Below, in pieces: positions 1-34,624 of a stretch of 34,624 nucleotides of DNA (the first letter of the stretch is position 1; each line of letters begins with the position of its first letter). The stretch is from a virus. The stretch lies in the IMG/VR virus record IMGVR_UViG_3300031251_000073, positions 1 through 34,624 of that record; one strand, 5' to 3'. A program made the translations under genes and the position numbers. The notes beneath the pieces are model-generated. The model was given only the letters and a program-made list of their open reading frames with translations. It made no database searches and had not been told where the DNA came from.

Positions 1-156
1 TTCTATTAAGAACTTCATGTCGCCTACGTTTCCGTAGACGCTTGTCATTATGCGAGTGTAATCGATATGGTCCTGAGGAAGACTCAGTAAATCCTCTATC
101 AATTTCACGTCACTTTCACTAAAATTATAACTATTATTTCCACTTTTTTTTGCCAT
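1..156 (-). CDS. Winged-helix protein, 5' part (gene split by the circle cut)
   Basis: This is the amino-terminal part of the protein that continues at 34145-34624. The ATG at 156 is preceded by a clear AAGGAG site at 164-170 with a seven-base spacer, so it is the true start. The peptide begins MAKKSGNNSYNFSESD and runs into the same residues encoded at the right end. Joined across the circle the gene gives 166 residues. The first nine bases of the window differ at three places from the matching right-end copy, which changes one residue (Ile here, Arg at the right end), so two related strains may be mixed in the assembly. The gene follows the HNH gene by 35 bases on the same strand, showing that leftward transcription continues across the junction. 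Confidence 0.85.
   Translation of the reverse strand, partial: MAKKSGNNSYNFSESDVKLIEDLLSLPQDHIDYTRIMTSVYGNVGDMKFLIE
10..135. repeat. Left copy of 126-bp terminal direct repeat (assembly overlap)
   Basis: Bases 10-135 are identical to 34499-34624. The repeat lies inside a coding region and joins the two gene pieces in frame, which is what an assembler leaves when it closes a circular or circularly permuted molecule. It is therefore most likely not a biological terminal repeat. It shows that the genome is complete, at about 34,498 bp. Confidence 0.9.
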
Positions 157-191
157 ATATTTACTCCTTGACTACCACCATATCACATGGT

Positions 192-716
192 TTACTTAAA
201 CTTGTTACCTTTTGAACAGTTTAATGATTCTGGCAATATTTGGAGGTTCCAGGGAACATGAAGACCGCATACATTCTCACCTTGAATTGGCACTATATGA
301 TCTACTTGTAATTCTTCATTGCTAAGCCATTGTAATTCTTTAGCTAATTCATAATAAGATTGAATCTCTTTAAGTTGCTCTTTAGTAAGCCATTTAGGAG
401 TAGCTTTACGCTTGCTGTTTTTATATTTTGCGAAATAAGCCGTAGTCTTACCTGGATTTGCTTTATTCCACCTATCGATGGCAGCTCTAGCCTTCTCAGG
501 ATTAGCGAGACGATAGCGTTGCTGAGCAAGTCGACGTTGCTCTTTTCTGTCTTGATACCATTGATCGTACTGCTGCTTATGTTCCTTGTAATACTGTTTA
601 GAGTTCAAACTTCTACACGATTTACAATGACCATATAAACTATCAGATGATGAAGATGAATGGCTAAACAATTCAACATCTTTAATCTCTTCACATTTAG
701 AGCACTGCTTAGTCAT
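192..716 (-). CDS. HNH endonuclease, free-standing, with N-terminal zinc knuckles
   Basis: The 174-residue protein is a probable HNH nicking or homing endonuclease. The N-terminus has two CxxC pairs (CSKC, then CKSC about 25 residues later) typical of zinc-binding knuckles in phage HNH proteins. The middle is a basic, Lys/Arg-rich helical stretch suited to DNA binding. The C-terminus holds the HNH core: VDHIVP, then HVPWNLQ, then LNCSKGNKF at the end. The start at 716 is preferred because its ATG overlaps the TGA of the upstream phosphoesterase gene (ATGA), which suggests translational coupling; an in-frame ATG at 731 would overlap that gene further. The family is certain. Whether it is mobile or helps packaging, as HNH proteins beside terminases do, cannot be told here. 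Confidence 0.92.
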   Translation of the reverse strand: MTKQCSKCEEIKDVELFSHSSSSSDSLYGHCKSCRSLNSKQYYKEHKQQYDQWYQDRKEQRRLAQQRYRLANPEKARAAIDRWNKANPGKTTAYFAKYKNSKRKATPKWLTKEQLKEIQSYYELAKELQWLSNEELQVDHIVPIQGENVCGLHVPWNLQILPESLNCSKGNKFK

Positions 717-1411
717 AAAGATCCTATCCAAGAACCGCGCTTATTAAGTACCATGGGAATAAGCTGCGGAATTCCATCAACTATTATAAGAACGCCATGG
801 ATACCTTTAGGAATAGAATTCTTGGCATAGGCCATTGCCAAGCTATGGTGATCAGCGAACGTACCCGCATTAGCATCAAAGAATAACCCGTTGGGGTTTG
901 CCCAATAAGATATATAGAACTTAGAGTGATAGTGTCCTTGGATAGCCGACATAGACATGTTCTTACTTAGTTTCTCAATAGTTGAGGTCTTGCCGTGATG
1001 GAAGTAGATGTCAGAGAGTGGAGTCTCCACTATCAGGTCAAAGTGCCATTGCCAACCCTTAGGAGCTTGAAGGATGTCTCTGTAGGATTTGAGTGCAGCT
1101 TTTGGTATGCCAGCAGTAAAAGCCTTCCTATAGATTAGAGACCCGTGGTTTGATTCTAGGATGTCAGCTTTAGGAAACATGTGATAGATCGGTTTGAGTG
1201 CTGCTATTGCATCCTTGAGCTCCTGGGATGGTCCTGCCATGTCTGGATCATGCTCATGATAAGCCATTGCCGCGAGGTTTACTTCATCTCCTGTAAGGAC
1301 CACTCTTGTTGGCTTAAACTTCTTCTTGATCGCTTTGAGGAATTCCACTGTGTCTTTGTGAAATGCAGGGGCATGCAAGTCCCCTATTACTAATAAAGTC
1401 TGTCTTGCCAT
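713..1411 (-). CDS. Calcineurin-like metallophosphoesterase
   Basis: The 232-residue protein has the ordered metal-binding motifs of the calcineurin-like phosphoesterase fold: GDLH at residues 10-13, GDE at 41-43, SNH at 87-89 (in place of the usual GNH), HHG at 138-140 and GHYH at 159-162. These residues normally hold two divalent metal ions and cleave phosphoester bonds in nucleotides, nucleic acids or proteins; the substrate cannot be read from sequence. A GAGAGG site precedes the ATG by a usual distance. It is followed, with a four-base overlap, by the HNH endonuclease. Phages often carry such enzymes as accessory genes, where roles in nucleotide or DNA end processing have been proposed. 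No signal peptide is seen, so it acts in the cytoplasm. Confidence 0.92.
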   Translation of the reverse strand: MARQTLLVIGDLHAPAFHKDTVEFLKAIKKKFKPTRVVLTGDEVNLAAMAYHEHDPDMAGPSQELKDAIAALKPIYHMFPKADILESNHGSLIYRKAFTAGIPKAALKSYRDILQAPKGWQWHFDLIVETPLSDIYFHHGKTSTIEKLSKNMSMSAIQGHYHSKFYISYWANPNGLFFDANAGTFADHHSLAMAYAKNSIPKGIHGVLIIVDGIPQLIPMVLNKRGSWIGSL

Positions 1412-1495
1412 TCTAAGTCCTCTCTAAGTCTTATCAAGGTGCAAATGTAGGAACCTCCTAATTTCGCACACTCTTAAGATGCTAGAGTGGCCAAC

Positions 1496-1717
1496 TTAGA
1501 AGCGATATACAACAGCGAATGATGCTTTTAAGGAAGCGTTTAGTTGCTTGCGTCCTAAAGCTGTATTAGACAGCTTAGGAATCACCAGGGCGATGTTGTT
1601 CAGTGTCTCTGTAGCCTTAATCATAGGATCAGAAAGAATGCCGTAGAAAGCACTCCTATGAGCAATGTGAGCTTGAAGCTTCTTTACCTGTCTTTCATAA
1701 TCTCGTTGATACGTCAT
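1496..1717 (-). CDS. Hypothetical 73-aa basic protein
   Basis: I do not recognise this gene. It encodes about 73 residues beginning MTYQRDYERQVKKLQ, mostly helical and basic, with no clear motif. The frame stays open upstream to 1870, but that stretch overlaps the rightward promoter and leader and reads unlike protein, so the ATG at 1717 is preferred; 1732 is another possible start. There is no good ribosome binding site at either, but a TATAAA box ends six bases before the 1717 ATG, so the message could be leaderless. It is the first gene of the leftward unit and is divergent from the rightward operon, which would suit a small regulator. The stop codon is followed at once by TGGCCACT. Confidence 0.55.
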   Translation of the reverse strand: MTYQRDYERQVKKLQAHIAHRSAFYGILSDPMIKATETLNNIALVIPKLSNTALGRKQLNASLKASFAVVYRF

Positions 1718-1723
1718 ATTTAT

Positions 1724-1729
1724 TTTATA
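1724..1729 (-). promoter_or_regulatory. Candidate -10 box for the leftward unit
   Basis: On the minus strand this reads TATAAA, with the ATG at 1717 six bases downstream. No convincing -35 box is present at 17 bases (AACACA is the best match). The position in the divergent region supports promoter activity, but the sequence is AT-rich and the call is tentative. Confidence 0.35.
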
Positions 1730-1767
1730 CATCCATGATATTCTTATGTGTTTTAAGCCCAGACTAG

Positions 1768-1776
1768 TGGTAGAAT
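1768..1776 (+). promoter_or_regulatory. Extended -10 promoter for the rightward operon
   Basis: TGGTAGAAT matches the extended -10 pattern TGnTAnAAT. Transcription would begin near 1783, just before the structured leader. The -35 region is weak (TGTTTT at 17 bases), which is usual for extended -10 promoters. It is the only obvious promoter placed to serve the six rightward genes. Confidence 0.5.
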
Positions 1777-1782
1777 AAAGAT

Positions 1783-1846
1783 GTAGGCTTTCCTTCCAGT
1801 CGTGGATGGTAGCCACGAATATCAGCTTCGGCTGGAAGGAAAAACT
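1783..1846 (+). ncRNA. Structured 5' leader, three-way junction hiding the ribosome site
   Basis: The leader of the rightward operon contains three nested helices. P1 pairs 1789-1796 (TTTCCTTC) with 1835-1842 (GAAGGAAA). P2 pairs 1800-1805 (TCGTGG) with 1813-1818 (CCACGA) around a seven-base loop. P3 is CAGC-TTCG-GCTG at 1823-1834, closed by the very stable UUCG tetraloop. P1 can instead extend to an 11-bp perfect helix (1789-1799 with 1832-1842) at the cost of part of P3, so two folds compete. In both, the GGAAGGAA Shine-Dalgarno sequence before the ATG at 1847 is paired. This could be a translational operator, a thermometer or a ligand-sensing RNA; as DNA, the perfect inverted repeat could also be a protein operator. 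The pairings are seen directly; the function is inferred. Confidence 0.6.
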
Positions 1847-2002
1847 ATGTCTAAGAAATCCCCTATCCAATTAATTCAATATCCAAAACAAAGAGACGGT
1901 ATCGATTACATCAGCGACAAGTATGTTGCTAGACTTGTAAAAGAAGCTGACGACCGCTATTGTGCTAAACTCAAAAATAAGAAAAAGGTAAAGAAATCAT
2001 GA
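1847..2002 (+). CDS. Small basic protein, first gene of the rightward operon
   Basis: A 51-residue protein, MSKKSPIQLIQYPK at its start and KKKVKKS at its end, so both termini are strongly basic and it probably binds nucleic acid. I recognise no family. GGAAGGAA lies just upstream of the ATG but is held in the predicted leader helix, so its translation, and through coupling that of the genes behind it, may depend on unfolding that RNA. The TGA overlaps the next ATG by four bases (ATGA). An in-frame GTG at 1802 would add 15 residues but has no ribosome site and lies in the leader structure. A different-frame 22-codon frame at 1806-1874 also crosses the start and could act as a short upstream frame. 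Confidence 0.75.
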   Translation: MSKKSPIQLIQYPKQRDGIDYISDKYVARLVKEADDRYCAKLKNKKKVKKS

Positions 2003-3222
2003 GTAAATTGAATAACAAGAAAGAGAAAGCTAAGGGTTCAGAGAACCTAATCATCCTATGTAGGACCAGAAAGATAACTAGTGATGACGCTGGTTTACCT
2101 GAGTGGGATTTTCTTAAGGAAGAGTATTCGTCTGAGGAAGTCGAATCTACGGCAGATCGTCTAGTAGTATCACTAGCCAATTCCTGCATTCAGCAACGTA
2201 AGGTGATATTCTGCTTAGCTCGGCGCTCTACTCAAGATCTCCTGAAGAATGATGGTAACTGGTCTCAAGGCACAGGATTTAAGAATGAGGATTGGAGCTC
2301 TTTGAGACGAGAGCTCATTAATAGGGAGATCATAAAAGAGAGATTTGCTGGCAGTGGTCAGCAACCGAGCATCTACGAATTGGTGTCTCCGGCCATCCTC
2401 GAGTACATTATTGTGGACAAAGAGAAGCAATACAAGGAAGCAGTTGAATTCATTAATAAATTGGCAGGCGATACTGAGGGGACCACAATGGGGACCAGCC
2501 CTGGGGACCGAGTCTTAGTCCCAGTGTCAGTGGGAGTGCTAGTAGAGAAGGGAAGCGTGCTTGCTGAACCTCTTAAGAAGGAAGAAGACAAGCCGTCCAT
2601 AAGGGACATAGTTGCATCCTGGAAGGGTGAGAACGGTGGATTAGATAGTGTGAGCGGTAAGATAGCTGCTCAAACCATTCCTGACTTAGTTGAGACTATC
2701 AAGCACTATGGATACTCAAAAGACGAAGTCTATCCTAAAAACTTAGTTAAGTGGATCTTTGCTGATAAAGCTACTCCTAAGAATAAGGTATGGATGGATG
2801 ACATAGAGGGAAAGCTTATAGAGGCATTAGCTATAGGCTTTCAAAAGGTTACCGTTAAGGCCTTTAGTGGACCTAATCCTGCCTACAAGCTATCTCCTGA
2901 GGAAAGAGTACTATTTGATAGATGGACCTCTGAGGGTAAGACTCCCGCAAACTTCAATGGATTGTCCTTAGAGGAGGCAGCTATCCAGAGAGTTCATGCT
3001 AACTCCTTCACTATCCTAAATACTAAGGAACTTGAGGAGAAAGAACCAGTAGACCTATCTAGCATGTCGGGCACTATAGTCATTGGTGATGTAGATACCT
3101 CAATAGATGACAGGTTGCAGATGTCTGAGGAGAGTTTTATGCATAACTTTGGCAGTCAATCTCCTGAGAATCAATTGAAACTCAGGCAGGTCATCAATGT
3201 TTCTCCTGAGAAGAATATATGA
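1999..3222 (+). CDS. Large protein of the rightward operon, candidate replication or takeover factor
   Basis: The 407-residue protein is the only large product of the rightward operon and I do not recognise its family. Residues from about 15 to 140 are helical with basic patches and a stretch around SSLRRELINREIIKER that could form a winged helix. Residues 140-210 look like a low-complexity linker rich in Gly, Asp and Val. The rest is mixed helix ending in an acidic tail. No Walker, polymerase, primase or nuclease motif is seen. Because the genome has no other candidate for starting replication, an initiator or host-takeover role is plausible, but that rests on position only. It overlaps both neighbours by four bases (ATGA), so all three are probably translated as a coupled unit. 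Confidence 0.85.
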   Translation: MSKLNNKKEKAKGSENLIILCRTRKITSDDAGLPEWDFLKEEYSSEEVESTADRLVVSLANSCIQQRKVIFCLARRSTQDLLKNDGNWSQGTGFKNEDWSSLRRELINREIIKERFAGSGQQPSIYELVSPAILEYIIVDKEKQYKEAVEFINKLAGDTEGTTMGTSPGDRVLVPVSVGVLVEKGSVLAEPLKKEEDKPSIRDIVASWKGENGGLDSVSGKIAAQTIPDLVETIKHYGYSKDEVYPKNLVKWIFADKATPKNKVWMDDIEGKLIEALAIGFQKVTVKAFSGPNPAYKLSPEERVLFDRWTSEGKTPANFNGLSLEEAAIQRVHANSFTILNTKELEEKEPVDLSSMSGTIVIGDVDTSIDDRLQMSEESFMHNFGSQSPENQLKLRQVINVSPEKNI

Positions 3223-3392
3223 AATCCTTAAATATTTACGTGTTCTCAGTTAAAGGTGTTTACAACTATGAGTGTACTAGATTAATATTACTCCTAAGTA
3301 AGCTAGGTCTTAAGTGTGAACCTATTACGGGAGTAGTTGATATGAAAGTGAAAGCGTATAGTTATAAAGGTAGGATTAAGCATGCCAACTAA
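3219..3392 (+). CDS. 57-aa protein with LLLSKLGL motif
   Basis: This short gene fills the space after the 407-residue protein. It starts at an ATG overlapping the previous TGA (ATGA), with GAGAAG upstream as the ribosome site, and ends 11 bases inside the next gene. The 57-residue product begins MKSLNIYVFSVKGVYNYE and has the segment RLILLLSKLGLKCEP. The same LLxKLG(L/I) core, followed by a small residue and a Pro, occurs in the proteins at 3382 and 4144, so the three appear to be paralogs. No function is known to me. The tight overlaps on both sides are the main evidence that it is translated. Confidence 0.7.
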   Translation: MKSLNIYVFSVKGVYNYECTRLILLLSKLGLKCEPITGVVDMKVKAYSYKGRIKHAN

Positions 3393-3615
3393 GAATCCCG
3401 TAGTTGCAAGTAACCTAGTCTATCTCCTAGGTAAGCTGGGCATTAAGTCTGCTAAACCTATGCTAATGTGGTGGTCTGGTCATACACTAAAAGAACTATA
3501 TAATAACGACTATGATAACTTAAGTCACTTAGTATACAGTAAGAACTCATTTCTTAGACTTATAGATATTAACGAAAGTGCGCACAACAAAAGTAAATGT
3601 AGGAGTAAACGATGA
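3382..3615 (+). CDS. 77-aa protein with LLGKLGIKSA motif
   Basis: The 77-residue product has NLVYLLGKLGIKSAKP near residue 11, the core shared with the genes at 3219 and 4144. After this comes a WW pair and a helical region (HTLKELYNNDYDNLSHLV), then a basic tail ending CRSKR. A GGTAGGATTAAGC ribosome site precedes the ATG. It overlaps the preceding gene by 11 bases and the next by four (ATGA). The family is not recognised; the motif looks like one helix and turn of a small helical domain. Confidence 0.75.
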   Translation: MPTKNPVVASNLVYLLGKLGIKSAKPMLMWWSGHTLKELYNNDYDNLSHLVYSKNSFLRLIDINESAHNKSKCRSKR

Positions 3616-4163
3616 GTTGGATTACAGATATTATATACGGTTCACCAGCTGGTAGTACCACCACACAGAACCAACTGGTACAGGCTAACCAGACTCAGGG
3701 TCAAGTTCAGCAAGCCCTTCAAGCTCAGCAACAGGTGAATGCCATCAGCAACCAAGTTGGTCAGCAACAGGTGAATGCCATCAGCAACCAAGTTGGTCAG
3801 ATCTTACATAGTTCTATCTACTGTCCTCAAGGTACAGGGTATATCAGCAGCGGGCAGCTCATAATGAACCCACAAGACATCAATCCTGACGTGGCTGAAC
3901 AGATGAAAAGAGAGTACCTATCAAAGAAGAAGGAACAGTTTCTAAAACACTCCCAAACTCACAGAAATGCCTTCCTTGACAGTTTGCGTGCCAAGAAGGT
4001 ATCTGAGGACATGGACAGCGATAATAGCTTCTTCGGTGTCAATAGGGCAGGTTATGCATCATGGCAGGCTCCTGAGTCTCGATTTATAAGTTTAGAGCAG
4101 TATGAGGAATGGGATGCAAGCGCTATCATTGATGAGATTCTAGATGACGAAACCGTTTCCTAA
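3612..4163 (+). CDS. 183-aa Gln-rich protein with tandem repeat
   Basis: The 183-residue protein starts with a good AGGAG site and overlaps the previous TGA. Residues 17-65 are very rich in Gln, Asn and Val and contain two exact copies of a 12-residue unit (QQQVNAISNQVG) encoded by a 36-bp perfect tandem repeat. Residues 66-90 contain YCPQGTGYISSG, and from about 92 to 130 there is a charged helix. The C-terminus is acidic (DEILDDE). The Gln-rich repeats resemble coiled-coil spacers in virion proteins, yet the gene is in the rightward operon rather than among structural genes. I do not recognise the family. The last 20 bases overlap the next gene. Confidence 0.8.
   Translation: MSWITDIIYGSPAGSTTTQNQLVQANQTQGQVQQALQAQQQVNAISNQVGQQQVNAISNQVGQILHSSIYCPQGTGYISSGQLIMNPQDINPDVAEQMKREYLSKKKEQFLKHSQTHRNAFLDSLRAKKVSEDMDSDNSFFGVNRAGYASWQAPESRFISLEQYEEWDASAIIDEILDDETVS
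3725..3800 (+). repeat. 36-bp perfect tandem duplication inside a coding region
   Basis: Copies at 3725-3760 and 3761-3796 are identical and four bases of a third copy follow. The unit is twelve codons, so the frame is kept. Perfect identity points to a recent duplication by slippage and predicts copy-number variation between strains. Confidence 0.95.
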
Positions 4164-4362
4164 GAGTCGAAGTGAGCTCCAGAGCGGAGATAGAGTGGCC
4201 ATAAGTGACCTTTTAAGACTATTGTCCAAGCTAGGGCTCACTTCAGCCGACCCGTTGTTTCCTTATTGTGGCGGTTCAGCTCGTATGGACCAAGTGTTAA
4301 CTATGCTGCAACTAGGATTGATTGACGATGCTACAGCTAGAAAGAGGCTAGGGTTTAAATGA
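4144..4362 (+). CDS. 72-aa protein with LLSKLGLTSA motif, last rightward gene
   Basis: The 72-residue product carries ISDLLRLLSKLGLTSADP around residues 20-37, the third copy of the core found at 3219 and 3382. Here it is followed by a short linker and two further helices (MDQVLTMLQLGLIDDATARKRLG), giving the look of a complete small helical domain. The gene overlaps its upstream neighbour by 20 bases and stops one base before the stop of the facing leftward unit. It has no strong ribosome site, so it probably depends on coupling. Function unknown. Confidence 0.75.
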   Translation: MTKPFPKSRSELQSGDRVAISDLLRLLSKLGLTSADPLFPYCGGSARMDQVLTMLQLGLIDDATARKRLGFK

Positions 4363-4363
4363 A

Positions 4364-4537
4364 TTACTCATCCAGCCCAATGTCAACTGGGCTGGATGAC
4401 ACCTCTGCTTGTTTAAACTCACCTGAGTCGATCGTAACACCACATCCACACTTCAACCACCTATAAGGGTGATAGGGTGCCTCTTGGTCAGCAGCATACT
4501 GCATGTAACAAGAGCAATCTTTACAGATTCTTGTCAT
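4364..4537 (-). CDS. 57-aa zinc-ribbon-like protein, last leftward gene
   Basis: Starting at the ATG at 4537, the 57-residue product reads MTRICKDCSCYMQYA and later LKCGCG, so it has CxxCxC and CxC pairs that could bind one zinc. The start overlaps the end of the holin-like gene by 17 bases; the open frame extends upstream to 4591 but that part only shadows that gene. It is the last gene of the leftward unit, just after the membrane proteins, and its stop is one base from the facing operon's stop. The final codons encode one arm of the inverted repeat at 4369-4398. Role unknown. Confidence 0.65.
   Translation of the reverse strand: MTRICKDCSCYMQYAADQEAPYHPYRWLKCGCGVTIDSGEFKQAEVSSSPVDIGLDE
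4369..4398. terminator. Perfect 11-bp hairpin at the convergence of the two units
   Basis: CATCCAGCCCA and TGGGCTGGATG form a perfect GC-rich stem with an eight-base loop, placed where the rightward and leftward units meet. It works on both strands. Neither side has a good run of T, so it could be a weak bidirectional terminator or a block to RNA decay rather than a classical intrinsic terminator. It also encodes the last residues of the zinc-ribbon protein. Confidence 0.55.
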
Positions 4538-4709
4538 TTGGCTTTTCTGGTAATAAGTTGGCCATTCCTTTTGAAGCCATAAAGCTCCCACCGATCCACT
4601 TGATAGCTTCTACAGCATCGTGGTCCAGTTTTCCTATTAAGCACAGTCCAACCGCTGTTATCAATAGTACACATAATCCAATGATTTCTTCAGACTGCCA
4701 ACTTAACAT
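4521..4709 (-). CDS. Small membrane protein, holin candidate
   Basis: Starting at the ATG at 4709 the product has 62 residues. After MLSWQSEE comes a strongly hydrophobic segment (IIGLCVLLITAVGLCLIG), then a short charged turn (KLDHDA), a second weaker hydrophobic segment (IKWIGGSFMASKGMANLL) and a charged tail. One or two membrane passes with a charged tail fit a small holin. A GAGG lies about 13 bases upstream. The frame is open to 4775, but the extra residues shadow the previous gene. It follows a second membrane protein with an N-terminal coiled coil, a pairing common in phage lysis regions. No endolysin is seen near by. Confidence 0.6.
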   Translation of the reverse strand: MLSWQSEEIIGLCVLLITAVGLCLIGKLDHDAVEAIKWIGGSFMASKGMANLLPEKPNDKNL

Positions 4710-4722
4710 CAGCTTTACATCC

Positions 4723-4986
4723 TCAATGAATAAACTTACTTGCAACAGTGATGATGCTTTCAACAGCACCAGCAATACAGCAAGCTAAACCAATAAGCTT
4801 TAATGCTCCTTGAATCATAGCTACATGCTTCTTTATAGGAGCTACATCTTCTTCTAAAAGGGCAGTACGGCGCATATGCTCCTTAAGAGACTCATGTTGA
4901 GCAGCAAGTGTAACATCAATAGAACCTAACCTGTTACCGATTTGATCTATCTTGGCATCAATTTTATCAAATTTATTGTCTTCCAT
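4723..4986 (-). CDS. Coiled-coil plus C-terminal membrane segment protein, XhlA-like
   Basis: The 87-residue protein begins with a heptad-patterned helix (FDKIDAKIDQIGNRLGSIDV) to about residue 55 and ends with a single hydrophobic segment (LIGLACCIAGAVESIITVA) and a short basic tail. This plan is that of haemolysin XhlA-type and related phage proteins that accompany holins. The gene starts one base after the previous stop and is 13 bases upstream of the small holin candidate. A role in lysis is inferred from topology and place. A virion-associated membrane anchor is another possibility. Confidence 0.6.
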   Translation of the reverse strand: MEDNKFDKIDAKIDQIGNRLGSIDVTLAAQHESLKEHMRRTALLEEDVAPIKKHVAMIQGALKLIGLACCIAGAVESIITVASKFIH

Positions 4987-4987
4987 C

Positions 4988-5515
4988 TTACAACTCGTAC
5001 CAGGAAATTTCGTAGTTGATAGAAGTAGTAGCAGTTAAAGCTTGGCCAGTAATTAACAACACCTGGCCCGGATCTAAAATAATCATCGTTTCAGCATCGC
5101 TAATCACATAGAAATTCGATGGACATCCTAATGTGCTAAATAGTGTTCCTTCGGAGGAAACAGTTGGTCCAGTATGAACCGACGCTATTGACGCATTAGA
5201 AGAAGCTGGTCTCAAATTCACTGGTGTTGCTACTGTTCCAGCTGAAGTAATGGTTGGCGCAACGTAGTAAGCAAATAAAACTTGCTGAGCGCTAGAGCTC
5301 ACTCGTCTTAAAACCACGAAGATACTTTTAGTTGAACCAACTGGGCAAGCTAATGTAGCTAAATCCGTTTCCGCAGTGGTACCTAGCGAAACACTTTGCT
5401 GCCCAAAAATGAAAGCATTTCCCAAGTACGTTTGTTTGTCGAATCTATCCATTATCGAATTAACCGGATTCTGATTCGCTGTTGGAAAGTTTGTTAAACC
5501 TGTAATTGTTGCCAT
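4988..5515 (-). CDS. Beta-rich virion accessory protein
   Basis: With the ATG at 5515 the product has 175 residues. It begins MATITGLTNFPT and looks beta-rich throughout, ending with PGQVLLITGQALTATTSI and EISWYE. An ending of this kind is common in small phage tail or head accessory proteins of beta-sandwich fold. An upstream stretch to 5563 is open but belongs to the 37-codon gene in another frame. The ATG follows that gene's TAA by one base, with GGGGAAT as the ribosome site. It sits with the fibre cluster, so it is probably part of the adsorption apparatus. No precise role can be assigned. Confidence 0.7.
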   Translation of the reverse strand: MATITGLTNFPTANQNPVNSIMDRFDKQTYLGNAFIFGQQSVSLGTTAETDLATLACPVGSTKSIFVVLRRVSSSAQQVLFAYYVAPTITSAGTVATPVNLRPASSNASIASVHTGPTVSSEGTLFSTLGCPSNFYVISDAETMIILDPGQVLLITGQALTATTSINYEISWYEL

Positions 5516-5516
5516 A

Positions 5517-5630
5517 TTAATTCCCCACCCTTTTAAACGAAATGCTACTAACACTAGTGCCACTAGGTGCTATGGTTAGAGCTCCACCTGATGTTTGTGA
5601 CACTTGAATTTGGAGTACATCCTTATTCAT
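5517..5630 (-). CDS. 37-aa mini gene ending like the fibre
   Basis: This short gene lies exactly between two genes: its ATG is one base after the fibre's TAA and its TAA is one base before the next ATG. The product, MNKDVLQIQVSQTSGGALT at the start, ends SSISFKRVGN; the fibre just upstream ends NWITIERVGN. Shared RVGN endings and the same GGAA-N-TAATATG junction suggest it is the leftover or copied end of a fibre C-terminal domain. It could be a real small virion peptide or a relic left by fibre exchange. The perfect fit between neighbours makes translation likely. Confidence 0.6.
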   Translation of the reverse strand: MNKDVLQIQVSQTSGGALTIAPSGTSVSSISFKRVGN

Positions 5631-5631
5631 A

Positions 5632-8600
5632 TTAGTTTCCGACTCGTTCGATAGTTATCCAGTTATAAGTTGAACTACCTTGGAGTGTAAATGTAGTCCC
5701 AGTATTATTTAATAATGATAAGGAGATTGTATCCCCCGCATTGTAACTTAGTGTTGTACTACCATTTAAACACAAAAAATTATTTTGTGATGCCATTAAG
5801 GGGAGTAGAAAAAGTCCAGAACTTTGCGTACCTGAGACCTGAATTTCACATCTAGCGATTGTTGAGGTAGTCCAAGAAGTTTGTGCACTAAGTAAAGATG
5901 CAGTGATTCTGTATTTGCCGGAAACTGGAACTGTAAAGACTCCAGTAGTAGCATTCATTGCTGAATGAGAATCGTAACTTTTAGTCCATGTGTTTATTGT
6001 AGCGGTAGAGGTATTTGTAATAGCTTGAGCGTTTGTAGTTACATATCGAGCATTCACACTCTCGGTCGCCTGCACCGTTGCGGGGCCTGACCTGCGAGAA
6101 ATGTAGAATCCTCCGGTGGTTGAATCGCTTCCGCCATCGTTAATCCCCCAAAACCTTAAAACATCACCTGCATTCAGGTAGGTTCCAGAGGCGCCGATAG
6201 CAGTTGGCTGTACTGTCCCAGAAGCAGATGCTCTCCATTCGCCAATCACCGCGCTCGGTCCAGTTCCATTATTAACTGAGTAACCCAAAGTGTAGCGATA
6301 GTTGGCCACATATGCGTGAGTAGTACCACAACTGATATAACCGTTAAAATCGTAGAAACCACTTACTGGTGCGATAATAGTATTCGAGACAACCGCACCA
6401 CTGGTATCCTTAGTTGCTGAAATGTTTAGCTGTACATAGGATGTGCTCACCGTAGTTGTGGTGATACTTCCATAGGCAGCAACAACCCTAGTATCCGTAT
6501 CCGCACTCATCGAAGTGTTAGATGACCAGCCTACGATTGGCACCAAGATTCTAACTCGTAGGTTGTCATTGTTTGCAGCAGTAAAGGGTACTCCAGTAAA
6601 ATTCCAGGTAGCTGCGCTTGGTCCAGGACCAGCAAAACTTACTCCTGTTCCACTTAACCAAACACCACCTACGACATCGCCGACGCCGGCTTTATTAGCC
6701 GAAACCGTGCCAAAACTTTGCTGTACCCCTGCTGTTGCTGCTAGCTTTGTCGTGTCGATAGCTAACCCAGTTGGTGGATTCAAAACGATAGAACCAGATG
6801 ATGCTCCGGTGAAAGCTACATAATAATCTATTTCAGCAGAGTCCCCAACTCTTCTATATTTCCCGGTAAATGTGGCACCAGTAAAAGCTCCAGTTGGTGT
6901 GAATGATGTCCAGTCCGTCATCGCTGGGCCGTTCGCTGTGATTTGAGGGCCTACGTAGAAGTCATCTAATAGCAAAGTCATCGCACCAGCCGCTGGGGTA
7001 GTGGCAGTAGTGCTATTGATACAGATTAAAGCTAAGCGAAATTGAGTAGCATTGGATGCCGTTTGGAAAGTGTTACCTTTAGATACAGCAGTACCGGTGC
7101 CTTGGACTAAGTTATATACACCAGCGGGTTGGATCCAAGCCGAGTTAGTTACATCATAAATATATACAGACCATGTGTTACTACTAGTACCGGGAAATGC
7201 CATACCAGTAGTAGCGACGTTGGCATAGGCTTGATAAGCAAATTGGATAGCTAGCACTTTAGCTTGGTCAATTGTTGGGATATTATAGACTTGAGAAAAG
7301 ATACCCTGACCAGCGGTGAAGTTAGTTGAAGCAGTGTTAGCTACAGACATTGAGTAAACGCCGTCCATAGCGCCAGTGGTAGTAGCAGTAAGAGATATAC
7401 TTGAGGCGGTCCCTAGGGTTGGGGCTCCGGATGGGATTAAGCTACTAAGTGTAACTGTACCGATTTGCCATCCACCGGCATCGCCATCTTCAAAATTATT
7501 ACCAACTAACATTCTATTTGGCCCTAACGCTGGATTATTTATGATAGCCCAGTAGCCTAATAAGATGTCTGCTTCAAAAGTAGCACCAGCAGTATTAGCA
7601 GTTACGCAAATATACGCGTTTTTCTCATAAGTAACCGTTTGATTTAACGCGTAAGTAGTCCCAGCTTGCCAAGGACTTAAGTGATACGAAGTGTTTGGAG
7701 CATAGGACCAATTCCAGCTAGCAGTACCAGTACCACCTGCCGTATTGATACAAGTGATCATTAGAGTCGTATTAGACCCCATCGCTTGCAGGACGTTACT
7801 CCCAGATGTTTGGACCGTAACTACACCAGTACTGTTATTTGCGATTAAGAATTGTTGGCCGTTAACTAAAGTAGTAGCGACTGGCAAAACCACAGTTTGA
7901 GTAGTCGTACCAGTAAAATATTGCTGAAATGTAGATCCTACGACTAAAGTGGTAGTTCCTGCTGCCGTAGCGGTAGTTGTATAACCTTCAAGCAAGTTAT
8001 TAGCAGATAAATTTTTATTTGCATCCCAACCAGCCCAACTAGTTGCAGCTGGGGCAGTAGATACAGCAGTTTTAGCAGTACCACCCATAGCAATTGGTAA
8101 AGCAGTAGATTGAGCAGAGCTATAATTCCAACCCCAGCTAGCAGTCCCAGTTCCACCTGCAGTGTTAACACAAGTAACTAATAGTTGAGTATTGGCGGCC
8201 ATTGCTTGAATTGCGTTTGAACCGGAAGTGTTTACTGTAACCACCCCGGTAGAAAGATTGGTGATTAAAAAAGACTGTCCGTTTGCTAAAGTGGTGGCTA
8301 CTGGCAAAACCACAGTTTGAGTGGTTGTTCCTGTGAAATATTGCTGATAAGCTGAACCAACTACTAGAGTAGTGGTTCCTGCTGCAGTAGCAGTAGTTGT
8401 ATAACCTTCGAGTAGATTATTAGCTGATAAATTTTTATTAGCATCCCAACCAGCCCAACTAGTTGCCGTTGGAGTAGCGGTAACAGAAGTTACACCCGTT
8501 CCACCAGATCCAACAACGAGCGTTGCGGACAATCCAGCTGCTGTTCCAGCCGTAGCGGCATTTAAATTTGCAACCTGAGTAGTAGAGGCCACCACAAACG

Positions 8601-9918
8601 GAGCAGTCCCAGTAGCTATCGTAGACGTTAGTTGGGTAGCTGATACTGTACTTGCAAATGTAGCAGCTTGGTTTTGATCAAGAGTTAGCGCTGTTGTTCT
8701 AGTTGTAGAGTTATTAGGGGTGGTGGAGAGAACTAATTTAGATCCATTATTAGCGGCTGTCCAGGCTTGAGTAGTAAAGCCTTCTACCGATAAGCTATTA
8801 GCAGTAGTGTGAATAGCGTCTGTAGCACCGCCTAACGTGAAGAAGCCCAGTCGACTACCGGAAGCCATAGCAGCCCCTGGATCACTAAGGCCGGACATTC
8901 CTGCGCCACTTGTGCTATTTTGTGTAGCGTTCGTGTTCGTGAATTTCGCTGTTTGAGTTGTAGTGTCGTAAATTCGGATAGCAGTAGTTTGCAATAAATC
9001 GTTAGTAGAGTCGTAACCTAGAATTGTCGTCCCCGTGTCGGTATTAACTTTAGTACCGTCATAGAACAATAATGGATTCACAGTTCCAACAGGTGCCGTA
9101 TAGGAGGTGGCATTAGTGCCACCGTTAGCGATAGCCACTATTCCGGTGACGTTTGCAGCAGTACCAGTTGTAGATTGATTTAGTGTAGGAAAGTCTGCGG
9201 CGATAGCTATACTAGGAACACCGGTGCTTGTAGTATTCTTGAGGATACCAGTTCCTAGGCCGGCTAGAGATGTTCCGTTTATTTTTCCTACAACTGTAGC
9301 ACTTTGAGTACCAGTTACATCGCCGCTTAAAGATCCACTAAAATTAACTGTAGTACCGGCGCTATAGACTTGATAACCAGCTGAATTGTTTAAGTTATTT
9401 TGGTCAATAACGAAGTACATCACTTGTGTATCATTTTGATAAACAGTGTCCCCGTTCTGAACTGTCGCTGTCGTTAAAGCAAAGCGAGCTGTTTGGTTAG
9501 CTACAACCACCATACGCTCGATAGCAGCGGGAGGAATGTTAGCTAATGGAACTAAACCACTTGAATCAAGAGGTGCTACACCATTAGCAGCTCCAACAGC
9601 AGAGGTTAGGACATCTAGGGAGGCGTGCCCAGTGAGGGAAGCAGTGATAGCGCCAGCAGCAAAATTACCACTACCATCTCGTTCTACTAAAGTAGAAGGA
9701 GTATTTAGACTAGTAGCTGCCGCTGTTAGGGCATAAGTGGCATTTGAAGCTATAGGAAGCCAGCTAGTTCCATTGCTTTCATAAAGAATATCACTACTTA
9801 AATCAATTGCTAAGGCACCATTTCCAGCAACTGAAGCTGCTGGAAAAGCTCCAGTATTAGGATAAGTGTTAGCACCGCTACCTGAACCACCAGTAGGTGG
9901 CCAAAAAAATGAACTCAT
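5632..9918 (-). CDS. Giant tail fibre with internal duplication and tandem C1q-like tips
   Basis: The 1428-residue protein is the likely receptor-binding fibre. The N-terminus (MSSFFWPPTGGSGSG) is short and glycine-rich and should attach to the virion. Residues to about 480 contain fibre phrases such as ERDGSGNFAAGAITASLTG and VAIANGGTNATS. Units at about 484-598 and 624-738 are near-copies with a 140-residue period, each starting ATSWAGWDANKNLSANNL. A segment near 1015-1030 (GKYRRVGDSAEI) is a further fibre module. The last two regions, about 1140-1278 and 1285-1428, look like C1q/TNF-type jelly-roll heads (VPVSGKYRI, then AGDTISL, ending ITIERVGN). Such heads usually trimerise and bind host surface groups. 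Composition is Thr/Ala/Ser/Gly-rich throughout. Confidence 0.92.
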   Translation of the reverse strand: MSSFFWPPTGGSGSGANTYPNTGAFPAASVAGNGALAIDLSSDILYESNGTSWLPIASNATYALTAAATSLNTPSTLVERDGSGNFAAGAITASLTGHASLDVLTSAVGAANGVAPLDSSGLVPLANIPPAAIERMVVVANQTARFALTTATVQNGDTVYQNDTQVMYFVIDQNNLNNSAGYQVYSAGTTVNFSGSLSGDVTGTQSATVVGKINGTSLAGLGTGILKNTTSTGVPSIAIAADFPTLNQSTTGTAANVTGIVAIANGGTNATSYTAPVGTVNPLLFYDGTKVNTDTGTTILGYDSTNDLLQTTAIRIYDTTTQTAKFTNTNATQNSTSGAGMSGLSDPGAAMASGSRLGFFTLGGATDAIHTTANSLSVEGFTTQAWTAANNGSKLVLSTTPNNSTTRTTALTLDQNQAATFASTVSATQLTSTIATGTAPFVVASTTQVANLNAATAGTAAGLSATLVVGSGGTGVTSVTATPTATSWAGWDANKNLSANNLLEGYTTTATAAGTTTLVVGSAYQQYFTGTTTQTVVLPVATTLANGQSFLITNLSTGVVTVNTSGSNAIQAMAANTQLLVTCVNTAGGTGTASWGWNYSSAQSTALPIAMGGTAKTAVSTAPAATSWAGWDANKNLSANNLLEGYTTTATAAGTTTLVVGSTFQQYFTGTTTQTVVLPVATTLVNGQQFLIANNSTGVVTVQTSGSNVLQAMGSNTTLMITCINTAGGTGTASWNWSYAPNTSYHLSPWQAGTTYALNQTVTYEKNAYICVTANTAGATFEADILLGYWAIINNPALGPNRMLVGNNFEDGDAGGWQIGTVTLSSLIPSGAPTLGTASSISLTATTTGAMDGVYSMSVANTASTNFTAGQGIFSQVYNIPTIDQAKVLAIQFAYQAYANVATTGMAFPGTSSNTWSVYIYDVTNSAWIQPAGVYNLVQGTGTAVSKGNTFQTASNATQFRLALICINSTTATTPAAGAMTLLLDDFYVGPQITANGPAMTDWTSFTPTGAFTGATFTGKYRRVGDSAEIDYYVAFTGASSGSIVLNPPTGLAIDTTKLAATAGVQQSFGTVSANKAGVGDVVGGVWLSGTGVSFAGPGPSAATWNFTGVPFTAANNDNLRVRILVPIVGWSSNTSMSADTDTRVVAAYGSITTTTVSTSYVQLNISATKDTSGAVVSNTIIAPVSGFYDFNGYISCGTTHAYVANYRYTLGYSVNNGTGPSAVIGEWRASASGTVQPTAIGASGTYLNAGDVLRFWGINDGGSDSTTGGFYISRRSGPATVQATESVNARYVTTNAQAITNTSTATINTWTKSYDSHSAMNATTGVFTVPVSGKYRITASLLSAQTSWTTSTIARCEIQVSGTQSSGLFLLPLMASQNNFLCLNGSTTLSYNAGDTISLSLLNNTGTTFTLQGSSTYNWITIERVGN
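7705..8468 (-). repeat. Duplicated fibre segment, 420-bp period
   Basis: Bases about 7705-8048 and 8125-8468 align at an exact offset of 420 bases (140 codons) with roughly 85-90 percent identity by eye. A less similar 76-base linker lies between them. Many differences fall at third codon positions, so the copy is older than the 36-bp repeat at 3725 and has been kept under selection. Confidence 0.85.
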
Positions 9919-9919
9919 A

Positions 9920-10348
9920 TTAGTTCCAATCCTTCATCTGGCCAGTTATTGTCAAACTTCCAGACCCTGAAGTATTGGTATATTGTAGCATTAAATACTT
10001 AGCACCAATTTGAGCTAGGTTAACATAGAACCCACCAGCAGCACCAGCTGGTTGGGTAAGCACAGGGCTAAATGTTAGAGCATAAAAATTTACATCAGCA
10101 TTAGCTACCATTACTTGTATAGTTCCAGTAGGAGTACCAGTATAAGTAACAGATAGACCAATACTATCCATTTTAGATATATCTACGATTTGGCTATAAA
10201 TAGTGTTAGTAGAAGCCATGGCACCAGCTAGGGTTCCAGAAGGAGCTGAACCGCCACCATATAAAGAAGGGTTGTTAGGTAAAAAATTAGTGGCTGGACT
10301 GGTTGCTTGCCAGTTTAATGTAAAAGGCGTCTGGTTTTTACCTGACAT
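9920..10348 (-). CDS. Beta-rich fibre-associated virion protein
   Basis: The 142-residue product begins MSGKNQTPFTLNWQATSP and is rich in Thr, Ser, Gly and Asn with alternating hydrophobics, ending LTITGQMKDWN. It looks like a small beta-sandwich. An AGGAAGG ribosome site precedes the ATG at the usual distance. It ends one base before the fibre's ATG, so the pair is probably made together, and it may be an adaptor or chaperone for the fibre. I cannot name the family. Similar small beta proteins are often found next to fibres in podovirus genomes. Confidence 0.7.
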   Translation of the reverse strand: MSGKNQTPFTLNWQATSPATNFLPNNPSLYGGGSAPSGTLAGAMASTNTIYSQIVDISKMDSIGLSVTYTGTPTGTIQVMVANADVNFYALTFSPVLTQPAGAAGGFYVNLAQIGAKYLMLQYTNTSGSGSLTITGQMKDWN

Positions 10349-10421
10349 AATTACTACCTTCCTAAATAAGGGTTCGCGGGAAGTAAGCCGCTCGGGTTAC
10401 TATACATGTTAGGTTGGCCAC

Positions 10422-12533
10422 TTAGTGCTTAGCGGCCATCCTAGCTTCCATAGGAGTTTGATACATAGTGTTAACCTTGTTAATCTGAGTTAGAGTGGCT
10501 CCAGATACCTTACTGTTGCCCTTTTGAGCTCCAGCTTGCCCTTGTTGTTGAGCTTGTTGAGGTCCTGCTGAGTGCACGATGGCCTGCATTGCTTGAGGGG
10601 TCATAGTTCCATCAAGTCCGTTTCCACCTATAAGAATGTTTAAAGAAGTCCTTTGAGCATAAGGAATACTCTTGTCGGCTGCCTTATGCTCAACTACAGC
10701 TTGAGTAACCTTAGACACTATAGCTTTATGAAGTCCAGGATAGATAGTCTGAATCGTCTTTACATCCTGAGGCATTAGAGTGCCTTCCTTGGCGTACTTT
10801 AGCACCATCAATGGTTGCTGAGCAATGTCTAAGGCCCTGTTATATCTAGCTTGTTGTGCCTTGTTAATCGGAGGGGTGGCATCAAAAGCACTTACAGCAA
10901 CGGGTTTAGGTTTTATGTTTGAAAAGTAGGCACTGGCAGTAGCAGCAGTTGTTGCAGCTACAGTGGCATGGGCTGGTAGGTAGTGCCCTAGACTACCACC
11001 AACCTTAATAGCATTTGCTGGGTTCTGGAAAGAGTCTAGACTCTTTTGAAGCTTGTCACGAGACTCCTGATCAGGAATAAGATTTTTAGATAACACTTCT
11101 GCTCCACCCTTGAACATAGCAGCAGTAGCACTATCTAGAAGTCTCTGGCCCTTAATTACGTTTCCAATGTAGTCTAATGTTGCCTTAGCGGCAGTAGAGT
11201 CGACAGCAGATTCTACAAAAGGTTTAGCAACAGTACGTAATACTTTCCCTAGAACTCTCTCGCCCATAAACGCGCCCATAATAGGGTGTCCCACTAAGAA
11301 ACCTAATCCACCGCCAACTGCTTCTGCAGTGCCCGTACCTAAACTATTAACAAGTGCCTCAGTTCCCTTGTTGTAGATCCAGGCACCTGCCTTCGTACCG
11401 AAGCTCTCTTTGACACCTAGGTGATAGTTAAGGGAAGGAGTTGAGTCGAGTTTGAAATCATCTGGAATAGCAAGCCCAGCTTCAGTGTGGATTTCACCTA
11501 TCTTATCTGCGATGCCTTTAGTGTCATTTAGGTATTTCTTGATGTCACCCTTGGCTGCGTCAAAACCTGGAGCATTTGCTTGTAGTTCCTCAATCTTAGG
11601 AGCCAACTTACTAAGTTGCTTTTCCACCGGACTTTGCTTGGTATCTTCAGTGACTTCCTTAGCAGCTTCTTCACCAGCTCTCAACGCTGCCTGCTGAAAT
11701 TCTGGGTTGACCGATGCAGCCTTGAGACGTCCAAACATAGTGTTCATCGCCGCTTGACGTTGTAGGAGTTCTTCCTTTGCTGCTGCTAGATCTGCTGGGT
11801 TCATCTTCTGAAGGCGAGAAATTTCTGCTTGCATATCTTGTACAAAGTCAGTAGTTGCTACCTTCTTAGCACCTGAACTGAATAGAGAACCAACAGTTCC
11901 TAATGCTGCCCCACCAACACTGCCAATGACGCCAGATAGCCCAATATTGGCAGCTGCTGTGCCTAGAGTCTGATTAGGATCACCAGTAACAAGCTTGGAG
12001 AGTTCATCTGATGTAGATAGCGCTGCCATCTCAGCACCAGTTTTGATACCAGTAGATACAATCTTAGGAAGAGCATAAGCAGCAATTGCTTTTTCAGCAA
12101 GTCCGCCGACCTTAGTAACTTGTCCAGCAAGACTGGCTCCTTTAAGCTCAGGAACAAACATAGATCCTATGAAACCTGCTGCATTAGCCCCAGCGTGTTC
12201 TAACGGATTAGTGGCTTTACGCCCCCTGATAGCTTCACCAGTTGTAAGTCCTGATGCTATTTCCATAGCTGGAGCAAGTGGCCCAATGACACCTTCAGCA
12301 GCACCTTCTGCTACTGTTAATGCTTGCTGTGGGATAGTCCCATACTTCTCGTTATTCTGGTACTCTGCTGCTGCTTGAGGATTAAGGTCTGGGAAATTAC
12401 TGAAGTCGTATTCACTTGCTGCAGAACCAGGTGTTGGAGTAGGAGGCAGTTGTGATACACCTGTTCCACCCTGTGAAGGAGACACTGCTGGACTAATAGA
12501 TGGGAGGTCAGAGAAATCAAGTTGTTCTGACAT
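10422..12533 (-). CDS. Internal virion (ejection) protein, 703 aa
   Basis: The 703-residue product is the third of three consecutive large Ala/Gln-rich proteins that hold the position of podovirus internal core proteins, which leave the head with the DNA and form a channel through the host envelope. The N-terminus has two short DFS motifs (LDFSDLP and YDFSNFP) joined by a Pro/Thr linker. Residues 75-240 and 395-440 contain long glycine- and alanine-rich hydrophobic helices that could insert in membranes. Residues about 240-330 look like a coiled coil. The last 150 residues are Gln-rich with GGNGLDGTMTPQAMQAI, reminiscent of a peptidoglycan-binding helix set, but no catalytic lysozyme or transglycosylase motif is visible. 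The ATG follows the previous stop directly, with AAGGAAAG upstream. Confidence 0.75.
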   Translation of the reverse strand: MSEQLDFSDLPSISPAVSPSQGGTGVSQLPPTPTPGSAASEYDFSNFPDLNPQAAAEYQNNEKYGTIPQQALTVAEGAAEGVIGPLAPAMEIASGLTTGEAIRGRKATNPLEHAGANAAGFIGSMFVPELKGASLAGQVTKVGGLAEKAIAAYALPKIVSTGIKTGAEMAALSTSDELSKLVTGDPNQTLGTAAANIGLSGVIGSVGGAALGTVGSLFSSGAKKVATTDFVQDMQAEISRLQKMNPADLAAAKEELLQRQAAMNTMFGRLKAASVNPEFQQAALRAGEEAAKEVTEDTKQSPVEKQLSKLAPKIEELQANAPGFDAAKGDIKKYLNDTKGIADKIGEIHTEAGLAIPDDFKLDSTPSLNYHLGVKESFGTKAGAWIYNKGTEALVNSLGTGTAEAVGGGLGFLVGHPIMGAFMGERVLGKVLRTVAKPFVESAVDSTAAKATLDYIGNVIKGQRLLDSATAAMFKGGAEVLSKNLIPDQESRDKLQKSLDSFQNPANAIKVGGSLGHYLPAHATVAATTAATASAYFSNIKPKPVAVSAFDATPPINKAQQARYNRALDIAQQPLMVLKYAKEGTLMPQDVKTIQTIYPGLHKAIVSKVTQAVVEHKAADKSIPYAQRTSLNILIGGNGLDGTMTPQAMQAIVHSAGPQQAQQQGQAGAQKGNSKVSGATLTQINKVNTMYQTPMEARMAAKH

Positions 12534-14114
12534 TTAAATCTTTCCTTGCTCACGCAGTGCCTTGATTAAATCACCTTGGGAGACATTTGGATACTTAGCT
12601 TGTGCTGCTTGAAGGACTTGTTGCTGTTGAGGATTTAGACCTGATGGTGCTTGCGCTTGACTAAACGGTGTGATGCCCATCGAAGTCATTGCTGAGTTTC
12701 TATCAGAGTCAAGTTGAGCTTTTAGGTTCTTAAGAGTTTGTAAAGTCCCACCAAGGTTAACTCCACCAATATCACCGACTTGTTTGCCATAGTTTTGATA
12801 CTCACGGTCGTTAAGTCTGTTCAATCCTGTCATCTTGTTAAGAGACACTTGAATTGCTTCTCTATCAGAATTAGCATCAGCCCGGTTCTTAACACTCCAA
12901 GCACCAGTCATCCCATATTGTTCCTGATCAGCTATAGCTTTATCAATTAGAGGTGCTAACTCGTTCATATTAGCAAGACGCTCAGCATCTGGTTGGGCGA
13001 CTGAGTGAGAAGCAACACCTACGCCAGGAACATACTTAGATTGTGCGTCTTTGTAGAGTTCTGGATTGATGCGCTGAGCATTAGCAAGAACAGTCTTATA
13101 CTGAGCCTCAGACCCTGCTCCTCCACCACCTGTACCATTGAAAGCACTTGCTTGAGCCATAAGATGAGCATTTTGAACTAACGGTATCATCTGCTGCTGG
13201 AGCTGAGAGATAGCAAGGGCACCATTAGCTTGAGCCATTGGTGTTCCTGCCTTATCAGCTGCTTCCTTGATCTTAGAGGCATAGATACCTAGTTGAGTAG
13301 CTTTAGCCATATTCTCTGCTACTGCTGCATTCTTGTACTGATCCAGATACCCGTTATAGACGTTAATCTTATTATTTTGATTACTTTTTTGTGCTGCAAT
13401 GTCCCTATCAATTTGACTATTCAACCACTCCATGGCAGGATTACCTTGGTGGGTGAAAGCACTACTGAAACCACCTAGAAGAAGACCAATACCAGTTGCT
13501 ATCCTTTGTCCAGTATTCTCCTTCATAGTATCAAGGTAGTGATTAGGCTTAATATGATCATTTCGTACGTCTGTCAGAGCCTGTTCGATTTGGTTTTGCA
13601 TGGAGTTGCTTGTAACATCCCACTTAGTAGCAGCATCCTGAAGATCCAGTTGATTCTGGTGTTCAATGGCAGCTTGATCTGTAGCAAGACCTGCTTCTGC
13701 GGCTGTCTTTGCCTTGATAGCGCCTACTTGATTAGAGTAAACATTATTGAGGTTTAAAGAATCAGTTAAAGATGCTTTAGGAGATGCGGTTGGCTTGCTG
13801 GCTGGTTGATGAGTATCAGGTGGAGCTTCTGCTACTACTTTATCTGGTGCCGCTGCTACTGGAGCCGCTGCTTCTTCACTGTCAGGATCAACTGGTTCTA
13901 CACCTTCTGGTAGTGGTGCTTCTGGACCTGGCTGTGGGGTAGGAGTAGGACCACCTTCAGCTAAGTGAATAGGAAGTTTCTCTAGTTGCTTACGCATCAC
14001 AGCAGGAAGAGCATGTTTAGCCATGATGATGTGATGTCCATCTTTGGACACCATAGTTACTGAATGCTTGTCTTCCTTGATCTTTTTAAAGCTAGACAGG
14101 TTAAGACCGCGCAT
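12534..14114 (-). CDS. Internal virion protein, 526 aa
   Basis: The 526-residue product begins with a compact module (NLSSFKKIKEDKHSVTM, then KDGHHIIMAKHAL and LAEGG) that recurs at the start of virion proteins in many podovirus-like genomes. It is followed by a Pro/Glu/Ala linker at about 55-115, long helices, a glycine-zipper segment (IATGIGLLLGGFSSAF) near residue 210, and a Gln-rich C-terminus. It probably belongs to the ejectosome with its neighbours. Its ATG overlaps the previous TAA (TAATG), with GAGGTAAG as the ribosome site. No enzyme motif is seen. Confidence 0.75.
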   Translation of the reverse strand: MRGLNLSSFKKIKEDKHSVTMVSKDGHHIIMAKHALPAVMRKQLEKLPIHLAEGGPTPTPQPGPEAPLPEGVEPVDPDSEEAAAPVAAAPDKVVAEAPPDTHQPASKPTASPKASLTDSLNLNNVYSNQVGAIKAKTAAEAGLATDQAAIEHQNQLDLQDAATKWDVTSNSMQNQIEQALTDVRNDHIKPNHYLDTMKENTGQRIATGIGLLLGGFSSAFTHQGNPAMEWLNSQIDRDIAAQKSNQNNKINVYNGYLDQYKNAAVAENMAKATQLGIYASKIKEAADKAGTPMAQANGALAISQLQQQMIPLVQNAHLMAQASAFNGTGGGGAGSEAQYKTVLANAQRINPELYKDAQSKYVPGVGVASHSVAQPDAERLANMNELAPLIDKAIADQEQYGMTGAWSVKNRADANSDREAIQVSLNKMTGLNRLNDREYQNYGKQVGDIGGVNLGGTLQTLKNLKAQLDSDRNSAMTSMGITPFSQAQAPSGLNPQQQQVLQAAQAKYPNVSQGDLIKALREQGKI

Positions 14115-15853
14115 TACTTCTTACCTCGTTTATTTCTTTGTTCAATATGTTTAGCAAGCGCTCGAGCCATATGTCCGATAGGACCTTGGTCTGCCATAGT
14201 GTCCCTATCTATCACCACTTCTCCTTCGCTCAACATTGTAGGAATTTTGTCATTCTTAAGAGAGTCGCCTTCCACTGTGGCTTTCTCTCCCTTCCCAGCT
14301 TTAACATTCCCACCTTTTGCTGCCAATCCACCTTTGAACTTATTTTGAGTCTGGCCAACCTCGTCGGCAACAACAGATAAGAAGTCATCATCAGCGGCAT
14401 CAGCTTTAGCTTTGTCTTTAGCAGCGGCATCTTCTCCTCTAGTTTTTTGTATATCACCAACAACATCAGAAAAGTTTGTCTGATTTTGAGGCAAGTTCAT
14501 CGCTGGACCAATGTTTGGACCAGGTTGTTGTTGAGCTTGGATGAATTGAGCTACAGCAGATTGTGGAGCTTGTTGATAAGGATTCACTGACAACACGTTT
14601 CCACCAATAGCTAAGTTTTGTGGGCGTGGAGTAGGAGTAGGACCAGGTGAGGCACTAGGTGAAGGACTAGGTGAAGGAGCTGGAGCTGGATTAACCATGC
14701 CTTTAACATTGTTAATAGCATTCCTAGTCCACTCATCTGAGAAGAGTTCGGGTTGTTGCTTCACTTCACCACCAGACGCCATCTTTTTCCCTATATTTGG
14801 ATATTTCTTATGTACAGCGGCACGAACCTTACTTTTCTCCTCAGGAGTCCCGTTTTGTGAAACTCTAGCTAGAGCATTACGCGCATGGGCCTCATCATGT
14901 ATAGGGTAGCGACCGTTAGGAAGAGCAAAGTTATGTGGAGCGATATGTTTTCTAGCTTCAGCATCTAGAACATTCCCGCCCTTATCCATTTTAACCATAC
15001 CACCATGAGCAAACACCGGTATAACGCTGCTAAGGGCCTTCGTTACACCACCTAAAACATTACTAGCCGCATTTTGATTGCCAGCAGATACTCCAGCATC
15101 GGTAGTGTTGATATTGGATTGCATTGAAACACCTGCGTTATTAGCAGCAGTATTAGCTCCTTGTACTATCTGTTGTTCATTTTGATTCACTTGATTGGTG
15201 TCTGTTACTGCCCCTCGTCCTTGTTGAATCTGAGCATTAGCTAAATTGGCTTGCTGTTGTTGAGCAGCAATTGTTTGTTGAGCCTGTAAAGTAGCACCTT
15301 GACCAACGGCTTGTTGCTGAGTAGCAGCACCTTGTTGAGCAGCTTCTCTAGCCATAAGACCTGGATTAGAACTAGCACCACGCTGGCCAGCCATCAAAGC
15401 GGCTTGATTAGCTACGTTTTGGCCAGTCTGTTGACTGAGCATGGATTGAGCAGCGTTAGGGCCTTTACCAGCAGCTTCATCAGCTAAGGAACTTTGTAGT
15501 TGAGATTCAACTCCAGCACCTTGTGCAACTCCAGGAGTTAAAGTGTTAGTAATTCCTTGCTGTTGATCAATGCCAGATTGAGCCCCACTATAGGCTTTAT
15601 TTAATTGAGCAGTATTCGTTCCTGGTGTTACATTAGCAGATTGGGCTTGAAAATTATTATTTAGACCTAAGACGTTCGTAACACCGCCCATGACACCGCT
15701 ACCAGTAGTAGGGGAAGTATTCCCAGCATTAGGTCCAGAACCTTGTAACACTGTTCCGCCTGAGTCAAAGTGTTGTATTTCTGGTAGAGCAGTGTGTTCC
15801 ATGCCCAACTTAGCTATCTTATGGAGGAACTCAAGTTTCTTATTATGATCCAT
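14114..15853 (-). CDS. Internal virion protein with RYPIHD module, 579 aa
   Basis: The product is 579 residues from the ATG at 15853, which has GGAG nine bases upstream; an in-frame ATG at 15901 lacks a site. The first 280 residues are extremely Gln/Ala/Asn-rich and helical. After GGMVKMDKGG comes a conserved module (FALPNGRYPIHDEAHARNAL, then GTPEEKSKVRAAV and YPNI) that many phage structural proteins carry. A Pro-Ser linker follows, and near the C-terminus the phrase MLSEGEVVI, a common signature near the end of phage tape-measure-like and internal proteins. The role is probably virion core or ejection. The stop overlaps the next start by one base. Confidence 0.75.
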   Translation of the reverse strand: MDHNKKLEFLHKIAKLGMEHTALPEIQHFDSGGTVLQGSGPNAGNTSPTTGSGVMGGVTNVLGLNNNFQAQSANVTPGTNTAQLNKAYSGAQSGIDQQQGITNTLTPGVAQGAGVESQLQSSLADEAAGKGPNAAQSMLSQQTGQNVANQAALMAGQRGASSNPGLMAREAAQQGAATQQQAVGQGATLQAQQTIAAQQQQANLANAQIQQGRGAVTDTNQVNQNEQQIVQGANTAANNAGVSMQSNINTTDAGVSAGNQNAASNVLGGVTKALSSVIPVFAHGGMVKMDKGGNVLDAEARKHIAPHNFALPNGRYPIHDEAHARNALARVSQNGTPEEKSKVRAAVHKKYPNIGKKMASGGEVKQQPELFSDEWTRNAINNVKGMVNPAPAPSPSPSPSASPGPTPTPRPQNLAIGGNVLSVNPYQQAPQSAVAQFIQAQQQPGPNIGPAMNLPQNQTNFSDVVGDIQKTRGEDAAAKDKAKADAADDDFLSVVADEVGQTQNKFKGGLAAKGGNVKAGKGEKATVEGDSLKNDKIPTMLSEGEVVIDRDTMADQGPIGHMARALAKHIEQRNKRGKK

Positions 15854-15922
15854 TACAAATCTCCAACTTACAACCCCACTTATAGAGTGTGTAGGTCGCA
15901 TATATATGACCGAGTGGCCAGG

Positions 15923-18900
15923 TTATCCTGCTGAGTTGGCACCCTTTGTAGGTCTGTAACCCTTTTTAGCGCCATACACTATATTAAGTCCAGACATATC
16001 AAATCCAGCTCCTGCTGGCACTCCAACAGATGAGTCAAACACTTCGTTGAGTTGAATTTGAAAAGATTCACATAGTTGCTTCTTAGCATGAATCTTCCAT
16101 TGCTCTTTGTTTCCCCCATTTCCGAATGGAGTCGGAATTCCAAACCCAGCTGGTATTGCGCTGGAGTAGTTATCAGGGGTAATTAAAACACTATGTAAAA
16201 ATGATGGATTATAGTCATAAGCCATTGAAATTAAAAGCTTATGTGGGCTATAATAAGTCGCCAATAGATAGAACTCATAAAAGCGTTCATATCCTTGAAG
16301 TCCTGCTAGATTAAGCCAGGAAGTAGTGAAGCTTAATAAGACTGGGTTTGAACCATCTAAGTAGACTCCAGGGGTTTCCTGATACACTAAGCCGTATGAA
16401 TCGATATAAGTATGTAATCCTTGGAATACAGTACTAGAAACACCAGGAATTCCTACAAAGGTTCCCCACTGGCCATAGAAGTAGTCATACATTAAGGTGA
16501 CACCTGAGTCTAAGGTGAATCTAACTTCATTGGTCTTTGGGATTGAGATGGCACTAAGTACCGTAGCTGAGTTAAACGCCTCAACTGGTGCCCCAATATA
16601 TTCGGTACCGAGATTTCTATCCAGTAACCAGATACCTTTATCACTCTGGAACATCAACCCCTTAGAAGTCATCACTATCGAATTCTGATTAGCACAACCT
16701 ACTGACGAGGTGATGAAAATAGGTTGGCTATACTGACTATTTGCCCCGGTGTTATCTGGTCCTGACCCGTTAATGTAGTAGATGGCATCTTTTTTAAATA
16801 TGATGAGCTTGTCGTCCATAGGGGCAATAGCAGTGATTGGCCCAGTGCTTCCCTGAACACCTTGAGTAGGAGCTACATAAATAGTTAATAAGTCAGACAT
16901 TTCTACCGGAGTAGCCTCGATGACTTGTTTACTGTACCATAATAGGTTTCTATCCTCAGCGTCGACCAACCAAAGGCGAGTGTCAAACAAGGTAAGCAAA
17001 TTACTTGCTGGGGCATTAACATCTTCAACCACTCCACCATTCGTATACAGGATATTGTTACCTAAGATTTGGGCATCTGACAAGGTGTCTACAAAAGATA
17101 CTGAGTTAGCTGTTGTGTCATTAAGTAATGGTTGGAAGATAGAGGTAACCTGGAAGTAAACTTGCTGAGCAACGCTCCAACGGTAGATACATACCTTGAC
17201 AGGGTTGGCCGTCTTATAGGTGAGTCTTAAGGTAGGAATATTAAGTGTAACTATGCCACTCTTATCTGACCCGTTAACGGTTGTAACAGCTAGAGGGATA
17301 GATGGGGCTGAGCGATAGGCGTTGCCCTGGTTGTCTGTCCACTCATAGGTGACTTGGTAGTAGTAGGCACTCTTGTAGGTTGCACCATCTGGCTTGTCCC
17401 AGATATTACCCTGAATACTCAATGTATCACCAGATATAGCGTGGGTTGTTGCCATAGACAGGGTGATAGTGGTTCCACTGACGGTGACAATCTGAGTTCC
17501 TGCAGGAATATAAGTTGGGTTAGTAACATCAACTATGGTCATGCCAGGATACACACCTGCGTTACTTGATAATGTAACAGTTTTAGAACCGGTCGCTGCT
17601 GTTCCTGTAGGGGTTACAATACCCTGAAAAGTCAAGGTATCACCAGCGATAGCATGGGTTGTTAATGTATTTATCACAACAGAGGTTCCAGTAACAGACA
17701 CAACAGTTGATCCTGCGGTGATATAAGTTGGATTAGTAGTATCGGCTACAGTCATGCCAGGATAGATGCCTGTTGCAGACGACACCACGATTGTGTTAGA
17801 ACTAATTAGTGCTGTCCCTGTAGGGGTTGCGGTGAAAATTTCTGTATAGGTAGCCTCAACATTGTCAGGCCATAGGAAGAAGTTATGCTCAACTGGGAGA
17901 TACCCGTCATACTGCCACAAGAACCCACCACCAAGGTGAAGGTTGCCTGCGATCTCTGCGGTGTCAAGACCTTGAAGAGTGATGTCAAAAGTTGCTAGGT
18001 TGATGCCGGTCTGACTGTATATACCAGCAACCTGAGATCCTGTAGGAATATTAGTGTTCTTGTTGACGGCAGCAATTAAGTCTTTGTATAGATAAGCGAT
18101 CTGGGCATTAGTACCAGAAACAGTGACACTCGGAAGACCTAGTGTTAGGTATCCTCCACCATTACTATAGGCAAGTTTGGCCGCAACTACAGGATTCACA
18201 TCTGTGGAAGTAGTTCCATTGATCAAGAAGTAGGTAGGTTGATAGGCACTCTGATAAGCACCTAAGAAGTAGGAGACACCATTAATCATGAACGCCTTGG
18301 ACGCTAAACCTACAGAACCTATCACGATCTTGTTCGTAACAAGTGCAGCACCTAGTTGATCACCAGGTGTTGAAGCTGATGCTCCTGTTGTATTCGATGA
18401 CAGCACCAATGTTGTTCCTGATACGGCAAACACAGTACCCAATGCGATATTAGCAGGTGTCGTGTTATCAACCAAGAACATACCTGAAGATAGACCAGCA
18501 GCACTGCTGACAGAGATAGCTGGGGCACCGCTGGTGAACACTGAGTAGAACGGTACAGGAACTGGAGTCACTGTGATAGAGCGGATATAGTTGGTAGGGA
18601 TACTAGTGTCATAGCTATAGCTATCTGCAATCTCCACAAACACGGTGACACTGCCGTTAGCAGCTGTTGAAGTTATGTTTAAGATACTATAAGCGAGAGG
18701 AATAGCAACTGGTGCAAGCACTGTATTTAGGCTCTTGTCCAAGACTATAACAGATCCAACTCCTGTAGTGGAAGATGTAGGATAATAGAAGCTGACGTAG
18801 ATAGTTGGATTTGTAGGGGTTGTGATGTCAGCAGTAACAGACATCATCGTAGCTTCAGCACCAGCAAATGTCTTGGGTGTAACTAGAGTAAGAGTTGAGG

Positions 18901-19642
18901 TTAGATAGGTAACATTAACTGCTTGTCCGACAGGTGGCGTGTTATAAGCGATGTAAAGATTCTCATTGGCCACGTAGCCATCCCACGAAATAGTAGGCGA
19001 TGGACCATAAGAAGTTGAGATGTTAATATTTGGTCCAACGATAGTAGGATTTGTTACGGAGACAGAGATATACTGAAGATGAGGTGTTGAAGAGATTGTA
19101 TTAGTGAATACAATGATGAAATATCTCCCTAATAGAAACACTCTTGGAGAGCCTGTCACGGTACCCAAGGGCGCAGGTATCAAGGTAGGACTCACGATAT
19201 TTTGACCTGTTACAGAACTAGCAACGACATATTTGTACGAGGTTGTGCCTCCAACCACTTCTGTATACACCGTGCAAGCAGTTCCATTAGCAGCAACAGC
19301 GGTGTCGCACTGAATCTGATTGGCATTATTCCTAATAAGTGGAAGAGTGCTGAGCTCCATCGGAGCAATAGATCCCTTAGAGACCCATGTAGAACTTCCT
19401 TGGTTGTATGCGGCAATGTCGGTACTCACCGCTGTAAGGTTATCATTTAAAGTAGTTAGATATGAGTAGGTTGAATTAGGAAGTGAAACTAGTGCTCCAT
19501 AGCCGTTCCTCTTCTGTAACAAACCACCCTTAGTGAAGACACTATTCTGCAAGGCAAGAAACTTACCAGGTGCTACTTGGTAAGGATCAGTCTTGGTGTC
19601 AAGTCCGCTTGAAAAATTAAGATTAATGCTCTGCTTACCCAT
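15923..19642 (-). CDS. Tail nozzle-like protein, 1239 aa
   Basis: The 1239-residue protein begins MGKQSINLNFSSGLDTKTDP and continues VAPGKFLALQNSVFTKGG, the start found in large podovirus tail proteins that form the nozzle below the adaptor (the place of T7 gp12 and P22 gp10; it resembles those by position and architecture, not by close sequence). It is beta-rich throughout, as expected of a propeller platform. Inserted are related beta modules at about 367-434, 605-674 and 675-745, the last two in tandem, with PGMT and THAI(A/S)GDTL motifs. The C-terminal third (DTRLWLVDAEDRNLLWYSK, then DKLIIFKKDAIYYING) is typical of this tail family. AAGGAAACAC is the ribosome site. Confidence 0.85.
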   Translation of the reverse strand: MGKQSINLNFSSGLDTKTDPYQVAPGKFLALQNSVFTKGGLLQKRNGYGALVSLPNSTYSYLTTLNDNLTAVSTDIAAYNQGSSTWVSKGSIAPMELSTLPLIRNNANQIQCDTAVAANGTACTVYTEVVGGTTSYKYVVASSVTGQNIVSPTLIPAPLGTVTGSPRVFLLGRYFIIVFTNTISSTPHLQYISVSVTNPTIVGPNINISTSYGPSPTISWDGYVANENLYIAYNTPPVGQAVNVTYLTSTLTLVTPKTFAGAEATMMSVTADITTPTNPTIYVSFYYPTSSTTGVGSVIVLDKSLNTVLAPVAIPLAYSILNITSTAANGSVTVFVEIADSYSYDTSIPTNYIRSITVTPVPVPFYSVFTSGAPAISVSSAAGLSSGMFLVDNTTPANIALGTVFAVSGTTLVLSSNTTGASASTPGDQLGAALVTNKIVIGSVGLASKAFMINGVSYFLGAYQSAYQPTYFLINGTTSTDVNPVVAAKLAYSNGGGYLTLGLPSVTVSGTNAQIAYLYKDLIAAVNKNTNIPTGSQVAGIYSQTGINLATFDITLQGLDTAEIAGNLHLGGGFLWQYDGYLPVEHNFFLWPDNVEATYTEIFTATPTGTALISSNTIVVSSATGIYPGMTVADTTNPTYITAGSTVVSVTGTSVVINTLTTHAIAGDTLTFQGIVTPTGTAATGSKTVTLSSNAGVYPGMTIVDVTNPTYIPAGTQIVTVSGTTITLSMATTHAISGDTLSIQGNIWDKPDGATYKSAYYYQVTYEWTDNQGNAYRSAPSIPLAVTTVNGSDKSGIVTLNIPTLRLTYKTANPVKVCIYRWSVAQQVYFQVTSIFQPLLNDTTANSVSFVDTLSDAQILGNNILYTNGGVVEDVNAPASNLLTLFDTRLWLVDAEDRNLLWYSKQVIEATPVEMSDLLTIYVAPTQGVQGSTGPITAIAPMDDKLIIFKKDAIYYINGSGPDNTGANSQYSQPIFITSSVGCANQNSIVMTSKGLMFQSDKGIWLLDRNLGTEYIGAPVEAFNSATVLSAISIPKTNEVRFTLDSGVTLMYDYFYGQWGTFVGIPGVSSTVFQGLHTYIDSYGLVYQETPGVYLDGSNPVLLSFTTSWLNLAGLQGYERFYEFYLLATYYSPHKLLISMAYDYNPSFLHSVLITPDNYSSAIPAGFGIPTPFGNGGNKEQWKIHAKKQLCESFQIQLNEVFDSSVGVPAGAGFDMSGLNIVYGAKKGYRPTKGANSAG
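17408..17829 (-). repeat. Tandem 71-codon module repeat in the nozzle gene
   Basis: Bases 17408-17620 and 17621-17829 are homologous with a 213-base period and adjoin without linker. Identity is moderate at DNA level and higher in protein. A more distant copy lies at about 18340-18540 in the same gene. Confidence 0.85.
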
Positions 19643-19651
19643 TGTGTTTCC

Positions 19652-20764
19652 TTATAACTCGTAGGCCATAAGTTTACATGACCCAATGTTAGCATTTCCA
19701 CCAACGCAAGCTAAGTCTACAGAATATGTGTATGTTCCTGCTGAAATTATGTCTATAAACGAAAATGAGCTTGGTGGAAATGAGTATCCAATGAATTCTG
19801 AGATTGAGATAGCCGTTGAAGCTCTCATGAATGCTAACAGTCCGTTACCGCTTGTTCCAACCTGAGAAACTAAAGGAGTTAAAGTGGTAGATGTTCCAAT
19901 TAGTTGGAGCATCACTGGACGACCATACGTGGTTATAGTGACAGATAAACCAGTGACAGGAACAAGTGTTGAAGATGATGTACTAAATCCACTAGTTCCT
20001 ACCCCAGAACTGAGTTGATAATTTAGGGCACCCATCTTTATTGGTGTCACTGCCGCGTTAGCAATCTGGCTAGTTCCAACACCTGAAACCTTAACTTCAA
20101 ATTGATTCGATCCATTAATGTCAATAGTAACGTTATCTACTGTGTAAGGGGCAGACATATTGCCATAATGATCTAGAGCCATTATGGACTGAACCGATGG
20201 ATATGGATAAGATGGCAAAGTGATTGAGTAGTTTGAGGTCATTGCATTTGGAGGTAAGAGAGTCAAACCGTTAGAATTAGCAATATTATTCCTTAGGATA
20301 AAGCTCTGTCCGTCAATAACGGCACTAGTATTGGTAGCAGACTGGAATACAAAGGTTCCCGCGTTATAAGCAGCACCAGCTGTACCTGATGGAAGACCAG
20401 TGATAGTTCCAGTAGCTCCTGTAACGCCACCTCCAGCAGTAATCGGGATTTGTCTACCAATTCCATCATTATAGTAAAGGTCAATGCCAGAAACATATAA
20501 GCAATCTAGGTCGGCAGCGCCAGATAAAGAAGACCCCTGTGGTTGGAATCTTATAGTCCTAGCATTAATCAAATTGTTATTATTAATTGGTAAATCAGAA
20601 TTGATGTTTAAACCAGCTGGATTAATCTGGACTCCAAATCCTGGAGCATGTGAATGACCGTCTATAGTAGACAAACTAGCATTGAGATTTATTTCCCAAT
20701 TGAGCCCTGAGTCTGAACCTACTGTAGATTTAGTTAGCCCCATATTTGGTGTGGTAGTGCTCAT
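19652..20764 (-). CDS. Tail spike or fibre-like protein, 370 aa
   Basis: Beginning at the ATG at 20764 (GGAGTATTTTAAG upstream) the product has 370 residues. The N-terminus, MSTTTPNMGLTKSTVG, then GLNWEINLNASLSTIDGHSH, is the virion-attachment phrase found in many phage fibres and spikes. The middle is Gly/Thr-rich, and the C-terminal 150 residues (TSQIANAAVTPIKMGALN onward) form a beta domain that ends CKLMAYEL. It lies between the small tail protein and the nozzle, away from the main fibre, so the virion may carry two kinds of appendage. A short in-frame extension to 20779 overlaps the previous gene and is not favoured. Confidence 0.8.
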   Translation of the reverse strand: MSTTTPNMGLTKSTVGSDSGLNWEINLNASLSTIDGHSHAPGFGVQINPAGLNINSDLPINNNNLINARTIRFQPQGSSLSGAADLDCLYVSGIDLYYNDGIGRQIPITAGGGVTGATGTITGLPSGTAGAAYNAGTFVFQSATNTSAVIDGQSFILRNNIANSNGLTLLPPNAMTSNYSITLPSYPYPSVQSIMALDHYGNMSAPYTVDNVTIDINGSNQFEVKVSGVGTSQIANAAVTPIKMGALNYQLSSGVGTSGFSTSSSTLVPVTGLSVTITTYGRPVMLQLIGTSTTLTPLVSQVGTSGNGLLAFMRASTAISISEFIGYSFPPSSFSFIDIISAGTYTYSVDLACVGGNANIGSCKLMAYEL

Positions 20765-20765
20765 C

Positions 20766-21050
20766 TTAAAATACTCCAATTGACACTGTACAAGCTGCTG
20801 AAGCAGTTAAAGTGAGCGTCTTGTTGTTGAAAGGTTGTGAACGATAAATTGTAGCAGGGCCAGTGATGTCTGTTAAGATCCAACCTTGCTGGTTTTGTCC
20901 TAAGAAGTGGTTGATAGTGTTTACTCCAACTACCAAGGAGACATTCTTGATGATTGACATTGAGCTGAGTGGATTAGCTAATAATGGGTTCAACTGAGAA
21001 GCCCATAGTGGATTAGCTAGTTCCCATGTAAGTTTAGGAGATAACGCCAT
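20766..21050 (-). CDS. Conserved small podovirus tail protein, 94 aa
   Basis: The product starts MALSPKLTWELANPLWA and contains NPLSSMSIIKNVSLVVGVN and INHFLGQNQQGWILTDI. The pattern 'LW...LNP.L.NP....I.KNV.L..G.N.INH.LG...QGW' is one I know from small structural proteins of many podoviruses, always close to tail and fibre genes. Its exact place in the virion is not clear. The ATG at 21050 is one base after the adaptor's stop, and its ribosome site (GGAGGG) is formed by the codons of the adaptor's Gly/Phe tail. The open frame upstream to 21149 is only a shadow of that tail. Confidence 0.8.
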   Translation of the reverse strand: MALSPKLTWELANPLWASQLNPLLANPLSSMSIIKNVSLVVGVNTINHFLGQNQQGWILTDITGPATIYRSQPFNNKTLTLTASAACTVSIGVF

Positions 21051-21051
21051 G

Positions 21052-22119
21052 TTAAAACCCTCCAAATCCACTACCAAACCCGCCGAAACCACCCTGGCCA
21101 AACCCACCAAACCCAGGATCACCCATTGTGGAACGTGTGTTGCTAACACTATTAGGTTGGCCTACGTCTTTGTTGGCTGCCATTATTTCAATGCGTTGGA
21201 TTTGTGCTAGATTAGCATTGCTTAATGCGGTCCATTTCTCTAAGCTTTCTTCCTTAATCATAGCTTTCATTGCTACATCGTTGATGATAAATTCAGACCA
21301 GCCAGAGATGGAGAATGACAACATGTCAGTATCTAATAACAACTGAGTAACAATTGGTACATACCAAATTCTTAAAGTGGAATTGGTATTTGGTGGGAAT
21401 ACATACAGTTGATTCCCCATCAGAGCATAAGACATCTGATACCCATAAAAAAGATTAGCGGCTTGGCCAGGAAAGATAGTGTACTTGTCACGATCAGACC
21501 AGTTGGTCCTGGGAAGTGGTATCCAACCTGAGTTGGTTCCTGAAGTAGTAGCATTGCCTGAAATATTTAGATCGACACCGTTCAGTTTATATAGCGCTGG
21601 TGCTCCAGAGTATAGAGCTCCATCGGGTAAGCTATAGCTATTTTGGCCGGATAAAGGAATTAATAGTGGAGGAGCAAAGAATAGATTATCCCCAAACTTA
21701 CTAACTAACATGTCGTAAAGTACACCGATGCTTTGATTGATGTTGAAGGTCCACTCATCGTAAGTGATATATTCGGAGTTGAGTTTGTCCGATCTTAGTT
21801 TAGCTTGGTAGATTAAGTAGGATAAAGATATTTGGCCAGGTAAACAACTCACTATGGAAGCTGGGTATGGAGCAGCATAAGGAGAGAAGTTAATACCATC
21901 TGAACTAGAAGCTACAGTATACCAGTACTCAACCCCAACAGTAGCTGCAGTATCTACGTAGTTGTTTGTGGTAGCTACTCCATATGAAGTGAAATTGATA
22001 CCATCAGTACTACGTTGAATACTAAAAGAAGTAGCTCCTGGAGTTAAATCCCACTTGAGCCTATTCTGGCCATTACCAGTGAGTAAGACCACATTCTGTG
22101 GTTGATATGGTATTGTCAT
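21052..22119 (-). CDS. Head-tail adaptor with N-terminal FN3 domain and Gly/Phe tail
   Basis: The 355-residue protein has three parts. Residues 5-92 form a fibronectin type III domain (RLKWDLTPGATSFSIQRSTD, then VGVEYWYTVASSS). Residues 95-330 resemble a podovirus adaptor that sits under the portal (YDEWTFNINQSIGVLYDMLV; helical start and end with beta sheet between). The last 24 residues are almost only Gly and Phe, in GFGG-type repeats. FN3 domains on phage structural proteins are usually surface-exposed and are thought to help contact host or polysaccharide. The Gly/Phe end is unusual. AAAGGTTCTA precedes the ATG. The gene follows a terminator, so it may need readthrough or a promoter I cannot see. 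Confidence 0.8.
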   Translation of the reverse strand: MTIPYQPQNVVLLTGNGQNRLKWDLTPGATSFSIQRSTDGINFTSYGVATTNNYVDTAATVGVEYWYTVASSSDGINFSPYAAPYPASIVSCLPGQISLSYLIYQAKLRSDKLNSEYITYDEWTFNINQSIGVLYDMLVSKFGDNLFFAPPLLIPLSGQNSYSLPDGALYSGAPALYKLNGVDLNISGNATTSGTNSGWIPLPRTNWSDRDKYTIFPGQAANLFYGYQMSYALMGNQLYVFPPNTNSTLRIWYVPIVTQLLLDTDMLSFSISGWSEFIINDVAMKAMIKEESLEKWTALSNANLAQIQRIEIMAANKDVGQPNSVSNTRSTMGDPGFGGFGQGGFGGFGSGFGGF

Positions 22120-22132
22120 TAGAACCTTTTCT

Positions 22133-22176
22133 AAAAATAGAGGCCCTAAAGATATTTCACATCAATAGAGCCTCCA
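22133..22176 (-). terminator. Intrinsic terminator after the 374-aa gene
   Basis: On the minus strand TGGAGGCTCTA pairs with TAGGGCCTCTA (two G-U pairs, 17-base loop) and is followed by TTTTTAG. The spacing and T-run fit a rho-independent terminator. It lies between the 374-aa gene and the adaptor, so it may lower expression of tail genes compared with head genes. Confidence 0.7.
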
Positions 22177-22191
22177 TATTTCGCGAAAGAA

Positions 22192-23316
22192 TTATTCGCC
22201 GGAAATTAAGATAGATCCAGCTTCAACCTGGAAGGTCAAACTAACAATTGATCCAGCAGCTGGAGCAGTAGGCACCAAAGTGGTGGTGCTAGAGTTAGTA
22301 GCAGCTAAGAATTGAACTAAGATATACCCACCAACGTTAGGTGAACCACCCATTGGGATTGGAGCGAAAGTTTGATTAGGGTCACCGATTACTTCAATAG
22401 AGGTGAGTCCTGAGATAGAAGGAGCTTGAACTAATCCAGTGCTTCCACCGCGACTAGAATAACCAGTAGCAGTAGCAATAAAAGCTGCTCCAACCGCTGG
22501 AGTAACACCTTTATTTAAACCAACTGCTTGCCAGTTTTGTAAGTTGGTTTGATCCTTGGTTACTGCGAAAGTAAAACCAGTAGAGATTGTTCCGTCAGCA
22601 GGTCCACCAGGAAGTGGTCCAGTACCAGTACTTACGATGGTGACAGTAGTAGTTCCAGAAGACGTAAACGAGTAAACACCAGCAATGTCAGATGGTAATA
22701 AGTTGATGGTATTAACTAATGCGGCACCAATTGTAGCGGCAGAACTTCCGGAAGCGATTGTTTGCTGAATATAGCTAATACCAGGTTGGCCAATTGCGGC
22801 AGCTGGTCCAAGGTTTGGAGCATTCCCACCAACACCAGTAACATAAAACCAGATTACGAAAGTATTTCCATAAGCATCATATAAGCTAAAATAGGTAGAA
22901 GCTAATGAGCCGGAAACGTCAGCGACAGGGGCCACTGTAACTGTTCCAGCTGTAGGAGCTCCAACAGAAGTAATGACGTAAGGATTACCAATAGTGAGTG
23001 CGGTAGCATTAATTGCTAGATTAGAGCCGGACAAAGGAGATACGAATCCAGAAAATCCACCAGCATAACGATTATAGTTATTGGAAAGTTGAATTAGAGC
23101 ATAACCAGCGGCGGGGTTAGGATTTCCAGCAGCTGGAGTAGCAGTAGTATGCATATAAACAGCCTGCACACCAGACCCTTTGAGTGAACGAATACCAAGG
23201 CCGTTACCATTGGTATTATCAACAATGAAGTTACAATCAATAGTGACTGGTTTGTTCAGGAATGAATAATTACGACCGCCGTTATTACCGAGTTTATTAG
23301 AAGCAATGTTAGACAT
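22192..23316 (-). CDS. Abundant head-associated beta protein, decoration candidate
   Basis: The 374-residue protein is rich in Gly, Ala, Thr and Val, begins MSNIASNKLGNNGGRNYSFL and is beta-patterned throughout. No family is recognised. It lies directly downstream of the major capsid gene (apart from the inserted endonuclease) and is enclosed between two strong terminators, a pattern expected for a highly expressed structural protein. Head decoration or cement protein is the best guess; a major tail or appendage protein is possible. A weak AAGG lies about 12 bases before the ATG. Confidence 0.65.
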   Translation of the reverse strand: MSNIASNKLGNNGGRNYSFLNKPVTIDCNFIVDNTNGNGLGIRSLKGSGVQAVYMHTTATPAAGNPNPAAGYALIQLSNNYNRYAGGFSGFVSPLSGSNLAINATALTIGNPYVITSVGAPTAGTVTVAPVADVSGSLASTYFSLYDAYGNTFVIWFYVTGVGGNAPNLGPAAAIGQPGISYIQQTIASGSSAATIGAALVNTINLLPSDIAGVYSFTSSGTTTVTIVSTGTGPLPGGPADGTISTGFTFAVTKDQTNLQNWQAVGLNKGVTPAVGAAFIATATGYSSRGGSTGLVQAPSISGLTSIEVIGDPNQTFAPIPMGGSPNVGGYILVQFLAATNSSTTTLVPTAPAAGSIVSLTFQVEAGSILISGE

Positions 23317-23425
23317 GTTTAGGACCCTTGTTACCCGTAATAAGATGCTTCCTGAGTGACGGGTGGCTAGTCAAGGAAGGTAGTAGATTGGGTCCACTAT
23401 CTATGCCTAACTGGCCAGTTTAGGG

Positions 23426-23465
23426 AAATAAAAGAGCCACCTAAGAACTCAATCCTAGGTGGCTC
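23426..23465 (-). terminator. Intrinsic terminator after the GIY-YIG gene
   Basis: GAGCCACCTA (23434-23443) and TAGGTGGCTC (23456-23465) form a perfect ten-base-pair stem with a 12-base loop. On the minus strand it is followed by TTTTATTTCCC. This is a strong rho-independent terminator for leftward transcription. Confidence 0.85.
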
Positions 23466-23498
23466 AGTTGAAAGGAGGAACGTATGGATACGAGGGGA

Positions 23499-24563
23499 TT
23501 ATACAGATTTCAGGAAATCAAGGCATTCCTGGCTAGTTCCGGTGAAGAGGGCTGTAACCATAGGACCAACCGCTTTAATAGTAGATGAAGATGTAGAGTT
23601 TCTTAACATTCTTCTTTGCAAGATTACTTCTTTAATTTCAACTATTTGAATTATAGATACTACATAACCTAAAGATTCTAGATTTTTCTTAGCAGTACTA
23701 GCAGCAACTGGAAGTCCCAGTAATATGGGTTTATCTTTTACAACTTCTTTATTAAGTTGTAACCAAAGTTGGCTTTTGCCAACGCCATCTCTTTCTAGCA
23801 CACAAAACTTGTCCTTGAGTTGATCAGCAACCCATGATTTGCCAATACCAGATGGTCCTGTTAGCACATAGATGTGCTGAGTAAGCCCTGTCGCAGGAGC
23901 AACTTCTTTCATCAGTCTAGCAAATAGACCTGGCTTTTTATCTTTGTTCCAAGGTGATTTGCCGGCATTAAAAGCATGAAGCTTAGTCAAAGCAGCTTGC
24001 TCAGACTTAGATAACCCCAATAATTTACGTTTGGCCCTAGCTAATTTAGCAGAAGCAGACATTTTAGCTTTGGATTCTTCTGATGCCTTTTTACCTATTT
24101 GAGCTTTTGCCATATTTGCCTTGATTTCATCACTCCACTTACGACCTAGATTAGAACCTACTGCACCAGTTAAGACCTTAGATAGATGATCTTTTTGCTC
24201 TTGAGTGAGCTTGCGGCCCTTATTAGCTCTACTTATTTTATCCTTGGTTTCCTGTGAGGAGAAAAACTTGCCGTCGCCACCTGAAGTGCAGTTGTATCCA
24301 TTTGGATGAATGCAATTTAGAGTTTGTATCCAATGCCTCTCCTTAGCATTTAGTTCCTCTTGAGTTGTCGTATTTGGAAGAATTTCAAGTATCTCAATAC
24401 TAAAAGCAGCCAAACCATAACTGCGCATTGCAGCATATAACGGATGTTGCTTACCGCTTCTTGCCTTCCACTGATGATGAGTCCATCTTTTCTTTAACTC
24501 TTGAACCGTTTGACCTACATAAACCTTCAATGAAACCGTATTGGCTATCTTATAAATTATCAT
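23499..24563 (-). CDS. GIY-YIG endonuclease with NUMOD3 repeats fused to a P-loop NTPase domain
   Basis: The 354-residue protein has a GIY-YIG nuclease at residues 1-95 (IIYKI, then VYVGQT, R26, E75 and GYNCTSGGDG), a variant in which the classic GIY/YIG letters are IIY/YVG. Residues 103-175 hold NUMOD3-type DNA-binding repeats (KISRANKGRKLT, LGRKWSDEIKANM). Residues 228-354 are a separate domain with a Walker A loop (GPSGIGKS, 237-244) and an LPVAAS segment, resembling a small nucleotide kinase. Fusion of a homing-type nuclease to such a domain is unusual. The gene is set between two terminators, has its own -10 box six bases upstream of the ATG and no ribosome site, all signs of a mobile gene placed after the capsid gene. 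Confidence 0.9.
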   Translation of the reverse strand: MIIYKIANTVSLKVYVGQTVQELKKRWTHHQWKARSGKQHPLYAAMRSYGLAAFSIEILEILPNTTTQEELNAKERHWIQTLNCIHPNGYNCTSGGDGKFFSSQETKDKISRANKGRKLTQEQKDHLSKVLTGAVGSNLGRKWSDEIKANMAKAQIGKKASEESKAKMSASAKLARAKRKLLGLSKSEQAALTKLHAFNAGKSPWNKDKKPGLFARLMKEVAPATGLTQHIYVLTGPSGIGKSWVADQLKDKFCVLERDGVGKSQLWLQLNKEVVKDKPILLGLPVAASTAKKNLESLGYVVSIIQIVEIKEVILQRRMLRNSTSSSTIKAVGPMVTALFTGTSQECLDFLKSV

Positions 24564-24569
24564 AGTAAA

Positions 24570-24575
24570 ATTATA
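24570..24575 (-). promoter_or_regulatory. Extended -10 promoter of the GIY-YIG gene, leaderless start
   Basis: On the minus strand the sequence is TGGTATAAT, a perfect -10 hexamer with the TGn extension. Six bases separate it from the ATG at 24563, so transcription would begin at or next to the start codon. No Shine-Dalgarno site is present. There is no good -35 match. Confidence 0.6.
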
Positions 24576-24611
24576 CCATAACTATCCAATAGCTGTTCCA
24601 TTTTTTTGTAG

Positions 24612-24651
24612 AAAAATAAAAAGGGACCAGAACATTTAAGTCCTGATCCCT
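24612..24651 (-). terminator. Strong intrinsic terminator after the capsid gene
   Basis: On the minus strand AGGGATCAGGAC pairs with GTTCTGGTCCCT (12 base pairs including two G-U) around a six-base loop, followed by TTTTATTTTT. It ends the capsid transcript 28 bases after the stop codon. Confidence 0.88.
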
Positions 24652-24679
24652 ATTTAATGAATCAAATCAATGATTTAGA

Positions 24680-26005
24680 TTACTGAGACAGAGAAACTAC
24701 AGCGTTAGCAACAGGACTTGAGCAAGTAAGGTTGCCATATCCGCCGACCGCAGTTTGCACAGCATCCTGGCCAGCCACTGGAAGACCAATTTGGTCAAAC
24801 AATCCTGGGTAGGTGATAAACTGGGCCATCTTGCCGTTAAAGCGAAGCTTCCACGTCTTAAGGGTGATGATGTACGCTGTTTGAGGCGCACAGTTGCGGT
24901 CTTGAAGTATCGCTATCTCACCGTTAGCCGTTGGGAGTACCAATGCCTTAAACGATAGGGATGCTTCCTCATTGATCTTAGCCTTGATCATCTGGTACAC
25001 GCCTTGGCTAGTCAACTGCTTCAATAGCGCCTGGTAAGAGGCTGGATTGATGAAGATGAAGTCAGGATCACCAGCTTCGGTGCCTTGAGCCGCAAGAGTG
25101 TTAACTGCGTCAATAAGTGCGTCTTGGATAGATTCACTAGATCCTGAGAAACGCAATCCAGCGAGCTGGGTTGGAGACACAGAACGATTGACACTGAAGA
25201 ATAGGTCAGATCCGCTTGGAGCAGTGCTTGGGATCCAAGCTCCGAAACCAGCCATCTTCAACATGTTAGCAGAACTAAGTCCGTTAGTGATGAAATTGAC
25301 ATCGCCGATCTGAGCGAGGTAAGGGAAAGAAGTTGACCAGTTGGAAGGAACCCCAGCAGCACCAGCGAAGGTAGCTGATACCGTTACAGTTCCAGCACCA
25401 GTATCAACTGCTATGACGTATCCTACTGCTGCGCCAGTACTCTGAGTAGGAGTCTGGCCAGAAACACTGTAGCTTACGAGAGCCATACCAGGAGTGAAGT
25501 TGAGGGCTGATTGAGCACTATCAAGAGTGATAACACCACTCGAAATAGATCCAGCACCAAGTCCGTAAGTTCCACGTTTACCTGACCCGTCACCGAACAA
25601 CATAAGAGCATAGTCATTTCCAAGAGACTGAAATGCAGACTTAACGTTAAGTTCAGCAGCTGGCATGAAGGCGCCAACTGATTCAGCAGAGGCTCTCAAG
25701 AAGTCACCGGTAAGGACAAAGTTTGAGTAGTTTTGAGTACGAGTGACTTGGAATTCAACCGTTTGTGGAGCAGAAGAGTTGTTTTGAGCAATGCCTAAAG
25801 CAGCAGAACGACCGCCACCTGGATTCACTAGAGCTGGGATCGGGAAGTACTTACCGCCCATACCAGATTCACTTTCGTCTTTGTCGATGAGAGCCAGAGC
25901 TGGATTCCTATTTAGGATGTACGACTTCATTACCCATGCGTCGTCTGAATAGAGTTCCTTTAGAGTTGCAACGTTAGTTACTGCACTTGATGTACTGTTT
26001 GACAT
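24680..26005 (-). CDS. Major capsid protein, HK97-type fold
   Basis: The 441-residue protein has the length and layout of podovirus major capsid proteins: an N-arm, an E-loop region (about 40-105, including GKYFPIPALVNPGGG), a P-domain helix (SVGAFMPAAELNVKSAFQSL), and a C-terminal A-domain (DPDFIFINPASYQALLKQL, then WKLRFNGKMAQFITY). Between about 152 and 232 lies an additional beta region with SSGVITLDSAQSALNFTPGM and GAGTVTVSATF, which may be a surface insertion. It comes after the scaffold gene and before a strong terminator. GGATAATTAAATG at the start means the ribosome site overlaps the scaffold stop. The identification rests on position and pattern, not on a database match. Confidence 0.88.
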   Translation of the reverse strand: MSNSTSSAVTNVATLKELYSDDAWVMKSYILNRNPALALIDKDESESGMGGKYFPIPALVNPGGGRSAALGIAQNNSSAPQTVEFQVTRTQNYSNFVLTGDFLRASAESVGAFMPAAELNVKSAFQSLGNDYALMLFGDGSGKRGTYGLGAGSISSGVITLDSAQSALNFTPGMALVSYSVSGQTPTQSTGAAVGYVIAVDTGAGTVTVSATFAGAAGVPSNWSTSFPYLAQIGDVNFITNGLSSANMLKMAGFGAWIPSTAPSGSDLFFSVNRSVSPTQLAGLRFSGSSESIQDALIDAVNTLAAQGTEAGDPDFIFINPASYQALLKQLTSQGVYQMIKAKINEEASLSFKALVLPTANGEIAILQDRNCAPQTAYIITLKTWKLRFNGKMAQFITYPGLFDQIGLPVAGQDAVQTAVGGYGNLTCSSPVANAVVSLSQ

Positions 26006-26009
26006 TTAA

Positions 26010-26957
26010 TTATCCTTTTAATTTTTCTTGAGCACGTCTGTACGCTTCTTTATAGCGTTCTTGTTCAGACATACCCTCAAAGCTCTTCTGTGGTCTTTTA
26101 ATATCCCCAGTAGGAGCCATGTTGTTTGTTAATGTTTTCACTACGCCAGACTTGAGAGGAGGTAGTTCTTTCTTCTCTTGGCTTGCTTGAGTCTTTTCTT
26201 TACTGAAACTAGCCCATCTGCTTGCCTTCTCCTGTAGAAGGTCTTCCACTTCTTTCGAAGCTTGCTCAACTGTTAGATCAATGCTATCGTGTTCCCAGGT
26301 ATCTAGGATATGCTGAACAACTGTCTCTTCAGCCTTCATTCCCTTAATCGTAGAGTAGGTATCATCAGATCCAACTAATGCCTTAACAGCATTTCTTCTT
26401 TCGTTTACCGCAGCTTCAAAACGCTTACTAATATCTGTCTGTTGGGCTTTTTCCATTCCATCCAGCTTAGCTGCGAGTTTTTTAAGCTCTTGCTGCTCTG
26501 GGGTACTAGAAGTTTCCTTTTCAATCAGATAGTTCGTGTAGTCGTTATAGTCTACTAAGTTCTCAATACCAGAATAGTCCTTGGCAGCTATCTTCGCTTT
26601 GAGTGCCTTTAGGTCGGCAAGCTCCTTACGATCGGCTTCCAATTGAGCTTCTTGTATCTTAAGTTCTTGTTGTTGCTGGCGAAACTTGGATTCCTTGCGG
26701 GCCAAGGCAGCAGCGGCGGGAGACAATGTCACTGATTCTACTGGTGCGCTCTGGGTTTCTTCAGAACTAACATTGTTCGCAACACTGATGTTAGGTTGGC
26801 CACTTTTTGGCGTTTCCTGCCTAGCTTGAACAGCAGGAGCTGCCTGTATGCGTCTATCATTTGCTCTATGATCAACCGTACGCTCAGGACGCATTTGCTC
26901 TTTGGGAAGAGAAGGTCCTGCAATGTTGGTTCCAAGGTTTTCTACTTCATAACTCAT
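26010..26957 (-). CDS. Capsid scaffolding protein
   Basis: From the ATG at 26957 (GAAGGAAACAATCAA upstream) the product has 315 residues. It is highly charged and helical with a Gln/Glu/Lys coiled coil around FRQQQQELKIQEAQLEADRK, an acidic middle and a basic C-terminus (QERYKEAYRRAQEKLKG). Such a helix-turn-helix-like basic tail is how podovirus scaffolds bind the coat protein. It lies between portal and capsid genes, the usual site. An open extension to 27179 overlaps the portal's C-terminal codons, reads as Ser-rich nonsense and is rejected. Confidence 0.88.
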   Translation of the reverse strand: MSYEVENLGTNIAGPSLPKEQMRPERTVDHRANDRRIQAAPAVQARQETPKSGQPNISVANNVSSEETQSAPVESVTLSPAAAALARKESKFRQQQQELKIQEAQLEADRKELADLKALKAKIAAKDYSGIENLVDYNDYTNYLIEKETSSTPEQQELKKLAAKLDGMEKAQQTDISKRFEAAVNERRNAVKALVGSDDTYSTIKGMKAEETVVQHILDTWEHDSIDLTVEQASKEVEDLLQEKASRWASFSKEKTQASQEKKELPPLKSGVVKTLTNNMAPTGDIKRPQKSFEGMSEQERYKEAYRRAQEKLKG

Positions 26958-27046
26958 TTGATTGTTTCCTTCTTTATGGGTTGGTTCTTCTAGTTGATTA
27001 AGCTGACTTTGCCATCTACTTAGCTTCTCTTGCCTTTGAGAAGTAC

Positions 27047-28969
27047 TTAAACTTGTGCTCCGCTGGTAGGACCTATGCTTGGAGAAGGTGGTGCTACAGG
27101 TAGTGGACCCTGCTGAGGTCCTGCTTGTGGAGGAGGTGGGGAAGCTGCTTGCTTCAGGGCTTGGACTTGTACGAACCAATCTCTGAGTGTTTGCATCTTC
27201 TCCTCTTCCAGCTGTAAAGTACTGTAAAGATTGATATAATTAACACATAAGGTAGTTGCTAGGTCAGTAGGATCTAGAATGAAAGAGTCTGGGGCAATAG
27301 AAGCATAGTCCTTATCACCCTGTTCAACAATCTGGTCAAGGGCGTGAAGGATACGCTCCTCAAGAGCAGCCGCTAGTTGGTCTGATTGCTCTAGGTCAGG
27401 AAAGGAAGAAAGACGTCTAAACTCTTGTAATGTGATTTCGCCAGCAGCTAGCTTTTCACTTAGTTGAGCTTGTCTAGCCGAGGGATTATTAGATAGTGAA
27501 GACTCTTCCATACATTGGATAACATAGGTATCTTTGAGTTTGCTGATGTGCTTAAAGTCGACTTCTCTTGTACCATCACGACCAGGATATACAGTGGTGT
27601 AAGAGCCGGTTTCCTCTGCAATTTCTTTAGCACAATCAATCATCATATAGCTTAGATCTATGTAGATGTTGTCATAGCGTCTTTCAAGAGCAGCAAAGCG
27701 GGCAGATTGAAGGTCGTTAGCTTCTCTGATGGCTTCACCAGAGTTAAGTCCTGGTTCTTTCTTGGCTTGAGCAGCCATAGAGCTAACACCAGACATCTGA
27801 TAAGCATTCTGGATAAGCCATTGAATCCATTGATAGAATTCAGGAGTATTAGACTCGGCGTTGATAAAAGTAGGAGGATTCCCTTGACCTTTAATGATAG
27901 TACCAATACGGTTGTTAAATGACGTCTCAACGATTTTAGACATTTGATCTATATAGATACGTGGAACACCCATGAGCTCAATGCTTTGAGATGCCACTAT
28001 GAGGCACCTATAGATCTCCATCTGACATGGCATGATGATTTCAGCTAAGCCTTGAGCAAAGAAACCTACAATGTTAGGATTGTAAGAGAACTTAACGAAT
28101 GGAAACTTAGACTTAGTCCAAGGTTCATCTAAGATGACACCTTCAGAACATACGATGACATGCCTACCATCCTTAGCACCCTCACAAGATGGTAAGTGCC
28201 ATGCTTCAGAGATGATGATTTGGTCAGCGGTAGTCTCAGTGCTTCTAGGAGTAGAGTCGACGTTACCCATCAGAGATCCTGCAATGAGGTCTGCACTCTT
28301 AGGGAACATAGATGCTGTTACAGCACGGTCTACTAGCTTGATCTGGATGAGTTGGCGTGGGTCATTGTAGTAGGCATCATTGAAGTCAACTAGGAGTTCA
28401 GTCTCGAGAATGCGCTCTAGACATACCTTTTCATCCTTAGCAAATACCTTGATGAAACCATTACCGAGGACGCATGAGTCACGTAGGGCAAGCGTACCTA
28501 AGTCATATGCCTTAGTGCGATATAGTTCACCTTGAATGAAAGCATTAGCTTCCTTGGCAAGCTTGCGCTCTTTATAGTGTCCATTGCTGGTAAGGAACAC
28601 TGGCTTAGGTCTATCCTGACTAATCATAGACACCAATGTATCCGTACAGGAGTAGACAACATTGGCAGTAGGGCGACCAATAGGGAGTTGCGCTGATGTA
28701 TCTAATGAGGCGTTAGAGGATGCGAAGTTGTATAGCGGCTTGCCAGAGAAAAGACGAGTGAATACAGATGCTTGGCGAATGCGGTTGGCATTAGTGCGCT
28801 TAAGGAACTCAGTTGTGGATAGAACCTGAGCAACTAAGTCGCCATCAGACTGGGCCAGCCACCATGTGTAAGCAGTTGGGTTAATCTTGTTCTTCTTAGA
28901 TGTATTGGTGTCTACTACCTTCTCCGGTCTAGAAGGGGCAATATCTATCTCCTCAATCTCGTAACTCAA
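27047..28969 (-). CDS. Portal protein
   Basis: The 640-residue protein matches portals of short-tailed phages in length and in place between terminase and scaffold. Recognisable stretches are GRPTANVVYSCTDTLVSMI followed by QDRPKP (the usual N-terminal wing start), TKAYDLGTLALRDSCVLGNG, the LNSGEAIREANDLQSARF region and the helical crown before a Pro-rich C-terminus. Twelve copies normally form the DNA channel. The start codon is TTG, placed directly after the TAA of the endonuclease VII-like gene; the next Met is about 115 codons in, too far. The Pro/Gln tail (PPPPQAGPQQGPLPVAPP) is probably disordered. Confidence 0.92.
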   Translation of the reverse strand: MSYEIEEIDIAPSRPEKVVDTNTSKKNKINPTAYTWWLAQSDGDLVAQVLSTTEFLKRTNANRIRQASVFTRLFSGKPLYNFASSNASLDTSAQLPIGRPTANVVYSCTDTLVSMISQDRPKPVFLTSNGHYKERKLAKEANAFIQGELYRTKAYDLGTLALRDSCVLGNGFIKVFAKDEKVCLERILETELLVDFNDAYYNDPRQLIQIKLVDRAVTASMFPKSADLIAGSLMGNVDSTPRSTETTADQIIISEAWHLPSCEGAKDGRHVIVCSEGVILDEPWTKSKFPFVKFSYNPNIVGFFAQGLAEIIMPCQMEIYRCLIVASQSIELMGVPRIYIDQMSKIVETSFNNRIGTIIKGQGNPPTFINAESNTPEFYQWIQWLIQNAYQMSGVSSMAAQAKKEPGLNSGEAIREANDLQSARFAALERRYDNIYIDLSYMMIDCAKEIAEETGSYTTVYPGRDGTREVDFKHISKLKDTYVIQCMEESSLSNNPSARQAQLSEKLAAGEITLQEFRRLSSFPDLEQSDQLAAALEERILHALDQIVEQGDKDYASIAPDSFILDPTDLATTLCVNYINLYSTLQLEEEKMQTLRDWFVQVQALKQAASPPPPQAGPQQGPLPVAPPSPSIGPTSGAQV

Positions 28970-29350
28970 TTAATTACCCAACCTTTTCATATACTGAACT
29001 AAACCTTCAGCGTTCTTAGATGATTTAAGATAACCTTCTGCAAGATTGCAAGGTTTGCAGAGTAAACCTCTGATTTGATTGGTTATATGATCATGGTCAA
29101 CGCATAATGCCATTTTAAGATCATTCTGATGAGTCCCGCAACTAGCACATTGACCAGCTTGAGCATTCATCATTTCGTAGTAGTTATCTAAAGCTTGTTT
29201 AGAAGTTAAAGTTGGCCAATACCTATGTCTAAGCCAATTAGCTCGATACCTAGTTGGATTGTTTTCCTTCCAAGCACGGGAAGCAATTCGATTACACTCT
29301 ATACATTGAGCACTTTCGTATTGATGTAAACCAGATCTACAAGTTTTCAT
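28970..29350 (-). CDS. Recombination endonuclease VII-like protein
   Basis: The 126-residue protein has the zinc and active-site pattern of the endonuclease VII (His-Me finger) family: QCASCG, then CVDHDHITNQIRGLLC, KPCNLAEGYL and a C-terminal helix (NAEGLVQYMKRL). The N-terminal part (KTCRSGLHQYESAQCIECNR) has another cysteine set. Members cut branched DNA before packaging or act as homing nucleases. The ATG at 29350 overlaps the previous gene by 14 bases; the frame extends to 29533 but that part is Leu/Ser/Arg-rich shadow sequence. Its stop touches the portal's TTG start, which suggests it was inserted here. Confidence 0.9.
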   Translation of the reverse strand: MKTCRSGLHQYESAQCIECNRIASRAWKENNPTRYRANWLRHRYWPTLTSKQALDNYYEMMNAQAGQCASCGTHQNDLKMALCVDHDHITNQIRGLLCKPCNLAEGYLKSSKNAEGLVQYMKRLGN

Positions 29351-29609
29351 TAGCAGAATCCTCAGTAGGCAAGGGGAACAAGCGATCAAGGAGGTCAAGA
29401 TCAGATCCAAGGTATAGAGCCTTGACTTGCTCAATCTTGTGCTCAATCTCTTTCTGCTCCTCAGGAGTGAACTCTTTGGTCTTAACCTCTGCCTTAGGGA
29501 TAGGAGCAACGGAGATGTCAAGGTTGAGCTCAAACTCAGGGGTCTTCAAGTGAGTAATCCCTAATAGTTTCATCTGCTTTGCTATCTTCTTTAGTTCTTT
29601 GGAGTCCAT
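29337..29609 (-). CDS. Hypothetical 90-aa acidic protein
   Basis: A 90-residue acidic protein with an N-terminal basic helix (MDSKELKKIAKQMKLLG), a middle with IPKAEVKTKEFTPEEQKEIE and a Leu-rich end (LDLLDRLFPLPTEDS). It has no recognised family or good ribosome site. It follows the 97-aa gene by six bases and overlaps the endonuclease gene. It belongs to a run of small acidic genes between terminase and portal, perhaps head assembly factors. Confidence 0.65.
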   Translation of the reverse strand: MDSKELKKIAKQMKLLGITHLKTPEFELNLDISVAPIPKAEVKTKEFTPEEQKEIEHKIEQVKALYLGSDLDLLDRLFPLPTEDSANENL

Positions 29610-29615
29610 TGGAGG

Positions 29616-29909
29616 CTACTCGCTGTCTAGGTCCAGGCCATCAATGTACTTACGAAGACGCTCCATACGAGTCTTCTCCTCAGGAGAGAGACCCATTTCA
29701 TCGGTGACATCTAGAGACTTCTCTCTAGCATCAATCTTATGAGGAGTATCTAATGAAGATTCAATCTCAGCTTTCATCTTGATGTCAGCTAGATCGTTAG
29801 GATTCATATCTGGATGAGCATCAGTATCTACTAGCTCTGGCTCAGCATTGAGCATCTTGCGCTTTTTGGCTCTGATAATTTCTGAAATACGCTTAGCATT
29901 TGGAATCAT
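29616..29909 (-). CDS. Hypothetical 97-aa charged protein
   Basis: The 97-residue product starts MIPNAKRISEIIRAKKRKML, a basic helix, and continues as an acidic region with PHKIDAREKSLDVTDEMG and a helix with LSPEEKTRMERLRKYIDGL. It looks partly disordered and partly helical. The ATG overlaps the previous gene's TGA (ATGA). Function unknown; the neighbours suggest a role in head assembly or DNA packaging. Confidence 0.65.
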   Translation of the reverse strand: MIPNAKRISEIIRAKKRKMLNAEPELVDTDAHPDMNPNDLADIKMKAEIESSLDTPHKIDAREKSLDVTDEMGLSPEEKTRMERLRKYIDGLDLDSE

Positions 29910-30115
29910 TGATTATTCTCCTGTGTATCTGAGGACATCTTATCCATCATATCTGCGACCAAGCAATGGAATGATTCCAATAGCTTATCTTTATCTTTAG
30001 CTTCAATAGCATCCATCATCTCTTTAGCGACATGCTCCATGATTACCTCATGATCATCATCAACTTCAGAAAACTTAGGTACTTCCGGCTTCTTATTACT
30101 CTCAGATACCTTCAT
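29906..30115 (-). CDS. Small acidic protein, paralog of its upstream neighbour
   Basis: The 69-residue acidic product contains HVAKEMMDAIEAKDKDKLLE followed by a second helix (SFHCLVADMMDKM). The 72-aa protein next door has the same pattern (LISELLDAYEAKD, then LESLVLQMFD), so the pair arose by duplication. Short two-helix proteins with a (L/M)(L/M)DAxEAKD core are seen in many phage genomes, usually in this region; the function is not known to me. Overlaps both neighbours by four bases (ATGA). Confidence 0.75.
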   Translation of the reverse strand: MKVSESNKKPEVPKFSEVDDDHEVIMEHVAKEMMDAIEAKDKDKLLESFHCLVADMMDKMSSDTQENNQ

Positions 30116-30330
30116 TGTTCATTATCCTTATCAAAGTCAAACATTTGTAGAACCAAACTTTCTAGTGCTTGTTTAAAGAGCTTGACATCTTTAGCTTCAT
30201 AAGCATCTAGGAGTTCACTTATAAGATGATGGTTGAGGAGTTCATCTGAAGAACCCTTAACTAGCTTCTCTTCTAGAGGTGGAGCAATGCGGGGTGTCTT
30301 ACGGCCTTTTAGAAATGGGAGGTTACTCAT
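30112..30330 (-). CDS. Small acidic protein, paralog pair member
   Basis: The 72-residue product has a basic N-terminus (LPFLKGRKTPRIAPPLEEK) and a helical acidic C-terminal half with LISELLDAYEAKDVKLFKQA and LESLVLQMFD, shared with the 69-aa protein that follows. Both proteins end in N-x-Q, where the last codon CAA forms the ATGA overlap. Its ATG lies within the end of the 50-codon gene upstream, which it overlaps by eight bases. Confidence 0.75.
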   Translation of the reverse strand: MSNLPFLKGRKTPRIAPPLEEKLVKGSSDELLNHHLISELLDAYEAKDVKLFKQALESLVLQMFDFDKDNEQ

Positions 30331-30475
30331 CTATTATGCCTAAGTGGCCAGAAAGTGAATGCTTTTGCATATATTCCATCAACTTTTGAGTGGTTTCCAC
30401 AGTTTTCAGTAAACCTTCAGCTCGATTACAAAAGTTACATAAGAGCTCCGCATTGGCCACTTTTGGAATGCTCAC
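30323..30475 (-). CDS. 50-aa CxxC protein starting with GTG
   Basis: This frame fills what would otherwise be an empty 140-base gap after the terminase gene. It starts at a GTG that overlaps the terminase TGA (GTGA) and ends eight bases inside the next gene. The 50-residue product begins MSIPKVANAELLCNFCNRAE and continues with a helix, so it has one CxxC pair. Two AGTGGCCA octamers in opposite orientation lie within it. Exact fit to its neighbours is the main evidence; no function can be given. Confidence 0.65.
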   Translation of the reverse strand: MSIPKVANAELLCNFCNRAEGLLKTVETTQKLMEYMQKHSLSGHLGIIDE

Positions 30476-31956
30476 CAGCGATTCCAGGTGTGTGAGCCAT
30501 CAGCCTCGCCTCCCCATGAACCCACCTCATGCTCACCTTGCTTATTCCTTCTTTCTTTCTCTAACCTAGCAAAGTTGCTTTCAACTACTTCTTCCTCATA
30601 TTGTTTAGCTCTTTCAGGAGTACCAACAGCGTAAGTAGGCTTTGGTTGAGTGTAGTAATAAGCTGGAGACAGTTTGAAGGCATATAGACAGGCATCTACA
30701 GCGTCTGAGTGACCTTTAACTACGATCTTATCAGGAGTGCTTTTCTTGTCATCTCGTTCTAAGATGTTGCAATCATTAGCATACATGGTGTTAGACTTAG
30801 CTTTGAAGGTACCATTGCGTAGAGCAGAGTTCATGATAGCATATGAAGCCATCTTCTCAGTCTTAACTGCGGCTTCAATAGGAAGACTGTGGCGCACCTT
30901 AAGATCCTCTACTAGGGCAAGACCAAGACCACCGGCATCGCACACCATCTTAGTGAATGAATAGGTGCGCATGAGGTCCTTGATAGATGCTGCTAGTTCG
31001 TCCTGGGTCTGGTTAGACTTATAGCGTTCCTCTACTAGATAGGTAGTAGGATTGGTGTCACAGTAGGCAAGCACGCATAAGAAGTTATAGTCACGTTGGC
31101 CTAAGTCGATACCTAATAAGTAGGAATATTTGCCAGTTGGTAGGGTGTCATAGTGGTTACGTTCCTTAAGATAGTTGAGCAATAGGGCTTCTGGGTCTTG
31201 CTTCCACCTGCCGAAGTTCTCACGCTGGATAGAGGGATCATCTATTGTAACTCCTTTACGGGTACAGTCAGCATCTGTAAGCTCCTGAGGGGTCTTACCA
31301 GACTTCTTGAGAAGCCATGGGTTATCAAACATGGTCCAGTGATGCTTACTCCACTGTAAGGACTTAGAACACTCGTTGAAGTACCCAGCTTCAATGGGAC
31401 CCGGTGTACCGATCATCCGGCACCTACCATTGGTATCATATAGTCGCTTAGCAATGATGTCTTCAACTAAGACTTTGATATGACTACGGAAGGCCTGAGA
31501 CTCATCTAGGTATACAAGGGCAACGTTAGATAAACCTCTGATCTTCTCAATCTCATTCTCCTCATTCCCCCCATATAGACGGATCCAGGAGTCATTTGTG
31601 AAGTGTATAGTGAGATCAGACTCGTTGATATTACATTCTAGGCCAAAGTCACGTATGATGCGCTTCAACTCTGGCCACGCTATGGTCTTAGCTGAGGTTC
31701 TAGCTAGAGTGATATACAAGGACTGAGTTCCTGGCATAGTGAGAGCTGTGTTGAGTAAATCTGAGCAACAAGCCATGGTCTTACCAGCACGAACACTACA
31801 GCAAGCCACAGCATATCTAGCTGGATCAAGCACGAAGGAGAGTTGCTTATCAAACAAGTACTGAGAAAGATCAAAAGGTGGGTATACCTTCTGTGCTCCT
31901 TTGGCCTTGGCTTCAAGCTTCAGTCGTCTAGCGGCCAGTTTAAGGGCGTTTGACAT
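30472..31956 (-). CDS. terL: Terminase large subunit
   Basis: The 494-residue protein is the packaging motor and nuclease. The ATPase half has Walker A CSVRAGKT (53-60) and Walker B VALVYLDE (145-152), with a coupling motif near GTPGP (183-187). The nuclease half has the RNase H-type acidic residues: D284 in LGIDLG, D340 in VCDAGG and D418/D421 in HSDAVDACLY. It pumps DNA through the portal and cuts it at headful or specific sites; the family branch that would tell pac from cos cannot be read by eye. The ATG follows the previous stop by three bases with no clear ribosome site, so translation is probably coupled. Confidence 0.96.
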   Translation of the reverse strand: MSNALKLAARRLKLEAKAKGAQKVYPPFDLSQYLFDKQLSFVLDPARYAVACCSVRAGKTMACCSDLLNTALTMPGTQSLYITLARTSAKTIAWPELKRIIRDFGLECNINESDLTIHFTNDSWIRLYGGNEENEIEKIRGLSNVALVYLDESQAFRSHIKVLVEDIIAKRLYDTNGRCRMIGTPGPIEAGYFNECSKSLQWSKHHWTMFDNPWLLKKSGKTPQELTDADCTRKGVTIDDPSIQRENFGRWKQDPEALLLNYLKERNHYDTLPTGKYSYLLGIDLGQRDYNFLCVLAYCDTNPTTYLVEERYKSNQTQDELAASIKDLMRTYSFTKMVCDAGGLGLALVEDLKVRHSLPIEAAVKTEKMASYAIMNSALRNGTFKAKSNTMYANDCNILERDDKKSTPDKIVVKGHSDAVDACLYAFKLSPAYYYTQPKPTYAVGTPERAKQYEEEVVESNFARLEKERRNKQGEHEVGSWGGEADGSHTWNRW

Positions 31957-31959
31957 GAA

Positions 31960-32235
31960 TTAGAATCGGAAATAGACGCAGTTAGAATGAGGAGTTGCGA
32001 ATGTTTTACCATTTTGCTTACAAATCAATAAGTTAGGTGTAAGCCACATCTCAACCCTACGGCCAACCTTAGCGTCATCTGAGCTGAAGGAAGTCTCTGG
32101 TTCTAAGTAGCCATTAGCAACGGCTTGATGGAACACGGCCTTCTTAACTAGTATAGCATTCTCTAGCAACTTCTGAAATGGATCCTGGGATTGGGTTTCT
32201 TTCTTATGATTCAACTTTTGCTGCTGTTCTGACAT
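31960..32235 (-). CDS. Hypothetical 91-aa protein upstream of terminase
   Basis: With the ATG at 32235 (AAGGAG ten bases upstream) the product has 91 residues: a charged Gln/Lys-rich N-terminus (MSEQQQKLNHKK), a helix (QKLLENAILVKKAVFHQAVA) and a beta-looking C-terminus (MWLTPNLLICKQNGKTF). It overlaps the acetyltransferase-like gene by 32 bases. No family is recognised. An in-frame ATG at 32277 is not needed. Confidence 0.7.
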   Translation of the reverse strand: MSEQQQKLNHKKETQSQDPFQKLLENAILVKKAVFHQAVANGYLEPETSFSSDDAKVGRRVEMWLTPNLLICKQNGKTFATPHSNCVYFRF

Positions 32236-32656
32236 GGGGCTTTTCTCCTTCTTCTTTATGTTTAGAGAGGATTGCAAATCCTACTTTAGTAATGTTGCGG
32301 TAGGTTTCTACTTGCTGATTCTTCACTAACAATTTAGCAATGCCTTGGTTTCTGAACAATTCTTTGACATAAACCCACTCTAAGGTAGTTCCAGAGAGGA
32401 TAGCATACCCTAGGACGGTATTTGGTTCGTCCGAGATACAAGCTATAAGCACTGTAGAGGATATGAGTTGTTGCTGTACTTGTTGATAGAATGCCTTAAA
32501 CCATTGTGCTTTAATCTTGGCATTATCCCTATCCTTTAGAGGTGGGACACTCTCTGACGTATCATGAGCTCCATAGTAGGCTCCCTTAGGGTAGGAAGAG
32601 TATATGAAACCTGAGTCTGAATTAGGGTTGAATGGGCGGATTATCACTGATGACAT
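32204..32656 (-). CDS. GNAT-family acetyltransferase-like protein
   Basis: The 150-residue product contains the acetyl-CoA binding motif of GNAT enzymes: a beta strand LEWVYVKELFR followed by RNQGIAKLLV (residues 102-111, R-x-x-G-x-A), preceded by VLGYAILSG. The N-terminus (IIRPFNPNSD) also fits the fold. GNAT proteins usually transfer an acetyl group to an amine; the target is unknown. Its place inside the packaging block, between the HTH protein and terminase, suggests a virion-assembly or host-modifying role. It overlaps the genes on both sides. Confidence 0.8.
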   Translation of the reverse strand: MSSVIIRPFNPNSDSGFIYSSYPKGAYYGAHDTSESVPPLKDRDNAKIKAQWFKAFYQQVQQQLISSTVLIACISDEPNTVLGYAILSGTTLEWVYVKELFRNQGIAKLLVKNQQVETYRNITKVGFAILSKHKEEGEKPHVRTAAKVES

Positions 32657-33125
32657 CTGATTCTTCTTTTCCTTGACACTCTTTGGCTAGGAGTGTAATG
32701 ATCTTGCCAACTCTAGAGCGCTTATAACAAGGAGTAAGCCCCTTGATTTGCTCCACTATCTTACGCTTAGAAACACCTTGGCAATGAAGCTCCCATATCT
32801 TTCTATGGGTGTCATTCTTGAAGGTAAACGTATTAAGTAAGGACTTAGCACGCTCGTAATATGACTCTGTGGCCACAAAGCGTTCTATAGGTATATGCTT
32901 AAAGCGATGGTTGTGCCATGCTTTAAGTGGCACATCATCTCGCTCAGTGTCTTCTATGTCCTTGAAACCACTCTGCTCAAGCTTAGACTCCACTGTAGGA
33001 ACAATAAGAACCTTAGAGACTGAGCCATCCTTGGCTACAACCCGTCTGTACTTAGCTTTCTTTCCAGATACCCATTCCTCATACAGCTTCTTGAATTCTG
33101 GAGTGGTATTCCAATTACTGCTCAT
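32622..33125 (-). CDS. HTH protein, candidate small terminase
   Basis: The 167-residue product has a long basic N-terminal region and a C-terminal helix-turn-helix-like segment (HRKIWELHCQGVSKRKIVEQ, then KRSRVGKIITLLAKEC) at about residues 105-150. DNA-binding proteins in this position, two or three genes before the large terminase, are often the small subunit that recognises the packaging site. The assignment rests on position and on the HTH-like helices only; a transcription regulator remains possible. The 5' end overlaps the previous gene by 11 bases. Confidence 0.7.
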   Translation of the reverse strand: MSSNWNTTPEFKKLYEEWVSGKKAKYRRVVAKDGSVSKVLIVPTVESKLEQSGFKDIEDTERDDVPLKAWHNHRFKHIPIERFVATESYYERAKSLLNTFTFKNDTHRKIWELHCQGVSKRKIVEQIKGLTPCYKRSRVGKIITLLAKECQGKEESDVISDNPPIQP

Positions 33126-33546
33126 TAGGAACTACTTGTAAGGTATTAATATTATTAGTGGTTGTTGCAACTGTTGTATCAAGCTTAGCAAGAGCTTCCT
33201 TAGCATAGTCGAAGCCCTGATCAGCAAACCTCTTGAGTTCATCTAGGATTTGTTGATTGTTGGGATCCTGCTTGAGCATATCTATCATGTTATCAACTTG
33301 AACTTTACCTTTCATCATCTCACCTTTGTGGTTTGCAACATGGTTGGCCATGCTCTTCTGTACACACTGGGCTAGATAGTCAAGAGTTGTATAGGCTTGG
33401 TCATTAGGAAGATGGCGGATAGCCACTGAGATTACTGCTGAGACATGGTCTGGCTCAGGGAACTTATACCTTTTAACTAAGGTGGCGACTAAGGCATCAT
33501 AGTCGAGTAGACTTGTCGGGAGCTTTATCTTCTTCTTAAACATCAT
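33115..33546 (-). CDS. Hypothetical 143-aa helical protein
   Basis: The product is helical with a basic N-terminus (MMFKKKIKLPTSLLDYDA), a stretch VAIRHLPNDQAYTTLDYLAQ and a charged coil (NQQILDELKRFADQGFDYAK), ending in a Thr/Asn-rich tail. It could form an oligomer, as small terminases do, and is a second candidate for that role. The ATG overlaps the preceding TGA. Two adjacent ATG codons are possible starts. Confidence 0.7.
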   Translation of the reverse strand: MMFKKKIKLPTSLLDYDALVATLVKRYKFPEPDHVSAVISVAIRHLPNDQAYTTLDYLAQCVQKSMANHVANHKGEMMKGKVQVDNMIDMLKQDPNNQQILDELKRFADQGFDYAKEALAKLDTTVATTTNNINTLQVVPNEQ

Positions 33547-33827
33547 TTGTTTTCCTTTTTTGTTGTTGATTCAAGAGCTTTGATCTTATCTAACTCTTCT
33601 AATTCATTGACTAAACCGAGATAACTGCGTAATGACAATGCTTGATCTTTGTCTAACAACTTATCATGTGAAGCATCCATTAACCTATTGATTTCGCGAG
33701 CTAGGATGGTTCGCAATTGCTTTTGCATATTAGCTATTTTAACAATCTTTATGTGTCTTTTAGGGTTTTTCTTAGCTCTAGTTTTCTTAATTAAGGGTGG
33801 TGATGGTGGAGTAGGGGGATTGGGCAT
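33543..33827 (-). CDS. Hypothetical 94-aa basic protein
   Basis: The 94-residue product has a Pro-rich start (MPNPPTPPSPPLIKKTRAKK), a basic segment and two helices (LRTILAREINRLMD, then LSLRSYLGLVNELEEL). It may bind DNA. A good AAGGAAGAG ribosome site lies 12 bases upstream and a consensus -10 box lies at 33899, so it is probably the first gene of a promoter-driven packaging transcript. Confidence 0.7.
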   Translation of the reverse strand: MPNPPTPPSPPLIKKTRAKKNPKRHIKIVKIANMQKQLRTILAREINRLMDASHDKLLDKDQALSLRSYLGLVNELEELDKIKALESTTKKENK

Positions 33828-33898
33828 AACTGTATTCTCTTCCTTTTTCTTTAGGAAAGAACTCTATAAATTAAGTTGCTTGATAGCTGCATAACTTC

Positions 33899-33904
33899 AT
33901 TATA
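33899..33904 (-). promoter_or_regulatory. Promoter for the packaging and head genes
   Basis: On the minus strand this is TATAAT, the consensus -10 box, with TGTACA 18 bases upstream as a four-of-six match to the -35 box. The upstream part contains GTGTACAC, an eight-base palindrome that could be an operator. The 104-base gap that holds it is the longest between packaging genes and has no coding frame. Confidence 0.6.
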
Positions 33905-33931
33905 CGCTATTTAGGAGGATAGTGTACACAC

Positions 33932-34141
33932 TTATTTATTTATTATGTCGTCAAGCAATATTGATGATTCTAGCTCATATACCTGACGCTCAAGGGTGTA
34001 AAGCCAGTCGAGAACTACTTGCTTCTCCATATCGGTAACGATTTGCGTCTGGCAGATTTTTATATGGAGAGACCTAACATACTGAATTATTTCACGTATT
34101 TCTTGTGCTTGTTTCAGGCGGTTAAGTCTCCAGGTTTCCAT
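33932..34141 (-). CDS. Hypothetical 69-aa coiled-coil protein
   Basis: The 69-residue product is two amphipathic helices (RLNRLKQAQEIREIIQYVRS, then VLDWLYTLERQVYELESSIL), a helical hairpin or dimer-forming coil. It follows the winged-helix gene by three bases, so the two may be coupled and could work as a pair. No family is recognised. Confidence 0.65.
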   Translation of the reverse strand: METWRLNRLKQAQEIREIIQYVRSLHIKICQTQIVTDMEKQVVLDWLYTLERQVYELESSILLDDIINK

Positions 34142-34144
34142 ACA

Positions 34145-34624
34145 TTACTTTTTTCTTGCTACAAGAAGAGATACCTTGCGTTTAGTTTCTTTATCCATCT
34201 TGGTGCCTTCAACTCTGATTAGGCCCATCTTAATGAGCTCACGTACTCTTGCCGTTACACAGTTAATGCGTAAGTTGGTATGGTTAGAGATGTCGTTCCT
34301 ACTTAGGGGAACATCTGAGGTAGAGATTAGGAAGAAGATCATCTGTTGAAGTTCTCCCATGTTGGTTGCCTTAGTTTCCTTATAGGACTCTGAGGAAGTA
34401 TGAGTTGAGTCTGATTCTTTAGCTAGTTCATTGTCTACTAGGTCATACCAACGTTTGTCCGCTATAACTCTCCTAACGGAGTTCATGCGTTCCCTTAGGA
34501 ACTTCATGTCGCCTACGTTTCCGTAGACGCTTGTCATTATGCGAGTGTAATCGATATGGTCCTGAGGAAGACTCAGTAAATCCTCTATCAATTTCACGTC
34601 ACTTTCACTAAAATTATAACTATT
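34145..34624 (-). CDS. Winged-helix DNA-binding protein, 3' part (split by the circle cut)
   Basis: This stretch gives all but the first seven residues of a 166-residue protein whose ATG is at base 156 of the window. The C-terminal half reads as a winged helix-turn-helix: MGELQQMIFFLISTSDVPLS, then RNDISNHTNLRINCVTARVR and ELIKMGLIRVEG, a layout like MarR-type and other wHTH regulators. The N-terminal half is helical with no clear family. It probably binds DNA as a regulator of the leftward unit or in packaging or replication. It lies between the HNH gene and the packaging genes on the circle. Confidence 0.8.
   Translation of the reverse strand, partial: NSYNFSESDVKLIEDLLSLPQDHIDYTRIMTSVYGNVGDMKFLRERMNSVRRVIADKRWYDLVDNELAKESDSTHTSSESYKETKATNMGELQQMIFFLISTSDVPLSRNDISNHTNLRINCVTARVRELIKMGLIRVEGTKMDKETKRKVSLLVARKK
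34499..34624. repeat. Right copy of the 126-bp terminal direct repeat
   Basis: Identical to bases 10-135. Immediately outside the repeat, 34490-34498 differs from bases 1-9 at three of nine positions, the only mismatch between the two copies of this gene. Confidence 0.9.

Follow-up and report, generated by a model that had tools for sequence, protein, structure and literature searches.

A stable leader hairpin predicted to bury the first ribosome site of a rightward phage operon

Introduction

Phage mRNAs are well known to occlude ribosome sites, and leaders that work kinetically are known in an RNA phage. In the account given in PMC6733600, translation of the MS2 maturation (A) protein is permitted by a transient fold before a stable inhibitory fold takes over. 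The DNA phage T4 provides examples at genes e, soc, 49 and I-TevI, where the Shine-Dalgarno (SD) sequence is paired within a stem that precedes the AUG (PMC3014915). The 5' UTR of lambda cIII contains an inhibitory structure that is relieved by RNase III binding (PMC2777011). Finally, in the type I toxin mRNAs aapA3 and hok, the full-length mRNA is translationally inert and metastable hairpins form during transcription (PMC6733600).

The sequence analysed here, referred to in its whole length as the window, is a 34,624-base virus record from IMG/VR that is classed as linear. In it, a 64-nt 5' leader RNA (1783–1846, plus strand) heads a rightward operon. Like the T4 messages, this is a DNA phage mRNA with its SD sequestered in a stem, but in T4 late promoters located within the 5' arm open the hairpins, whereas here the promoter-like element lies upstream of the arm. 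The locus resembles MS2 in that an early transient open fold is followed by a stable inhibitory fold, a timing that is predicted here; MS2, however, is an RNA phage and its leader is a long cloverleaf, while the present structure is a 64-nt local hairpin in the mRNA of a DNA phage. The two folds of lambda cIII are unlike those described below. As in aapA3 and hok, a metastable hairpin is predicted to form co-transcriptionally, yet theirs hold the mRNA off and the one predicted here would hold it on. The 51-aa protein encoded behind the leader, which is basic and not hydrophobic, further separates this locus from the type I toxins.

Results

The leader is predicted to fold into an exceptionally stable hairpin that contains the SD

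In the minimum free energy (MFE) fold, the ground state of the leader is one continuous hairpin with a 14-bp stem containing a single U-G pair. Its 5' arm (1789–1802, TTTCCTTCCAGTCG), the anti-SD arm, pairs with the 3' arm (1829–1842, CGGCTGGAAGGAAA), and the stem is extended by weak inner pairs and by 4 or 8 outer pairs, depending on where the transcript starts. The SD of the first gene (GGAAGGA, 1834–1840), located 6 nt upstream of the ATG at 1847, lies entirely within the 3' arm. The segment 1777–1860 folds with −39.9 kcal/mol (z = −8.3), none of 200 shuffles was as stable, and it ranked first in stability among 23,028 84-nt windows taken from both strands of the record. On re-testing, the leader scored z = −7.5, whereas the z-scores of nine other very stable windows lay between −1.4 and −5.5.

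The SD bases are essentially all paired at 37 °C, and opening them costs 16.6–16.8 kcal/mol. This makes the SD of the 51-aa gene the most buried of 38 gene starts, with the next at 7.5 kcal/mol; according to the folding model, a cost of about 17 kcal/mol would be enough to shut initiation. As in known SD-sequestering leader hairpins, the SD is thus placed by the predicted fold in a stable local mRNA helix. The proposal of the first-pass annotation that the first ribosome site is concealed in the leader therefore receives strong support from folding (SD in the 3' arm, opening cost 16.8 kcal/mol), and we consider it highly probable, on the basis of these models, that the leader is an SD-occluding RNA element.

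Stem length by itself is ordinary, as GU-tolerant stems of at least 14 bp occurred in 58 of 60 shuffled windows. Such random 14-bp stems, together with the failure to find the leader in related phages (see below), would fit a product of chance or an assembly artefact without a role, but a z-score of about −8, the top position among all windows and an SD more than twice as costly to open as at any other gene make this very improbable. The leader is also the longest inverted repeat found in the window, with 33-nt arms. Its near-perfect arms and its position in a divergent promoter region could suit a DNA operator, or a 5' hairpin that chiefly stabilizes the mRNA, with SD burial as a side effect. 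Against either role, the arm sequence is not repeated in the window beyond chance and the arm coincides exactly with the SD, whereas stabilizing hairpins usually keep the SD free. We regard such a role as quite improbable.

Genome context and gene layout

The terminase and capsid genes, including a portal and a major capsid protein of SU10 type, are on the minus strand and are faced by the short rightward cluster (1847–4362). This cluster is separated by a divergent region of 129 bp, with the leader at its right end, from a 73-aa gene (1496–1717, minus strand) that had no homologue in the searches made. The operon begins with the 51-aa basic orphan gene (1847–2002, plus strand), the product of which has a predicted C-terminal helix at residues 24–50 (single-sequence model, pLDDT 75). 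Its stop codon overlaps the start of a 407-aa orphan gene (1999–3222, plus strand) in an ATGA. The SD of this second gene is weak, and with the overlap the sequence indicates that it is probably translationally coupled to the first, so that a gate in the leader would probably act on both. The structure model of the 407-aa protein was unusable (pLDDT 41). The remaining ORFs of the operon, of 57, 77, 183 and 72 aa (3219–4362, plus strand), each overlap their predecessor. An inverted-repeat search also found a perfect 12-bp hairpin in the convergent region (4368–4399, plus strand); despite a weak T-run, it likely marks the end of the operon and serves as a two-way terminator between the operon and the late genes.

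Residues 35–66 of the 77-aa ORF (3382–3612, plus strand) resemble residues 14–45 of the phage's own major capsid protein (24680–26005, minus strand), with 14 of 32 positions identical (E = 1e-5), and identity to the capsid proteins of relatives reached 58% (E = 4e-7). The corresponding DNA is only 52% identical, which points to an old copy. With such a version of the capsid N-terminal arm, a small protein could disturb or tune capsid assembly. Separately, a motif around LLxKLG(L/I) is common to the 57-aa (3219–3389), 77-aa and 72-aa (4144–4359) ORFs on the plus strand, with low scores, and suggests that the three are small paralogues.

Searches of related phages found neither the leader nor the 51-aa and 407-aa genes

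Using the capsid protein, we gathered 41 related loci (L009–L049), several of them records of 34–38 kb and many of them fragments, in which a missing match is not proof of absence. These loci represent an uncultivated phage family whose nearly complete members measure about 35 kb; they carry SU10-type capsid genes, and their early regions vary greatly. The capsid protein of the window had no match in the cultured-phage collection, and no prophage of the family was found in the bacterial genome contigs searched for a host. In the nearest relative (G001, 34,807 bp), the capsid and terminase are 93% and 80% identical, respectively, and the early region is different. Neither the leader nor the 51-aa and 407-aa genes were found in any of the 41 related phage records, G001 included; local tblastn over the relatives recovered other genes, so the search worked. 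Similarly, neither the leader nor these two genes turned up in the collections of cultured phages, plasmids and bacterial genomes to the extent searched, one genome-collection search, run without a positive control, having returned no candidates. The 183-aa gene likewise had no homologue in the searches made.

Searching viral contigs with a stricter DNA pattern of the leader gave 0 matches. A looser pattern of the arms returned five stretches, which we rejected as leader homologues: four repeat one sequence that lies where a primase-helicase-like gene starts, and L003, the fifth, looks unrelated. Just past the start codon of the primase-helicase-like gene, L002, L004, L005 and L006 carry a 16-bp inverted repeat with arms TTCCTTCC and GGAAGGAA, which is unrelated to the leader and possibly forms an mRNA hairpin of its own. 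In G001 (L007, L008), arrays of short repeats at both ends code for SHAPRH-like and AYGSS-like peptides and are perhaps a single array split by the assembly of a circular genome.

A putative promoter places the transcript start upstream of the 5' arm

An extended −10 promoter element, TGGTAGAAT (1768–1776, plus strand), predicts a transcript start at about 1783. Its pattern occurs 9 times in the window and is no commoner than a reversed-pattern control (11 times), so the promoter inference is based on its location between divergent genes and not on pattern frequency. There is no good −35 near TGGTAGAAT, and a promoter scan of the window did not list it. The predicted start precedes the whole structure, rather than lying downstream of 1800, a position that the first-pass annotation had named as incompatible with its leader.

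The position of this element also bears on a silencer of the T4 gene e type, in which transcripts reading in from upstream are closed and a productive promoter inside the 5' arm yields an open leader. The arrangement is well documented at T4 e, soc, 49 and I-TevI (PMC3014915). At the leader, the sole promoter-like element, TGGTAGAAT, precedes the arm, and no promoter was found within it; moreover, the genes upstream are on the opposite strand, so no read-through message is expected. A silencer of this kind is accordingly a highly unlikely explanation.

The three-way junction appears in simulations as an intermediate

The first-pass annotation had drawn the leader as a three-way junction composed of P1 (1789–1796 with 1835–1842), P2 (1800–1805 with 1813–1818) and P3 (1823–1826 with 1831–1834, closed by UUCG at 1827–1830), competing with a perfect 11-bp P1 (1789–1799 with 1832–1842). 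All of these complementary stretches are present. As the ground state, however, the junction gave way to the long hairpin (−25.7 versus −34.0 kcal/mol for 1783–1860), a difference of 8 kcal/mol with Turner parameters and of 2.3 kcal/mol with those of Andronescu 2007 (long hairpin −28.7, junction −26.4), which give the same order with a smaller gap. The junction does appear in simulations as a folding intermediate, and P2 (1800–1818, plus strand) lies on the route to the closed hairpin while being absent from the ground state.

The switch attached to this model received no support, since the SD is paired in both of the proposed states and moving between them would leave ribosome access unchanged. 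An RNA thermometer is also unlikely: mean predicted SD accessibility rose from 0.04% at 37 °C to 0.8% at 70 °C, staying below 1% up to 70 °C, where the leader remains closed. The annotation had recognized no known riboswitch class, in agreement with the 0 matches at gathering score to Rfam riboswitch and leader families in the window.

A competing open fold is predicted to form first during transcription

Folding of successive transcript lengths revealed an alternative 5' hairpin (1783–1816, plus strand), which pairs 1783–1784 with 1815–1816, 1786–1789 with 1811–1814, 1792–1793 with 1808–1809 and 1795–1798 with 1803–1806. As the transcript lengthens, this hairpin forms before the closed one, reaching −14.6 kcal/mol in the prefix 1783–1818, and captures the anti-SD arm. 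It requires a transcript start no later than 1786, and the extended −10 element predicts one at about 1783. Together with the cUUCGg hairpin (1823–1834, plus strand; P3 of the annotation), which is present both in this open state and in the three-way-junction intermediate, it has an energy of −20.0 kcal/mol compared with −34 kcal/mol for the closed state, and leaves the SD beyond G1834 free. We estimated the barrier from open to closed at 13 kcal/mol or more for transcripts that end before 1850 and at about 10 kcal/mol from that length onward; a barrier of about 10 kcal/mol implies an open-state lifetime of the order of seconds or longer.

The stability of the open fold was matched by 2 of 2,000 shuffles that preserved the arms and scrambled the spacers and by 7 of 2,000 dinucleotide shuffles, although the fold had been spotted before testing and the resulting p of about 0.001 is post hoc. 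In prediction only, the leader thus behaves as in MS2, with an earlier fold that frees the SD and excludes the stable one.

Co-transcriptional folding was simulated stochastically at the base-pair level with chain growth; the energy model is approximate and time is in arbitrary units. With growth set to 300 units per base, 11 of 16 native runs were open at the end and 5 were closed, the latter having mostly passed through P2 and the three-way junction. At 3,000 units per base, 22 of 24 native runs had not closed by the end; among control leaders that kept the arms but had their spacers shuffled, each simulated once, this was so for 17 of 40 (Fisher p = 7e-5). Four or more of the six SD bases were free in 16 of 24 native runs and in 3 of 40 shuffled leaders at this setting, with the SD just partly free in several open native runs. 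The contrast was weaker at a faster setting (not closed in 19 of 24 native runs versus 33 of 60 controls), as many random leaders close slowly anyway. Taken together, the simulations are suggestive of open-first folding.

Processing by RNase III and binding by a trans-acting factor

RNase III could in principle supply the opening step. In the leader of T7 gene 0.3, RNase III cleavage frees the SD. With its inner and outer pairs, the 14-bp stem amounts to more than 20 near-continuous pairs, a plausible target when judged against the usual RNase III substrates. The primary transcript would then be closed, and cleavage or binding of the stem by the host enzyme would free the SD, with a precedent in the lambda cIII 5' UTR, the inhibitory structure of which is relieved by RNase III binding (PMC2777011). 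Under this explanation, which we consider unlikely, the open alternative fold would have no purpose.

Alternatively, a trans-acting factor could bind the hairpin, whether the 51-aa product itself (autoregulation), another phage protein or a small RNA. The operon starts with the gene for a small basic protein in which a C-terminal helix is predicted, and repression by phage proteins at such sites is exemplified by T4 gp43 and RegA (PMC3014915). Yet searches with the 51-aa protein gave no homologue or match to an RNA-binding family, complementarity to the arms elsewhere in the window does not exceed chance, and the RNA is predicted to close unaided; we therefore judge such a factor improbable. 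The ligand sensor that the first-pass annotation had listed next to a protein operator found neither support nor contradiction in the analysis.

Discussion

On the basis of the predicted folds, we propose that the 64-nt leader may control ribosome entry to the rightward operon through RNA folding alone. In nascent RNA, the 5' hairpin would occupy the anti-SD arm and be followed by the UUCG hairpin, with the SD mostly free. Ribosomes would load on these new, still open transcripts, while older or idle ones would snap into the closed hairpin. The outcome would be a burst of synthesis linked to ongoing transcription and then self-limitation, an effect that coupling through the overlapping genes could carry downstream. 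The promoter and the start site behind this model are themselves predictions.

The components of this proposal differ in strength. That a gate or timer operating by folding alone is the whole explanation of the leader is the reading that we favour, although it falls short of being probable, and the kinetic order itself, open and then closed, is put forward tentatively from the folding models. Against it counts that the searches yielded no homologous leader, and hence no covariation, with nothing comparable in the 41 related records. The most specific version, in which a dsDNA phage gates an operon by a kinetic timer that needs no protein, stays open for seconds to allow ribosome loading, then becomes an inert hairpin and so ties translation to active transcription, is doubtful.

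If the leader is only static or is processed by RNase III, it would be an unremarkable case from a phage family not yet described. If the timer is real, the operon of this DNA phage would be headed by a timer that is short and self-contained, and the leader would offer a model for folding during transcription.

Follow-up and report, generated by a model that had tools for sequence, protein, structure and literature searches.

The window, by which we mean the whole 34,624-base virus record analyzed here, appears to carry a free-standing homing endonuclease gene that encodes an exchangeable kinase-fold module and sits as an insert between the capsid gene and its downstream neighbour, a reading to which we assign a probability of roughly two in three. 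The gene lies on the minus strand together with terminase, portal, SU10-like capsid, and adaptor genes, and the features discussed below are collected in Table 1.

The gene is one intact frame that begins with ATG and runs for 354 codons without an internal stop. Its N-terminal half matches the Pfam GIY-YIG domain at 32.3 bits (cut-off, 22.6) over residues 2 to 91, and three stretches match NUMOD3 at 37.3 bits (cut-off, 20.4). An earlier reading of this DNA from sequence alone (the sequence-only reading) had proposed a GIY-YIG nuclease with NUMOD3 repeats, and both assignments are borne out by these scores. The protein also matches PHROG 314, a homing endonuclease family (2e-34), and, over residues 3 to 186, the NCBIfam group I intron endonuclease model TIGR01453 (81.7 bits; cut-off, 56.05). 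In an alignment with 10 fused relatives, Y4, Y15, R26, H30, the Glu of KERHW, and the Asn of GYN are all kept; we take the catalytic roles of these two tyrosines and of the Arg, His, Glu, and Asn from I-TevI. Thus, the nuclease and its NUMOD3 repeats are apparently intact. We considered whether the gene encodes a group I intron endonuclease and rejected this, because no Rfam model reached its gathering score in the window and the capsid frame is uninterrupted; at E ≤ 1, the window matched snoRNA and miRNA models alone, far below gathering. An Rfam intron search of ten loci likewise found none.

Table 1. Features of the endonuclease gene and its surroundings in the window
Feature	Position	Strand	Basis or remark
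Free-standing GIY-YIG homing endonuclease gene with C-terminal P-loop kinase-like module	23499..24563	-	354 aa; homologues L258 and L276 at same site
GIY-YIG catalytic domain, residues 2-91	24291..24560	-	Pfam; alignment with 10 fused relatives
Best NUMOD3 stretch, residues 116-152 (DNA-binding repeats)	24108..24218	-	Pfam
P-loop kinase-like module, residues 228-354 (~127 aa)	23502..23882	-	Profile of relatives; AlphaFold2; fold matches
Walker A GPSGIGKS, residues 236-243	23835..23858	-	Sequence; alignment
Asp259, end of beta-2	23787..23789	-	48/48 rows; falls on D35 of T4 polynucleotide kinase
Gly283, Walker B (beta-3) position; probable loss	23715..23717	-	Asp/Glu in 41/48 rows
Arg321, lid arginine	23601..23603	-	48/48 rows
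Major capsid protein gene (SU10-like), upstream neighbour	24680..26005	-	Pfam PF17236
Terminator-like hairpin of capsid gene, upstream of endonuclease gene	24622..24651	-	Sequence
TGGTATAAT, extended -10-like, ends 6 nt before ATG; possible own promoter, near-leaderless	24570..24578	-	Sequence; inference
Second terminator-like hairpin, downstream of endonuclease gene	23434..23465	-	Sequence
Downstream neighbour; next gene at empty site in relatives	22192..23316	-	Locus comparison

Along the minus strand, the capsid gene comes first, then a terminator-like hairpin, the endonuclease gene, a second such hairpin, and the next gene. A scan for capsid relatives yielded 47 loci, in 39 of which we could place the end of the capsid gene as well as the next gene; the distance between them is less than 250 bp in 29 of the 39 and larger in the remaining 10. 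The two nearest capsid relatives with both flanking genes in view have an empty site, with gaps of 164 bp (L005, capsid 93% identical) and 198 bp (L006, 91%). These short gaps indicate that the endonuclease gene has been inserted downstream of the capsid terminator and ahead of a conserved element that precedes the next gene.

That element is RNA-like and occupies positions 23317 to 23398 of the minus strand, with the endonuclease gene inserted just upstream. Its sequence includes the motif GACTAG, and it apparently folds into an H-type pseudoknot (ACCCGT/ACGGGT in the window), whose stem has counterparts in TTCCCCGA/TCGGGGAA of L014, GCGCTTCA/TGAAGCGC of L020, and CCCATGG/CCATGGG of L019. By a simple script, stem 2 forms 6 pairs in 16 of 17 sequences (shuffle means, 3.6 to 6.0), and stem 1 forms at least 4 pairs in 11 of the 17, with four rows mis-anchored. 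No Rfam family matched the element.

The space between the capsid and next genes (23316 to 24680 in the window) appears to be a hot spot for extra genes in this phage group. By reading, we noted HNH genes there in L016 and L034 and sugar- or methyltransferase-like genes in L015, L016, L029, and L032, and L007 (capsid 92% identical) has another GIY-YIG gene, cut by the contig end. In the crAss-like phage cr56_1 (L004:1986-2660), a GIY-YIG homing endonuclease gene without the module lies directly behind the major head gene, suggesting that capsid-adjacent homing recurs in another phage group. Separately, the capsid frame itself is interrupted in L017, L026, L027, L045, L255, and L353. The interruptions in L255 and L353 are HNH-like genes, and Rfam found no intron at the interrupted loci of L017, L027, L045, L255, and L353. 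Both HNH-like genes are related to an endonuclease VII/HNH-like ORF that we recognized by reading between the terminase and portal genes of the window (28970-29533, minus strand), which is likely a second homing gene of the phage.

The same two-part protein occurs at the same site in distant relatives. Over its whole length, the window protein can be aligned with L258 (31.8% identity over 365 aa, E 1.3e-42) and with L276 (26% over 366 aa, E 2.8e-20), and in L258 (identical to L263 and L325) and L276 the fusion gene lies directly behind a capsid gene whose product is 34% and 31% identical, respectively, to that of the window. A looser form of the linkage is seen in L269, L255, and L308, which are among the 20 stand-alone loci examined, and in L283, a near-copy of L269. 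Behind the capsid gene of L269 and L283 come a GIY-YIG gene and next a separate gene for the module, 10 nt further on in L269; in L255 and L308, an HNH gene touches or adjoins a stand-alone module gene. The fusion of a nuclease to a P-loop domain, proposed in the sequence-only reading, is therefore upheld by the single frame and by these full-length homologues, which also answer its suggestion to look for the same fusion in other phages. The error that it had entertained, in assembly or frame, is contradicted by the recurrence of the fusion at the same site. The idea that two unrelated genes were read through, or were joined as a chimera in assembly, has in its favor that a search with the whole window protein returned no other copy of that exact protein; given the single open frame and the homologues at the same site, we regard this explanation as refuted. 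As a separate observation, L281, with a capsid 63% identical to that of the window, has an empty capsid/next-gene site and carries a stand-alone module gene upstream of its portal gene (12431-12856, minus strand).

We then considered what the C-terminal module might be. Pfam sees only its P-loop, through weak AAA-type models that are all below cut-off, and neither Pfam nor PHROG holds a family specific to it. AlphaFold2, run on the window module with a 48-row alignment of relatives (A3), gave a model with pLDDT 88.2 and pTM 0.82; the whole window protein modeled without an alignment reached a pLDDT of 36.7. The predicted structure is a compact P-loop kinase fold, in which a Walker A and a kinase-type alpha/beta core are both present. 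Foldseek placed gluconate kinases and mammalian polynucleotide kinase at the top among PDB entries (best E, 1.1e-4) and a phage polynucleotide kinase/phosphatase at the top in BFVD (1.5e-4). With VIA-align, the kinase-fold matches span Z scores of 10.7 to 12: O-phosphoseryl-tRNA kinase (PSTK) at 12.0 (2.7 Å, 126 residues), 9drz at 11.8, guanylate kinase at 11.7, adenylate kinases at 11.6, gluconate kinase at 11.3, and the Clostridium thermocellum polynucleotide kinase (Pnkp) at 10.9. In profile searches, gluconate kinase (3.5e-8) and 9drz (1.1e-7) were the best near-full-length matches, and for the T4-type polynucleotide kinase the entry 1ly1 was matched at E 0.0033. The small-kinase domain that the sequence-only reading had drawn from GPSGIGKS onward is thus supported by model and matches alike, and the polynucleotide kinases with which it had proposed a comparison are among those matches. 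Because PSTK and gluconate, guanylate, adenylate, and polynucleotide kinases tie within about 1 Z, the fold does not single out a substrate. We also dropped the idea that the module is a guanylate kinase without its GMP arm, as fold scores separate no kinase types.

Conservation across the 48 aligned rows gives a second view of the module. Within the Walker A, G236, G239, and S/T243 are present in all 48 rows and G241 and K242 in 47; the conservation of this motif, and of the W, Q, and L residues, is partly by construction, since the search pattern selects for them. D259 and R321, invariant in the same rows, lie outside that pattern. R317 is found in 41 rows and an arginine at position 332 in 42, and position 283 is acidic in 41 (24 D, 17 E); Glu (ETPF) tends to mark stand-alone copies and Asp (YDPT) fused ones. 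An hhalign comparison with T4 polynucleotide kinase (probability 94.6, over 34 columns only) sets D259 on D35, the general base of the T4 enzyme. Taken together, the residues held family-wide (Walker A, D259, and R321) appear to fit phosphoryl transfer. Zeta_toxin matches from Pfam (E ≤ 0.01) were weak and concern 16 of the 48 members, the window copy not being among those listed.

The window copy departs from this pattern. In a MAFFT alignment, in which its lid is several residues shorter, it keeps the Walker A, D259, R317, and R321, and positions 283 and 332 are changed to Gly and Val, so that the catalytic set of a beta-3 acid and all lid arginines is incomplete. Of the two signs that had been named earlier as speaking against a kinase domain, the missing Walker B acid is therefore seen here (Gly283), but the other, the lack of a kinase fold, is not. 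With G283 and V332, the window copy may have lost activity, though its nuclease looks intact; the module probably still binds nucleotide, with phosphate transfer poor or nil.

To find relatives of the module, we searched with DNA patterns for GxxGxGK[ST]W[VIM], two of the three including a following QL, and then screened with a profile, which returned at least 66 ORFs at E < 1e-10 and from these at least 53 distinct module sequences. All family counts are lower bounds, as the search pattern is selective. By reading, the partners of 53 module sequences are GIY-YIG nucleases in 12 (the window included), HNH nucleases in 12, and PD-(D/E)XK-like or other homing nucleases in 4; a further 22 are stand-alone (L208 being a cut copy of L246), and 3 are cut at the locus edge. 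Hence, each of the 28 fusions with a readable partner joins the module to a nuclease. Family models largely agree: GIY-YIG is above the Pfam cut-off in the window and in 8 of 10 other fused proteins tested (L252 is just under and L321 has no family), and HNH is above cut-off in L247 and L402. Nine of 10 proteins tested match HNH or endonuclease VII PHROGs, and the tenth, L341, matches "homing endonuclease." In a separate scan, L250 matched endonuclease VII. Phage_endo_I is above the Pfam cut-off in L354, of which L339 and L260 are homologues. Two architectures are unusual, with the module at the N-terminus in L252 and a second, partial module copy in L319.

The module was found in uncultured phages. 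Among 87 pattern stretches in bacterial and archaeal genomes, full-length relatives occur in L402 alone, and two module matches were found in the bacterial bin of L402 and in 6 of 20 virus records tested (the second match of G018 is partial). The relaxed pattern recovered, among the matches listed, L132, L187, L198, and L208, and a further pattern recovered most of the family. The strict P-loop pattern gave 74 stretches that belong to RecA-like, AAA+, or IstB-like proteins or to short frames, with no relative among them, and a pattern scan with the P-loop part by itself gave 9 matches and no relative. With six module sequences (window, L247, L250, L303, L294, and L258), tblastn against 50,697 phage records found no credible relative; the L250 module drew three matches at E 0.3, one annotated as shikimate kinase. 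Against plasmids, the P-loop part drew 267 records, the 30 listed all having E values of about 7. H71, which we read as an elongation-factor-like protein, was rejected as a relative. The PHROG families around stand-alone copies (60 neighbour proteins) include portal, terminase, HNH, and endonuclease; no RNA ligase is among the 25 of 89 families listed, which concern 60 of 82 neighbour proteins.

We next asked how the module is distributed over its nucleases. When L208, L260, and L287 (partial or duplicate) are left out and the other 50 of the 53 module sequences are placed in a tree, 20 of 21 stand-alone copies fall together and the nuclease types are mixed in the rest. One mixed clade (support, 100/97) joins L354 (PD-(D/E)XK type) to L267 (GIY-YIG), and another (100/97) holds L339 (PD-(D/E)XK type), L402 (HNH), and the GIY-YIG proteins L318, L252, and L309. 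Eight type changes are needed among the GIY, HNH, and PD-(D/E)XK rows, and two for the stand-alone state. The window row sits on a long branch (1.66), and its exact placement is unsure. L339 and L402 are 81% identical over a 154-aa stretch that begins shortly ahead of the P-loop, and their nucleases differ; the modules themselves are 89% identical, with a pS of 0.65 and a dN/dS of 0.06. Synonymous sites were saturated in 6 of the 12 pairs tested, so that only the low dN is informative in those six. The intermixed nuclease types and the near-identical modules on differing nucleases, kept under strong purifying selection, indicate that the module has been exchanged among homing endonucleases. 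Phage homing endonucleases of three nuclease types are thus shown to share this exchangeable part, which selection maintains, and its recurrence on or next to several unrelated nucleases suggests that it is useful to such selfish genes. A one-off capture of a kinase gene, an origin that had been entertained earlier, is not supported, given this repeated exchange.

The window gene resembles the free-standing GIY-YIG phage homing endonucleases of the T4 Seg type (PHROG 314) in its GIY-YIG domain, NUMOD3 repeats, intergenic position beside an essential gene, and empty site in relatives, but differs from them in its P-loop kinase-fold module; 303 phage records match the window protein, none at 80% coverage. 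The module shares the P-loop kinase fold with the kinase domains of T4 polynucleotide 5'-kinase (PseT) and Pnkp, and its D259 falls on D35 of the T4 enzyme. Unlike these enzymes, it has no phosphatase part, and the profile match is confined to the 34 columns given above; the beta-2 Asp and the beta-3 acid position are 24 residues apart in the module, whereas about 50 residues separate them in the T4 kinase. PSTK, gluconate kinase, the fungal kinase 9drz, and guanylate kinase are similar in fold (Z about 11 to 12 over 120 to 131 residues), but most rows are only 10 to 20% identical to small P-loop kinases, and the module is without the NMP-binding insert that guanylate and adenylate kinases carry. 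The 2023 survey of homing endonuclease genes (HEGs), in the parts available to us, describes domain shuffling in which modules are exchanged between homing endonucleases (PMC10448857). The present module is swapped in the same manner as NUMODs, which bind DNA, but differs from them in its kinase fold and in its conserved residues of a catalytic type.

By analogy with homing biology, the nuclease would cut insert-free phage genomes at the capsid/next-gene junction, and recombination or repair would then copy the endonuclease gene into the cut site. The module would bind ATP or GTP, and copies with the full residue set might, with low confidence, transfer phosphate. Since nucleases are the only fused partners seen, a nucleic-acid end is the best single guess for the phosphate acceptor, though at well below even odds. 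GIY-YIG and HNH enzymes leave 5' phosphates, so that no kinase is needed to heal their own cuts; the module would instead act on other ends, such as host-inflicted breaks or tRNA, or serve as a switch. We propose, tentatively and at less than even odds, that these are kinase-armed homing endonucleases, in which a catalytic module common to GIY-YIG, HNH, and PD-(D/E)XK enzymes, and also kept as a separate partner gene, adds phosphate to the ends of nucleic acids (or to tRNA or protein) and thereby aids homing or pays its way against host defence.

Two other roles for the module deserve weighing. It might be a nucleotide-binding switch, or an additional part that binds nucleic acid, serving in the manner of a NUMOD to gate or place the nuclease and transferring no phosphoryl group. 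Exchange among nucleases is what NUMODs would lead one to expect, the window copy keeps its Walker A and D259 with the beta-3 acid lost, and the N-terminal domain of Rv1421 is among the fold matches (9m1v, TMq 0.67, Z 10.8). However, pure binding has no need of the residues at 259 and 321 that every row keeps, nor of the acid kept in most, and stand-alone copies of the module exist; we consider this role unlikely. Still less probable, in our view, is that the module is cargo, a small-molecule, protein, or zeta-toxin-like kinase that helps the phage or harms a rival and is spread by the endonuclease with no part in cutting. The separate clade of stand-alone copies, set among structural and other phage genes, is consistent with cargo, as are the weak Zeta_toxin matches noted above (best, 3.3e-7). 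Yet every one of the 28 readable fusions sits on a nuclease, in at least 4 of the 20 stand-alone loci the module gene comes immediately after a nuclease gene, and in the per-protein tables Zeta_toxin is above cut-off in no fused protein or module.

Homing endonucleases are well known and are usually described as a nuclease with DNA-binding parts; what appears to be new is an exchangeable kinase-fold module common to them. We found no description of a P-loop or kinase fusion of a homing endonuclease in the literature searched, which leaves most subscription journals outside it. In the portions available to us, the 2006 GIY-YIG survey contains no "P-loop," "ATPase," or "NTPase" and mentions "kinase" only for another family (PMC1564403), the 2023 survey contains neither "kinase" nor "P-loop," and a third paper makes no mention of such a fusion (PMC3943268). 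The module is conserved, is exchanged between three unrelated nuclease types, is sometimes a separate gene immediately after that of the nuclease, and is under strong purifying selection, all of which implies that homing, or else the fitness of the carrier, involves a biochemical step that the literature searched does not describe. If the kinase-armed reading is true, this would be the first case of unrelated homing endonucleases sharing a module that is an enzyme and not a DNA-binding part.
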